A stretch of 64,000 nucleotides of DNA from Pythium myriotylum (taxonomy: Eukaryota > Oomycota > Peronosporomycetes > Pythiales > Pythiaceae): contig JALJCQ010000019.1 of NCBI GenBank assembly GCA_023091665.1, positions 682,001 through 746,000 of the forward strand, written 5' to 3'. The translations under genes and the position numbers were made by a program. The notes under the pieces were generated by a model, which was not told the DNA's origin, did not search any database, and saw nothing but the letters and a program-made list of their open reading frames with translations. Positions 1 through 64,000 of the stretch are shown here, in pieces (the stretch's first letter is position 1; every line of letters starts with the position of its first letter).

Positions 1-2
1 TA

Positions 3-2412
3 ATAGTTGCTGAGTGGCAGGATGGGTGGACTCCGCTACATATTGCATCATCTCGTGCTCAAAGGGCCTTCGTCAGACTGTTGCTTGACGTCCCTTGCGA
101 TATTACCAAACTTGACACGGTGAGTTTTATCCACCCATTTAAGGAATTTGTATCATTAGACTGAGTATGCTTAATGATAGAAAGGTCGTGCAGCGGTGCA
201 TTTGGGATTGAGCAAGAGAGACATCAGAAGCTATCTCAGGGAACTGAATGATAGTTCAATGGAGGTCCTACGCATGCTTGCAGGACGCGGAGCTAAATGG
301 GACACCAAGGGTGACCAACTCGACACTTCTCGACAATTGCTTTTAGAGGCACCAGCTCTGAAAGTTTGCTTCAAGATGTGGGAACGAGAGTATGAGAGAG
401 GTCTGCCACTAACAGAAATCCCCCACGAAGTCGTGAAAGGTGGAGTAACTGCCACTGAAATCTACCTGCGTGAGAAATTGAAGTCGCGACAGTTGATTAA
501 ACACGCGAAAGTATGCCTCGTCGGTCCCAGTAATTGGGGAAAAACTAGTCTCATCAAGTCTGTGACGTCATTGGCGCCATCACTCGAGCATCTAGATGCC
601 CGAACTATTGGTATTGATCACTCAAAACTACGCATTGAAATATGGGTACCCGGAGAGGAATTACCTCACGTATACGAGGTGACATTCTGGGACTTTGCCG
701 GTCAGGACGCCTATCAGGTGGCTCATTCGCTATTCTTCTCGTATCGCACGTTGTACCTAGTCTGTGTTGATCTCCAGTCGTATGCCGCTGCGCTTGCACA
801 GGGTGAGCTTCTCTCGGACACCGATGCTCATCTGGAGCGATATATGGATGAGTTTGTTGACACGAAGATTTTCAAGTGGATCCGGATGATTGTCGCGCGC
901 CAACCAGATGCAGAATTTGTGTTTGTCGCGACCAAGGCAGATGTGCTCAAGGAGAAAGATTCACGCATTGACAAGGTTCGATCGGACGTCATGAGGCGTC
1001 TCCACAGATATGTAGAGGAGTCAGCGAAAGCAATTGGCCAAGTTTCCCGTCGTGGGGCTCCCGTTGATCTCGATGAAGTTGAAGAAATCATCGACAAATC
1101 AACTGATGTGGTATCGTTCACACGGCTTGGAGAACGGTGCGACCTGCGTGAACATGAGGCGCTACTCACGAGCTTGCAGCGATTATCTGCACCAAAGTGG
1201 GTGGTGGTAAGCTGCAAGGCACAGTCAGCAGTCAAGCACGCGCGTTTGGAGATTGAAAAAGTGGTCCCAGAAAGTGAGCGCTCATTTCAGATGCCAGATT
1301 TGTACTCTAAAGTTCTGGTCGAAGTATGCGCAATGCGGGGCAGCATCTCATCTTCGTTTTGTGTTTCAGTTCCCGAGGTATTTCGGCGGCTCAGGGTCAA
1401 GATTGAAGTATTCGACCAGCAAACATGCGAAGCAATTTTGCAAGTGTTGCATCATCTTGGGGATATTTTATGGTACCAGGATCTCGGCATCAAGGAACTG
1501 TTGAACGTGGTGATCCTCAATCCAATGCAATTAATTGACTTGATCCGACAAATCGTGAATCACAACTTGCGCGGTGAAGTGGTCACGCATCTTCAGCTGA
1601 AGAATCTACCATTGTGGGGCGAGCTGGACCGCAGGTTGATGCTTATGGTGAAGCGATTGCTGCAAGAGTTCAACTTGTTTCATTCGTCCCGTGGAGAAAT
1701 GCGGTGGAACTCTGATTTGATTGTGCCTGCGTTTTGGCAGTCAAAGACGAAAACGTCTTGGCTGTTTGGTGGTCAACTTCTGTGTTTAAACGAATCTGTC
1801 ACGACATCAGTGCGTGATGGCCGCGTCGTCTGTGTTCTTACCACGACCCCAATGGAGCTTGAAGAGACGACTCGTGTTCTATGGGAATATCACTTTGTCG
1901 GCATGCTGCCCGAGTCGCTTTTCGATCAGCTTGTCGTTGCGAGTTACTCATCGCTGAGGGATCGTCAAGTTGGTCCTGATTGGATTCTGTATGAGAAGGA
2001 GAACAACTTCGCATGCCGTCTGATTGTGACAAGGAATTTTACGACAAAAGAACGAGTGATGCGACTGGAGGCAGTTGCCGTCGGCTCTCCGCCTGAGTTG
2101 TGGTGGTGTTTTCGGCGCCTCTGCGAGTCTCTCGAAAGAGTTCTGCGTCGATTTCGAGGACTAGTCGTCGATCGCCAGGCTTTCAAAAACCAGGAGGAGT
2201 CTCGTAGCCTGGAAGATGTGGTCGGTGACTGGATGGAGGAGTTGCCAGAAGATCGTGCGGCCTACACGTGGCTTCCCCCCGACTTGACATGGTACGACGA
2301 TATTCTCTCGAAGACAGAAGAGTTAACAACGCAGGCCCACGCGAGAGAATCCGTGGCGGTGGCGGCGAAATCCGCTCGAGTTGGAGAAAAGCGAGAGCGA
2401 CAGTGGGAATAG
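3..2412 (+). CDS. Ankyrin-Roco GTPase, 5' partial
   Basis: The gene enters from the left. Bases 3-119 encode an ankyrin repeat (GWTPLHIA signature, then LLL). A 61-nt intron (GTGAGT at 120, AG at 179-180) joins it in phase to the exon starting at 181, and the second exon ends at TAG 2410-2412. An apparent start at 196 is GTG and is not needed. After a second ankyrin-like stretch comes a Roc GTPase domain: P-loop GPSNWGKTSL (bases 523-552), switch II DFAGQ (about 691-705) and a TKAD guanine-specificity motif near 928-942. A long COR-like domain (about 1300-2300) follows. Roco proteins are dimeric GTPases that usually carry a kinase; none is seen downstream, and the N-terminus is outside the window. 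Family call is firm; cellular role unknown. Confidence 0.85.
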
Positions 2413-2603
2413 TCACTCGACAAAGTAGAACACGATCCACAAGCTGGTCTCCAAGATGTTGCCTTTTGTCCATAAACAACTGCTACAAAATGGTATTCTC
2501 CATATCTACTCTCGTCTCCCTAACTGGCCGAACAAATGAATCGTAGCTCCTCGTCCATTTGAATTGCGCCCTCCATCGAAATCCCCGACCGAAAAAAGGC
2601 ACG

Positions 2604-3804
2604 ATGGCGCCGCCTGGAGCCAAGCGCGCCGCCGACGCGCTCGTGGCCGCCGAGGAGCCCAAGCGCGCGCGCGTGTCGGCCATCGTGCCCGTGAGCGCGC
2701 AGGTCGTGACGGCGGCGCGGCTCGACGCGCGCTCGTCCGGGCTCGCGGCGCCGACCATGCTGCTCACGGGCCACAGCGCGAGCGTCCACTCGCTGCGCTT
2801 CGACCCGTCGGGGCAGCACGTGGCGTCCGGCTCGTTCGACCGCACGATCCGTGAGTGGCTGGCTCGCTGTGGAGAGGAAGAAGGAGGAAGAGAACACGTG
2901 GACTAATGGGCGGCTCAAGTGTTGTGGGAGGTCTACGGCGAGTGCCGCAACTACGGGCTGCTCACGGGCCACAAGAACGCCGTGCTCGAGGTCCAGTGGA
3001 GCTACGACAGCCAGCACGTGGTCTCGGCCTCGGCCGACAAGACCGTCGCGGTCTGGGACGCCAAGGTGCGCGAGCGAGCGGCGCACGGACGAGGGCGTTC
3101 AGGGGGGACTGACGAGTGTGCTCTCTGTGTGTACTTGGCAGACCGGCTCGCGCGTGAAAAAGTTTACGGGCCATGGCGCGGTCGTCAACAGTTGCTGTCC
3201 GGTGACCAAGGGCCCGATGCTGGTCGTAAGCGGCAGCGACGACGGCACGACCAAGCTCTGGGACGTGCGTGCCAAGCGCGCGGTCAAGACGCTGGAGAAC
3301 GGCTTCCCGGTCACGGCCGTGTGCTTCTCGGGCGACAACAGCCAGGTCTTCTCCGGCGGGCTCGAGGGCGACATCAAGGCCTGGGACTTGCGCAAGGACG
3401 CCGTGGCGCTCGTGCTCGCGGGCCACGAGGACATCGTGACGAGCCTCGCGCTGAGTCCGGACGGCAGCGCGCTGCTCTCGAACGGCATGGACGCGACCGT
3501 GCGGCGCTGGGACGTGCGCCCGTTCGTCGTCGGCTCGCGCGAGACGCGCGTCTTCCACGGCGCCAAGCACGGCTTCGAGCGCACGCTGCTGCGCGCCAAC
3601 TGGTCGAGCGACATGCGGCTCGTCGCGAGCGGCTCCTCGGACCGCTTCGTGTACGTCTGGGACGCCGACTCGGGCGCGCTGCGGTACCATCTGCCGGGCC
3701 ACGCCGGCAGCGTGAACGAGGCGGCGTTCCACCCGCGCGAGCCGATCCTGGGCTCGTGCGGCAGCGACAAGAGCATCTATCTCGGCGAGCTCGCCGGCCT
3801 GTAG
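2604..3804 (+). CDS. SNRNP40: U5 snRNP 40 kDa WD40 protein (Prp8-binding)
   Basis: Three exons: 2604-2850, 2920-3065 and 3142-3804, giving 351 residues. Introns of 69 and 76 nt begin GTGAGT and GTGCGC and end AG; the first has a CTAAT branch-like sequence at 2903. Joining restores the WD repeat broken at each junction (SFDRTI to LLWEVYGEC; VWDAK to TGSRVKK). The product is seven WD40 repeats after a short basic N-terminus. MLLTGH, SASADKTVAVWD, SGSDDGTTKLWD, SNGMDATVRRWDVRPF and SADRFVYVWD-type blocks match the family signature of human SNRNP40, a core U5 spliceosomal protein that contacts Prp8. Start ATG 2604 is the first in frame. Confidence 0.93.
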
Positions 3805-4325
3805 TATGACTACTACTACCGGAGAGACGGTTGTTGCGTATCATAGGTATAGCTCAGGCGACGAGCAACATAAGAACAAGAGGGTTAGACGCTTTTGCTT
3901 CGGTGACAGTTTAGACGCGGCTGAAAAAAATAATTCATCCGACCTTGCCATCAACTCGAGTCGTCGCTTGAAGTTGCCATGTGCCAAACGGCGATGGAAA
4001 TATTTCGAAGAAGAGAATATTCTCGAAACGTTTCCAAGCGCTGGCTCGCACGTTCACCTCGCCGTGATAAATTCCCAACCGAAAGCTTTCCCCCCCCTCG
4101 TGACAGGTCGGCGTCTCATTGGCGGCTTAGTCCGCGACACCTAGCCGCTCGCAAACCCCTACCCGCGAAGAACACCCACCCGTGAAAGCTTTCCGTAAAC
4201 TTCCGATAAACTTCCCGTATGTATGCCCGCGCGTACCTACGCCATGCGACTCCAGCACTCGACACGAGCGAGCGACTCGAGCGACGCGCGCGACGGCAGC
4301 GGAGCCGAGCGGAGCCACGCGACTC
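3805..4325. other. Intergenic, no gene seen
   Basis: About 520 bp separating the WD40 gene stop from the first ATG of the ER kinase. It is AT-richer than the genes around it. A 112-codon open frame at 3806-4144 shows no family resemblance and no codon bias; I treat it as noncoding. The region should carry the promoter of the kinase gene. Confidence 0.5.
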
Positions 4326-7300
4326 ATGCGGCGCCTGCTGCTGGCCGTCGGCGTCGCGGCCTTGGGCCTCTCGGTCGTCGGTGTCTCGGTCGTCTCGGCG
4401 CGGGACGTCGCGCAGCAGACGACGACGACGCAGGACCTCGTGGTCGCCGGCGGACTCGACGGCCGCGTCTTCGCCATGGACGCCTGGACGGGCGACGTGC
4501 TCTGGATGTTCGACTCGGGCGGGCCCATGGTCGACTCGGCGGCGTGCGGCGGAAGCGGCGGCGGCGCTGGCAGGTCCACGGCGGCCGACCACGCGGTCGC
4601 GACCCAGACGCAGCTCTCGACCGGCCTCTCGCAGATGGTGCCGTCGTACGACGGACGGCTCTACCACATCGACGGCGCCAGCGTGCGCGAGCTCGGCGTG
4701 ACCATGCTCGACCTCATCCACGCGAACGGGCCCGTGCGGCTCGCGCGCGACGGCGACGCGGACCTGCTGCTCTTTGGCGAGAAGACGACCGCGATCTTCG
4801 CGCTCGACGCCGCGCGCGGCGTCGTGCAGCCGCTCGCGCAGACCTCGCCGGCGCTGCTCTTTGGCCGCGCCGAGTTCAAGACGCGCGCGGTCCATGCGCG
4901 CAACATGTCGGCCGCGCAGTGCTTCACGATCGCCGAGTACTTTCTCCAGTTCACGGACCAGTCCAAGTGCGACAAGCGCGGCGATGCCGCCGTCGGCGCG
5001 CCGCAGATCCTCGTCGTGCCCAAGGACCCGGACGCGGCCCACCCCGACGAAGAGGAGTCGACCATCGCCGCGTACGACCCGTGGACCAACAAGCAGCTCT
5101 GGGAACTGCAGATCCCCAAGTTTGACGTCGTCGCGGTCTTTGGCGTCTCGCCGAACCGCGGCGCGTCGTTCTTCAAGTGGAGCGTCGAAGGCCCCTCGTC
5201 GTCCATGCAGATGAAGAAGGATCTCGTCGTGAGCGGCGCAGCGCGTGGCGCGTCGTCCGCGAGCAAAGGAGAAACGACCGTGCGACCGATGCTCAGCGCC
5301 GAGGAGCAAAGCAACGAAAGCAAGCATCTCGTCAAGACAGTGAACCGAGATCTCCGGACGATGGAATCCGAGTTCCGGCTTCGCCTGCTTGACGGCAACT
5401 ACTATCTCGAACCGAACGACGACGACGACGAAAGCGTGAAAGCGACAAGCTCGGGCAATTCCGAAGCGTTCAATGCCAACTACGCGAAACGCAAACGGCG
5501 AGTGTTCTGGGAGTCGATGGAAAGCGGTGGTAAGAAAGGTGTCTTCATTACCTACTACCACGTTGGCGCCATGACGCTCGGAACGATGGTCGGCTGCGTG
5601 CTCATCGCGTGGGGGTTCTACGTCAAAGGTTTGTCAGCGTCCGGTGCAATGAATGCGATCCAGCAAGACTTCATGCCCTCCGGCCACGTGCACCAACTCA
5701 CAATTGAACAGCCAGGACGAGACAAGATCACGATCTCGAGTTCGATCACGCGCGCGCTTTTACTGGAGGCAGCGATGGCGTCGGGATACATGCGTCAGCA
5801 AGTACCGCTGCTCGAGAACGGCGACGAGACTTTCACTGGAGTAAACAACGTGTCCAATACGTCGGACGTGAAATTGGACCCAGCGACGGAAGCGATGCTG
5901 CTCGAAAAGTTTACGAAGATGGTCGCGATGGAGGCTGCGGCGGCGCTTTCAGGGCATCGTTTCTCTAACAGCAGCCTCATGCAGCTCAAGAACGATCCGG
6001 ACGCATCGAGTGCTTCTACGATGTCATCATCCACGTTGACTTTAGTGTCGGACGCTTCAACTGGACGGACCCATCGCCCATCATTGCAGGTCGATGATTG
6101 TATGGATCTCAGCGTGACTACTTTCGAGGCGGCAGCTAGTCGTTCGAACATGACGGAGGACAACGAAGGTCGCATCATTCCTGTGATCGAAGAGCTCGAG
6201 ACCAGCTCTGATGCAATCTTCGAGTTGGAAGACCGTGGTGATGTCATCGAAGCAGTCGCGGTAACTGAAGATAACCTCTTTGATTTACCAATGCAGGACG
6301 AAGCGGTGGTTCTAGAGGAGACGGTGTCGTCGGCGCAATCGAGTGCAAAGCCTAGCGAGCCGTGGGAGTCGGAGACTACAGGGAGCTGTGACTCAAGCAA
6401 GGACCCAAGCAGCAGTGAAGAGGAGGAGAGTGGAAGCAGTGCCAGCGATGATTCGGAGTCTCGACTTCAGGGAGACGAAGAGCTCACTCGTGAATCGGCC
6501 AGTGCGGGCGAGGCGACGAACCGACGCAAATCTTCGAATGCCTCGTCTTCGGAGTCGGTCTCGAATGAAGCTGAAGTTCTCTTCCCGTTTGTGTGTCAGA
6601 GCCGATTCGCGAACGAGTTTGTGGAGCTGTCTGCTCTGGGAAAAGGTGGCTTTGGCCAAGTTATGCTAGCCGAGAATCGACTGGATGGACGCAAGTACGC
6701 GATTAAGCGGGTTGGACTTCATCTTAAGAACCAGACGTCCAAGACACTACAGAAGTTTTTGCGCGAGGTCAAGATTCTAGCTCTGCTGGATCATCCTCAT
6801 ATTGTGCGATACTATCAGGCGTGGCTCGAGAAGGTCGAGGAAGGAACGATCGTAAGTGGGACAGCTTTCTCAGATGGTGGATCCGATGTGACTGGCACCG
6901 TTGCACCTCGAAACTACTCGATGAGCAACTTGTTGGCACCAATATCAGAGATGGAGTACTCAAACCAGCAGCGTTCTGTTGCATCGTTCTACAGCAACGG
7001 AAGTCTTGTTGATGACGGCGGTTTTGAATGGGAGCGCAACTCTCAAGATGGAGACGAGGACGTCGACGCATGGCGAGAGGAAGATCTTGTGTCTGATACC
7101 CAGCCACGAGGCGGTGGTCGTAAACTTGTGAAGCACCCGAGCATCATCGAGCCAAACCAGCCACCGAGGCAACGCAAAGCCGCAAGAGATACCGACAAGG
7201 ACGACTCCTCTAGTTATTCGATGGAGAAGTGCGACCACTGGCTGTACATTCAAATGCAGTACTGCGCGGGTCGCAACCTTGGTGACTACCTCGCTCTGCC

Positions 7301-8360
7301 AACGCGAACGATGGAGCTACCAAAGCTGCTCAAGATTTTCACGCAGATTGCCAGTGCGATTGCCCATGTGCACTCGTGCGGGCTGATCCACCGCGACTTG
7401 AAACCGGCAAACATCTTCGTTGCTGACCAGGATGGCGACTCTATCAAGCTCGGTGACTTCGGGCTCTCGCGATACGCCGCCAACGTAAACTTGGCGCAGT
7501 CGACGATCGAGGAGCAATCGAGCAGCGCCATGTTCATGAACGGCGGGCAATTGGCTCAGTACTCGATATCGAAGTGGTCCATGTCGGTGTCGAACATGTC
7601 GGAGAGCCAGGATATCACAGCGGGCGTCGGCACGTACTTGTACGCAAGTCCTGAACAGGTCGCGGGCAAGAAGTACAACGCCAAGACGGATATGTACTCG
7701 CTCGGCATGATCCTGTTCGAGCTTTGCCATGAGCGGTTCGGCACGACAATGGAGCGGTACGTCACACTGCGAAATGCACGCGAACGGATCTTCCCCGGTG
7801 AGTTTGTGTGGCGCAAGAAGTGCCCCGAGATCATGGAAATGCTGGACAAACTGCTCCATCACGACCCAATGCAGCGCCCGGACGCCTCGGATGTGGTTCA
7901 GTGGAGCCAGGAGCTGTATGAGCTGAGCTTGGCGCAGCATCACCACTCCACGTCGGCGTTACGGTCGCCCGTCCACCACTCGCGGTCGTTCCAGGGAACG
8001 ATTTCAGGTCTCAGCCTCGAACAGGCAGGTTCAGCGTTCTCTCTACAGGTCGAGGCCCGCATGGACTCGGGCTCGGACGACAGCAACAGTGGCAGCAGTG
8101 GCGAGCGACGAATCCCGAACCACAACTTACTGAAGGAGCTGTGCGATGTGATCGTGGAGGTGAGCGGCGGTCGGATGGAGATCAAGAAGTGCGGACTCCA
8201 CCTACAGGACGGCGGGGCCCAGATCCTAGACTTTGTTCTGGACCCGCATCTGACCGAAGACGAGAAAGAGAATCCGACTTTTGTGGCGAGCCAGAAAGCC
8301 GAGCTCATGAGAGTGCTCGAGGCGCTCCCCGGCGTCCACACAGTGCGTTTGGACACGTGA
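4326..8360 (+). CDS. PERK-like ER-resident eIF2alpha kinase
   Basis: Single exon, 1344 residues from ATG 4326. The frame is open upstream to a GTG at 4182, but ATG 4326 opens a clean signal peptide (MRRLLLAVGVAALGLSVVGV). Residues about 26-410 form a lumenal region with PQQ-propeller-like blocks (VVAGGLDGRVFAMDAWTGDVLWMFD), followed by a membrane span at about 411-435. The kinase runs about 765-1194: glycine loop GKGGFG, YAIKR lysine, a long acidic insert between lobes (about 840-970), HRDLKPAN, DFGLSR and SPEQ. An inserted lobe plus a lumenal sensor is the PERK plan: ER stress phosphorylates eIF2alpha and lowers translation. A C-terminal 90-residue conserved-looking tail is unassigned. Substrate is inferred from architecture. 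Confidence 0.88.
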   Translation: MRRLLLAVGVAALGLSVVGVSVVSARDVAQQTTTTQDLVVAGGLDGRVFAMDAWTGDVLWMFDSGGPMVDSAACGGSGGGAGRSTAADHAVATQTQLSTGLSQMVPSYDGRLYHIDGASVRELGVTMLDLIHANGPVRLARDGDADLLLFGEKTTAIFALDAARGVVQPLAQTSPALLFGRAEFKTRAVHARNMSAAQCFTIAEYFLQFTDQSKCDKRGDAAVGAPQILVVPKDPDAAHPDEEESTIAAYDPWTNKQLWELQIPKFDVVAVFGVSPNRGASFFKWSVEGPSSSMQMKKDLVVSGAARGASSASKGETTVRPMLSAEEQSNESKHLVKTVNRDLRTMESEFRLRLLDGNYYLEPNDDDDESVKATSSGNSEAFNANYAKRKRRVFWESMESGGKKGVFITYYHVGAMTLGTMVGCVLIAWGFYVKGLSASGAMNAIQQDFMPSGHVHQLTIEQPGRDKITISSSITRALLLEAAMASGYMRQQVPLLENGDETFTGVNNVSNTSDVKLDPATEAMLLEKFTKMVAMEAAAALSGHRFSNSSLMQLKNDPDASSASTMSSSTLTLVSDASTGRTHRPSLQVDDCMDLSVTTFEAAASRSNMTEDNEGRIIPVIEELETSSDAIFELEDRGDVIEAVAVTEDNLFDLPMQDEAVVLEETVSSAQSSAKPSEPWESETTGSCDSSKDPSSSEEEESGSSASDDSESRLQGDEELTRESASAGEATNRRKSSNASSSESVSNEAEVLFPFVCQSRFANEFVELSALGKGGFGQVMLAENRLDGRKYAIKRVGLHLKNQTSKTLQKFLREVKILALLDHPHIVRYYQAWLEKVEEGTIVSGTAFSDGGSDVTGTVAPRNYSMSNLLAPISEMEYSNQQRSVASFYSNGSLVDDGGFEWERNSQDGDEDVDAWREEDLVSDTQPRGGGRKLVKHPSIIEPNQPPRQRKAARDTDKDDSSSYSMEKCDHWLYIQMQYCAGRNLGDYLALPTRTMELPKLLKIFTQIASAIAHVHSCGLIHRDLKPANIFVADQDGDSIKLGDFGLSRYAANVNLAQSTIEEQSSSAMFMNGGQLAQYSISKWSMSVSNMSESQDITAGVGTYLYASPEQVAGKKYNAKTDMYSLGMILFELCHERFGTTMERYVTLRNARERIFPGEFVWRKKCPEIMEMLDKLLHHDPMQRPDASDVVQWSQELYELSLAQHHHSTSALRSPVHHSRSFQGTISGLSLEQAGSAFSLQVEARMDSGSDDSNSGSSGERRIPNHNLLKELCDVIVEVSGGRMEIKKCGLHLQDGGAQILDFVLDPHLTEDEKENPTFVASQKAELMRVLEALPGVHTVRLDT

Positions 8361-8505
8361 GAAGATAATAAAAAGCAAACTAGTACGATAGGAAACCAAC
8401 TAAAAGCATCGCGGGAGGCGACCGAATGAGATGAAAACCGGGGGACGAGATGCCTCGACAATTGAAGATGATCATCACAATCTACCGAACAAGTCTTTCT
8501 ATTTT
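8361..8505. other. 3' flank of kinase gene
   Basis: Short spacer with an AATAAAA-type stretch at 8368-8375 that could be a polyadenylation signal. No gene seen. Confidence 0.35.
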
Positions 8506-8814
8506 TTAAAAATATCTAGGAAATCCAGAGAGGGCAGGCGTCCACAGCCCACCAGGTGGCCGGGGCAGACTCGGCCAATGGACTGCTGAGACCTTGCTGA
8601 CGAACTGGAGCTCTTGAAAGGTCTCGACAATCCGTCTTATCAAGATGCCACCCAGCCAGACGTTGCTGGATCCGTTGGTGCTCCTGCCCATCTTGGCTCG
8701 TTTGCCAGGCTGAAAAATTCGCGAGTAGGTGGGAAAAGTGATCGGGATGACGACAAGTGGTCCGCCCTTGTGAAGCCATCGCTTGGGCACGTGCAGGAAG
8801 CGGGATGACGTCAT
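8506..8814 (-). CDS. Small hypothetical protein, 102 aa
   Basis: Open frame on the minus strand from ATG 8814 to a stop at 8506. The first 70 residues have GC-rich third positions like the real genes nearby and a hydrophobic, basic composition (KRWLHKGGPLVVIPITFP); the last 30 residues look less coding. It could be one exon of a spliced gene, since a GTGAGT occurs upstream near 8860. I do not recognise a family. It may be spurious. Confidence 0.3.
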   Translation of the reverse strand: MTSSRFLHVPKRWLHKGGPLVVIPITFPTYSRIFQPGKRAKMGRSTNGSSNVWLGGILIRRIVETFQELQFVSKVSAVHWPSLPRPPGGLWTPALSGFPRYF

Positions 8815-9306
8815 GGTCAAAGCCACCGCCTCTCTTGTCGTGTTGTCACTGGCGTGTTACTCACAGGCACCCAAAATCAGAACGTGATTAAGTTTCACAG
8901 GTTCTGGTTAGATAGCAACAAACGGTAAAAGAGCAGGTTGACGAGCCGCGACTCTACTGTTACATTATTTTATAGAGGTCGTTGGTAACCGCCGAACCCA
9001 GCATCAACCCATTTCACCGAGTCTGAAAACCGCTTTCATTCTATCCCTTTCTAAATCGATAGTAATATCATCCCAACTACAACCTCTTCAAAGTAGAATA
9101 TTAACCTGTCATATCGCATATCGAGTGTATCCCTTTCCGGTCTCGCAGCTCTTTGCTGCTCTTCGTCGCGAGCGTCACGCCACCCGTCCGCGCTCCTCCC
9201 TCTTCCTCTCTTCCTCGCTTCCTCTCTCTCTCTCTCTCTCGCTCTCTCTCCGTGTCTTTCTCCTGGCTCCGCGAGTCTCCCGTGGCAGTTCCCATTTCTC
9301 CACACG
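8815..9306. other. Intergenic with CT-rich tract
   Basis: Promoter region of the PH-domain gene. A polypyrimidine tract, almost pure (CT)n, lies at about 9220-9252, 55 bp before the ATG, probably within the 5' UTR. No coding sequence recognised. Confidence 0.5.
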
Positions 9307-9696
9307 ATGCTCATGACGCGTCTCCAGGGCTATCTTGTCAAGCGTGGCGAGCGCGTCAAGAGCTGGAAGCGCCGCTTCTTCACGTTCGAAGACGGCGTGC
9401 TCGCCTACAAGAAGAGCGACAGCGACGACGCGCGCGTGCTGCGACGCGAGTACGTCGAGAACGTCATCTACTGGAACGGCATCGCCCACGGCTTCTGCGT
9501 GCACTTGAGCTCGGGCCGGGTGCTCTACATGTCGGCACCGAGCGAGGACGAGGCCAGTCGCTGGTACAACGTCGTCGAGGCCTACGTGGCCAAGCAGCAG
9601 AAGGCCACCGAGATGATGAAGCTCGCCGCGCGGCGGCCCAAGCTCATGCTCGCACCCATCGAAGAGTCGGCGCTCGAGAACCTCGAGTTCAAGTGA
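9307..9696 (+). CDS. Small PH-domain protein
   Basis: Single exon, 129 residues from ATG 9307. The first 100 residues form a pleckstrin-homology domain: the opening LQGYLVKRGERVKSWKRRFF has the GYLxKRG start and the basic KSWKRRFF segment typical of phosphoinositide-binding PH domains, and the closing helix carries the invariant tryptophan (SRWYNVVEAYV). Nothing else is fused to it, so it likely acts as a membrane-binding adaptor. The domain call is firm; lipid preference and pathway cannot be read from sequence. Confidence 0.88.
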   Translation: MLMTRLQGYLVKRGERVKSWKRRFFTFEDGVLAYKKSDSDDARVLRREYVENVIYWNGIAHGFCVHLSSGRVLYMSAPSEDEASRWYNVVEAYVAKQQKATEMMKLAARRPKLMLAPIEESALENLEFK

Positions 9697-10253
9697 GCCG
9701 CACGGGAAGGAGAAGATTGTTATTAGGGTCGGGAACGGGTCTCTCTCTCTCTGTCGTGAAGGAGCGAGGAGGGCGCCCGCCTGACCACGAGGAGGCATTA
9801 TCTATTACTAGTATACTAGCACCATTTGTAAAAGCCAGTTGACGTTTGTACAGGGCATCGATCTCGGTTGGTTTGTTTTCTCGCCAGGACGTTGGCAGCA
9901 GGTCGAAAGTCAGACATAACACACGGAGCATGTGGGTTGAACATCTTCAACCCACTCTGAATTAACTCCATACACACGCGCTCAGATGTCTGGCCCCATG
10001 AAGAGGAACCGGTGGGGCAAAAATTATTAGAAAATTCTCAAGTGATTGAGTAGAATTGCTGCCTTGACTGGTGGAGGAAGAGATGGAGAAAGGATACGAC
10101 ACAGTGCTTTGCACATGAAGCTAGCGTGGGTGCAGCGTCCACTGGGGGTTGTAAAAAAAATGCCTGTTCTGATTAAGCAAATCGCTCAATCGATTCATCA
10201 GAACCAAACCACTCCGACCTGTTCATTCCCAAGCTCGTTTATCCACACGACTA
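9697..10253. other. Intergenic, nothing recognised
   Basis: About 560 bp between two convergent genes (PH-domain gene on plus, FG-like ORF on minus). It contains a second short CT run at 9741-9752. No RNA gene or repeat seen. Confidence 0.4.
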
Positions 10254-10778
10254 TTAATACTTGGAGATGTCTCTTTCATCCATTGGCCCTGGAGTCGACG
10301 CAAGAAACGCAGCAGCAGAGGTCGTCAAGGGAGCTCTAAACGTGAAGATCGGCGTGGTCGGCGGTGGAGGAGGCGCGAGCGGCGTTTCGCGTGCACTCGG
10401 CGCTACAAACAGCGACGATCCCGTCGCTTTGACGCCCGTCGACGTCCCGAACAGCGAGCCTTCTGCTGCTTCTACGGTCGGTGCTGGCTGGCCAGAAGCA
10501 GATAAAGGAGGCCGTGTGTCACTCGCAAACAGCGATCCATTGCTGTTGCTCGAGTTGGTCAAAGGAGGTCCGAAGAAGAATCCATCGGCGTGCTGGGGCG
10601 AGTAGTTGGTGAAGTTGATGCCTCCACGGCCTCGAGTGTTGTCAGCACAGCCGAAGGAGGTGGCGACTGCACTCGAGGCCGACGGAGCTGCTGAAGCGGC
10701 GTCGAGCGAAGGCTTCGCAGTGGGGGAAGCCATGGGGGCTCGAAAGAGTATTGGAGAAGTGGTTGCTGACTCCACCAT
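10254..10778 (-). CDS. Hypothetical SLFG/FG-like low-complexity protein
   Basis: Open frame from ATG 10778, 174 residues, rich in Ser, Ala, Pro and Thr with spaced aromatic motifs (SFG, FFFG, two SLF blocks including GSLFGTSTG, and FTF). This resembles the cohesive repeats of FG nucleoporins, and the neighbour (divergently transcribed, 750 bp away) is Nup98-Nup96. It may be a separate small FG-type protein or a fragment of one. A plus-strand frame also stays open over part of the region, so coding status is not certain; the FG resemblance favours minus. Confidence 0.42.
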   Translation of the reverse strand: MVESATTSPILFRAPMASPTAKPSLDAASAAPSASSAVATSFGCADNTRGRGGINFTNYSPQHADGFFFGPPLTNSSNSNGSLFASDTRPPLSASGQPAPTVEAAEGSLFGTSTGVKATGSSLFVAPSARETPLAPPPPPTTPIFTFRAPLTTSAAAFLASTPGPMDERDISKY

Positions 10779-11524
10779 GATCTTCAGAGTTCTTAACGGA
10801 TAGCGTCCAGTTAAAGACGTGCAGTTGCGGTCTCCAATCGATAGACGGGTTGACTCCCCACTCGTTTTCCGCTCCCGTGCTTCCCCTGCCTTTGTAAAGA
10901 GCGTCAATATGCCTTTTTTTTTTCGATTCGATAAGGACCCGCGCCTCGCAGGCATCACAAGCATCGCAGTCTCTGTGAACGCGGTCACTCCCCATTCGTA
11001 CCCTGTCGAAGACTCTCCCGACCGACCCAGGACATACGAGAACCCAGTTCGTACGACTCGTTGTCAACAACCCTCCAAACAAGCAAGCAAACAATCCTTT
11101 CTCCTCCTCCTTCGTCGTCTTCTTTTTCTTTTTGAAAGTTGTAGCTTTCCGCTCACGACGCTCACGTACGAAGAGTTTGCGCCCGCCTCTGCCCACGCAT
11201 GGACCACGCCAGACTCCAAATCCGATAAAAGCCATGGCTGGATGTTATTAAATATCGTGTGATTCCCTTGGTCGTCTTCGGCGAAGACGAGCTCTCCTCC
11301 CTCCTCTCATCTCAGTTCTGACTTTGACAGGGTTGCCACGAGTGATGGTCTCCTGAACCCATTTCCGAGATCCCCACGCACTTAACCCGAACCTGTCGTT
11401 CTCAACCCGTTGGTGCCTCCTGAGGTTTTGAGGTTTTATCCGCTCGCTCCCTTTTCAGTTGGGGCAGAACGGTTCTGTTGGTTTGCCGCCCACAACTCTT
11501 CCGATCGGTTCCCGCGCAGCGCCC
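10779..11524. other. Divergent intergenic / Nup98 promoter region
   Basis: Shared upstream region of the FG-like ORF and Nup98-Nup96. Just before the Nup98 ATG, CTTTTCAG at 11451-11458 looks like a splice acceptor, so the Nup98 transcript may have a 5' UTR intron. No coding sequence recognised. Confidence 0.35.
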
Positions 11525-14500
11525 ATGTCGTTCTCCTTCGGCGGCGGCGCCTCGGGCGGCGGCTTCGGTTCCGCGACGGGCTTCGGTTCCACGACCACGG
11601 GCGGCTTCGGCGCTGCGCCGGCGGCCGGCGGCGCCGCGGCCTCTCCCTTCGGCGGCGGCAGCGCCTTCGGCGCCACGACCGCGCCGGCCTTCGGCGGCGG
11701 CGCCACGACCGGCGGCTTCGGTTCCGCGATCAAGCCGGCCGGTTCCGGCTTCGGTTCCACGACGGGTTTCGGTTCCACGACCACGAGCGGCGGCTTCGGC
11801 TCGACGACCGGCGCGTTTGGCGCCGCGCCCGCGACGGGCACGGGGCTCTTCGGCTCGGGCGGCGCCGCGAGCCCGACGACCGGTGCGTTTGGCGCCGCGA
11901 CAGGCACGACGGGCGCGTTCGGCGGCGGCGGCGCGTTCGGTTCCACGACGACCGGCGGCTTCGGTTCCAACGCCGCGGCGTCGCCCTTTGGCGCGCCCAA
12001 GCCGGCGGCGGCGTCTCCGTTCGGGCAGCCGAGCGGCTTCGGCGCGGCGCCGACGGCGACCAGCGGCGGCTTTGGCGCGGCGTCGGCGTTCGGCTCGCCC
12101 GCGGGCGGCGGCGGCGGCGTCTTCGGCGCGTCGACGACGTCGGCGTTCGGCGCCAAGGCCGCGTCTCCGTTCGGTTCCACGACCACGCCCACTGGCGGCG
12201 GCGCGTTCGGTTCCACGACGACCCCGTCGAACGCGTTTGGCGGGTTCGGTTCCACGACCACGCCGACGCCCTCGGCGCCGCAAGTGGGCACGGGCGCGCC
12301 GCCGTACGAGGTCACGCGCGAGGCCGACGGCGCGAGCATGAGCAGCTTCCACGCCATCGCGCGCATGAACGCGTACGCGCACAAGTCCCACGAGGAGCTC
12401 CGCCTCGAAGACTACGTCAAGCGCTCGAACCCGGCCGAGGCCGCGGCGCTCGCGGCGCGCAATCCGCCGCCGCAGCAGCTACAGCAGCAGGCGACGGTCG
12501 GCGGGTTCGGCGCCGTGACGCCCTCGGCGGTCGGCGGCGCGTTCGGAGCGTTCGGAGCCGCCGGAGGCTTTGGCGCGACGCCCGCGACGGGCGGAGGAGG
12601 GTTTGGAGGGTTTGGCGCCGCGAGCACGACGACGACAGGAGGATTTGGAGCAGCAGCAACAGGAGGATTCGGCGGCGCGACGCAGCCGGCGGCGGCAGGA
12701 GGCATGTTCGGCGCGACGACCACGCGCAGTCTGGGCTTTGGCGCGACGGCCACGGCGACGCCGACGGGCAGCGCGTTCGGCGCGCCGGCGAGCGGAGGGT
12801 TTGGAGGCTTTGGCGGCGCGAGCACGACCACGACCGGAGGGTTTGGCGCCGCGACGACAGGAGGGTTTGGAGGCGCGACGCAGCCGGCGGCAGCGGGGGG
12901 CTTTGGCGGCTTTGGCGGTGCGACGGCGGCGACCGGAACAGGAGGCTTTGGCGCGACCGGAGCGTTCGGCAAGCCCGCGACGGCGGCGACGCCCGGAGGC
13001 TTCGGAGGCTTTGGCGCCGCGACGCCAGCGACGCAGCCAGCGAGCGGAGGCTTCGGGGGCTTTGGCGCCGCGACCTCGGCCGCGCAGCCGGCGGGCGGCT
13101 CGCTCTTTGGCGGCGGCGCGACCACGGCGGCGACGGGAGCAGGAGGCTTTGGCTTTGGCGCCACGGCGGCCAAGCCGGCGGCCTCGACCGGGTTCAGCTT
13201 CGGCGCGACGCCTGCAGCGACGCCGGCGGCTGGAGGATTCGGCACAGGAGGAGGCTTCGGCACGGGCGGAGGCTTCGGCGCGACCACGACTGGAGGATTT
13301 GGCTCGACAGGCGCGTTCGGAGCGCCTGCCGCGACGACACAACCGGCCGGCGGCACGTCGCTCTTTGGCGGAGCGACCTCGGCGACGCCAGGAGCAGCAG
13401 CAGGAGGAGGCTTTGGCTTTGGCACGGGCACCGGCACGACCGGCACGACGAGTCTCTTTGGCGGCGCGCAAAAGACCGGCACGAGTCTCTTCGGCAACAC
13501 GACCACGACGCCCGCGAGCGGCTCGCTCTTCGGGTCCACAGGTTCTAGTGGGACGACGAGTCTCTTTGGCGGCGCGTCGACGGCCACCAAGACCTCGGGC
13601 TTCAACTTTGGCGGCGGCTCGGGGCTCACGGGCACGACCGGCACCAGCAGCTTTGGCTCGTTCGGCTCGTTCGGCGCGACGACGACGGCGGCGCCGGCGG
13701 CCGGAGGCTTTGGAAGTGGCAGTTTGTTTGGCGGTGCGGCAGCGCAGCCCGTGGCCGCGGCGGCGCCTCAGCCGCAGCAGCCCACGACGCTCACGGCGGC
13801 GCCCGATGTCAACCCGTACGGCACGGGCGCGTTCGGCGCCGGGCTCGTGGAGCAGAACGTCAAGGCGGCTCTCGACCTGCAGTCGCTCAAGCCGAGCTCG
13901 AGCGCGGCCTCGCGGCTGAGCAACTTTGCTCAGGACGTCGGGCTGCCGCGCGGACCACTTGAGAGCGTCGTGGCGTCCAAGCGCAGTCTGCTGAGCAGCA
14001 ACCGGTACGCGATCCCCGTGTCGTTCATCCGCGAGTCGGGCTTCAAGGGCACCAAGAGCCGCTTCGCGACCATCACGAGCGCCAGCGCCGCGTCCGCGAG
14101 CGGCGGCAACGCGCTGCGCTCCAACTCGAGCGATGCCGCGGCCAGCGCCAGCCAGGACGACGACTTCAAGTTCTCGTCCTCACTCTTCCGCAACTCGGTC
14201 GCCAAGCGCCTCGTGATCCACAAGAGCGAGCCGCGCCCAGACTCGGCCGGCTCGCGAACGACCAGTGCGCGTGCCTCGGTCATCCCATTCTCGGAAGAAG
14301 AGTCGGCTTCGTCGACGGCTGCGACTTCGAGCCGCAGCAAGGCGCTGCTCAAGCCCGACGACGAAGGTTACTACAGCATTGTCTTCCGCACGCTCGCGAC
14401 CAAGAAGAGCTTCACATTGCGCCTCAAGCGCACCGAAACCGTCAAGTACGCCCGCGAGGACGCGCGTCGTCTGCTGCGCGCGACCATGAGCACACCAGTG

Positions 14501-17500
14501 AGCGACATCCAGTTGCTCTTTAGCGGCCGCGTGGTGCAAGACTCGACCTCGATCGACGACCTGAACCTGCGCGAGGGCGACGTCGTGGATGTCGCAATCG
14601 TCGAGGACCTCACCGACGCTGGCGATCGCGACGCGGGCTCGACCACCAAGAAGACAGCGACCGCGGCCTCGGAGCCTGTGGCCAAGCCACAGCCAAGCCG
14701 CTTCATGTCGTACGCCGAGTTTATGAGCTCGGCCATGCGTGAAGAACAGGAGCAGTTGCTTTCCGAGTCGATCAAGCCTGTGAGCTCGGCCTGCCCAAGC
14801 CTGAAGAACGAAGACTACTACACGGTGCCGTCGTACGATCGCTTGAAGCGAATGACGGAGGAGGAACTTGCTGCTGTCGAAGGCTTCACGGTTGGCTGCA
14901 AGGGTCTCGGCTCGGTCGAGTGGATTGGCAAGACGGACGTGCGCCATTTGGACCTCGACGACCTCATCCACTTTGAGAAGAAAGAGGTGATCGTGTACAA
15001 GGACGACGAGAACAAGCACGAGTTGGGCACGGGCCTTAACCGCCCGGCCATCGTCGAGTTGCTCGGTATCTTCCCACCACGTAAGATCCAAGACCCAGAG
15101 GTGTACAAGGAGAAGGTCAAGCAACGCACGCGCGACATTGGCTCGACGTACATTGACTACCAGCCATCCACGGGTATCTGGCGCTTCCGCGTCGAGCACT
15201 TTAGTCGCTACGGCTTTGATGATGACGACGACGACGAGGACATGGAGTTGCCCACCGAGCAGGTTACGAATGGATTTGCCGACGAGCGCAAGAAGATGGC
15301 AGTCCCTAAGCGTGGCCTCCCGCCGAACCGCGCGTACGTGTCGGCAGATCGAGCCAGTATATTTCGCAACTCGGCGGTGTATCGCCATGAATCCCAGCTT
15401 TCCGGTCGCTCTGCGGCCGTCTCTTCGTTTCGTGACTACAAAGATGAAGTGATGAGCGAAGAGCCCGTTACCAACGGCATCGTCTCTGCGGAGGAACCTG
15501 TGGAGGACGACGTCGAGGAAGACGAAGTCGAGCTGCCAGTCGTCCACAACGTAAGGACATCGATCGTGTTTCCCGTGTCACCCGATCTGTTCAACTTGCA
15601 GCCGCTCGGAATCGACCAAGAAACGTCGCTGCTGCCTCGTGCAAGCAAGTCGACGACGTACCAGTTGTTTCTGCAAGTAACGAACCAGTCAGTCGTTGCC
15701 AAGAACCAGGCAGACGCCGGGCTCTTTCTCGCGCGGTCGTTTCGCTGCTCGTGGGGCCCAAACGGCGAACTTGTCAACACCGGGAGGCCTCGCACGGTGA
15801 ATAGCACCACTTCGTCCGTGGGACGCACGGTGACGATTGAGTTCCCGCTCCAGCAGCGAACGGTCAGCCCCGCTGCGGTCAACAAGGAAGCGCTCGAGCT
15901 TCACTACGAATGCGCACAGGCCAACACAGACGACGGAGACGTCGACGCGCCTGTGCGAGCGTTCGCGCTGCCAAGTGATGACACGGTCGTGCGTTGCCTG
16001 CGCAAGTACGCCGACTTCGGCGAGCGCATGCGTCGACAGCACCCAACGTCTCGGTTCTACCAGCGCACGGCGCTGCTCTGGAAGCTCGTGCAGGCGCTCT
16101 GGGGCCAGGAGCACGACGTTTCGGTGCTCAGCTCGTCCCAATTTTGCCCGCTTGCGGCGCGTGATGACCCGCGCGAGGTTGAGAGTATGGAGACGTTCCA
16201 GATGGTCGACCTGCGGCGTGAGGCTATCTCCAAGTGGTTTGAAGACGCACTCGCCGTGGAAGTCAGCAACGATAGCGACGACGCTGCCGCTAGTGAGGCC
16301 GGCGTGCTGAAGCTGCTATGCCAGCACCGTATTGTTGAGGCGGCCGAGATGGCGATGGAGTGCGGTGACTTTCGGCTTTCGACGCTACTGTCACAGGCCG
16401 CGAGTTACGAAGGCTCGGACGTACGCGCACTGTTGGGCGACCAGCTCATGCAGTGGAGCGAAAACGAGACGGTCGCGTTCGTAGAGGAAGAGCTCGTGAT
16501 GATCTACAGTTTGCTCGCCGGCAGCGTCGAAGTGCTCACGTCCAAGAAGCAGGCCGATATGTCGTGGCTCATGAGCCTTGCGCTTTTCTTCTGGTTCAAG
16601 CGCGGACCGGCCACGTCGCTCAAGACGGCGCTGACGCTGTACCGCGAAGCCGTGTCAAAGGCCCACGCCACAGCACCAACATCCGACACGGCGCGAGGTG
16701 CTAAGAAGGATGACGTGCTCATGGAGGTGATGAAGTTGTACGTGGAAGAGGCCGTTTCGCTCTGCAGCGTGCTTTCGCCGAGCGGTCTGCCCGTCGCGTG
16801 GAACGCGACGCAGCACCTGGACTACGAGCTTAGTTGGCACCTACACAGCGTGCTGCGCGCGATCGGCTTCCGACTCGAGCGTAAGTGGGAGTCGCACGTG
16901 CACCACAACTACATTCGGCAGCTGGAGGGCGCTGGGCTCTGGCAGGAAGCCATCTACGTGTCGCTCAACATTGCTGACCCGATCGAGCGAGCATCCACCT
17001 GCCGTGAGCTGCTCCAGCGCAACGCCGACCTGTTGCGTGCGGCGCCGGCGGCTACCCGTGTCGAGCTCTGCGACAAGTACGCGCTCCCGATGGAGTGGAT
17101 CGACGAAGCGCTTGCCGTCGTGTCCGGCAGTGCGCACCAATTCTACGAGGAGATCGCCCACTGGATGGCCGCGCGGCAGTTCGAGTCGGCCCACGCGTGC
17201 CTGGCGCGCCACATCGCACCGACGTGTCTCTTTTCGGGCGAGAAGGATGTGCTGCGACAGCTTCTGCTTGAGTTGGAGCCTCACGCTGCGCAGATCTCCC
17301 AGTGGACGACGAGCGGCAGCGGGTACGTGGTCGGCGGTGGTCTCGTCCTCGAATACTTGCGACTCGAGAGCCAGGACGGCCTCGAGGTCGGACATGAAGC
17401 CGAGTTCCTCGACCGACTGATGGAGCTCGCCGACAAGCTCACGCCCGCGCGCGGATCGTCGGACGAGTCGGCCGTGCATGATCACCAGCGCAGTACGAGT

Positions 17501-17788
17501 GAACTGCTGGTAGCTCGTACATCGCTGTCGTCGATGCTCGTGGCACTTTCGACGCAGGCCGTGCAGCTTCGCGCTCTGCTGAATGAGAAGGAGGACGAAG
17601 AAGACGAAGATGGCGTCGAGAGCCAGGCGTCGTCGTCGGTGGCGCCATCGCTGCCCTTCCAACTGCAGCCCGAGTTCCTCTCGAGTCTCGCGACGATCTC
17701 GCGCGGCCGGGAAACCAAGTTTGTCGAGAGCTACCGCTCGAGCCAGCTGCTGAGTCTTTGTGCGAGCTTCGTGGACTGGCGCGCGTGA
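11525..17788 (+). CDS. NUP98: Nup98-Nup96 nucleoporin precursor
   Basis: Single exon of 2087 residues starting at ATG 11525 (MSFSFGGG). The open frame extends upstream only to a TTG. Order: FG/GFG repeats; a GLEBS-like Gle2-binding segment at about 253-298 ending EELRLEDYV; a second FG block to about 760; a ubiquitin-like fold at about 947-1028 (LLFSGRVVQDSTSIDDLNL); the autoproteolytic domain at about 1088-1230. Self-cleavage should fall in HFSRYG between F1226 and S1227. The C-terminal about 860 residues are the Nup96 helical scaffold. Cleavage releases a mobile FG nucleoporin from a Y-complex scaffold subunit. The ubiquitin-like insert is unusual. Confidence 0.95.
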   Translation: MSFSFGGGASGGGFGSATGFGSTTTGGFGAAPAAGGAAASPFGGGSAFGATTAPAFGGGATTGGFGSAIKPAGSGFGSTTGFGSTTTSGGFGSTTGAFGAAPATGTGLFGSGGAASPTTGAFGAATGTTGAFGGGGAFGSTTTGGFGSNAAASPFGAPKPAAASPFGQPSGFGAAPTATSGGFGAASAFGSPAGGGGGVFGASTTSAFGAKAASPFGSTTTPTGGGAFGSTTTPSNAFGGFGSTTTPTPSAPQVGTGAPPYEVTREADGASMSSFHAIARMNAYAHKSHEELRLEDYVKRSNPAEAAALAARNPPPQQLQQQATVGGFGAVTPSAVGGAFGAFGAAGGFGATPATGGGGFGGFGAASTTTTGGFGAAATGGFGGATQPAAAGGMFGATTTRSLGFGATATATPTGSAFGAPASGGFGGFGGASTTTTGGFGAATTGGFGGATQPAAAGGFGGFGGATAATGTGGFGATGAFGKPATAATPGGFGGFGAATPATQPASGGFGGFGAATSAAQPAGGSLFGGGATTAATGAGGFGFGATAAKPAASTGFSFGATPAATPAAGGFGTGGGFGTGGGFGATTTGGFGSTGAFGAPAATTQPAGGTSLFGGATSATPGAAAGGGFGFGTGTGTTGTTSLFGGAQKTGTSLFGNTTTTPASGSLFGSTGSSGTTSLFGGASTATKTSGFNFGGGSGLTGTTGTSSFGSFGSFGATTTAAPAAGGFGSGSLFGGAAAQPVAAAAPQPQQPTTLTAAPDVNPYGTGAFGAGLVEQNVKAALDLQSLKPSSSAASRLSNFAQDVGLPRGPLESVVASKRSLLSSNRYAIPVSFIRESGFKGTKSRFATITSASAASASGGNALRSNSSDAAASASQDDDFKFSSSLFRNSVAKRLVIHKSEPRPDSAGSRTTSARASVIPFSEEESASSTAATSSRSKALLKPDDEGYYSIVFRTLATKKSFTLRLKRTETVKYAREDARRLLRATMSTPVSDIQLLFSGRVVQDSTSIDDLNLREGDVVDVAIVEDLTDAGDRDAGSTTKKTATAASEPVAKPQPSRFMSYAEFMSSAMREEQEQLLSESIKPVSSACPSLKNEDYYTVPSYDRLKRMTEEELAAVEGFTVGCKGLGSVEWIGKTDVRHLDLDDLIHFEKKEVIVYKDDENKHELGTGLNRPAIVELLGIFPPRKIQDPEVYKEKVKQRTRDIGSTYIDYQPSTGIWRFRVEHFSRYGFDDDDDDEDMELPTEQVTNGFADERKKMAVPKRGLPPNRAYVSADRASIFRNSAVYRHESQLSGRSAAVSSFRDYKDEVMSEEPVTNGIVSAEEPVEDDVEEDEVELPVVHNVRTSIVFPVSPDLFNLQPLGIDQETSLLPRASKSTTYQLFLQVTNQSVVAKNQADAGLFLARSFRCSWGPNGELVNTGRPRTVNSTTSSVGRTVTIEFPLQQRTVSPAAVNKEALELHYECAQANTDDGDVDAPVRAFALPSDDTVVRCLRKYADFGERMRRQHPTSRFYQRTALLWKLVQALWGQEHDVSVLSSSQFCPLAARDDPREVESMETFQMVDLRREAISKWFEDALAVEVSNDSDDAAASEAGVLKLLCQHRIVEAAEMAMECGDFRLSTLLSQAASYEGSDVRALLGDQLMQWSENETVAFVEEELVMIYSLLAGSVEVLTSKKQADMSWLMSLALFFWFKRGPATSLKTALTLYREAVSKAHATAPTSDTARGAKKDDVLMEVMKLYVEEAVSLCSVLSPSGLPVAWNATQHLDYELSWHLHSVLRAIGFRLERKWESHVHHNYIRQLEGAGLWQEAIYVSLNIADPIERASTCRELLQRNADLLRAAPAATRVELCDKYALPMEWIDEALAVVSGSAHQFYEEIAHWMAARQFESAHACLARHIAPTCLFSGEKDVLRQLLLELEPHAAQISQWTTSGSGYVVGGGLVLEYLRLESQDGLEVGHEAEFLDRLMELADKLTPARGSSDESAVHDHQRSTSELLVARTSLSSMLVALSTQAVQLRALLNEKEDEEDEDGVESQASSSVAPSLPFQLQPEFLSSLATISRGRETKFVESYRSSQLLSLCASFVDWRA

Positions 17789-18806
17789 GAGGAGAGACAA
17801 GAAACAAGTAGTTTAGGTTATGATGAAGAATTCGACGATGTGGACGATGCTGTAAGTTGAACGTGCTGTTTGACTTGACTTTTTCCGCACCTCGTCAGAA
17901 GTGACCAGTGATTGGATGGGGTGAGTGTCGTAAAGGTCAAAACCCATGGGAGAGATAGCCGCAGCAGCTCATGAAGTCCACCGACCACAGCGAAGAGAAA
18001 TGTGCTGATCGTCGCAAGAAGATTCGCGTTCACTCGGTGTGAATACTGATCCTCCAGAGAGGCCCGTACGCCCTTTCTCATAGCCGTCGAGTTTACTACC
18101 ACGGCGCTGGCAACATTCTGATGAGTCTGTTCACTCGACTTGGGGTGTGTGGCCGTGTCTTTGTATCAGAGATTTTCGCTAGGCTGCGCAGTGCTTCGCT
18201 ACTAGAGGCTTGAGCTGACAGCGACGTCTCGCTTTGTTGACGCTCGTAACCACGAACGAGAGCCAGAAGCCAGCGACAAAATGTACCAACGAGTGATACA
18301 TGAGACACGTGAGTTATCCCTCGTTGGTGATAACTGAGATGGAGCGTGCGAATTCGCTAGAAAAGGCAGTGACGAAGGAAGGTGAAGTCGACTGAGCACA
18401 ATTCATGTATGCCCATAGCTGGTGCTCTCTGCGTTTCTGCATCTTTGTACAGTATTCGAAATTGAACCAACAATTTCAAATCAACGCCTCCGGTTCGCAT
18501 ATCTCCCGAAAACCCCAAGCCAGCAAACTTTCTGGCGATGTGCTAGGAAAGTAAGGAACGAAATGTAGGCACACAGGCAAACCGAGGCGAATTATGGTGA
18601 CCGCGTGTGTGACGAATTGTCGGATGGAAACTGGGACATGTGCACTACGAACACCAAAATGCTATGGACAGGGCGATGAGCTCTCGAGGCGAGCAGTAGG
18701 CCACACAAAAAATTCATATAAGTTCGCTCTCGTGGACTCGGCGCATTGGCATGATCGTCTTTGGAATGGGCGACAAACACAAATCCGTTTGATCTAATCT
18801 GTTTAT
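17789..18806. other. Intergenic, possible small exon
   Basis: About 1 kb between convergent genes. On the minus strand 17818-18117 is open and encodes a plausible helix-rich peptide (NANLLATISTFLFAVVGGLH) preceded by CTCATCAG, which could be a splice acceptor. I could not find an upstream exon with a good GT donor, so no gene is called. The rest (18400-18800) shows nothing. Confidence 0.3.
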
Positions 18807-19577
18807 CTACGATAGGATAAAATTAAGTGCCATGCTGGGAGGCCCTCGGATAATATCGTCGAAGCTGTCTTGCCGTTGTCTGCATCGATGGGAGCCTTCC
18901 AGCAGCCACTCAACGTCTTCCAGACTGCCCAGCACCTGCTGAAGCCCGTAGACGTAGTCGGCCTCGACGATTTTGTTGTGAAGCACGCCGCCCGAGCCAA
19001 AGTAGAAGTGGTACGTGCACGGATACTGCACTTCCCTCTCTAGAAGCACGTCCAGCAGGCCCGAGTCACGGTGTAGGTGTGGAAACATCGACTCGACCGT
19101 CGCCTGTGTGTACTTGGTGTGGAGCATGCCGTGCATGGCGATTACTGGCGCGTCTACGCATCCTTCGAGAACGAACGACTCGAGATCAAAGTAGAGAAAC
19201 GCGTGGGTCGTGTTCCACTCGTACGACGAGGCCTTTTTCGCGCAGCTCGCTGTGATCACATCGCTCAGTGATCCACTGAATGACGACGTGAAACCGACCC
19301 CACTGTCGCGAGCGCTTTCGAAGTACTTGAATATCCTGGCGACCGCTGCCTCGCAATCGTCGACCGGGTTCCGGAACGCGAGCTCATGCTTGACCTGGAG
19401 AAAGAGCTCGAGGTCGCGCACTTGGCGGCGCAGCGTCGCAACTGAACGCTCGAGTCCCGTCTCGTGCTCCTTATACTTTTGGCGATAGTACTTGCCGCGC
19501 TCGCTGTTGTTCATCTTGGGGAGCTTGGCGATGCGCCCACGCCTGCGAGGCGGCGGAGGAATCGATGGGGTCTTCAT
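18807..19577 (-). CDS. bZIP-like transcription factor, copy 1
   Basis: Single exon, 256 residues from ATG 19577. Near the N-terminus, KLPKMNNSERGKYYRQKYKE is a basic region, and heptad-spaced leucines follow (LERSV, LRRQV, LELFL), giving a short bZIP. The basic region lacks the usual N-x2-A-x2-C/S-R pattern, as in the divergent bZIPs known from oomycetes. The remaining 170 residues are a conserved domain I do not recognise; it ends LLEGSH...RGP...LS and is shared with the paralogue 0.9 kb away. Predicted nuclear DNA-binding regulator; targets unknown. Confidence 0.75.
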   Translation of the reverse strand: MKTPSIPPPPRRRGRIAKLPKMNNSERGKYYRQKYKEHETGLERSVATLRRQVRDLELFLQVKHELAFRNPVDDCEAAVARIFKYFESARDSGVGFTSSFSGSLSDVITASCAKKASSYEWNTTHAFLYFDLESFVLEGCVDAPVIAMHGMLHTKYTQATVESMFPHLHRDSGLLDVLLEREVQYPCTYHFYFGSGGVLHNKIVEADYVYGLQQVLGSLEDVEWLLEGSHRCRQRQDSFDDIIRGPPSMALNFILS

Positions 19578-20480
19578 GACGAAAACTACGACGTGAGCGC
19601 TGCAACCGATCTTCCGGAGTGAGAGACCGATGGGAGGTAGAAGGAGGGGAAGAGAGAGAAGTCTGGATAATTAAAGAGGGCGAAGTGCGAAGCGTCGCAA
19701 AAACGCTCGGCGTCCCCGTCAAACCCAATGATACAACCCCAAGATCTCACCACTAAGATTAGAGAAATATTCTCCTTCTCTCACAGAGAGAAGAAGGGGG
19801 GCCTGGAACGCAGGGCATGTGGGCGAGGCTTACGGTCGGTTGAGTCCTTTTATTTTTGGATAACTCATGAACCTCTGATGCCGTTCTCGCGCCTACTCTA
19901 GTGAATTTTCTCGTATATTTTGTTGTTGTGATACAGTATGCTTTCGCTCCTGGGAAGCAGCAGCGGGAGGTAAAGACACGGAGGCTAGCGCATGCGAATC
20001 GGTTTCGTTCTCTCCCTCGGTCCTTGGCGGGGTAGGAAGGACGGTTTCAAAATCATATTCGGTTCTATTTTGTTGCTGGAGGAGCCGTCCAAGTCAGCAT
20101 TTGGGTCGCACAAGAAGGAAAAAAGCGAGCTTCGAACAACGCCGTTGAGTCCCGCAATCAGTATCCGGATGGAAGAACTCACTAACCTGCCCCAGGTATT
20201 TCACAGAGTGAGGATTGGGTTCTCAGACCCAGCTGCGATGTTCCTCCGTCCAGATGAAAATCGCGCCCACTTTCTATTTTACAGTAGCTTCACTTCGGGA
20301 TCAGAAACCGCCACGAAGGACTCGGAGGGAGGAATGCGTAGTCGGCCGAGAACAAAACTGGAACGGTGCGGCCGTCTGGCGGTCTCAGCTAACAGTATTT
20401 TTGCTTGAAACGGCGTAGGACTGGAGCACACGAAGCAAAAGGTTGTTGGGATGTTTCTTTGTATGGGGAAAAAGACACGC
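19578..20480. other. Intergenic between bZIP paralogues
   Basis: About 900 bp serving as promoter of copy 1 and 3' flank of copy 2. Overlapping short frames exist on both strands at about 19985-20400, but none resembles a known family. No repeat or RNA gene seen. Confidence 0.35.
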
Positions 20481-21248
20481 TCAGGAGAGCAGATAGTCGA
20501 TCACCATGGCCGACGGCCCGCGCAGCACGTCTTCGAGGCTGTTTTCTCGCTTGCGCAGACTGTGGGATCCTTCGAGTAGTCTCCGGACGTCGTGAAGACG
20601 CCCCAGCAGCTGCTGCAATCCGTGCACGTAGTCGGCCTCGACGATCTTGCCGTAAAAGACCCCGCCAGCGCCAAAGAAGAAACGGTATGTGCACGGATAT
20701 CGCACGTCCTTGTCGACTAGCACGTCGAGTAGCTGTGGGTCGTCCAGTGCGTGGGGAAACATGCGCTCAATCGCCTCGAGCGTGTACTTGGTGTGCAGCA
20801 TGCCGCGCATGGTGATAACAGGCGCGTTTACGCAGCCGTTGACGCTGATTGACTCGAGCTCGAAGCGAAGCCGCGTGTGCGGCTCGGGCTGTACCTGCAA
20901 AGGCGCCAAAAGGCCCAGGGTCTCTCTCCGCATCCGCCGCGCACCGGCCTGGAACGTGGGCTCGAACTGCACGCCGCCGTCGCGTGCCCGCTCAAAGTAG
21001 GCAAAGACCGTGGCTACGGCAGCCGCGCAATCGTCGTACGGATTCCGCCTCGCGAGCACCTCGCGCACCTCGAGAAAGAGCCGTAGATCCTGGAGCTGCT
21101 TGCGCAGCGTGACGACCGAGCGTTCGAGCCCGAGCTCGTGGTCCTTGTACTTTTGGCGGTAGTACTTGCCGCGCTCGCTGTTGTTCATCTTGGGGAGCTT
21201 GGCTGCTCGGCGGCGCGGTGCCGGCGGCGGACGCGGAGGTGAGACCAT
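20481..21248 (-). CDS. bZIP-like transcription factor, copy 2
   Basis: Tandem paralogue of the gene at 18807-19577 on the same strand; 255 residues from ATG 21248. An in-frame ATG at 21392 would add 48 Arg/Glu-rich residues. I prefer 21248 because it aligns with copy 1's start and gives nearly equal length. It shares the segment KLPKMNNSERGKYYRQKYKD, the leucine heptads, the CVNAPVI.M.GMLHTKYT block and the FFFGAGGV-type block of the C-terminal domain. Divergence between copies is substantial, so the duplication is not recent. Role as in copy 1: probable nuclear regulator. Confidence 0.75.
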   Translation of the reverse strand: MVSPPRPPPAPRRRAAKLPKMNNSERGKYYRQKYKDHELGLERSVVTLRKQLQDLRLFLEVREVLARRNPYDDCAAAVATVFAYFERARDGGVQFEPTFQAGARRMRRETLGLLAPLQVQPEPHTRLRFELESISVNGCVNAPVITMRGMLHTKYTLEAIERMFPHALDDPQLLDVLVDKDVRYPCTYRFFFGAGGVFYGKIVEADYVHGLQQLLGRLHDVRRLLEGSHSLRKRENSLEDVLRGPSAMVIDYLLS

Positions 21249-22444
21249 GCGGATGTGAGACCGTGTTGACTCGAGGCCGTCGGACTGGCGAGTGGAGCTA
21301 GCTCGTGGGTTGGACCTCTCCTCTCCTCCTCTCCTCCTCGGCTCTCGACTGTCCGCTGTCGAAAAGAGAGCCCCCTCCTCCTTCCTCCTCATTCCTCCTC
21401 CAGGAATAAAAACACCCCGAGCAGAAGAGGCGAAGCGCAGCAGCGAAACGCTTTTGGTCGTTTGCGCTGGCGAGTGACCAGAAGAGCAAGCATTCGCCGA
21501 GTCCGGCGTGGCGATTGGCCGGGCGAAAGCAGCTGCTGCTTAGTGATTGAACCATTTGTCATGGCCGGAAGACATGGGAACGTGAAAGAGGGTGCGACAG
21601 TGACTCATACGCGCCCCCACTCCACGTGGCAGCCATCACCCACGGCCGTGCTCGCCACGGCGATTATGGTCGCGGCGTGGACAGCCCCGAGACCGACCCA
21701 GGTTTCGTCCACTGGGTTCGCTTTTGGAGTTAGATTTACTTATATATAACTCTTTGTATACAAGAAACAGAATTATATTTATAAGACGGTCATCCGCTGG
21801 CGAAAACCCTTTTCCCTTCTTGGGGGGAGATGATGATCCGGGTTCGGGGATGGGAGCGCCTCGACGCAAAACACGGTGGATCGGTAGCAGCACGAAAACG
21901 TCTGGGCCGATAGAACAGCCACCGGCTTCCGGCACACGCGACGAACCGTTTCGGGGGCAACGGGGCATCTGATCGGTTTGAAGAGGGAAGTGCCTCCCAC
22001 GACACGCCCTGTTTGCAAAGCGTCCGGGACTCTCCAGACGATGGGCTTGGTCCTTCCGTGCTTGTCTTTACCCCCACGACGGCGTCCAGGAAAGTGGATT
22101 CGTGGTGGGAGTTCCTCACTCGCCATAAACGTTTCTTGGTGGATATCTGATTAGTACCCCACGTCCTAATCAACATGGCCGATTGAAGGTAGGACGTATT
22201 ACGATTTGGTACCCCCTGTCATCATCGTCTGTTATGTGTCGTGGCCACGGCGTGGCGCAGACGAATCTCCATCACGTCCTGGTTGCTGACTGCCAGCGAC
22301 ATGGCGTCGTGGTGGGTTGGTAAGGTCCCGGGGGCGATTTGTTCATAATATTTAGATTGGCTTTCGTCAGCGTAAAGGACGAGTAAGAACGTCTCCGTAA
22401 GAATGAGTCCCCGAGAGAGTCGAGCATTACGAACTTCTTCGCCA
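21249..22444. other. Intergenic, nothing recognised
   Basis: About 1.2 kb upstream of bZIP copy 2 and downstream of ORC2. Runs of open frame near 21640-22170 on the minus strand have no family resemblance. A TATATATA stretch occurs at 21739-21748. Confidence 0.35.
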
Positions 22445-23805
22445 TCACTTGGCCTTGGTCTCTTTTGCCGGCGCGAGGATCTCGCGCTCGATGAGATCGT
22501 CGGCGAGCGGGATCGTGAGCTTCTCGGCGTTCTTGACGCGAATCACGCGCACGAGCCCGTTGTCCTCGAGGCACTTGAGCGAGTTCTTGAGCGACTGCAT
22601 GGTCGCGTGCAGCAGCAGCTTGCGGCTCTCGGCGTAGACAGTCTGGTAGTCGGCGTACTTGGCAGCAGGGCGGCCTCGTGTCGGCCCGGCCGCTTCCTTG
22701 GCCGCCGCGCGACCGAGCTGGTGCTGTGCGATGAGCCGCAGCGTGCCCACGTCTGTGGGCGTCAGACTCTGGAGGATGAAGAAGACGCCGCTGAGCGCAC
22801 GCTCGGCCGCCTTTCCCTCGCGGCTGAAGCGCAGATCCACTTCGCGGAGGTACGGACGCAACGTGTCGACGCGGTGGTGGAGCCACCGGAACCGCTGCGC
22901 GACGTCTTCGTTCCAGAGCCCCGGGACGTTGACGCTGTCCACGGACGCCACGAGGTGCACAGTCGGCGCCATCGAGAGCCTCGCGAGGCCCGCCTGAAGG
23001 TCAGGGTTGCGCAGCGCGGCGCCGTCGAGCGAGTGGACGACCACGTACATGCGTGGGAACGGCTGCTGGCGGTGGTCGAAGGCAAAGTCGACGATACCAC
23101 GGCACTAGTGGAAGACGAAGATGCGAGTTATTAGTCAGCTGCTCAGGAGATGCAAGACAAGACAGTGGATGCAGCCGACCTGCTGGGCAAAGGACTGCAT
23201 CGAGAGCTTGGCGGTCTCGGCGGACGGGATGTCGAAGACCTCGAGCTGCAGCAGGTCGACGACCTCGCGCAGAGACACGTCCGGCAGGTACCCGTGGACG
23301 TGGACGACGTAGGCGCTGCGCGGGAGGCTGCTCGCGAACGACTAGCAAGGCGCCATCAGCGTCGTCCAGATACCAGCAAAGGGTTAACGAACGCACACAC
23401 ACAACACACCTCGAGCAGCGCGTGCTTGGAGCCGACGCCGTGGAGCAGCACGCTGAAGCCCGCGTGGAGCTGCGTGAACCAGCGCGCGTAGAGCGGCTCG
23501 AAGCTGGGCCAGGGCTTGCGGCGGCGGCGCCACGCGTCTTCGTGCGCGTCCACGTGGCGCAGCGTCTCGGTCGTGCGCGCGCGCGGCTGCACCGTGAGCT
23601 TGTGCCTTTTCGGCGGCGCGGCGGGAGCTGCTGACGAGCTCTCGTCGATCTCGTCGTCGGCCGCGCGCTTTTTCGCGCCGGACGCCCTGCGCAGCCGCCG
23701 CGCGCTGAAGTAGGCGTTCGCGGAGGCTTCGCCGAGCACGGCGACGCGCGCGGCGTCCTGCTCGACGCGCTGCACGCGCGCACGGAGGCTGCTTCCTCGC
23801 GCCAT
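22445..23805 (-). CDS. ORC2: Origin recognition complex subunit 2
   Basis: Three minus-strand exons: 23805-23410, 23341-23180 and 23104-22445, giving about 405 residues, with introns of 68 and 75 nt. Both junctions are in phase. The first donor is GTGTGT; the second, GTCGGC, is atypical but its intron has CTGACTAATA and ends CACTAG. Diagnostic segments are GSKHALLE (the GxGSK motif of ORC2), VVHVHGYLPDVS, VVVHSLDGAALR and VHLVASVDSVNVPGLW, then a C-terminal winged helix. ORC2 is part of the six-subunit complex that marks replication origins and loads MCM. The N-terminus is short compared with animal ORC2, which has a longer disordered tail. Confidence 0.88.
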
Positions 23806-26252
23806 CTCTTCGCTTTGGCGGTACCTTGTGACAAGACGGCGGTTCCCTCGGAAGAGTGACGGACCATGGCTTCCTGGGTGTGTGTGTGAGGAGGCAGAGA
23901 TGATGAGTGAGCCCGATGCAAAGACGACCAGCGAGAGAGCGGAGGCAAATCGAGCGCGTGAGAGAGTCGCTGGTGTCCTCTGAGAAGCTACGAAGGCTCG
24001 TGGGCCGAGTCGAAGAGGAGAAGAGGGGAGGGACCGAGGTACATGAGACCGACAGGGCCTAGGGCCTCGGAGGTGAGACCGTCGCGACGAGGACCTGCCA
24101 GCTGCGCCGTTCGTCCGTCCGATCGTCATGAGAGATGCGAAGGACAATCGTGGCGAATGCAAGCGTCGAAGTGCCGAAGGAACAACGAGATACACGCGGT
24201 CGCTGTCGAGTGGGCTCGTTGAAGAGCTCTTCTTCTTGTAATTCTTAGCCTCGCCCTTCGAAGACGTCACTGTTGCAATGATTGCAGGATGCGACAGACG
24301 TGCGAGGGATTTGACAATGCGGGTGTCTTGATTTGTAGTGAGGAAGGTTCAACGTGGCGCGATTGCGCTCGAGTTGTCCGGTGCCCGACGGAAAACCGCG
24401 GTTCTCTCGTTCGTGTCGTGGCTCATGGGTCCCTCTGACGTGATACAACGTTTGCGGATAAACGACGGATGGGAAGTTCGTGAGCGATCGAGACTTGACC
24501 AGGCAATGGAGGGATAACGTGTGAGGCTCGAGTCGTTTCCACATCTCCGAGCAAGGAGGCAGTCGGAGGTTTGGGGCGGAGGGGCCAATTGCGCTAGTGG
24601 TTCATGTGGATTAATTCGGTAGTTTTCTTGCACGAACAAGCAAGCATCGTGCATTCCCAAGTCAAGGTGCTGGGTGTAAACGCACGAATGAGACCGTAAA
24701 GTTCAGGATTAGGGACGGCCACGCACAAGACGTTTTTTCAATTCTTTATGCAGACAATCAAAGCAGACAAAGAGCTCGAACAACAAATGCACGAGCATGC
24801 AAACCATCGAAATGTCTTCCGCCTCATCGACGAATGTATGACGTAGGTTCTGTCAACTACAGTAGTGTAGCAGCGAGGTACACTCATGGAGCAATTATCA
24901 AAAACCGGCTCACGTGTGAATTCCCTGTGGATGACGACTTTCTGTGTCAGGGTACCTTTGTGTTCAACATCTGATACAGAAATATGGGCCAGCTGGACAG
25001 CAAATCCCGTGTTTGAAGCAAGCGCAAATTTTTCACACAAAGATATCCCACAGCGAAGTAAAGCCGACAGGGATTTACGCGAGTTGTCGACTCGACGACT
25101 TGCGGTCTGTCGTCTCCCTTCTGGCCACCTTGGTCGATATTCACTCGGTGTGCACCCCCTCTGAGATGCACCCATGTGCACGAATGCTACGAAGGTTCAT
25201 CCGAAGCTTGGTGGTATTGTGGAACACGAAGCATTGTGCCAATTCATCAAGCCTCCAGTGACAGAATCATACCAAAACCTTGCATTGAGATACAAGCTCG
25301 AGGTAAATGTCTGATCCCTCATGCCCGTTCCACGATCTTCATCCTTCCACAAGTTCTCTGAACCTTCTTCTGCGATCGTCGGCGTTGAGGACACAGCTGA
25401 CGATCGCAGAAGAAGGTTCGACTGGACGAGAGAACTTTGCCAAAGTTACGAGTCAGCATCAACAGATCATCCCTCAAGGTCGGTCTATACCTCCAGCCAC
25501 TTCTTCGGCTGCAACTGCCTCAGTTCGAACGAGGAATCCAGGTCCATGAAGAATTGGGCTCCTGGACTTCGACAAAGTCTCTCGCGCTCTGCCACAACTA
25601 AGCAGCTCGCAGAGGTTTTGCCACCGGCTTTTTGTGATATGATACTATGGGTGGAAGACATCAATGTCTCCGATCATTATGCATCCATTATCCGACCCAG
25701 GCTTGCTGCCTCTCCTCTACGTTCGTGGAAACGTACTAGACAACTCGCTGCCAACCTGTGCGACCGCCACTGTTTCCATCACCGTCGTCACGCGCGATCA
25801 AGACCGAGCGAAATGTGATGTCTTCTCGGCGGCTAGCCAAATGTGCGGGAAGCCAGTCGCAAGGGCCCTATCCAAGCAACCTTAGTTGGTACCTGACCAG
25901 TAGGTGGAGGCATGGCTGCTCTAGGTGAAGTGCATCATCCCCACTGCCTGTCACGTGCGTCTGTTAAGAGCAAAACCAGTTGATACAAGAGCACGTTGGC
26001 ATGGACTCTCCGCGTATGAGGTGTGACCGATGATGCTAATTGTCCGAGCCTGCGCTCTCACTTGCTCTCTTCTCTCTTTCCAACACAGACACTGTCTTCA
26101 GTAAGATAGTAGCAGATAAAATTGTACACGCGACCACTCCATACAAAACATCGCTATGCCGCGGCAGCGGCTCTCAAGAAGCGTGGTAATCACAAGGAGC
26201 GAATAAACACATCCTCGAAGAACTCCAGTAGTAAATTAAATCGGTTCACTTC
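23806..26252. other. Long intergenic with decayed fragments
   Basis: 2.4 kb. 23806-24270 is probably the ORC2 5' flank. At about 24830-24970 (plus) a 45-codon coding-looking stretch (RLTCEFPVDDDFLCQGTFVF) ends in stops, and at 25660-25880 another (LLPLLYVRGNVLDNSLPT) has no clear start; I recognise neither and suspect remnants of decayed genes. A perfect long inverted repeat lies at 25360-25419 (separate entry). No RNA gene seen. Confidence 0.35.
25360..25419. repeat. Perfect 21-bp inverted repeat, 18-nt loop
   Basis: Arm 25360-25380 begins GAACCTTCTTCTGCGATCG; its exact reverse complement is 25399-25419. The spacer 25381-25398 is GGCGTTGAGGACACAGCT. The transcript of either strand would form a 21-bp hairpin with no mismatch. 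Perfection suggests a recent template-switch event or selection for a hairpin. Confidence 0.85.
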
Positions 26253-28442
26253 TCATAGATCGATCTGCTCGTCTTCCTCCATCTTGTGATGCAGCGTGAC
26301 GGACTCGACCGCAAACTCGCGGAACTTGATCTTTTCGCCCGTCTTGCCGATGCGGAAGCGCTTCTTGTAGATCAGGTTCGGATACACTTCCTCGGTTTGC
26401 ACGGCGATGAAACGCTCGGCTCGTGCGTTACCGCCCTTTGGCGGTTCCAGTCGAGCTCGGGCGTTTGGGAACACCAGCACAAGGGCTGAGAGAATGAACA
26501 GGATACCACAGGCAATCCATGTCGCGATGGCGCCAAAGCTTGTGTTAGCCATGTAGACCTGAAACTCTTTGGTGGTGGCGGCAGCTGCAAGGTGGCGCTG
26601 CCACGCAACTTGGGTATTTGAGGCCGCGGGCGTCACAAGAGCGTTCTGGAACAAGAAGAGCATCGCCGCTGCTTCCACGGTGCGAGCCGTAGACTCACCG
26701 TCTAGCACGAATCGGTTTGCCTGCATGAAGTTGCTGAACTGGTCCACCGTTGATGAATCTGGTTCTCGTTTGGAATCTGCGGATTGAACAATCGTCACGG
26801 AAGCGAGTTGGTTTGACACGATTACGGGCGGCTGCGCAATCTGCACCAACGGAAGAGGGCTCGACGGTAGATGCAGTTGATCCGAAGGAACCTGCATTGC
26901 AGTGAGGAGAAGATGCTTGAAAGAGCGGCCGAGATGGATGGACAAGCCATCGCATGATGGGTCCTCTTCGTCGCGCTCACAGAGCATGGTATACGTGCGA
27001 TGGAACGACCACGAGAGCTTGGCAAAAGTCAGCGACAGCGAGTAAGAGATTGAGCCTGTGGGTGTCGTAGACGCCGAGATGGTTGATCCAAAGATGAACA
27101 GAGCGTTTTTGTCAACCGCGCAGTTGGTAAAGTCTTCACTCCAGCACGAAGGAAGATACTGAGACGCTGCAACGGTCGAGCGCAACCGCACGAGAGGGTC
27201 TGTGCTTGTCGAAACGCATTTGGCAGCACCACATGAAAGACTCGAGGCATTCGCGGTCGCAATCGGTACCTCAACCGTGAGCGTCTCAAGCGAGACCACT
27301 GGGTGGAATTTCCGTTTGTGGAATCGAACGGCGATACCGCTAGAGTTGACGGAGCGAACTGGCCAGAACACTTTACCAACAGCTTCGACAACATCACTAA
27401 GCCCGGATCGCTCAGAGAGACCATAGAGTGGTGCCTTCGTCAGTGAAACCTCTTTAGCGAGCTTCGCCAGTGCCGTGGCGCCATGAAGCGCAAGATCTCT
27501 AGTGGTCGCCGCGGAAAAGACTTGACTGGCACGTTGCGTCAGCTCTTGGTCTCCACGCTGTGTCCACGGGATACGCACGGTCGGTGAGGCATCACCGTCA
27601 CCATTCAAAGCATTAGTCCACGCGAAGTCGTCGCTCCAGTCACGCAGCGGGAACCCGAGCGACACGCGCGTGCCTGTCGCGACGCGCTTGAGGTTCAGCG
27701 GATCTTCCCCGATGGATTCGGCAGTTTCAACCTCGCGCACGACCGAGCGCAGCGCAGTCAGCTCGAGCATCGTGGTCTCTCGCTGCACCAGTCGTCTCGT
27801 ACGAGTCTGCAGGCTCTCGCTCTCGCCCCCACTCTGGTTGGTCTGCACAGCCGAGAGACTGTTACCGATAGCGATCATGACGATGGGAAAGAAGAGCATC
27901 AGCGCGGTCTTCTTGATCTTGGAGATGGGCTTGGAGGCCGGGTCATCCTGACGAGACCACTTGAGGTTGTGTAGGTACACAATGAAGACCGGGAAGAGGT
28001 ATCCGAGCAGCAGGCTCACGAACGATTCAAAAAAGCCCATGACCACGCCCGAGTACGTGTTGAAGAGCTCGACCTGCGACTCGGCATCGTCGCTCCGCAC
28101 TTTTTTGAGCGGGATGCCTCTCCAGAGCGTGACCGTGAACGCCGAGATGAGCACGGCGCTGAGCAGCACGAGCAGCGCGAAGCGTTTCCAGCGGAGGATG
28201 ATCTCGGGCCGCGGACGGTTGGCCGCGGGCACGACGCGCAGCGGCGGCTCGCTCTGCATGAGCCAGTTGTCGGTCGGCTTGCCGCTGGCCAGCAGCGGCG
28301 CGGAGCGGAAGCTGTCCTCCATGCGTCGCGGCGGGATCCCGAATGCCGTCGCGGGATCGCCACCGTCCAGAATGGAGCGCCCATCGGGTCGGTCCGCCTC
28401 TTGATTCTGCGCTGGATTTTTGAGAAACCTGCGAGATCGCAT
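26253..28442 (-). CDS. Membrane protein, oomycete paralogue A
   Basis: Single exon, 729 residues from ATG 28442. A cytosolic N-terminal tail of about 80 residues is followed by a membrane helix (FALLVLLSAVLISAFTVTLW), two more hydrophobic segments within the next 110 residues, a 430-residue probably extracytoplasmic domain with a few cysteines, and a final membrane helix (IATWIACGILFILSALVLVF) near residue 640. The 70-residue tail carries TEEVYPNLIYKKRF and a VESVTLHHK motif. It is head-to-head with a homologue at 28752, sharing topology and tail (DDLYPNIVHKKRL; VDSIVLHAK). I do not recognise a named family; the function is unknown. Codon usage is like the conserved genes. Confidence 0.8.
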   Translation of the reverse strand: MRSRRFLKNPAQNQEADRPDGRSILDGGDPATAFGIPPRRMEDSFRSAPLLASGKPTDNWLMQSEPPLRVVPAANRPRPEIILRWKRFALLVLLSAVLISAFTVTLWRGIPLKKVRSDDAESQVELFNTYSGVVMGFFESFVSLLLGYLFPVFIVYLHNLKWSRQDDPASKPISKIKKTALMLFFPIVMIAIGNSLSAVQTNQSGGESESLQTRTRRLVQRETTMLELTALRSVVREVETAESIGEDPLNLKRVATGTRVSLGFPLRDWSDDFAWTNALNGDGDASPTVRIPWTQRGDQELTQRASQVFSAATTRDLALHGATALAKLAKEVSLTKAPLYGLSERSGLSDVVEAVGKVFWPVRSVNSSGIAVRFHKRKFHPVVSLETLTVEVPIATANASSLSCGAAKCVSTSTDPLVRLRSTVAASQYLPSCWSEDFTNCAVDKNALFIFGSTISASTTPTGSISYSLSLTFAKLSWSFHRTYTMLCERDEEDPSCDGLSIHLGRSFKHLLLTAMQVPSDQLHLPSSPLPLVQIAQPPVIVSNQLASVTIVQSADSKREPDSSTVDQFSNFMQANRFVLDGESTARTVEAAAMLFLFQNALVTPAASNTQVAWQRHLAAAATTKEFQVYMANTSFGAIATWIACGILFILSALVLVFPNARARLEPPKGGNARAERFIAVQTEEVYPNLIYKKRFRIGKTGEKIKFREFAVESVTLHHKMEEDEQIDL

Positions 28443-28751
28443 CAAGAATATTCGGTGGGGTATCTAGTCGGACGGTCGACGGGTGTTATCTACCTCTCAT
28501 CTTCGATGCAAGCGGCCTCTTGGGTTCACAAACCCTCCAATACGTTATAAGCGTATCTCGAACAGCGATGTGTTCTCGCAGGTTTTGCTGGACCTCTTCG
28601 TCAGCGACGATTGACACAGTCTGACTCAGGGACGAGCGAGAGAGGGGGAGGAGACCATGGGGCGAGATATGCGCGCCAAGCTCGCGGACGGTGGGTTCAC
28701 TCGGCCTTCGGACACGCGCCGCGCTGACCGTGCGTTCTTGTTGATTCTAAA
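28443..28751. promoter_or_regulatory. Bidirectional promoter region
   Basis: The 309 bp between the two divergent ATGs of the paralogous membrane-protein genes must contain both promoters. No defined motif is claimed. Confidence 0.45.
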
Positions 28752-30689
28752 ATGGGGTTCTTTGTCGCTGCAGACGACGCGCCTACGATGAGCCCTGCGC
28801 GGCCGATGCCCGAGGACGAGGACGACGACTTCGCGCTGCAGACCAACCGCGACGCCGACCACAACACGATCGTCGACATGAATCTGCGCACCATGCGCTT
28901 CGTGATCGTCGTGGCCGCCGCGCTCATCGTCGCGTTCTCCTACGCGCTCATCACGAGCCGCTCGATCGTGCTCGCGCACGTGCTCGACCCGGACAAGGTC
29001 GAGAGCCAGGTGGCCTTTTACAACGTCTTGCTCGGTGCTATCATGTTCACGTCCGGCAAGGTCTTTGAGATCTACACCGACACGCTCATCTTCCCGACGC
29101 TGCATACGTACCTCCATAACTGCTCGCTCTACCCGGGTGACGACCCGCACCGCACAACCTCCAAGGTCAAGAGCAACGCCATTTTCTGGGGGCTCAAGAC
29201 GGTGCTCATCTTCATGAACGTCGGCACGGCCAGTCTCTTCGTGAGTCACCGCACGCGTGCCATCAGTTCTTCAACGCGTGCGCTGTCTGATGCAGTCGAA
29301 GACCACGCGCGCCGGCTCCAAGACATGATGCCGGTCGAGGCCAACCCTCTCATCGCGTTCCTCGCCGACGCGCACAAGGGCTTTGGTATCTCCACGACGT
29401 CATGCCTCCGCAAGTCCGAGTGGACGTCAGCCGATGTTGACTACACATCGGTGGGGTATGCGTTCGCTCAACGCGCGTGGAGTCGCGAGGTTGCTGCGAC
29501 GGTCGGCCCTTCCGAGATTCTGACGACGCTGACATTGCAGGAATGTGTACAAGATGCCGTCGCCTGTGAACTCGCTCTGGCATCAAAAGGAATCAACCCA
29601 AACGACTTTGCTGTACTTCTCTCGCGCGGTGTGGCGTCGAAGAATCTCCAGGAAGTTCCGCAGAACGTGACTATGCAACGCGCGGTGGACGAGCTGAGTC
29701 GATTCACGACTTCGATGGAAGCGTCCCTCCCACGCGAGGCAACGATCAAGCTCGAAAAGATTGTCTCGACTGTCGGTCTCTCAACACTATCGGCTACCGT
29801 GAGCATTCCTCAGCGCGCTGCCCGTGAGTCGATTGTATGCGGGGCCAAACGCTGCGTGCTTGCTGTCGACGCGGAACCTCAACAGTTTGCAACAATTGAG
29901 CAGGTCGACGGCGAGTTGTTCACATCGTTCACGACACGCGACGCGATCGTGACATCTACCGGTGAACCGCGAGAAATTTTGTCGTTCACGTTCGCTCGCC
30001 ACAGGCCTGCTGACGACTTCTTGCCCGTTGATCTCGGTGACGGCGACAGTGTTGTTGTCAGCACCAAATCCCCCGTTCTTCATCGTTCACGACTGGTCGA
30101 GCTCAATGCCGTTCTGCTTCCCTATGCCTCGGGTCTCAAGACGTGGCTCCCGCTACCAGATCAGTATTCTCCACAGAGCACCGATTGTGATCCCCTTGTG
30201 GATGCATACATCACCGACTTCTCTCGCAAGGCGTCCGCCTTCTCTTCGTCGCAGATCTCTTCTACACTCTCAACGGCGACACTGCTCTTCCTAGCTCAAG
30301 ATGCTGCATATGAACCATCGCAAGAGACGCTCGCCTTCGAGCGGCGACTGGCTGAGGAGGCGTCTTCGTCGACGGAAGAGACCGTCCAACTCACGCTGAG
30401 CGTGACGCAGTACTCTGCGTACTCGACGTTCTTCGGCTGCGCCATCATGGTGGTGCTCACGGTGTTTGTCATCGTGCGCCCGACAGCTCGAGTGAGACTG
30501 ACTCCCAACACGACCCCGGCGGCGCAGTACGTGCAGATCCTCACGGACGACCTGTATCCCAACATCGTCCACAAGAAGCGACTGCGCTTCGTCAACGGCG
30601 AAGTGCTGCCTTTCAACGAGTACGTCGTCGACTCGATCGTGCTCCACGCCAAGCGCGACTCAACCAAGAAGATCTTCCTGTCCCATTAA
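28752..30689 (+). CDS. Membrane protein, oomycete paralogue B
   Basis: Single exon, 645 residues from ATG 28752. Acidic N-terminal tail, membrane helix at about 49-70 (VIVVAAALIVAFSYALITS), further hydrophobic segments to about 165, a large middle domain, a C-terminal helix (FFGCAIMVVLTVFVIV) near 560-575, and a conserved 70-residue cytosolic tail with DDLYPNIVHKKRLRF and VDSIVLHAK. Paralogue of the divergently transcribed gene at 26253-28442. The matching CGAKRCV and CGAAKCV segments in the middle domains support shared ancestry. Function unknown; possibly a plasma-membrane receptor or scaffold. Confidence 0.8.
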   Translation: MGFFVAADDAPTMSPARPMPEDEDDDFALQTNRDADHNTIVDMNLRTMRFVIVVAAALIVAFSYALITSRSIVLAHVLDPDKVESQVAFYNVLLGAIMFTSGKVFEIYTDTLIFPTLHTYLHNCSLYPGDDPHRTTSKVKSNAIFWGLKTVLIFMNVGTASLFVSHRTRAISSSTRALSDAVEDHARRLQDMMPVEANPLIAFLADAHKGFGISTTSCLRKSEWTSADVDYTSVGYAFAQRAWSREVAATVGPSEILTTLTLQECVQDAVACELALASKGINPNDFAVLLSRGVASKNLQEVPQNVTMQRAVDELSRFTTSMEASLPREATIKLEKIVSTVGLSTLSATVSIPQRAARESIVCGAKRCVLAVDAEPQQFATIEQVDGELFTSFTTRDAIVTSTGEPREILSFTFARHRPADDFLPVDLGDGDSVVVSTKSPVLHRSRLVELNAVLLPYASGLKTWLPLPDQYSPQSTDCDPLVDAYITDFSRKASAFSSSQISSTLSTATLLFLAQDAAYEPSQETLAFERRLAEEASSSTEETVQLTLSVTQYSAYSTFFGCAIMVVLTVFVIVRPTARVRLTPNTTPAAQYVQILTDDLYPNIVHKKRLRFVNGEVLPFNEYVVDSIVLHAKRDSTKKIFLSH

Positions 30690-31214
30690 TAAAACTTGAA
30701 TTCTTTCTAATCGCTGTCCTCGGAGCTGAACACCGGGTACGCACAGAAGCATCCTCGTTGGTGGTACGGGGATTCGGTCCAGCGAGGGTCTGGCTTGCGA
30801 GTCGCGAACACGGCACACTGCCTTCCTGCATGACATGGCGTCCTGGATTTGGCAAAGCGTCGACTTCGCTGGATCGACAGCATTGACAGCGGACACAGCA
30901 GACGCTCCACGGCGACAGATTCCCTCTGGGGTGAGCAATCTGCGACTGAGAGCTTCGCCATCGCGAGGCTCAGCGACTCGGTCTCACTTGGTGGTTGCGC
31001 CATGCCTCCTCAACAATCGCCACGAAGAAAGTCTGGTTCGCACTAAGTGCGACAAGTCGTGGTCGGCTCTGCCTGATGGTACAGTCGTTGTGTTTGTGTA
31101 TTGGTGACCAAGTGGCGAGTGCCACGAATCTGGTCACGCGATGCTAAGAATAGGAGCGGAGTGTTCTAGTGAGAGACTCAATGTTTGCAGCATCACACCA
31201 AGAACGACTCAGCG
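30690..31214. other. Intergenic, nothing recognised
   Basis: About 525 bp between membrane paralogue B and the first gene of the membrane-LRR cluster. ATTAATAAAA just past the stop at 30686-30695 may serve polyadenylation. Confidence 0.35.
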
Positions 31215-33654
31215 ATGACGAGCCTCAAGCGAGACTCGAGTGTGCATCCTCATGCCAGACCAAGAGGATTCACCAAAGACGTCCGACAGCAGAGAGCAAA
31301 CCGCATCTTCACGGTCCTCGTGCTGCTTGGTGAATTGTCCTGCTTGCTGTGGCTCGTCTGGATCTTGGCGCTCACAGCAAACCCCACGGCCATGGTGAAC
31401 AAGCTCATGGACACGGAAGACTTCGACGACGGCACGTTCTGGCTCCTGAGCACCGCACCCCGCGCTGTCGTCCTCGTTGGAGTGGTAGGGTTGGCATGCG
31501 TTGGTATCGCCTACATTGTTTGTATGGGGAGAGGTTTGTCGTTGATGAAACGTGGGCGAGCTGTCAGCCCAAGTGGCCGGTCCGAGTCGGCGTTCGAGAG
31601 TCTTCGCGCCAGAGTTGTCAATGCCACCGACGCGCTCGTTCCTGAGAAGTCGGTCTCATTCCTACGCACAGCGAGCCGCAATCTCACTGAGATGCTTGAT
31701 AAAGAGAGCAAGATGCATCAGCATATCGTAGGGCGCCACCTTGTCTCTTTTGGGAAGTGAGTTGGAGTATTCCACTGACATGGATCGTTGCGGTTAGGCA
31801 TCAGGACTGAAGATTGTGGAGATTCTCTGCCAGTGTGTGGTGCTCACCCAGGCTCTTGAGGACGGGATGCCGATTGCTCTTTGCGTACTGCTGGGGGCGA
31901 TTGTAGTAGCAAATGCGGCCATGAGTTGCGTGTTTGCCATCCTGCCGTCCGAAAACATGGGCCGCATCCACCTCTTTGTGGATGCCAGGTACGGCTGTGC
32001 TCGAAATATTCCTCGTTGGGCGACCTCAAACACGTATGGTGCAGTTTTGACTTAGCGATCGCGGTGGGGTCTCCGTTCGTGTCGTTGAGATACGCCAAGA
32101 ATGCGTTTAACTTCGACCGTTCAACTTTTGCTCTTAACCAGAAAATATTCCCGCCCGGGGTCTTCGAGACAATTGCCAACGTCATCGCTGACCCGGTCCG
32201 TGTGGAGATGATCCGCCATGTGCTCGACTCGCTTCGAATAAATTCTGCCCTCAAGGTCATCACGTGCGTGGGTATGAATGCGGCTCTTTGTCGACGGTGG
32301 TTCCAGCTCACGACGCTTTTAGAGAAGCAGTACACTCGAGTAAAACAGTACCCGAACGTGTATCCTCGAAGAAACCGCTTCTACGCGGCAATTTACGGCT
32401 TGCTGTTTGTCATGATTGCCGTATGCACTGAGGAAAGCATGCGGACATCCCAGCAGGCGTGCGCCATGCATCCTGAGTGCGTCCAATACGCCCATCGGTG
32501 GATTTATGGCCGTGAAAGCAACGATCAAAGGCGCTGCCCTTGCATCGCCATCATCGATCGCAACCTCAAAGTGGCCAAATTCGACGAGTGGGTCCATCCG
32601 ATGAGCCGCGAATGGAAAGTCGGCCAGCTTGCCGTGTCTGGGTTCTTGCAGACTCTGCAATTAGTGAACCGTGGACTCGAGACGATCCCAGAGGAACTCC
32701 GAGGTTGCACGAACCTAAAACATTTGTATGTCGTTCAGAATGGTAGGCTGCATACCTCTGACTCTGACAGTCGTGCTTACGAACAGGTCTCTGTACTACA
32801 CCAGCACCAAGACTCTACCAGAATGGTTCGGCGAACTGGTGAACATCGAATTCCTGTGAGTCTCTAAATCTCACGTGGTCATATTTTACTGTTGTGGCTT
32901 ATTTATTGTAATTCATCTCCTCAGTCATATTGAAGGTAGAGCAACAGGTGAAACGGCGCAAGAGTCGCTCCGCCGTTTGCCAGCGAACCTTTTCGACAAG
33001 ATGGACAAGCTTCTTTTTCTCCATCTGTCTCAACACTTTCTCTCCGATCTTCCGTCGTTTGACGGCCTTGCTAGTATACAATCAATCACTCTCGTCTCTA
33101 TGGCAAACGTTTTGGCACTCCCAAGTCTGGACAAACTCTACAATCTCGAGCGGCTCCAAGTGCTTTCAATGCCAAGCCTTCGAACGTTGCCACCACTAGA
33201 CAATCTCGTGAAGCTTCGGGCATTGACCATCACGGATCGTGGCGAAGTATGCTGCAACGGCTACTTAGGCAACTGCGACCTCACAAAACCAGCTTGCTCG
33301 TACAGCCGACTTTGGCAGATGCCCGCGGTGGCGCAATGCGTGGGAGTCGACGAAGTCGCGACGCCAGCAACAAAGGCAGCCTTCAACAAGTTTCGAGATT
33401 CGATTTGCCAGTATGTGCTCGACCGAACTCAGGCCGAAGGCTCACCAACACTTAATGAGATGTTGCAGTGCAATGGCACGATGTATCGCCAGTGCGATGT
33501 GCCGGATTATGGTGTGGGCATGTGCTACAACTCGCGCTGGCTGCCTGTGGCGTGCCGTCCAAGTCGCTTTGCCGTCGCAATGCGCCGCCAACAGATCGCC
33601 CTCAAAATTGGCGAGCCATGTGACCCTGAGGTCGAAGCGTGGCTTGGGTGCTGA
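31215..33654 (+). CDS. Multi-span membrane LRR protein, copy 1
   Basis: Five exons: 31215-31727, 31798-31988, 32045-32725, 32787-32855, 32925-33654; 727 residues. All junctions fit GT-AG and the phases (0, 2, 2, 2) match the three other copies. N-terminal membrane helices (LSCLLWLVWILALTA; VVLVGVVGLACVGIAYIV), a hydrophobic hairpin in exon 2 and another span early in exon 3 precede a C-terminal region of leucine-rich repeats (LQTLQLVNRGLETIPEELRG; LRRLPANLFDKMDKL). A cysteine-rich cap follows (VCCNGYLGNCDL; CNGTMYRQC) ending in WLGC. No kinase is present. It looks like a surface receptor-like protein; ligand and role unknown. The family is not one I can name. Confidence 0.72.
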
Positions 33655-34501
33655 ACGAGAAGCAGGATCAGTCGCCAGCGGCGGTCATCGCCAATATATG
33701 CTTCGTTTCTACGCTTGGTACGCGATTCTCTCAGCCCAGAAGAGACAAAAGGAGCGAGATCTCGCGAGCAACGGCAGCAGACTTGGACCTCTCTGTCGAC
33801 TGATCCTGTCACAGCCGTGAAGGCCCACCCTCGACGGTCTCTGCTTTAGCACGGGCGCCGAATTGCGCGGCCTTGGGCGTGCATGCATGCAGCCTCGAGA
33901 GACTCGTCATGCCGTGTGGAGATTAGGTACAGTATCGATCCTTTGTTCATCATTTGGTGTCTTCTTGAATGCGCAGTCTGGTGATGCGACGTCATGTCGA
34001 GAACCGAACCGGATCCTTCCTGCATCAATCAGCTGCACGACACGACGCTAGTCAACAATACTCGGATTTCAACAATTGCGATTCGCCACCTGTTGACGAG
34101 GAGCTCCGCTGACCAACTAGTCGACAATACGATCTGGTGGTCCAGGACCCACCAAGACGAATCGATAGGCTCGAAGGACATTGAGGTCCCTCCCCAACGA
34201 CAGCAGTCACTGCGTACAGTATGCACCTACACTTGGTTGCAACGTGAGACTCGAAAATGCCTCCCATGAGCAAACCCTACCAGGGAGGAGGGGCCTTTCT
34301 ATGCACAATCGGACAGGTCCACTCATCCGATGAGCAGCTCTTCTCCGACGGAATTCTGCTGCCGCAATTGTTGACAGCACGGTCTCACCCATGGCGACGG
34401 CGGTGATGGATGACCCCGACGCCCACAAGCGACTCATCCCGACAGGATTGCCCCTCGCTCACTCCGACTAAGCTCACTTTGCGATCCTCTCTACGAGAGC
34501 C
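33655..34501. other. Intergenic, nothing recognised
   Basis: About 850 bp between LRR copy 1 and the ferric-reductase gene. Only short, biased-free frames on both strands. No repeat or RNA gene seen. Confidence 0.4.
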
Positions 34502-36829
34502 ATGGGAGAAACCTTCGTCGCCCTCAAGACACCGCCCACGGGCCCGACGCTCGCGCCGCCCACCGCTGCCGCCTCGACGCTCGCGACGGCGCTGCGCATC
34601 GGCGCGCTGCTCGCCATGGGCGTCTTCATCTTCGGCAACATCGCCACGTGGGCACCGCTCTACGAAGCGCACATGATCAACACGATCACGTCCTGGTGGA
34701 ACGGCTACCCGCACGGCGACACGGGCAGCTCGCACCCGGGCCACGCTGGCAGCATCATGGACACGGGCGTCCAGCGTGACATCTGGCACACGGGCCACAC
34801 GGAGATGGTGCGCCCGACGTTCCTCTTCCTCTTCTGCATGCTGCCGTTCTTCCTCGGCGTGCTGATGATCGAGGCGCTGCACCTCGTGGCGCCCGCGCGC
34901 CGCGTGACAGCGTCGCTCTTCTGGAAGACCTCGATGCTGCTGCGTCGCAAGCCGTGGATCCCGTTCCTGGGCGTCTCGCGCTTTACGATCGGCGAGTGGA
35001 TCTTTGGCGTCGTCTTCGTGCTTGGTGGCAACGCGCTTTGCTTCTGGTACGAATGGGATCGACGCATCAAGGCGGCCAAGACGTCCAAGATCCTGACGAC
35101 GACCAAGTACTGGAACATCATTGGTATCAGCTTTGCCTACGTTGCGATCTACAACATGGCGTTCCTGCTGCTTCCCGTGACACGCAACTCGGTCTGGATG
35201 GAGTTCTTCAACGTCTCATACGCCAACGGCGTCAAGTTCCACCGCTGGGTCGGCTTCGCGACTGTCATCACCACGGTCATCCACATGATCGGCTACTGGG
35301 TCAAGTGGGTGCGTGACGGCACGTGGCAGAAGTACCAACTGCCGTGCACAAGCTGCGACATCACGGTCGATCCGGCCGGGTACTACCCGTGGTTCAACAC
35401 GTTTGGCTTCATCTCGACCCTGGCCATGGTGCTAATGATCCCGACGTCGTTGCCGGTTGTGCGCCGCAAGCTCTACGAGTGGTTCTACATTTCACACTGG
35501 GTGCTCTTCATCATCTCGTTCTTCTTCGCGATCCTCCACTGGGGCCAGATCATCTGGTGGATCTTGCCAGCGGGCCTTCTCTTCTTCATCAGCCGCGCGG
35601 CCTCTAGCTGGAATGCCTTCTCGCCCGTGACTGTGCTCAGCCTGACCGTCATCGGTGATGCAGCAAGCGGCGAGATTGTCAGCCTCGTAGTCAAGCGAGA
35701 GGCTAGCGACAAGTATGACTACAAGGTTGGTCAGTTCGTTTACATCAACGTCCCACAACTCTCCAAGCTCCAGTGGCATGCGCTGACGATCGCGTCATCG
35801 CCAAGAACCAGTGCAACGCAACTCACGCTGTTGATCAAGCCCATCGGCGAGTGGTCACAGCAGCTCATTGCATTTGCGAAAGAGTGCGAAGCTACTCAAC
35901 AGGCCCCGGTCGTGTACATGGACGGCTTCTACGGCTCGTCGCTTGAGTTGTATGACGAGTACCCAACGCTCAGTCTTGTGGGCGGTGGCATTGGTGTCAC
36001 GCCGTTGCTTGCGATCCTCGAAGACATCGCGGCTAAGGTCTCGGCTTCAGGTGGTGTGTGGACACAGCCACGCGTCGTATTCACGCTTGCGTTCCGTGAG
36101 TTGTCGTTGCTTCGCTCGGTCGCGCCAGTGGTGCTCAAGCTAAAGGAACTCGATCCTTCTGGACAGTTCTTCCAGACTCGACTCTTCGGAACTAAGCAGC
36201 CGTCGGATGCCGCGCTTGATGAGCCTCTCGTGAGCTCAAACGCAAAGAAGTCACCGTCTTCGTCCTTGCCTGCCTCGCGTGCTTTCGTCGAGCCACTGCG
36301 GTCGAGTGCCTCGTTGCGCTTCTCGCTTTTCATCGCAATCTACGCTATCGGTATCTTCGTGGTCGCGGCTGCCCGCTGGGGTAACGGCGCCGTTCAGGGC
36401 GACAACCACCCGCAGCTTTGGCCGCTGCAGCGCTCGTTCGAGGCAGTCATCTTCTCCGCTACCATCGCGGTCGCCTACGCGTTTATCTGGTACGAGCACA
36501 TCGTGACGCGTCGACGTGGAAACGCGTCGCTGGCTGCATCGCCAGCAGTGCAGTCAGAGGCGTTCGATCTGGCTACCACGGTCGAAGATGTCCACTCCAT
36601 GCGGGACCTTGCCACTCGCCTAGGTGTCGTATTCGGCCAGCGCCCGGACATGGAGGCTGTGCTGAGAGATGTTCTATCCATCCATAAGACCAGCGAGCGC
36701 TCGACACTGCATTCGTCCGTGGGCGTGATGGTCTCGGGCCCGGAGACACTCAAAGACGCCACTAACGAGGCGGTCGTGGCTCTCGGCCGCAGCCACTTCG
36801 ATGTCCACGAGGAGGAGTTCGAGTTGTAG
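34502..36829 (+). CDS. Ferric-chelate reductase / NOX-family oxidoreductase
   Basis: Single exon, 775 residues from ATG 34502. At least eight hydrophobic spans. The ferric-reductase transmembrane core has paired histidines for two haems (KFHRWVGF and TVIHMIGYWV; ISHWVLF and ILHWG). A FAD-binding block (WHALTIASSP) and an NADPH-binding block (GGGIGVTPLLAIL) follow in the cytosolic half, and two extra membrane helices lie near 620-690. This order is the FRO-type plan of plants and algae: electrons from NADPH cross the membrane to reduce Fe(III) chelates or oxygen. It sits between copies 1 and 2 of the LRR cluster; no functional link is evident. Confidence 0.85.
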   Translation: MGETFVALKTPPTGPTLAPPTAAASTLATALRIGALLAMGVFIFGNIATWAPLYEAHMINTITSWWNGYPHGDTGSSHPGHAGSIMDTGVQRDIWHTGHTEMVRPTFLFLFCMLPFFLGVLMIEALHLVAPARRVTASLFWKTSMLLRRKPWIPFLGVSRFTIGEWIFGVVFVLGGNALCFWYEWDRRIKAAKTSKILTTTKYWNIIGISFAYVAIYNMAFLLLPVTRNSVWMEFFNVSYANGVKFHRWVGFATVITTVIHMIGYWVKWVRDGTWQKYQLPCTSCDITVDPAGYYPWFNTFGFISTLAMVLMIPTSLPVVRRKLYEWFYISHWVLFIISFFFAILHWGQIIWWILPAGLLFFISRAASSWNAFSPVTVLSLTVIGDAASGEIVSLVVKREASDKYDYKVGQFVYINVPQLSKLQWHALTIASSPRTSATQLTLLIKPIGEWSQQLIAFAKECEATQQAPVVYMDGFYGSSLELYDEYPTLSLVGGGIGVTPLLAILEDIAAKVSASGGVWTQPRVVFTLAFRELSLLRSVAPVVLKLKELDPSGQFFQTRLFGTKQPSDAALDEPLVSSNAKKSPSSSLPASRAFVEPLRSSASLRFSLFIAIYAIGIFVVAAARWGNGAVQGDNHPQLWPLQRSFEAVIFSATIAVAYAFIWYEHIVTRRRGNASLAASPAVQSEAFDLATTVEDVHSMRDLATRLGVVFGQRPDMEAVLRDVLSIHKTSERSTLHSSVGVMVSGPETLKDATNEAVVALGRSHFDVHEEEFEL

Positions 36830-37242
36830 ATGGGAATAATGCAGTCATAACATAGATACTCGAGTCAAGAATCCAAATTGTCAATCCATTCCGAATGTAT
36901 TGATTGATCATAATAATTGAGATAGGTTTCTCTTCATTTGTTCGACATGTTTTGGCCTTCATGGCACCGTCAGCTGTGGGAATCGTGGAGCTCTGAAAAG
37001 GAGAAGAACCGTTAAGATCATGTTTGCGAGATGGCCAGATCTAACGCTACCATCAACAGGCGAGATAGGAGTGTTTTGATGATTTTTATGAAGCGTGTCT
37101 GCGCAGAATTCTTGTCCAAATTTATCGGCCAAAACTAGCTGCACCGATCCGATTGGCACGAATTTTAAGCATTTGTAGCCATCGTATGGTGGAATCTGAG
37201 ATCTCTTTTCCACTCCTCTCCTGCTTCTCTGCGTTCGCATAT
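36830..37242. other. Intergenic, nothing recognised
   Basis: About 410 AT-rich bases between the reductase gene and the start of the disrupted LRR copy 2. A short palindromic AT stretch around 36898-36920. No gene. Confidence 0.4.
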
Positions 37243-37506
37243 ATGACCGCCCGTGTCATGGCGAACGATGCCTGCTCAAGGAGACAGGATAGGCCATGCG
37301 AACGAATTGAAGAAAAGGCACGAACCTGGAGTCTTGCTGGCGCCGACAAGACCGCTTACAGGTCACATCGGTCCAACCAACTGCTCACATGGTTTACACT
37401 CCTGCTCGTGATATATTCTTTCGTCTGGAATTTTTGTACAATGGCTCTGACAGCAGCGCCAACGCTCGTGTCGAACTATGTGATGGGAACGTAAGATCGT
37501 GACGGC

Positions 37507-37515
37507 GGAGGCTTC
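37507..37515. repeat. Target-site duplication, left copy
   Basis: GGAGGCTTC, repeated exactly at 39534-39542 on the other side of the transposon. The preceding C is also shared, so 10 bp is possible. Confidence 0.8.
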
Positions 37516-39533
37516 GGAAGCGTCTAAAACAGGTCAATTTGTGGGTCAGGTCAGCGTCTTTTCTATGCACGCATCCGCTTGGTCAGGCAACAGGTCACGT
37601 CGAGCCACGTGACCAATGCTCACTGTCACTGCCGAGGTCAGACTTTTGACGCCGAAACAGACTTTCCACAGTCGAATAACCAACAAACCAATCAAACAAG
37701 AACAGGGGTCGACCTGCCGGCCAAGGAGGTCGCGCCCTCCCGAGTGCACGCGTTCGGCTGTGAGTCACGGCAACAGCGCGGCTCGCGCTCGCGCGTGGCC
37801 GAAAGTCACCCCGGCCGCGGGTAGCGATGGCGCGACCTCTGTCTGACGCCTTTGTGGGTGGTCGCGCTCGCGCGAGGCCTTGCGCCATCGCCGCCGCACA
37901 AGCTCGGGCAGCAGACCACCAGGCGTTGCGCCTCGTCGTTGGCCACCCGAGAGAGCTCTGTGCGCAACTGCTGCCGCCGGCACTGCGTCTGGAAGCAGCG
38001 AGCTATTCGGGCGGTTTGTCCGCCAACTGTGGTCGGCGGCCGTGGCGCTTCGTGTCCTCATCGGCCTCGCAGCAGAGCCTGGGCGCTTTGTGCTCTTGGA
38101 GTGTGGAGTGGCGCGCTAAATAGAGCCTGCGCGCGAGCCTTAACACTCGTTGTTGACAGCAATGCGTTAGATGTGTTTGCACAGTTTGGCTGGCGACACT
38201 ATTGAGTCCTAAATGAAGTATGTGGAGCGCAGCAGGAAACCTGTTAGGATTCATTGTGACAAACTCAACAGACCCCACTTAATCCATCATCATCATGCTG
38301 GCCTCAGTTGCGTAAGTTCGTTCTCGCATGCGCCAGCGCCGTCGCTCAAGCAAGCGTTCCTCCGTTGCGGTCGGTTGGATGTGGGAGTCACGCTCTTCGC
38401 GTCGCGTCACCATGCTAGGTCAGGCGCTATTGAACGGATGCGAACTTGAGGACAGCGAGCCCATGTCAATCGTGCTATCCAAAGCGCCCTCCGCCATTGT
38501 GTGCAGTTGCCCCTGCATACGGAAGACCTATTCTTAGTGACGGACCATATGACAGCAGCGGCAGACCTGACAGTAACCCCGCCGACCCGGGTTGAGCTCA
38601 CCTAAAGGCTGCGTAAAACTTCGTCGAGCGTAACTTTTGGTGAAGGAGACTTCGCTGACACACCGTGTCCGTCCAAGCGCGACAAGGACAAGGGCAGCAA
38701 GGGCAGGGCAGCGGGGACTCTGGCTCGTGGTCGTCAGTTTTGACCTCAGCTTCTGCTTCCGCTCCTGCTCCACATCCGGCTTCAAGCGGAGTGGAGGCGA
38801 GATCCCGAGCGCGCCTTCACCGCCGGATTGACTGCGCCTTTAGTGACGGACCGGCACCATGGACGTTGGGCACTCCTGCTCCAGAGCCAGCGCCGGCTCC
38901 GGCTCTGGTATCGGGCAACAGCACCCCGACTGTGCAGCAGTGTGAGGAGCACAGCTATATCTCTGCCCTGGCGCCTTCTCGGAACTTGATCTCTCCCCTC
39001 ACGTCGGATACCGGCGGCCAAGTCCGTCGGCTTACCGCCTCCAAGATCTCCAGGCTTGCCCTCTGGCACCTGGGATCGTAAGCCTACCCACAACTTACTC
39101 CACGTGTCCGCGTGATGCATTGGTGGGGCGTCATACGCCGCTGGAAATGCTATCACCGCGATAAAAAAACGAGATCGATCTGATCGCAATCTCTAACACC
39201 ATGCCGCCAATAGTCTTTTGATGCGTCCCACCCGTCGCTGGAGAACGATCGAAAGGGTCTCATGAGCCATCTGCACCTGACGACATGCGCGGGCTTTCGG
39301 CCCACGAAATGCACGACAATGATGAGAATGACTCAGATCGCAGTGGGGACTCCTCAACCAAGATGATGTTAACTAAATACCTAATGCACTTTGTGAACGA
39401 TTTGTCCTTCGCTCGCCCAATAAATTAGTATGTTTCTGCGCCTGACCACCAAGTGACCGAGGCCCCACAGGTCACGCCCTGCACATAGAAAAGACGCTGA
39501 CCTGACCATCAAATTGACCTGTTTTAGTCGCAA
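37516..39533. mobile_element. Non-autonomous Mutator-like DNA transposon
   Basis: A 2018-bp element whose ends are inverted repeats. After GG..GCG the left end reads CTAAAACAGGTCAATTTG, and the right end carries the same in reverse complement; similarity continues through GGTCAGGTCAGCGTC for about 50 bp. It is flanked by a 9-bp direct repeat GGAGGCTTC at 37507-37515 and 39534-39542, and excising the element plus one copy restores the reading GGFWRLAP expected from paralogues. A 9-bp duplication and long inverted ends fit the Mutator superfamily. No transposase is encoded. The interior holds a Ser/Ala/Pro-rich open stretch (38660-39080) that might be captured host sequence. Confidence 0.82.
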
Positions 39534-39542
39534 CCGGAGGCT
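39534..39542. repeat. Target-site duplication, right copy
   Basis: GGAGGCTTC, matching 37507-37515; exon 1 of the disrupted LRR gene resumes immediately after. Confidence 0.8.
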
Positions 39543-40420
39543 TCTGGCGCTTAGCGCCTGCGTCATACAGTGTGGCACAAATGGGTATCATGGGACTCTG
39601 CTTTGCTAGCGTTGGGTACGTTGTCCTCGGATGGAGGCTGGTGTGGCTGTTGGTGTCTACCAGCGGCGTGAATGTCAACCGTTTCGCCCGCATCAGTGCC
39701 AACGTTGACTGTCATGCTAAGGCTACAGGGCATGCCGAACACAAGCATCGAAGCAGCGAGCAGTCATCTGTTACAGGGTATCACAAACCGCATCAGTGGG
39801 GTGGCCGCAGACTTGATAAAGTGCGAGGCGTCAACGAGAACCGCGTGGTACGTCTCGTAGTAGAAGACATCAAGTTATTCGGTCCGGCGTAACACTTCGC
39901 CTTGATTTTACTAGCGCACGGGAATCAAGTGTGTGGAAATGTTTGTCCAATTCGTGCTCCTCGTTCCGTTGATGGACCAAGGGCTGCCAGTTCTGCTCAT
40001 CACCGTCTTTGCGACAATTGTCTCAATCAATGCAGCTACCGGATCGCTCATCTTCACTACGCCATACGATAACGTCGGCCGCGTCCAGATCTTTTTCGAG
40101 CTCTCGTACGTCACTGGATTGCATTATCGTTCCGGTCATTTTTACTGATTTGCTAATTGCGGAGGTTTGATTTCCTCGTCGTCATCGTGATCCCGATCCT
40201 CGTTGTCACCTATACATGTAGCTCATTTACGTTCAGTCAAGAGGCCATGCAGATCAACAACCAGTCTTTCCCACTTGGATTCATTGAGAGATATCCGGCG
40301 GTTGTTGCTAACCCGATCGAGATTGAGAGCATCAGAGGGACACTCGACTCGCTGCGGATTAATTCGGTGCTGAAGGTCTTCACACGAGTGGGTATTCACA
40401 TTTCTCTAATCAGACGACTC

Positions 40421-41127
40421 AACCGGGATCCGGACACGCCGCCCCACGCAACGGGCGTCATCAACCGCTTCAGAAGCCTCCTCACCACGACCGAGGAGTC
40501 GGCAGCACACATTGCCGAGCTCGCGGAGCCAGCGTGTGTGCTCCTCTTCGGCGGGTCCCCCGGGGGCTCGCCAGGACCACGCGGCGTCGGTACACTCATC
40601 GTGGCACCATCGGACGTGGATCCCGCACACGCCGTACAATGGAGCGCGGCCACTTGGCTTGCAGAGCCCACAACGACGCAACACCAAGCGAGCTACCAAG
40701 AGCTCATCGAAGGACTACGAGCGGCGGTGGACAACGGCTGGCACGGCCTCACAGTTCTTGGCGACAGCAAACTCATCCTCCGGCAACTGCGCGACTACGG
40801 GCCGCCCAAGAACGACGCTCTCAGACGGCTGTACCACACGGCTCGACGACTCGCCGACATAGTCGGCGTACGCCTCTGGCGCCATCAGCTCAAGGCCCAT
40901 CACACCATGGTGGGAGCCCTGGCAACCCACGCGACGGGCACAAGACAATCGAGTCACGCCCGTCACCCCACTGGTCAAGTCTGCCACGCAGACTTACCAC
41001 GGCTCGCGCCCTCTGACTTATAGCCCTGGCTCTCTAGTCAGGGTAACGAAACATGAGACGGCACAGAGCCCCAGCTATTAGAGTACATTTAATGCGCTCA
41101 ATAGACTTCACCTTCATCATCATCAAT
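40421..41127 (+). mobile_element. Retroelement remnant with RNase H domain
   Basis: Open frame continuing from LRR exon 3 into about 200 foreign residues ending at a TAG near 41022. It has the RNase HI layout: GGSPGGSPGPRGVGTLIV, YQELIEGLRAA, LTVLGDSKLILRQL and a terminal ALATHAT. The Glu and the central Asp of the catalytic set are visible, but the first Asp (usual DGGS, here FGGS) and the last Asp (here MVGAL) are replaced by Gly, so it is likely inactive. Such a domain sits at the C-terminus of several LINE and LTR polymerases; no reverse transcriptase is left here. A CCCTGGCT...AGTCAGGG hairpin follows at 41024-41044. Confidence 0.75.
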
Positions 41128-42387
41128 CTTGCTTGCCAATCGCACCCCGAGTGTGTCCAGATTGCTCGACATTGGGTCGCAGACTACAAGAACGTTGACC
41201 TTGGCCGATGTCCGTGCTTGGCGCTTATCGACAGAAATATCGCCGTAGCCTCCTACGAAGAATGGGTGACGCCAGTTGAGCGCGTGGAGAAGGTAGCACA
41301 TCTGGCGACGACGGGATACTTACAAACACTTCAACTCGTGAATCGTGGGCTGACATATTTTCCTCAAGAACTTCGACGTTGTCGCAACCTCAAGCACATG
41401 TGCGTTCTATATTGATGCCTTCGTAAGGTGTCTCTCGAGTCTGATCGCAATTGCCCATCAGATCATTATACTACACTGGTACGCTCGAAATGCCTGTCTG
41501 GTTTGGAGATTTCACGAATCTCGAGTTCCTGTGAGTGGGATGAACCCTTGAAATGTTTCTGCGCGCTCACGCTTATTACTAGGCACATCGAAGCGAAAGG
41601 GATGGAAAAATCCCTTCAAAGTCTTCCGCATGGTCTCTTCGTCAAGCTCTCCAAGCTTTCGTACATTCACCTCGCTCTTCTTCCTATCGAGAAGCTTCCT
41701 CCACTAAACGGACTCTCTAGTCTGGAATCCTTCACACTTGCAGTTCTTCCCTTCCTCACCGAGATTCCAAGCTTTTCTCACCTTCACAAGCTCGAGTGTT
41801 TGACAGTTGCGAGTCTTCTAGGTGTCAATGTCTTTCCAGATCTCACAAACTCTTCCCGTCTGAATGCACTAGTCACAATCGACCGGGGCGCATTCTGCTG
41901 TAACGGCTTCCTCGGACCCGACCGATGCGACCTCAACCATTCGCTCTGCCGAGTTCACCCGCATTGGGGAACACCCGCAGTCACGGAATGTGTTATAGCT
42001 GATCGCATGGCTACCCCAGCGACACGCAAACTCTTTGATAAATTCAACGGCAGCGCATGTTATGGAGATGCTACTCAGCCGGGGCAAGTTACGTTACCCC
42101 CGACTCCAAGCGCGATGATACAGTGCAATGGGACACTATACCGTGAGTGTCATGTGCCGGGTTACAATGGTTCCGCCATGTGTTATAACGCGCGGTGGAT
42201 GGCGGTGGCGTGTGATCCAAATCCATTTGCGATTCGCATGCGGCGTCTACAAATTGCCGAGGGTGTTGGTGAGCGATGTAGCTCCGAGTACGAGGCATGG
42301 TTAGGATGCAGGAAGTAGATACTCGCGTCTTCCACTGTCAATTTTAGCTGTGAAAGGGATCTTCTAGTCAAGCTCTGGAAAGACGTC

Positions 42388-45016
42388 ATGAATATCGAGG
42401 CGATGAAACTGAAAACATCAGTTACGCCGCGACCTTACTTGACATTTACCAGTCTCAAAGGTCGGTACTTCTCGGCGTATGATGAGGATATTCTTAGCGA
42501 GTCTCACCTTGCAACGTCGCCTTGTCGCCAAAGCACCAGTACTCCGGTAAGCACCCAGGCCTCAGCAATGGCGCTGAGAGAACGTATTGGTCCCAGTGGA
42601 GCGATCCCAACGCGTGGAAAGCGTAGCATGAACCAACGCTTGCTCATATATCTGTTGGTCGTGCTTGTGCTCTTCTGTCTCTGCTGGATCGTGTGGATCG
42701 CCGCGCTTACCATCGCTCCCTCCGAGACAACGAACGTCGTGATGAACACGTCGAGCTTGGATTCTGGCGATTTCTGGAGGTTCTCACGCGCTCCCCTCCA
42801 AATGATTGGAGTTGGCCTGGCGGGCCTAGGCGTGGTGGGCTTCGGTTACATCGTGGTTCTATGGAAACTCGTGCAACTCATCAATACTTCGACCGGCGCG
42901 AGGATGTCGACAAGTATTGCTGCTCGCTCCGATGCGAAAGTCCACGATTACGCTACTAAGCTGAAAGCGATCTTTCAGTCAGAAGTCAACGCCACCGGGA
43001 ATCGATGGACTCGAAAGATAGCTGGCCAGGCCACATCAGTAGCCGTCAATTTCCTCAGCGAAGAAAGTTACTCGCACCGACGAATGGTACGCTGACCAAA
43101 GCTTCCCGATCTCATTTCCAAAAGCTCTGACCAAACATTTGGCGATTCTAGCAAATGATCATTAAAGTGACAGACCTCGCGATTCAGTGTGCCTTCCTCG
43201 TGCAACTGCTTGAACAAGGGATGCCGATTAGCCTTCTCGTTGTGTTTGCCTTAATTGTCGCCTCGAACGCTTTGACATCGGCTATATTAGTGATACTACC
43301 ACACGACAACGTCGGTGGCCTCCAGGTCCTTGTCGACACATTGTGCGTTTGGAGGGGCATGGATGAACTAACTACGCTGTCTGACAGTTTTTCTTATGGT
43401 ATTGATGCAGCTTCAATGTGATGGTTGCAATCGCTTTTCCCGTCCTCGTTCTTGTCTACACGCTCAACGCGTTTACGTTCGATCAGCGGCTCATGGATAT
43501 CAACTACAAATCCTTTCCATTCGGTTACTTTGAGCGGTACGCTGCGGTTGTCGCTAATCCGGTTGAGGTCGAAAACGTCAGAAACGTACTAGATTCACTT
43601 CGCATCGACTCAGTGCTCAAGATATTCACACGCGTTAGTACTCACTTCTCGCTGAATCGCCGCCTCTTTCATCTGGCAAACCTTCTTCGGACTGCGGGAC
43701 TCCAATCTCACGCGAGCGTTTACCCAAAGCAGCAGCGAGCACTAGCTGCCCTGTTTTGTGCTGTCGCCGTCGCTGTTGTGGTGTACACGGTGGGTAGCAT
43801 CCGATCCACAGGTCGAGCGTGTCAGCAGCATCCTGAGTGCGTTCAAATTGCTCGACATTGGGTCGTTGGGTTGAAAGACAACGAGTTCAGTCGATGCCCG
43901 TGTTTGACTCTCATCGATAGGAACGTCACCATCGCTACCTACTCCGAGTGGATGTCGCCGCTCAATCGCACGGAAAAAGTCGCACAATTGGCAGCCGCTG
44001 GGTACTTGCAGACACTGCAGCTCGTAAATCGTGGATTGTCGTTCTTTCCCGAGGAACTACGCCGCTGCCATAACCTCCGTCACGTGTACGAGAAAAGTGG
44101 CCATCCCGTCTGAAAATGAGAACTAATGATCAGGATTTTTGGCTAGGTCATTGTTCTACACTGACACGCTGGGGATGCCTGAGTGGTTTGGAGACTTCAC
44201 ATTCCTCGAGTTCTTGTAGGTCCCTCGAGTATGATTGGATATGAACTCGAAGCTTGTGGTTCTAATCTTGAACTGCCCAGCCATTTCCAAGGAAAAACCC
44301 TCGACAAGTCTATTCAACATCTTCCTGACCATGTGTTCGAAAGGCTCCCGATGCTGTCGTATATTCATCTTGCCATGTTGCCCATTAGCAAATTTCCCCC
44401 GCTTAACGGACTCGCAGGTTTGAGATCATTGACGCTCGCCGTGCTCCCGTTTATCACAGAGATCCCAGGCTTCGAGTATCTGCGTGATCTTGAGCGATTG
44501 ACGGTTGCAGCTCTTACTAGTGCACAAGTCTTTCCTGACCTCAGTCATGTGCGTAACCTCAAATCTCTTGTCGTGGCCGACAGGGGAGCGTTCTGCTGCA
44601 ACGGCTTCCTCGGATCAGACAAATGCAATCTCAATCACTCCCTTTGCCGCGTTCAACCCCTCTGGGGGACACCTGCTATCACTCAATGCATCGAAACTGA
44701 CCGCGTCGCGACTCCAAAGACACGTGCATATTTTGACAAGTTCAACTACAGCGCCTGCAACGGAGAGGCGCTTCAGCCAGGTCAGTTGAAGTTGGCACCG
44801 ACGCCAGATGAGATGATCCAGTGCAATGGCACGATGTATCGCAAGTGCCAAGTCCCAGGCTACGATGGACCAGCAATGTGTTACAACGCTCGTTGGATGG
44901 CTGTAGCGTGCGATCCGAGCCCATTTGCAATAGAGATGCGAAGGCTACAAATTGCACAAGGTGTGGGTGAACCATGCAGTTCAGAAAACGAAGCATGGTT
45001 GGGCTGCGGGCAGTGA
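42388..45016 (+). CDS. Multi-span membrane LRR protein, copy 3
   Basis: Five exons: 42388-43086, 43152-43342, 43411-44085, 44147-44215, 44281-45016; 789 residues. Exons 2 and 4 are again exactly 191 and 69 nt, and phases match the other copies. N-terminal spans (LLVVLVLFCLCWIVWIAALT), hydrophobic exon 2, an exon 3 span (MVAIAFPVLVLVYTLNAFTF), a further span (LAALFCAVAVAVVVYTVGSI), then LRRs and a cysteine-rich cap (FCCNGFLGSDKCNLNHSLC; WLGCGQ end). Start ATG 42388 gives an N-terminal tail about 60 residues longer than copy 4; a later Met at about 42568 is an alternative. Intact and probably expressed. Confidence 0.75.
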
Positions 45017-45211
45017 AGACAGCGTGCAGTGTTGGTTTTAGATGGGTAGAGTATTACGCAGGATCAGGCTGCCGCAAATCAGGTAACAAATACACACGTA
45101 CCGAAAAGGAACCGGTTTGGCAGTTCATCTGGTTTCAGATTGTATTCTTAGTCATGCATTCGTCGAGGATTGGAGTCTGTGAACGCCTCCGCGAGGAAGG
45201 CCTGCATCGAC

Positions 45212-47680
45212 ATGGCCAAAGCGGCTCCTCGACAAGAATTGCGCGGACCTAATAGCGTGGACGTCGCGAGAGGAACTTCGTCGTCGATCCGAGTGCGCAA
45301 TGCATGCTGGAAGTCAATAATCTTGGCAGCACTCTTGCTCGTACTCTTCTGTTCCTGCTGGGTTGTGTGGATCGCAGCGCTCACGATTGCGCCAACTTTC
45401 ATGGCAAACATGGTGATGAAGACGTCAAACCTCGACTATGGTGAATTCTGGCGCTTCTCAAAGGCTCCAGGCGTCATAGTCGCTATCGGTCTGGGTGGTC
45501 TTGCCACAGCAAGTCTGTGGTATGTTCGCGTGCTGTGGAAACTGACGTGGCTTCTCGCCTCTACCACGGCTAGTGGATCTCTCAAACGTTCAACAAGTCG
45601 TTTGAGCTCCAAAGTGCACGACTACACGATCAAGCTGAGGTCATTTTCCCAGTCAAGCAGCGACAGATGGGGCGGCCGGTGGTCTCGACGGTTTGCGAGT
45701 CGAGCCTCTTCGGTCGCCCTCATTCTTCTCGACCACGAAAGCGTTAGTCGCAGAAGAATGGTGCGTTTGCTTATTGTATGTGATTCTAAGGCCAATGACA
45801 TTAGTGTGTTTCAGCAAACTGCCGCCAAAATGACAGATCTCTTCATCCAGTGCGTGTTCCTAGTGCAGCTTCTTGAGCAAGGATTGCCGATTCCTCTTCT
45901 CACAGCCTTGGCCACAATCGTCGCATCGAATGCCCTGGCTTCTTCTGTTATGTTCCTTTTACCGTACGATAATATCGGTCAAGTTCAAATCCTCATAGAC
46001 ACCTTGTAAGTTCACCCTTTTAACTGACCGAGCAACCTCGGCTGACTGCACTCTCAATCAAGCTTCAACTTCATGATCGCGATTGTCTTTCCAGTTCTCG
46101 TTCTCCAGTGTTCTCTCTCCAGCTTCACCTTCGACCGCAGACTGATGGACATTAACTATCGTGCGTTCCCACCTGGTTACTTTGAGCGTCTGGCCGCAGT
46201 CGTCGCCGATCCGGTTGAAGTTGAGATGATTCGAGGAACTCTTGACTCGCTTCGGATCGACTCGGTGCTCAAGATATTCACGCGGGTTGGTACCCATTTC
46301 GCTCTCAGTCGTCGGTGCTTAAGTATTGTCGAACTTCTAGAAGCCAAGCAGTATGGGGTTTTGACTCACTCGAACGTATACCCGAAGAAGCAGCCTTTGG
46401 TGGCGGCAGTGCTGGTCATGGTCTCCATTGCAGTCGTCGTTTACACAGCTGGAAGTATTTATACAACCGATCGTGCTTGTCGGCCGCATGTAGAGTGTGT
46501 TCAAATAGCTCGACACTGGGTTTTTCACTATGAAGAAGGCTCCTTGAATCGCTGCCCGTGCTTGACACTCATTGACAGAAATGTCGCAGTCAGCACCTAC
46601 AACGAGTGGGAAACGCCGCACAACCGCACCGAAAAAGTCGCCCAACTTGCATCCGCAGGATACTTGCAAACACTTCAGCTTGTAAATCGCTTGTTGCCGT
46701 ATTTTCCCGATGAATTACGGCGCTGTCACAATCTCAAACACGTGTAAGATTGGCTACAAGTGAAGTTAGCATTTGATGTCACGGCTGAACGCTTTCGTGA
46801 TGATAACCAGGTCATTGTATTATACCGACACCCTGGAGATGCCGAGGTGGTTCGGGGGCTTCGCGAAGCTGGAGTTCCTGTTCGTCACTGTACTATCGTC
46901 GCAGGAAAGCTCGTTTCTCACACACACTACTTGTTGACTAGGCACGTCGAAGCGAAAGCGTTCAATAAGTCGTTTCAGACGTTACCAGAACAATTATTTG
47001 ACAAGTTGTCGAAACTCTCGTACATCCACCTAGCCTTGCTCGGCGTTAGCAAGCTGCCATCGATGGACGGTCTCTCGGGTCTCAAATCTTTTACGCTCGC
47101 CATTCTCCCGTACCTCTCAGAACTCCCGAGTTTTCGAAATCTACACGCACTTGAGCGATTGACACTTGCGAGCATTCTCGCAATCAAAAAAGTTCCGGAT
47201 CTTGCTCGTGTCCACCATCTCAAGGCCCTTGTTGTGGGTGACCGAGGCACATTCTGCTGCAACGGGTTCCTTGGACCCGATAAGTGCAACCTCAATCACT
47301 CGCTCTGCCGTGACCATCCAATATGGGGGACACCTGCCGTCACTCAATGCATCAACTCTGATAGCTTCGCTACAGCAAAGACACGTGAATACTTCGACAA
47401 GTTCAACAATACTGCGTGCTACGGAGAGGCCCTCCAGCCAAATCAGGTCAAGCTCGCTCCTACCCTCGGAGATATTGCGCAGTGCAACGGCACGATGTAC
47501 CGCGAATGCCATCTACCAGGCTACAACGGTTCAGCCATGTGCTACAACACGCGGTGGATGGCCGTGGCATGCGATCCGAGTCCGTTCGCGATACACATGC
47601 GACGTCTCCAGATTGCGAACGGTGTCGGTCTGCCTTGCAACCCAGAGTATGAGGCTTGGCTGGGTTGCAGAGGCCATTGA
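45212..47680 (+). CDS. Multi-span membrane LRR protein, copy 4
   Basis: Five exons: 45212-45760, 45815-46005, 46063-46743, 46811-46879, 46942-47680; 742 residues. Introns of 54-67 nt are all GT-AG and all exon boundaries coincide with copies 1 and 3. Topology: N-terminal span (LLLVLFCSCWVVWIAALTIA), VVAIGLGGLATA-like second span, hydrophobic exon 2 (FLVQLLEQGLPIPLLTALA), exon 3 spans, LRRs (LQTLQLVNRLLPYFPDELRR) and cap (FCCNGFLGPDKCNLNHSLC; MCYNTRWMAVACDP). The upstream frame to 45170 starts with TTG, so ATG 45212 is used. Closest to copy 3. Receptor-like, no kinase; role unknown. Confidence 0.75.
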
Positions 47681-47739
47681 AGATGCATACTGTACTCCTT
47701 TTGTATGACTAGAGATGTTAAATACCTCGACGAACGAGA

Positions 47740-48835
47740 GAGGGAAATTGAGAGGAGTCCCAGATGAGTTCCCGTTGTAATATATCCACGACAGCCAGGG
47801 TTGTCGATATCGCAACCGCGAGCAGCCGAAGTAATTGCCTTTGTTCTGGCCAACTGTCCTTGATGGTACAAACAGCGCCTGAAAGGACGTAATGATGACC
47901 TGCTTGGATACCGAAGTGTCTTGCCATCCAAATCACCAAGAGTTGTGAGCACATTGAGCTGCGGCGCATTTGGAGCATAGATGGGACTCGCACTTGTCTT
48001 CCAATTTGTTGGCATAGATCCACCTCCAAGTGCATCCCATTCCTGCTCGCTTAAGCTGTCCATGAGCAGCCGTGCCTTGATCGTTGGATTGAAAACCTTG
48101 AGTTTGAACCGATCTTGCTTGTCAACAAGAAACGCAATGTCGAAGGCGCGTTCGATCGGTTTGAACAACAGCAATCCGTTTCTCACATCGTTACTATCGT
48201 CGATTTGCACAAAGTCACGTTTGAGGCGATCGTGTTCTCGTCGAAATATGTGTGATGCAATCACAACAGAGCTCGGCAAAGCAATATTTATAACCATGCT
48301 AAGCAACATTGAGTCGCCATTCTGGTTTCTCCCGCAACCATATTTGCATTCATTCACCAATTGCTTCTTCATCGTTTCAGTTCTCGAGGGAGTCGTACTG
48401 GAAACGTTCAATAACGTGTGTTGAAACAACGTGGCCGCAATGGCTGCGAATGGAGAGGATACTTTTTATTCGGGCGGAGCCACCACCAACACGTGGATTT
48501 CCCCTCGTTTCCGCTTGAAGCTCTCTTCAAAGCAGTCGGCGATACCCGATGTTTCATCCATGTTCTCAAGGGATTGCAGGTTTCCATTCTCGCCCTCGAT
48601 CACGGCGTGTCGTTCAACTTCCACGCCTTTCTTGTTCAGCCAGCTTCCGTCGCCCTTCTTAGCGAGGAACAGCTCCAGCTTGTCCGCAGCGAACGTGTAC
48701 TTCCGCTTCTCCGCGATCTTGTCCTTGAAGTCTCCCACACAGTCGCTCGCAGCAATGTCAACGGGGAGCGCGCTTCCCCATCATGTTGCCTCGCGCCCGG
48801 TGGCTGTTGGACCAGCGACTTTCACACAAACCGCA
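47740..48835 (-). pseudogene. Crinkler (CRN) effector with HNH-like domain, broken
   Basis: Minus strand. The N-terminal Crinkler translocation domain is clear at about 48775-48470: VDIAASDCVGDF, the signature LFLAK, and the closing HVLVV motif. About 40 codons later in the same frame is an HNH-nuclease-like C-terminal domain (about 48260-48130: ASHIF, then NGLLLFKPIERAFDIAFL). Crinklers are host-translocated effectors of oomycetes; nuclease-type C-termini act in host nuclei. Two in-frame stops break it: TGA at 48781-48783 near the N-terminus and TAA at 48466-48468 between the domains. An intron hiding the second stop is possible (acceptor-like TTCGCAG at about 48432), but no good donor is seen. 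The 3' end is unclear. Confidence 0.72.
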
Positions 48836-50000
48836 TTTTTAGCTCTCTCTGCATCGTATTGGCTGAAATGCACCGATATATTTTAAGAGATCGGTATTAC
48901 CTGTTGTAGAAACCAGTAGTACCGGTCTCCAACGCTGCTCATCCTGATGTCCCGAGACGTCGCCTCGTCACGAGGCGACGAGGGAGCACGCGTCTCGTCT
49001 CGAGTCCGAACGCTGTACGTCTCAGCTTCAGCATCGAACACGTCGACGATCTCGCCAACTACGAGCTTCGTGCGATCCTCATGGATCCGCTGGCGTCGCT
49101 GCCTGCGCACCAGTAGGCCGCGCGACTCGATAAGACCCAGTTCAGCATCTCACTTCTGGTCAACTCGGACAACCTGTTCACGGCCGACGTCGCGTGCCGT
49201 CGCGGACTTGCGCTCGCGCAGGAGATGTAGTCGCTCCGCTCGCTTGCTGATGAGATATCGTGATGAGTACGCACAATGGCGAGCTCGCGCTCGTGGAAGA
49301 CACATCACAGCGGCTCTCGCGTGCCGAGTACGTGCTTCTCTTCGGCGGCGTCCACACGAAGCAGTTTGAGGAGTCTGTCATCGAGACGATGCGCGAGGAG
49401 AGCGTGGTCGCATCATGCTTTACTGGGTGCGTACGGACGAGCAGCGTCGTATCTTCCAGCCAGTCGTGGGCAACTCGCTGTCGCAATTCCTGCTCACCAG
49501 TACGAGACGCTAATAATGCAAGAACTACGACTCAGAGACTTCTCGAGCGTTATAGCGTCCATCAGAAAGTATGCACGAGTCCACCACTGGGCAAGAGAAG
49601 GTAAGCGGACTGTTGGCAGCGATCTCACGGGGTTCACGGTAGTGAGCTATGCGTTTGGCTTTATTTGAACCATCCAGCACGAACTGGATTGGGGATGGCT
49701 GTGTGAACTAACAAAAACCTGTCTTTCAAAAAAAGGCATCTTTCGTAAGAAGTCGTCTTGAATAATCAAGGTGTATCGGTACGGTGACACGGAGAATTCT
49801 CCAAGCACGAGCGAAAGAAAAACGGATGTTGACGCTTGTGTGCGCGCTGTTGGCGAGAAGGGAAGTGCCTTCTCCGTATTGACGTGTAGTGGCTGGCGAT
49901 TTCCTGGGTTCAAGTGGTGACCAGATTCATTATGATTTCGGCAAAGACTTCAGCTGCCGGGCCCGGAAGTGTCAAGAGCAGCGTCAGTGAAAATCAAGTC
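48836..50000. other. Decayed sequence, no intact gene
   Basis: At 49000-49420 several short stretches across three plus-strand frames read as coding (RLSFSIEHVDDLANYELRAI; LLVNSDNLFTADVAC; RAEYVLLFGGVHTKQFEESV), separated by stops and frame changes. They look like one decayed gene; I cannot name it. 49420-50000 shows nothing. Confidence 0.4.
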
Positions 50001-50002
50001 TG

Positions 50003-50076
50003 GACAGTGGTTGCGATCACTGTCATCGGAAGTAGTTCAAGAACCGGGTCTTTGACAGTGGTTATGATCACTGTCA
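50003..50076. repeat. Two GACAGTG/CACTGTC hairpins with the 11-mer motif
   Basis: GACAGTG at 50003-50009 pairs with CACTGTC at 50018-50024, and again 50054-50060 with 50069-50075. Each right arm overlaps a copy of GATCACTGTCA (50015-50025 and 50066-50076). The same 11-mer or a one-base variant recurs at 50495, 50547, 52931, 53566, 54751, 55656, 55954, 56403 and, on the minus strand, 58437-58447. Confidence 0.8.
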
Positions 50077-50886
50077 TTTCAAGTAGCGCTTCGGCGATCG
50101 GCCCAAGAATTAGCCAAGTTCTTTTTATTCTAGTGCAGTCTACTGCAGTACATATTTTAGGACAGAAACCACTAGGATAGGGACCTCCTTTGAATAGTGA
50201 CATTATTATCGGTAATGACCAGTCGGTCACTACCGGAAGGGTCGATAGTGACATCGCGACCCTTCACCAAAAGATCTCAAGGAAGGGCTCCCTAGGCGAC
50301 TTTTCAGGAAAACACAGAGTAGGAAAAACGATAAGTAAAAAACTCCCCAATTTGCCAAGTCAAGCTCAAGTGAATCGATAGCGATCTCCCTCTTCACCTC
50401 AGGGAAGTCGGCCGGCTTCAACAAGTCCGGTCCGAGGTGAAGAGACATCCAAGTGTGGGAAGGGCGCTTCGTTCAGTCCAACTCCGCTGGTTGTGATCAC
50501 TGTCAACCAATCAAGACCCCGTTTGTATCGAAAGGCTCCCGTTTGCGATCACTGTCAACCACCCAGAGTACACGGGTGTTGCAGTGTTGAGTGGACGTGG
50601 AGAGGACTCGGTGCTGAAGATCGTTGCTGCTGCGATTGCTTGCCCGTGGACTGTGTGAGGCAGTCATACGTGGTGGGTTCCAAGCTCTAACTCTTGCTTC
50701 AAAGAGTTCTGAGAGTCACAAGTCCGGTGTGGAACAAGTCCAAGCAAGTTCCCTAAAGTCTGCGAAGGCGGTGGGAAGTGTCAAGTCCAGCACATACGCC
50801 AGTAAGCTGCGAATTTTGACCCTACTACACGTCATCTGGTGCGTATGCCAGGAGCAGAGTCAGAAGCCGAACCCAAGACAAGCACG

Positions 50887-53059
50887 ATGGCATCAACACA
50901 ACAAGAGACCAAGTCTGAAGCGCCGGTGTTCAACCTTCCGTTCCAACCCGTGGGAGGACGGTTGGACACCAACAGGATCTACAAGTTTTCGGAAGCAGTG
51001 TTTATCTGAGAAACATTCATCCGGATGATCACGACTCATTCAGCAGATCCGACCAGCTGGTTCTCCGCCTATCGGATCCAGAAAAAGTCATGGGCCAATG
51101 CAAACATCGACCGTGAGAAGTTGCTCTCCATGCACTTCGAGACCTATGATCAGGTCATCGAGTTTATGGAACGAGTATTCAAGGCGATGGGATACGAGAT
51201 AATTCGCCGTGATACCTTTGAGTTGATTAAGACAGTACCTCCGGAAGCCCTGCTAGCAGATGCCGACTATATGACGTCATTGCTCGTTTCGGAGTATGAA
51301 TGGGAGTGTTCGCTCAAGTATTATCAGACTAAGGGTGCAGAGTTCGGTCCAGCGGTATACAAGATCATGGAGGATGCTATGTTTACCCCGCGGCCGCACG
51401 CCAAACAAATGCAGAAGGTCACCCAGGAGACGGTAGATGCGGCTCAAGGAGACTCAATTATGAACACCGTCGAAGCCAGCCTCAAGAAGACTAAAGACCG
51501 CGCTCAGGCTCTGCCCGTACAGAAGACCCTCGATTTCGACGGACTCTCCAGTCAGGACTCGACCCCCAACACCAAGAAGAAGACGAAACCAGAGGGTGAT
51601 CCATGGGCCATATTAGACGAGGAGGATGCTGAAGTCGGCGCGACCGCGGTGCTCCGATTGGCTAGAGAAGGACAGCTAAGCGTGAAAGACGCAGTTCGTG
51701 CGCTGAAGGCGCTGAGCTATGACGACCCTGCAGCGCGCGCTCTTCTCAAGCTTGCGCTCAACAGCGACATCGACCCCGAGTTTGCCATGGAAGCGTTAGA
51801 CGCATTGAAAACCATGGATATGTCCGAGTTAGAAGCCGCGGTGGACGAAGTCAAGTCGACGGTTCATAAGAAAACCAAAGGAAAGGCTAAGAATTCGGCA
51901 GTCGCGGCGAAGGGATCTAAGGTTGCGGAAAAATCCAGTCGGAAAACCTCGAGGAAGGAAGCTCGCGGCAGGAATACCGCCACCGGAGGCTCGGCGGCCG
52001 AAGAGAGTACCTCGGAGAAGCGGAAGCACGTCAAAAGTAAGAAGTCGGTGCGCGTGGTGCAAGATATCCTCTCTTCCGACTCGTCCGACAGTGAAGGTGA
52101 CGGGGATGAGTGGGACGATAAGGGATTGCTCTCTCAAGACCTTCCGTTTGCGACCAAGTCGACTGAAAGATCTACGATGGCCGTCATCCAGAATGTACAA
52201 CTCCGCATGTTCGACGGTCGCAATAGAAGTGTGGAGGAAGCCGTTCGCTGGCTTGCCAACTTTACATACGCAGCCAACTTGTACAATTGGACCAAGGAGC
52301 AGCGACTCGAAGCATTTGTCAATAACCTAGGTGGTGCTGTCCGATTTTGGTGGAAGCAATTACCAAAGGAGGTGAGAAGAAGCTGGACCAAGACGCTCAA
52401 GCATTTCCATAAGCGCTACTGTCGAGATGCACTCTCCGTCCAACGGTCCTACTTCAAGATGTTTCAGCGCCAAGATGAGAAGCCCGTTGATTATTTATAC
52501 CGTCTCAATGCAGCCGCTCTGAGAGCCGGTGTCGACTATGAAGACGACCCGAAGGATTTGAGCGAACATCTCGAGTTGTTCTTCGATTCGGTTCTCGAGA
52601 AGACGCTGCCCATACAGCTCCGCTACAGTCACTTCGAGAATATGCAAGAGTTGGAGAGAGTGCTAATCCAGCACGAGGCCATAATGGCTGGAAACCCTAC
52701 AACAGCTAGGGCAACAATCGGAGAAGCCCCGAGTAAATGTCGTCGAAGGGCCAACTCTAGCGGCTCCGGCGACTCGACGACACGCTCAGGTCGAAGGGCG
52801 TCAACTCTATCCAACAGCAGCACCCTCCAGACAAAGCGTCCCCACGAACGATAATCGTCAGCTTACCGCATGCGAAGTTTGTGGTCGTCGAGGTCATAAC
52901 ACTGAAGCGTGTTGGAAAAACGCTGTTTGCGATCACTGTCATCGCGCTGGGCACACAGCACAAGTTTGTCACTCACTCTTCGACAGCTTGTTCAAGCTTC
53001 GCGAACAAGTGCGTAGGGGTAACATGACGGCAGAGCAGTTGTTTGAGCAGCTAATCTAG
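50887..53059 (+). pseudogene. LTR-retrotransposon gag, disabled
   Basis: The frame starts at ATG 50887 (MASTQQETKSEAPV), meets an in-frame TGA at 51007-51009, then stays open from ATG 51025 to 52854. It contains a Lys-rich central linker and a retrotransposon gag domain (RFWWKQLPKEVRRSW; HFHKRYCRDALSVQRSYFKM). Around 52680 the sensible frame switches: the alternative frame continues as a Gln/Pro-rich linker into two CCHC zinc knuckles at 52868-52967 (CEVCGRRGHNTEAC and CDHCHRAGHTAQVC) and ends at TAG 53057-53059. Zinc knuckles bind the element's RNA. No protease, reverse transcriptase or integrase follows, and I found no pair of LTRs by eye. Either a gag-only element or an eroded copy. Confidence 0.72.
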
Positions 53060-53926
53060 CTCCCTCTCAGCTACCCAGCAAGCCAGACGAAGAAAGGGCG
53101 AGTGATGAAGGGGTTATGTATTTGCATGCTGAAGATAGAGGTGAAGTCGTGTTGATGTCGACCATGCATAAGGAAATGAGTTGTGGGTGATACAGGAAGA
53201 AAATATGATTGATGTGCTCAACGAAAAAGGAAATGAGAAAGAAGAGGCTCGAGCCGCTGCGTGTTTGTATGCATCGGTGCGAAGACGTGTGTGTGGAAGG
53301 AAGGCGTACAAGTTTATTAGGAGGTCGTTCTGGTCAAGGTAGACCAAGATGGGAAAGTGGTAAGATGTACAGGACGAGAAGGAACGAGACATGTCAGGAG
53401 TGAAAGTGTCCTCGAGGATGTCAAGCCTCAGACTGCTCGGGAGTTTCGACATTCGATGACTGTCTCGTTGAGTGGTGAGTCAAAGGGCGTAACCTTTTGT
53501 TTCCAATCACGGTTATCGAGGATTGCTTCAGATAAGCAAAGAAGAGACGGTGACCTCGTGTATCCGATCACTGTCACCCGAGATTGGGCACACTCAGCGA
53601 GTGAAGAAGCAAGGAAGACAATATCGTATTTGAAGTCGAAAGGCGCTGTCTAGAAGGCGCACCGCATAGAATCCGTTGCTCATGGTGACACCAACCGCGG
53701 CGACGCCGTGAGGAACATCCCACGTCAAGGACTGTTTAGAAGGTGTTGACATGGTAGAAGGCAAGGTGGACAGGATTGAATGCCAAGGAGCTAGGATCTC
53801 ACCCGCGGACTGTTCACTCAAGGGAACATTTATACGCAGTCAGCATCGCGCCGTGACGTGGAAGCCCCACCCGGACTGCGAATGCTATTGTGACAGAGGC
53901 CCACGAAGCGCGCCGTGGAACTCAAC
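53060..53926. other. Repeat-derived spacer, no gene
   Basis: AG-rich sequence downstream of gag with one copy of the GATCACTGTCA motif (53566-53576). No polymerase motifs in any frame. Confidence 0.4.
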
Positions 53927-54306
53927 CAGTGAAGGAAGCCCCATAGTTATGGCGAGAAGCTACCGAGAAATCATCCAGTGAAGAATGCCCCCAGAGAAGG
54001 GTGTGAAGCTGAAGAATTATACAGTGAAGGACGCCCCATAGTTAAGGCGAGAAGCTGCCAAGAAACCAGCTAGTGAAGGACGCCCCATAGTTAAGGCGAG
54101 AAGCTGCCAAGATATCATCCAGTGAAGAATGCCCCCAGAGAAGGGTGTGAAGCTGAAGAATTATACAGTGAAGGACGCCCCATAGTTAAGGCGAGAAGCA
54201 ACCAAGAAACCAGCCAGTGAAGAATGCCCCCAGAGAAGGGTGTGAAGCTGCAGAATTATCCAGCGAAGAATGTCCCCACAGAAGGGCATGAAGCTGCAGA
54301 CGTACC
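53927..54306. repeat. Minisatellite, about eight 46-49 bp units
   Basis: Tandem units beginning CAGTGAAG (last one CAGCGAAG). Two unit types interleave: type A contains ACGCCCCATAGTTAAGGCGA and type B contains ATGCCCCCAGAGAAGGGTGT. Order by eye: A B A A B A B B-like. Type B copies are nearly identical to each other, and so are type A copies, which points to duplication of A-B pairs. Confidence 0.82.
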
Positions 54307-56579
54307 CGCGAAGAACGATTACGAGAAGCGGAAGAGAGAACCGAATTGTAAATGGAAGGATTAAGAGTCGAGGGGGAGAGCATGCTGCAGAATGCACTCC
54401 CTATCACTGTTCAGGAACGACGATGAGAAATTGAATATCAAGGCTTTTGTGTCTAGTGGTGCAGGGGACGCTCTCCAGACACGCAAGATTTGAAGTTCAA
54501 GACTGTACAAGAAACCCACTCGAGTATGTCAAAATGGCTGTCAATGCGCTGACATAGTCAGCAAGGATGTGCTGATGGAGTTGGTGAGGAAGAGGACTAA
54601 GGCCGCGAATCAAGTTGATGATACAACTGGCGTTGCTAAAAACCAACAATATATGACATGGGGAAAAGGCAACAACGACTGCAAGAAATCTCCTCGAAGA
54701 CCTCGCGAAGGAGATGATCAACGCCGAGGTGAAAGTCCGGTGACGTGTACGATCACTGACACTAAAAGACGTGGCGGAAGCGAATACGGACGACGGCAAC
54801 ATTTACAAAATGTGAGGGAATGTCTCAAGGTGTGATGATTCTGATGATAATTCCGTGTGAGTGAAAGGAAGTATCGATATGATCTACCAGCATGGTTATA
54901 AAGCGCAAGATAATTGACGACTAGTTCAACTGCCAGCCTAAATACGAACGCGATTGAGCGAGGTGCACATGACCGGTCAGCGGGTAGTGAAGCCGAGGAA
55001 GCAACTGAGCACGAGCTCCCACTATGCAAGCGATTTCTGTCATCAGCAAAAAGAAATCGATGCAAGGGAGAAAACGCAACCAGTAACGCGAAGCAACTTT
55101 GATCTTGACTGTGGAGGATGAGTTGAGAACGAAGAAAGCGAATGCAAGGCAGAAATGCGCGATGCTATGGTTCGAGTTGCTAACGTTCTGAGTGGATTTG
55201 GAAAAGAAATGGCGATTTGATTCCATGGTGGTGCGATCAAGCAAACTCGATCATGGCTACAGTCCATCAGTCACGTTGGGTACACTTGAGTACCGAAGTC
55301 AATCGATTTTAGAGAGTACGAGCCGACGCCGATAACAGGAAGCACACCGGACTCACCTGTGGAACAAACCACGAAGCAAAGCGATCGGCAACACCCTCTG
55401 CTTGAATTGGCGATCGTGCGCGCGCGGACCGACGGCTTAGCACAGCCCAATTTGAGCCAGTGAAGGTTGGTAGAAGACAAGGCGGAGGGTGCGCTTCGTT
55501 CGACGATTTCCCTTGTCAATATCGGCAGTACGAAGCTTCTGGAATTGACAATTGAGGTAGTTCGGCGCGATGGTTCGAAATAAGTTCGAAGAACACGGTG
55601 GAAGGGCGCGGTCAAGGTGAAAACCTAGAAGCTCATCGCTGTTGACGCTGTGAACGATCACTGTCATGGTACTGGCGCAGTTCGATCTAGGTTCGAAGAA
55701 CACAACCGAAGGGCGCCACGCGTTTGCGAAGATGGGTTCAGATGAACCCTGAAGCAGCAGGAGTAGATCGGCGAGGAGCGCTGCGCACCCAAGACCTGGC
55801 TGTCGGTTCGAGGCGGTAGAGATGGCAGCGGCGAAGGTAGTGGGGACGGTGGCGATGCTGGGAGAGTGAAACGATTGCTGCGGGCGGAGGAATGTCAAGT
55901 ATGAATGCTGTACATTGCGATTTGAAGGATTACCACTCTGAGATGCTGGAAACGATCACTGTCACTGCTGCCTAGCTACACGCCGACTGCCAACAGGATA
56001 GCGTCGTGATGAAGGTGAATTGAAATCGACGAACGCAGGAACATCAATACAAACACCGACAACGCCGTAGAAGCTGATACACGATGTCAATGCGTGCGTG
56101 CCTAAGCTCGTCAGAAATCAACATGAGTTGAGAAACCGAGTTTTCGCTTAGTCGCGACTTGATAGCTCAATTATTCACCAACCGAGTTCGCACCGATAAT
56201 TCCAAGTGGAACGCCGGGTGAAGCTGACAAATTTGTCATAAACGGAAGAAACAAGAGCCACAACGATTTCACGCGAGCAGACATGCCCGAGACCGATGCA
56301 AGGGAAGATGTGAGAGCGGATTCCAGTTATACCAGAAGATACGGAAGGTGACGGAGCTCCAGTGGGAGTCATCTGCTCTAATTGCTGGCTAAATCAGTCT
56401 ACGATCATTGTCATTGTTCCATGTTGGTTGACGAACTCCAGTGTGATAATCAGTATCTCGAAGGTCAACGAGTAGGTTGTGGCGCGCGGCGACTTGCGAT
56501 TGCAGCACGCAAGAGGTGACGAGTGGAATGAGCAGCATGGATTGGTCGGAGCAGCGATTCGAACGATGCAGACGAAGAA
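54307..56579. other. Subtelomeric repeat-rich spacer
   Basis: 2.3 kb without a convincing gene. It holds four copies or near-copies of the 11-mer motif and a degenerate direct repeat GTTCGAAGAACAC near 55570-55586 and 55692-55704. Short Lys/Arg-rich frames (for example 54569-54835) are not recognisable. Confidence 0.4.
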
Positions 56580-58339
56580 ATGAAACGGCCTCGGTCGAAA
56601 ACCAAGAGGACTCGAGCCTATCAGCCAGTAGACGAGGAAGAGGAGAAAGAAGGATCCACGAGATCACCGCGTAAGAAACGACAAGCCGCCCAACGACCGG
56701 GGACGGCGGAGACTGAAGAACAAGAAGAGGAGGAAAAGGAAGAAGAATCTAAGGGCGACACACGAAGCACTAGCGAAAGAGCTGCGGCGGACAATCAAAG
56801 AAGGACGGTGCGAGTGAAGGACGCTCAAGATCGTCGGTCCTCGTGGGCTAATGGACAGTATGAGAATTGGAATGATACGGAGGCGAAGAATAATTTGCGG
56901 CCCAAGACCAAGCGGCTGACGATGAAGGATCTGGTGGCCAAGTTCAACGATTATTCACAGAAACAAGGGTGGCAGCCACATTCCACTCATACGATCCGCG
57001 CACGGCGTAACAGGGAAGAAGATTCGGCAGCCCGCACGGTTCGGCTGGACAATTTAGATCGCAAGAGGCTGAACATCCTGTTCCACGAGACGAAGAGCTG
57101 GCCCACTGCGACCCGGAAATTTAATGAGGAGCGCGGCACTAATTTATCTCGAGATGCAGCTATTCAAGCCGCAAGGAGAGTGGAGCTGGATGACAGTGGT
57201 CGCGAACGTCTTCGCGAACTGTACGAAGAATTTGAAGACTGGACCTCAGCGCTGGAAGTATTTGTAGCCGAAACAGGGCATACATTGATAAAAGAAACTG
57301 CTCAGTCGCTTTTAGAGCAACAAGCACCTCCTACGCCCGCGCAAGGATTGAAACGACAGCGGTGGACGAACCGGGAGGTGGAACTTCTCAAGGATTATAC
57401 AAATGCATCACACCTCCGGATTCCGGTCGCGTATCGTGACTTTTGCCAGCGGATGGTCGACGAAGAGCCTCGATACCAGGTTCGGTCGTATCAATCATTC
57501 TTGTATCACCTTCATGAGGTGAGGAGAGCTACGATCGAAGAAGGAGCCGACATCTGCCCGTGCCGAGTGTGGACTGAAGATGATTTGAAAGAATTTGAAG
57601 CCTTGGCTCGCAACGCTACATCGAAGTTCAAATTGGTGCGGGATGCAGCGAAACAATTCGACTGCACCCGGCAATTTTTGAACCAAGTGTACGAACAACA
57701 GGTGCGGCCGAGGTTGTTCGTAAATTCAACTAGTCATCAAGCACCGATGGGTGTCAGAGAAGATGACGTGTACACTGAGGCATTCCCGCGTGCAAGAATT
57801 TTTGTGACTTCTGAGACCAACACTGCTATCGACGAGGACCTACGACGGGTAGTAGATGAAGGGCACGTTCCGACCTCAAGAATTCTGCGGATTGGCGAGA
57901 TGCCCAAGGACGTGGGGGTCAAGTATCAACAATACTATCTGCAATATCTGCTGGATCAATGTCAACAGCCCGGGATTGCGATGAGCACCTATGAGAATCG
58001 GCTGTTGGATCAAGCTATGGTCGTGTTCGGCACAACATCAATATTTGGGCGCGAAGATTTATCCAGCTATCCTTGTGTACTGTTGATCAACGATGAAGCG
58101 GCCCAGACTGTCGAATGCTCGGTGATACAAGCCATGCGCCCGGGACCAGGGCTTTCGTCCCCATCGAGGACCCAAACCAACTGCCAGGAAGAGTCGAGTT
58201 CCGGGAAGAGCTGGCGGAGTGGTACGAGGAGGGAGACAAGCGCCACAAGCTGAGCTGGAGTTTCCTGCATGGCTGCAGTTACCTCTACGAGAAGTTCCCG
58301 GGAGTGACGCTGACCGCTCAACATCGGTGCCATCGATAG
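56580..58339 (+). pseudogene. HTH-repeat / SF1 (UPF1-like) helicase chimera, truncated
   Basis: Open frame 56580-58253 from ATG 56580. Residues 1-100 are charged and low-complexity. About 140-380 contains three or four helix-turn-helix or Myb-like blocks (RWTNREVELLKDYT; VWTEDDLKEFEALA). From about residue 400 it becomes a superfamily-1 helicase of the UPF1/SEN1 type: FVTSETNTAIDE (motif Ia), ILRIG, and NDEAAQ (motif II). A one-base frameshift near 58145 moves motif III (DPNQLPG) and motif IV (AQHRCH, usual QHRMH) into the next frame, which stops at about 58339 before motifs V and VI. No Walker A is found. So the helicase is incomplete at both ends. It is the last gene before the telomeric array. 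Confidence 0.65.
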
Positions 58340-58499
58340 ATCGGCGCATGGGTAGCGGGTTTTTACGATTACGAGCTCAGCCATAAAGGGCCGCGCTCTG
58401 AATCGTACTTGAGGTCTGTCCAAGTGGTTTTCGAGATGACAGTGATCGGAGACAGGGAAGAACGAAGTAATCAAGCTCGAATGATGGGAAGAACTCGAA

Positions 58500-58530
58500 T
58501 AGGGTTTAGGGTTTAGGGTTTAGGGTTTAG
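58500..58530 (+). repeat. TTTAGGG telomeric tract 1
   Basis: Four consecutive TTTAGGG-type units on the plus strand, directly after non-repetitive subtelomere. This marks an old chromosome terminus onto which retroelement copies were added. Confidence 0.95.
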
Positions 58531-58580
58531 AGAGGCTTGAAGTGACTTGCAAAGACTTGGTCAGGGAAACTACGACCCAC
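58531..58580 (-). mobile_element. Penelope-like element stub, copy A
   Basis: 50 bp identical to the extreme 3' end of the long copy (starting AGAGGCTTGAAGTGACTTGC on plus), truncated on its 5' side (right) and capped there by TTTAGGG. Confidence 0.85.
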
Positions 58581-58596
58581 AGGGTTTAGGGTTTAG
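58581..58596 (+). repeat. TTTAGGG telomeric tract 2
   Basis: About two telomeric units between stub A and stub B. Confidence 0.9.
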
Positions 58597-58778
58597 AGAG
58601 GCTTGAAGTGACTTGCAAAGACTTGGTCAGGGAAACTACGACCCAAAGAGTTGCTCTATTACAGATGCAGGGGCTCTTTCGACTTGATGTCTTCGTCGGT
58701 GGGCGTCTTCGTGCTGAGTGGAAAATTGAAAACTGAGGAAGACCGCCGACCTCGCCCCCGGGTGCCTACGCTAAAGTC
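58597..58778 (-). mobile_element. Penelope-like element stub, copy B
   Basis: 182 bp of the element's 3' end, same left boundary as copies A, C and D, truncated at CTAAAGTC and followed by telomeric repeats. The heat-shock-element cluster of the long copies is not included. Confidence 0.88.
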
Positions 58779-58802
58779 TAGGGTTTAGGGTTTAGGGTTT
58801 AG
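58779..58802 (+). repeat. TTTAGGG telomeric tract 3
   Basis: About three and a half TTTAGGG units between stub B and long copy C. Confidence 0.93.
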
Positions 58803-59082
58803 AGAGGCTTGAAGTGACTTGCAAAGACTTGGTCAGGGAAACTACGACCCAAAGAGTTGCTCTATTACAGATGCAGGGGCTCTTTCGACTTGATGTCTTC
58901 GTCGGTGGGCGTCTTCGTGCTGAGTGGAAAATTGAAAACTGAGGAAGACCGCCGACCTCGCCCCCGGGTGCCTACGCTAAAGTCCTACGCTAGAGTCCTA
59001 CGCTTCTGGGTTCTAGGGCTGGACAGGAACTTGAGTGTTCTGGGTCTGCGTGTCTGTGCTGCTGGGGTCTTGAGACACGTGA

Positions 59083-59165
59083 GAATATTCGACGTCCTGG
59101 GTTGAACATTCTCGAACATTCTCGGGAATATTCTCGAATGTTCGGTCGAACGTTCTCGAACCTTC
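59083..59165. promoter_or_regulatory. Triple heat-shock-element array in copy C
   Basis: Seven GAAnnTTC octamers at 59083, 59104, 59114, 59126, 59136, 59148 and 59158. The last six form three perfect GAAnnTTCnnGAAnnTTC clusters with a 22-bp period. This is the canonical binding site of trimeric heat-shock factor, repeated in register. A CACGTG palindrome is at 59076-59081. Confidence 0.8.
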
Positions 59166-59203
59166 GACAAACTTTTCGACTGGGTTGGCCGAAATTTTCG
59201 TCT

Positions 59204-59240
59204 GGGTTTAGGGTTTAGGGTAGGGTTTGGGGTTGAGGGT
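59204..59240 (+). repeat. Internal degenerate telomere-like tract, copy C
   Basis: GGGTTTAGGGTTTAGGG followed by imperfect units (GGGTAGGGTTTGGGG). It is repeated at the same place in copy D (62781-62817), so it is part of the repeating unit. It separates the 3' block from the reverse-transcriptase end. Confidence 0.85.
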
Positions 59241-59484
59241 CGGGGATGGGTTGTAGACAGATAGTGCACGATCCGGGCGGCCATTCTTGAATTTGCTCGC
59301 AATATGCCAAGCGTTCGCTGTTACCCTTTCGAGGGGGATCATCCCAAGCCAGCCGCTCCGTGAGCCTTCACTGCACGACCCCATACTCTGTGGCATGGTT
59401 CCAAATGAGTGGGTAGCAGCAAGGCTAAACACGTTCTCGCGCGCTGGAAGGGCACGGTCATCCGTGTCCGGGGTGGTCCAGGCT

Positions 59485-61377
59485 TTAATGCATGGCATCT
59501 CCCGAGCTGTTCTTGAAGTGGTCGTCGTAGATGTTGGCCCTGAACTCTGATGGACAGAGTATGTCTCGGAGGTTCCGTGGACGGCGGTAGCACACAGTGA
59601 TCTTGATGTTGTGGGCTGCGAACTCGTCTTCAATACGGTGGGCTTGATAGATAGCTCGTAGTTGTTTCCGAGTTGGGCCGTTCGGGTCATAAGGCACAGA
59701 CAAGAAGACTTGCTTGGGCTTGCCGAGTTCCGTGGTTGGCCGCGTCGTCTGTTGTGCTTCTTCTTGTAGCTTGGCGATTCTTTCGATGGCGTCGCGGAAA
59801 TGGTCTCTAAGCTGGTTAGAGTTGTATCCGCGAGCTGCCAGGCGCTGGAAGAAGGCTCTGACTTGAGACAGGAAATCTTCCTTCCTGGTGTTCTGGCGGT
59901 AATACTTCTGGACAATGCCGATGATGAGGCCTTTCAGAACGCCTGGAGGGTGTGCGCTTTGAGCCGCGATGTAGAGATAGAGATTGAGCTCTTTCTCATG
60001 AGTTCGAGTCTCGTATCTCGTGTCGGATCGGCGGATTTTGAGGTCAAGAAACGGTGCTTCACGACCGCGTTCCATGTACGTCCAGCGAAGTCCTGGAATC
60101 GTGTTGAGGCGGATCTTGAAGAGTTCGAAAGCACGGGGATCTTTTCCGTCTTGCCAAATCAAAAACACGTCGTCGATGTAGCGCTTGTAGAGCACGATGT
60201 AGTTGCTGAACTCTCGAAGGATGCTTCGCTCGTGATACGCTACGTAGAGTGATGCGTACGTGGGGGCACATGGTGTTCCCATGGCGGTGCCCTTGATTTG
60301 CTTCCACACGCAGTCTCCGAACATGAACAAGTTCTCGTTCATGATGTAGTCGAGACCTTGGACGATCACATTCTCGAAGCGATGCTTCTCTTCTTGGAGC
60401 ATGGCTTTGATTGTTGCGATGCCGATGTTGGTGGGGATGTTGGTGTAGAGCGAGACGGCGTCAAATGTGAACAAACGATGCTTGGGGCTGGGCTGAATCT
60501 GTCGAAGTTCAGTCAGCAGCGTGTCGGAGTCTCGAAGGTACGATGGCTGTCGCTGGAGCATGTCTTGCAACTGGAAATCGATCCACTTCGAGAGACCGGC
60601 TGTCGGTGTTCCGCAGCTGGCAATGATAGGGCGAATGGCGAGATCCTCCTTGTGGAGCTTTATCAGGCCATAGAAGCGTCCTAACTTGCACGAACTTGGA
60701 TTACACTTGATGACAGCAACTTGTCGTTGGATGACTGGATCTTCACGGTACTGGTAGTTGAGTAGCATGTAGATCAGGTTCACTTTGGCTGCGATCCGTT
60801 GGATCTGGGTCTCTGGTCCGTTGGGAAGACGATACAATGGCGTGTATGTCTCCTCGTCACTCAGGTGATCAAGACACATGGAAGTGTACTGTGATCGAAG
60901 CATGAGCGTCGGGCCGAGGTTCTTGTCTGCCTGCACGACCATCAAGTTCGGATCATTTCGTAGCAATCGTAGCAAGTTGCGTTGGTTGCTGTCGAGGTTG
61001 AACTTGTGTCGGAAGGGATACTGTGCAATGAGTTCGGTCGCGTGTGACTTGATCGACTCCAGTAAATCTTCTTGATGGCGTGGCAGGTGGTTTGGCTGGA
61101 AAGCAAGGTTTGGAACGTAGATCTTCGAGTTGTAGTCGCGGTCGCTGGAGTCAGCAAACTGGACTGCAATTCGAAGAGACCGGACGAGTTTGGGGAAGAT
61201 GGTAACTGGCGAGAGGGAAGAGCGTTGCGGCGGAGGTGTCGGGCAGAACTTGAGGTTCAGACCCAGGAGTCTCTTCAGACCTGGTGGAATCTTGGTGCCA
61301 CGTGGTGTGAGATTGTGGAACGCGAGATTGCGAGGCAATGCGTCCACATCACAAGCCCTACGACAGCCGAAGATCAA
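59485..61377 (-). CDS. Penelope-like reverse transcriptase, no GIY-YIG
   Basis: About 630 residues from the first recognisable family residues near 61377; the codon there is TTG, and the frame stays open upstream, without ATG, to a TGA near 61680, overlapping ORF1. Palm motifs: YGLIKLHK, DAVSLYTNIP, GTAMGTPCAPTYASLYVA, catalytic YIDDVFLIW (about 60170) and PFLDLKI. The C-terminus ends soon after RRPRNLRDIL, exactly where endonuclease-bearing Penelope elements continue into GIY-YIG; that domain is absent. This is the plan of telomere-associated Athena/Coprina-type elements. It should copy element RNA onto chromosome 3' ends. Expression probably needs frameshifting from ORF1 or a non-AUG start. 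Confidence 0.85.
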   Translation of the reverse strand: MIFGCRRACDVDALPRNLAFHNLTPRGTKIPPGLKRLLGLNLKFCPTPPPQRSSLSPVTIFPKLVRSLRIAVQFADSSDRDYNSKIYVPNLAFQPNHLPRHQEDLLESIKSHATELIAQYPFRHKFNLDSNQRNLLRLLRNDPNLMVVQADKNLGPTLMLRSQYTSMCLDHLSDEETYTPLYRLPNGPETQIQRIAAKVNLIYMLLNYQYREDPVIQRQVAVIKCNPSSCKLGRFYGLIKLHKEDLAIRPIIASCGTPTAGLSKWIDFQLQDMLQRQPSYLRDSDTLLTELRQIQPSPKHRLFTFDAVSLYTNIPTNIGIATIKAMLQEEKHRFENVIVQGLDYIMNENLFMFGDCVWKQIKGTAMGTPCAPTYASLYVAYHERSILREFSNYIVLYKRYIDDVFLIWQDGKDPRAFELFKIRLNTIPGLRWTYMERGREAPFLDLKIRRSDTRYETRTHEKELNLYLYIAAQSAHPPGVLKGLIIGIVQKYYRQNTRKEDFLSQVRAFFQRLAARGYNSNQLRDHFRDAIERIAKLQEEAQQTTRPTTELGKPKQVFLSVPYDPNGPTRKQLRAIYQAHRIEDEFAAHNIKITVCYRRPRNLRDILCPSEFRANIYDDHFKNSSGDAMH

Positions 61378-61409
61378 ACTGGCGTTGAAGAGATCCGAGC
61401 GGTCGCGTC

Positions 61410-62318
61410 TTATGATCGCGCGGTTTTGGCGCCGCGCGGCGGTTTGTCGGCGGCGTTGCTCCTTTTCCTTTTGCTTGCGCTTCGCGTGTTGCCGTTTCTT
61501 CCGCTGTTTGAGGCGGAAGTTCCCTTTGCGGCGTCGGCCTTTGGTGCAGGGTGCTTCTTGTTCTTGCTGACGGTCGCACCCTTCGCGCCAGCTCTGGCGT
61601 TTTTTCGTTCCTGTTGCTTTGGAACCTTCCGGTCGATACGGAGCTGTCGTAGTTCGTTCTTGATCGATTGTAGCTTGCGATCAATCAACACGTTCACGAG
61701 ATCCTGGTTTGGAGTTTCCACCTCCATGTCGGCAGCCGCGGCTTGCTTGGCTTGCTTGTCGACGAGTCGGATGCTCGCATCAGCTTGGCTGTATCGTTCC
61801 GCAAGCTCAAACTGGGTCAGGCGAGCTTCGAACTCGTCCTTGGCATGGTGGTAGATGTCGACATATGCGTTCTCGTCTCGATCTTCTTCTTCCATGGCAT
61901 CCCAGTTGATAGTGTCATACTTGCCGTTCGGGTCGGCTTTGCATGCGAGCTTGCAGTACTCAAGTGCTCGATCTTGGAAATCGTCTCGGAGCTTCTGAAC
62001 TTGGAGCTCAAGTTGTTCGAGTTCGGCTTTCTGTACGCTGAGGATGAGATCGAAGGCTTGGTGCTGAAACTGTAGCTTCAGAGCATCGAATTGATTCATC
62101 AGCGTGAGCACTCGAGTTGGAAGGGCCGTCTGGAGTTCGTTGGAGACAACAAGCTTGGCCTGTACTCGCAGGGATCTGGGTACTTCTTGGCGTTCGCGTT
62201 GTTGTTGCATCTTGCGGAGGCTCTCTTGCTTCGCGCTGAGCTTCCGGTGCAGCTTCTTATAGCGCTCCAGATACTCCAGGGTGGTCTTCATCAGTGGGCG
62301 CGGCAGACTACGATCCAT
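61410..62318 (-). CDS. ORF1 of Penelope-like element, coiled-coil RNA-binding type
   Basis: 302 residues from ATG 62318 to TAA 61410-61412. The first 230 residues are rich in Lys, Glu, Gln and Leu with long heptad-like coiled-coil stretches (LYLERYKKLHRKLSAKQ-like start; VQKAELEQLELQVQKL). The last 75 residues are strongly basic (KNARAGAKGATVSKNKK; KRKRSNAADKPPRGAKTA), as in nucleic-acid-binding gag-like proteins. No enzymatic motif. Its 3' portion overlaps the open upstream part of the reverse-transcriptase frame by roughly 270 nt. It likely packages element RNA; that role is inferred from composition and position. Confidence 0.7.
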   Translation of the reverse strand: MDRSLPRPLMKTTLEYLERYKKLHRKLSAKQESLRKMQQQRERQEVPRSLRVQAKLVVSNELQTALPTRVLTLMNQFDALKLQFQHQAFDLILSVQKAELEQLELQVQKLRDDFQDRALEYCKLACKADPNGKYDTINWDAMEEEDRDENAYVDIYHHAKDEFEARLTQFELAERYSQADASIRLVDKQAKQAAAADMEVETPNQDLVNVLIDRKLQSIKNELRQLRIDRKVPKQQERKNARAGAKGATVSKNKKHPAPKADAAKGTSASNSGRNGNTRSASKRKRSNAADKPPRGAKTARS

Positions 62319-62369
62319 GGCGATGATGGAGAGTCTTTCCTTAATTGCTTCGTCACGCGGGGCTTGGTC

Positions 62370-62379
62370 TAGGGTTTAG
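62370..62379 (+). repeat. TTTAGGG telomeric tract 4
   Basis: TAGGGTTTAG: just over one unit, separating the 5' end of copy C from the 3' end of copy D. Confidence 0.85.
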
Positions 62380-62659
62380 AGAGGCTTGAAGTGACTTGCA
62401 AAGACTTGGTCAGGGAAACTACGACCCAAAGAGTTGCTCTATTACAGATGCAGGGGCTCTTTCGACTTGATGTCTTCGTCGGTGGGCGTCTTCGTGCTGA
62501 GTGGAAAATTGAAAACTGAGGAAGACCGCCGACCTCGCCCCCGGGTGCCTACGCTAAAGTCCTACGCTAGAGTCCTACGCTTCTGGGTTCTAGGGCTGGA
62601 CAGGAACTTGAGTGTTCTGGGTCTGCGTGTCTGTGCTGCTGGGGTCTTGAGACACGTGA

Positions 62660-62742
62660 GAATATTCGACGTCCTGGGTTGAACATTCTCGAACATTCTC
62701 GGGAATATTCTCGAATGTTCGGTCGAACGTTCTCGAACCTTC
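62660..62742. promoter_or_regulatory. Triple heat-shock-element array in copy D
   Basis: Same seven GAAnnTTC octamers as in copy C, shifted by 3577 bp. In the direction of transcription this array lies about 340-425 bp upstream of copy C's ORF1 ATG (62318), a suitable promoter position. Confidence 0.78.
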
Positions 62743-62780
62743 GACAAACTTTTCGACTGGGTTGGCCGAAATTTTCGTCT

Positions 62781-62817
62781 GGGTTTAGGGTTTAGGGTAG
62801 GGTTTGGGGTTGAGGGT
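62781..62817 (+). repeat. Internal degenerate telomere-like tract, copy D
   Basis: Second instance of the tract seen at 59204-59240. Confidence 0.85.
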
Positions 62818-63061
62818 CGGGGATGGGTTGTAGACAGATAGTGCACGATCCGGGCGGCCATTCTTGAATTTGCTCGCAATATGCCAAGCGTTCGCTGTTA
62901 CCCTTTCGAGGGGGATCATCCCAAGCCAGCCGCTCCGTGAGCCTTCACTGCACGACCCCATACTCTGTGGCATGGTTCCAAATGAGTGGGTAGCAGCAAG
63001 GCTAAACACGTTCTCGCGCGCTGGAAGGGCACGGTCATCCGTGTCCGGGGTGGTCCAGGCT

Positions 63062-64000
63062 TTAATGCATGGCATCTCCCGAGCTGTTCTTGAAGTGGTC
63101 GTCGTAGATGTTGGCCCTGAACTCTGATGGACAGAGTATGTCTCGGAGGTTCCGTGGACGGCGGTAGCACACAGTGATCTTGATGTTGTGGGCTGCGAAC
63201 TCGTCTTCAATACGGTGGGCTTGATAGATAGCTCGTAGTTGTTTCCGAGTTGGGCCGTTCGGGTCATAAGGCACAGACAAGAAGACTTGCTTGGGCTTGC
63301 CGAGTTCCGTGGTTGGCCGCGTCGTCTGTTGTGCTTCTTCTTGTAGCTTGGCGATTCTTTCGATGGCGTCGCGGAAATGGTCTCTAAGCTGGTTAGAGTT
63401 GTATCCGCGAGCTGCCAGGCGCTGGAAGAAGGCTCTGACTTGAGACAGGAAATCTTCCTTCCTGGTGTTCTGGCGGTAATACTTCTGGACAATGCCGATG
63501 ATGAGGCCTTTCAGAACGCCTGGAGGGTGTGCGCTTTGAGCCGCGATGTAGAGATAGAGATTGAGCTCTTTCTCATGAGTTCGAGTCTCGTATCTCGTGT
63601 CGGATCGGCGGATTTTGAGGTCAAGAAACGGTGCTTCACGACCGCGTTCCATGTACGTCCAGCGAAGTCCTGGAATCGTGTTGAGGCGGATCTTGAAGAG
63701 TTCGAAAGCACGGGGATCTTTTCCGTCTTGCCAAATCAAAAACACGTCGTCGATGTAGCGCTTGTAGAGCACGATGTAGTTGCTGAACTCTCGAAGGATG
63801 CTTCGCTCGTGATACGCTACGTAGAGTGATGCGTACGTGGGGGCACATGGTGTTCCCATGGCGGTGCCCTTGATTTGCTTCCACACGCAGTCTCCGAACA
63901 TGAACAAGTTCTCGTTCATGATGTAGTCGAGACCTTGGACGATCACATTCTCGAAGCGATGCTTCTCTTCTTGGAGCATGGCTTTGATTGTTGCGATGCC
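63062..64000 (-). CDS. Penelope-like reverse transcriptase, copy D (partial)
   Basis: C-terminal half of the reverse transcriptase, identical in the compared residues to copy C, including GTAMGTPCAP and YIDDVFLIW. It ends at the same stop and also lacks GIY-YIG. The N-terminal half lies beyond the window. Confidence 0.85.
   Translation of the reverse strand, partial: GIATIKAMLQEEKHRFENVIVQGLDYIMNENLFMFGDCVWKQIKGTAMGTPCAPTYASLYVAYHERSILREFSNYIVLYKRYIDDVFLIWQDGKDPRAFELFKIRLNTIPGLRWTYMERGREAPFLDLKIRRSDTRYETRTHEKELNLYLYIAAQSAHPPGVLKGLIIGIVQKYYRQNTRKEDFLSQVRAFFQRLAARGYNSNQLRDHFRDAIERIAKLQEEAQQTTRPTTELGKPKQVFLSVPYDPNGPTRKQLRAIYQAHRIEDEFAAHNIKITVCYRRPRNLRDILCPSEFRANIYDDHFKNSSGDAMH

Follow-up and report, generated by a model that had tools for sequence, protein, structure and literature searches.

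Coprina elements are endonuclease-deficient Penelope-like elements found in fungal hosts. Penelope-like elements and telomerase have a common ancestor according to PMC3846280 which, with PMC5537684, describes the Athena-type endonuclease-deficient elements of bdelloid rotifers as carrying a telomerase-related reverse transcriptase (RT) without GIY-YIG, and as lying at chromosome ends, where 5' truncation is followed by telomeric repeats that are also present at the 3' end. Canonical Penelope/Poseidon elements, such as PAc of Anolis, are portrayed in PMC11167929 as arranged in tandem with pLTRs, with an internal start of reverse transcription and a proposed multi-copy RNA. The fungal MoTeR and FoTeR elements, according to PMC12857005, sit inside telomeric repeats, include truncated copies, and belong to the non-LTR elements that encode a restriction-like endonuclease. 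A search of open-licence papers (including PMC11139960, PMC12477816 and PMC8381367) gave no telomeric Penelope-like element of an oomycete.

Here we describe an element at positions 58500-64000 of a 64,000-nucleotide stretch of DNA (the window). To judge by its sequence, this is likely a Penelope-like element of the endonuclease-less type, and we assign a probability of roughly 0.6 to the reading that it is of the Athena/Coprina type and lengthens chromosome tips by telomere-primed copying and capping. The locus is laid out as follows, with the element sense on the minus strand.

58500..58530, plus strand: TTTAGGG tract joining non-element chromosome sequence (a healed end) to the start of the element array; its last bases read GAACTCGAA, then TAGGG
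58531..58579, minus strand: copy 1, a 49-bp 3'-end fragment
58580..58596, plus strand: telomeric spacer CAGGGTTTAGGGTTTAG
58597..58778, minus strand: copy 2, a 182-bp 3'-end fragment
58779..58802, plus strand: telomeric spacer of 24 nt
58803..62369, minus strand: copy 3, a full 3567-bp unit, the first of seven identical units in contig C19
59204..59240, plus strand: telomere-like tract inside copy 3, within its 3' UTR, with 18 perfect nucleotides
59488..61680, minus strand: RT frame, 731 codons from stop to stop, predicted TERT-like
61413..62318, minus strand: ORF1, 302 aa, without a Pfam match
61599..61605, minus strand: slippery heptamer AAAAAAC in the ORF1 frame, inside the ORF1/RT overlap, a predicted -1 frameshift site
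62370..62379, minus strand: 10-nt box between the 5' end of one unit and the 3' end of the next; plus-strand letters TAGGGTTTAG, sense strand CTAAACCCTA, complementary to 1.5 telomere repeats
62380..64000, minus strand: copy 4, the second full unit, at least 1621 bp inside the window and running past its end
62781-62817: the internal telomere-like tract again, in copy 4

All four copies begin with AGAGGCTTGAAG after TTTAG (four matches in the window against 0.01 expected by chance), and these coordinates bear out the first-pass annotation of this DNA, which had proposed four copies with one common 3' boundary joined to TTTAGGG repeats. Its copy sizes also hold, except that copy 1 measures 49 bp and not 50, as does its remark that an RT antisense to the plus strand has the orientation expected for priming by a G-rich telomere 3' end. 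The variable 5' ends followed by telomeric repeats that it described are found in the truncated copies, but the 3567-bp and later copies are full units; copy 3, which it took to be 5'-truncated and capped by TTTAGGG, ends in the constant 10-nt joint and is followed by identical 3577-bp units. Nor does the window reach the chromosome end: it stops at position 746,000 of a contig 786,801 nucleotides long, 40.8 kb of which still follow, and the seven identical units, with a period of 3577 bp, occupy C19:740803-765841. The proposed successive rounds of addition and capping suit the truncated copies but not the full-unit arrays with their invariant 10-nt joint, since full units, a homogeneous array and an invariant box point either to templates of several units or to amplification as DNA, and not to a separate capped insertion for each copy. 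Arrays probably also grow via recombination, so that the notion of successive rounds is only partly right. A ferric reductase encoded in the window has its nearest matches among oomycetes, at 72% in Aphanomyces euteiches and 66% in Pythium oligandrum.

When the assembly was searched for the 3' boundary next to telomere repeats, 236 of 237 3' ends were found to follow GGGTTTAG in a single register, and telomeric repeats stand at this boundary in all 84 cases within the fetched stretches. Genome-wide, all 157 5' ends of units lead into exactly TAGGGTTTAG and then the next 3' end; a longer telomere tract caps none of them (0/157). About 94 of these joints come from a single 133-bp satellite on C30, 42 of them listed and the remainder estimated from spacing. 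The full joint between units reads GGTC, then TAGGGTTTAG, then AGAGG, an arrangement that a single amplified founder insertion could yield, so its constancy is no proof of function. Listed copies (the first 100 of the 237 3' ends, the first 100 of the 157 joints, and sets of 58, 70 and 14/14) lie at most 47 kb from 24 ends of 19 contigs and have the same orientation at every listed place; a mostly internal distribution was not seen, in keeping with the telomeric setting that the first-pass annotation had supposed.

Truncated copies that end inside the fetched stretches number 43 (tandem duplicates counted), and 34 of them run straight into pure TTTAGGG; their telomeric spacers are variable, and they comprise 37 distinct end/length pairs, a few shortened by indels. 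Truncation at 49-52 nt recurs at 14 places genome-wide with differing joints. A strong hairpin was considered as the RT stop and discarded, as the hairpin predicted at the 49-nt stop ranks 803 of 3499 by MFE; neither of two stretches near the 3' UTR and the joint folds better than its shuffles. Twelve different end sequences are present at 13 inner boundaries. Where a contig end was fetched completely, it carries a terminal TTTAGGG tract, except for the left end of C12, which starts within a unit and has no terminal telomere.

The RT frame overlaps the preceding ORF1 and lies in the -1 frame relative to it, has its first Met only at residue 247, and is open in 70/70 scored copies. Its predicted fold is TERT-like, suggesting kinship with telomerase RT; Foldseek TM-scores against telomerase are moderate (query-normalised 0.34-0.44), and the call was made among the families in the VIA-align list, leaving room for families outside it. 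A PDB sequence search with the single RT protein gave no match, while the RT profile gave seven weak matches, the best (E 0.0019) to a group II-like RT. Among the listed RT matches, the closest comes from Pythium insidiosum (91%, covering 57% of the query), and among the best 120 of 1051 RT relatives an organism is named for P0001 and P0054, both Pythium; 111 pattern matches in viral contigs included no relative. For ORF1, a single relative came up, at 70% identity (302 aa). Pfam scans agree with the earlier description of a telomere-associated retroelement whose RT lacks GIY-YIG: the 731-codon RT frame has no match to this domain with E as high as 1, and ten other frames including ORF1 have none with E as high as 0.1, the scan taking in 11 of the 28 frames of at least 60 codons. 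The second Pfam match of the RT, HEPN_Toprim_N, falls under its cut-off. Rfam searches with E cut-offs of 1 and 5, thresholds that degenerate forms could escape, gave no hammerhead, and other Rfam ribozymes were dismissed as weak, chance-like matches of other families. Tandem organisation also occurs in related elements of unrelated assemblies; two of four tandem relatives (L080 and L083) have no recognisable telomere-like box upstream of ORF1, a point against the model proposed below.

A homogeneous array is built of n identical units and a single truncated one, and the arrays differ between ends: on C4 seven units carry the same seven SNPs, C13 has six units and C19 has seven. Exactly one unit plus a tail is present at C13R, C3L and C21 (268-nt tail at C21). 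Recombinant haplotypes are found at C13L and at C11R, where positions 699 and 1654 bracket the ref/H7 switch as well as the H7/ref switch. Other blocks are amplified as well (259 bp four times on C17, a 6280-bp compound on C13, 133 bp about 94 times on C30), and these periodicities and recombinant haplotypes mean that DNA recombination or template switching is needed. SNPs among copies are for the most part non-synonymous and thus show no recent purifying selection. At C13L the tail of another haplotype follows unit F(B), which contradicts rolling copying from a circular RNA of one unit at this end, barring later conversion.

We propose that the G-rich 3' end of a telomere would pair with the CUAAACCCUA box in the tandem RNA of the element, the box serving as primer-binding site, and that the predicted telomerase-like RT, presumably produced by a -1 frameshift from ORF1, would copy this RNA outward from the telomere, after which telomerase would cap whichever 3' end is left. 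The template RNA would exceed one unit and have its start within the 3' portion of the copy next to it, in a pLTR-like manner, and as a second layer DNA recombination between units would enlarge and even out the homogeneous arrays. Against priming at the box only, a few insertions may begin at the internal 18-nt tract, with one exact match (C3L) and one further candidate (C3R). A rather unlikely version is a self-spreading parallel to telomerase, in which the 10-nt CUAAACCCUA template box lies in a tandem or circular RNA, the G-overhang serves as primer there, and the RT proceeds through, or around, one unit after another. A single priming event could then lengthen a chromosome end by tens of kilobases, all in identical units. 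Across microbial eukaryotes, telomere-extending tandem elements would form a widespread group, marked by a telomere box that matches the host and lies directly upstream of ORF1.

Much of the array structure could also arise at the DNA level. Telomere-primed single insertions, each a unit with a short tail, might have been multiplied by unequal sister exchange, the box having no special role. We regard this as a real possibility, if on the less probable side: the solitary units with tails have exactly the required form, the tails give the needed homology and recombinant haplotypes are present, but the 0/157 capped 5' ends and the tandem relatives are left unexplained unless all go back to one ancestral joint. 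It is rather doubtful that a founder 3577-bp unit was instead excised as a DNA circle and put on many telomeres by recombination-dependent rolling replication, with RT needed only for the founder and the short pieces. Arrays uniform per end and distinct between ends (C4, C13, C19) fit such a process, C11R has the look of a truncated copy that took up a 3577-bp circle by one cross-over, and the 259-bp, 6280-bp and 133-bp blocks are amplified alike; yet the longer internal 18-nt tract should then often anneal, and it is used once exactly, plus the C3R candidate, against 236 times for the 3' box, while the recurrent 49-52-nt pieces with differing joints and the uniformly open RT point to ongoing reverse transcription.

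Two further explanations do away with an active element. A dead element turned into an inert satellite of the subtelomeres, spread solely by end-to-end recombination, would account for the high copy number, the satellite-like 133-bp array and the mostly non-synonymous SNPs, but is very improbable given 70/70 open RT frames and the many truncation points. Still more remote is that mis-assembled repeats made the arrays and joints. Long identical units are hard to assemble, making exact unit numbers unreliable, and C12 opens inside a unit; against this stand the terminal tracts at the other fetched contig ends, the array-specific SNPs, the diverse sequences at inner boundaries, the single orientation throughout and the tandem organisation in unrelated assemblies.

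The start of copying at telomeres by endonuclease-less Penelope-like elements has so far been inferred from sequence joints. With 237 3' joints and one exception, a constant box resembling a telomerase template and recurrent truncations, telomere-primed internal initiation becomes directly testable in vitro. A single young element with open frames here occupies subtelomeres near 24 contig ends of a genome that also codes for a telomerase domain.

On our best reading of the sequence, the element would be a previously undescribed variant within the Athena/Coprina kind. As far as the cited papers describe that type, the two share an RT related to telomerase (predicted here), the lack of GIY-YIG, a location at chromosome ends, and truncation with telomeric joints, whereas the host here is likely an oomycete. 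The invariant 10-nt joint, homogeneous multi-unit arrays, 133-bp satellite and predicted -1 frameshift are candidate differences from Athena and Coprina. Like canonical Penelope/Poseidon elements it is tandem, but it has a telomeric target, no GIY-YIG and no hammerhead among Rfam matches. It resembles MoTeR and FoTeR in its truncated copies within telomeric repeats, but no restriction-like endonuclease was found. Telomerase RNA templates are about as long as the 10-nt box, or 1.5 repeats. The likeness to telomerase extends from the predicted RT fold to a box complementary to 1.5 repeats, although the element would copy its whole length rather than one repeat, from a box that sits in its own RNA.

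The assembly that holds the window comprises 58.7 Mb in 55 contigs. The window's own contig, C19, is 786,801 bp long, so that a further 40.8 kb of it lie past the right edge, and the window does not reach the chromosome end, contrary to the first-pass annotation. The relevant features are as follows.

58499: last non-element base, followed by a TTTAGGG tract
after the tract, antisense on the plus strand: four element copies, the first three 49, 182 and 3567 bp long and the last running out of the window

All four copies start at the same boundary, TTTAG directly joined to AGAGGCTTGAAG, and the priming geometry first read from this arrangement was correct. A long ORF (56580-58253), which stops just short of the healed end at 58500, matches AAA_11 in its C-terminal part (38 bits) and is perhaps a broken helicase gene.

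This boundary is a genome-wide feature. The 3'-terminal 20-mer of the element occurs 237 times in the assembly and is directly preceded by GGGTTTAG in 236 cases, the lone exception being at C4:32228; within fetched stretches GGGTTTAG was found ahead of the 3' end in 84/84 cases. A location survey covered the first 100 of the 237 3' ends, the first 100 of 157 unit 5' ends and further pattern listings. Among the matches listed, every element place is close to a contig end (24 ends, 19 contigs, farthest 46.3 kb in), with the element's sense direction pointing inwards along the chromosome. At 13 inner junctions with non-element sequence, 12 different end sequences are seen; those at the right ends of C3 and C26 are identical, and a motif is common to the left ends of C3 and C17.

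The unit 5' end, GTCACGCGGGGCTTGGTC, runs into TAGGGTTTAGAGAGGCTTGAAG at 157/157 occurrences in the assembly, showing that the 3567-bp copy, initially described as truncated, is a full unit. In fetched stretches this 10-nt joint is present at 30/30 unit ends, whereas the telomeric spacers of truncated copies vary in length (at least 14 nt). Approximately 94 of the 157 unit 5' ends (42 listed, the remainder estimated from spacing) form a 133-bp satellite at C30:2536-about 15075, which contains the 10-nt box together with a unit 5' end and a 3' end; 58 listed ends are on contigs before C30, with 3577-bp arrays among them. Each array comprises n full units and one truncated unit:

C19: seven units + 243 nt
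C13: six units + 242 nt
C4: seven units + 1973 nt

The shortest truncated copy measures 24 nt and the longest 3399 nt. Truncation at about 49-52 nt is seen in 14 places, among which six joint sequences can be distinguished, and therefore likely arose repeatedly. After 9 of 43 truncated ends were removed for impure tails and duplicates were collapsed, 13 of 28 joint events shared at least 2 nt with the telomere (17.6% expected, p = 0.0004). Tails behind full units fell at 191-430 nt in 6/9 cases versus 4/29 lone copies (p = 0.0045, interval picked post hoc), as would be expected if transcription began in the 3' part of the neighbouring copy. The 3' UTR also features, at 59204-59240, an 18-nt telomere-complementary tract, longer than the box and rarely an insertion start, which is perhaps a fossil joint or protein-binding site. 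One exact match (C3), which may instead reflect expansion of this tract, and one candidate at the right end of C3 were identified as starts there.

The proposal of successive rounds of addition and capping agrees with the truncated copies and their variable spacers, but not with full units, which form homogeneous arrays with a constant joint that could reflect a founder event. SNPs are common to the units of one array and differ from array to array; recombinants were found at C11R (a right end with a reciprocal haplotype switch between 699 and 1654) and C13L (a left end whose unit and tail belong to different haplotypes). At C17:3447606-3448661, a fragment of 229 nt and a telomeric spacer of 30 nt together form a 259-bp block, whose four identical repeats are a sign of local DNA amplification. 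Given these recombining haplotypes and amplified blocks of 259, 6280 and 133 bp besides the 3577-bp units, DNA recombination very likely enlarges the arrays, against a purely RNA view.

Related elements were identified at six loci, whose contigs are assigned to bacterial and archaeal MAGs but are probably mis-binned eukaryotic DNA. Four are tandem or terminally redundant (offsets 3922, 3442, 3079 and 5653 bp), while L082 and L084 are neither; mis-binning is suggested by L080, L081, L083 and L085, where the elements are tandem, have two ORFs and encode related RTs. Upstream of ORF1, L085 features TAACCCTAACCC (0/1000 shuffles) and the two L081 copies feature AACCCTAACC and ACCCTAACC (30/1000 and 55/1000); L080 and L083 have no telomere-like box there. 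In-frame slippery heptamers (AAAAAAC, CCCAAAA, AAAAAAG/AAAAAAA) lie in the ORF1/RT overlaps of the window element (61599-61605), L080, L081 and L085, and the RT is in the -1 frame in 5/5 elements, so a conserved -1 frameshift is likely. The sole ORF1 relative found, P0236, is on a 3577-bp metagenome contig, equal in length to the unit here. The RT is 91% identical to the Pythium insidiosum protein P0001, whereas for a ferric reductase of the host the nearest proteins come from Aphanomyces euteiches (72%) and Pythium oligandrum (66%); this contrast may reflect horizontal transfer, or a close relationship in which the orthologue is missing.

As first annotated, this is likely a telomere-associated, endonuclease-less Penelope-like element; it would be a new variant, its host is likely an oomycete, and no oomycete case was found in open-licence papers. 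The box is a putative priming site: the G-overhang would pair with a CUAAACCCUA box in a tandem transcript, the RT would copy towards the RNA 5' end and halt there, at preferred sites or randomly, and telomerase would cap the resulting end. Wherever within the box an overhang ended, the joint would be identical, which would explain the single 3' register. According to PMC11167929, internal initiation was demonstrated in vitro for another Penelope-like element, and its authors proposed multi-copy transcripts. PMC3846280 and PMC5537684 describe endonuclease-deficient elements that prime at exposed chromosome ends and receive telomeric repeats on their truncated 5' ends.
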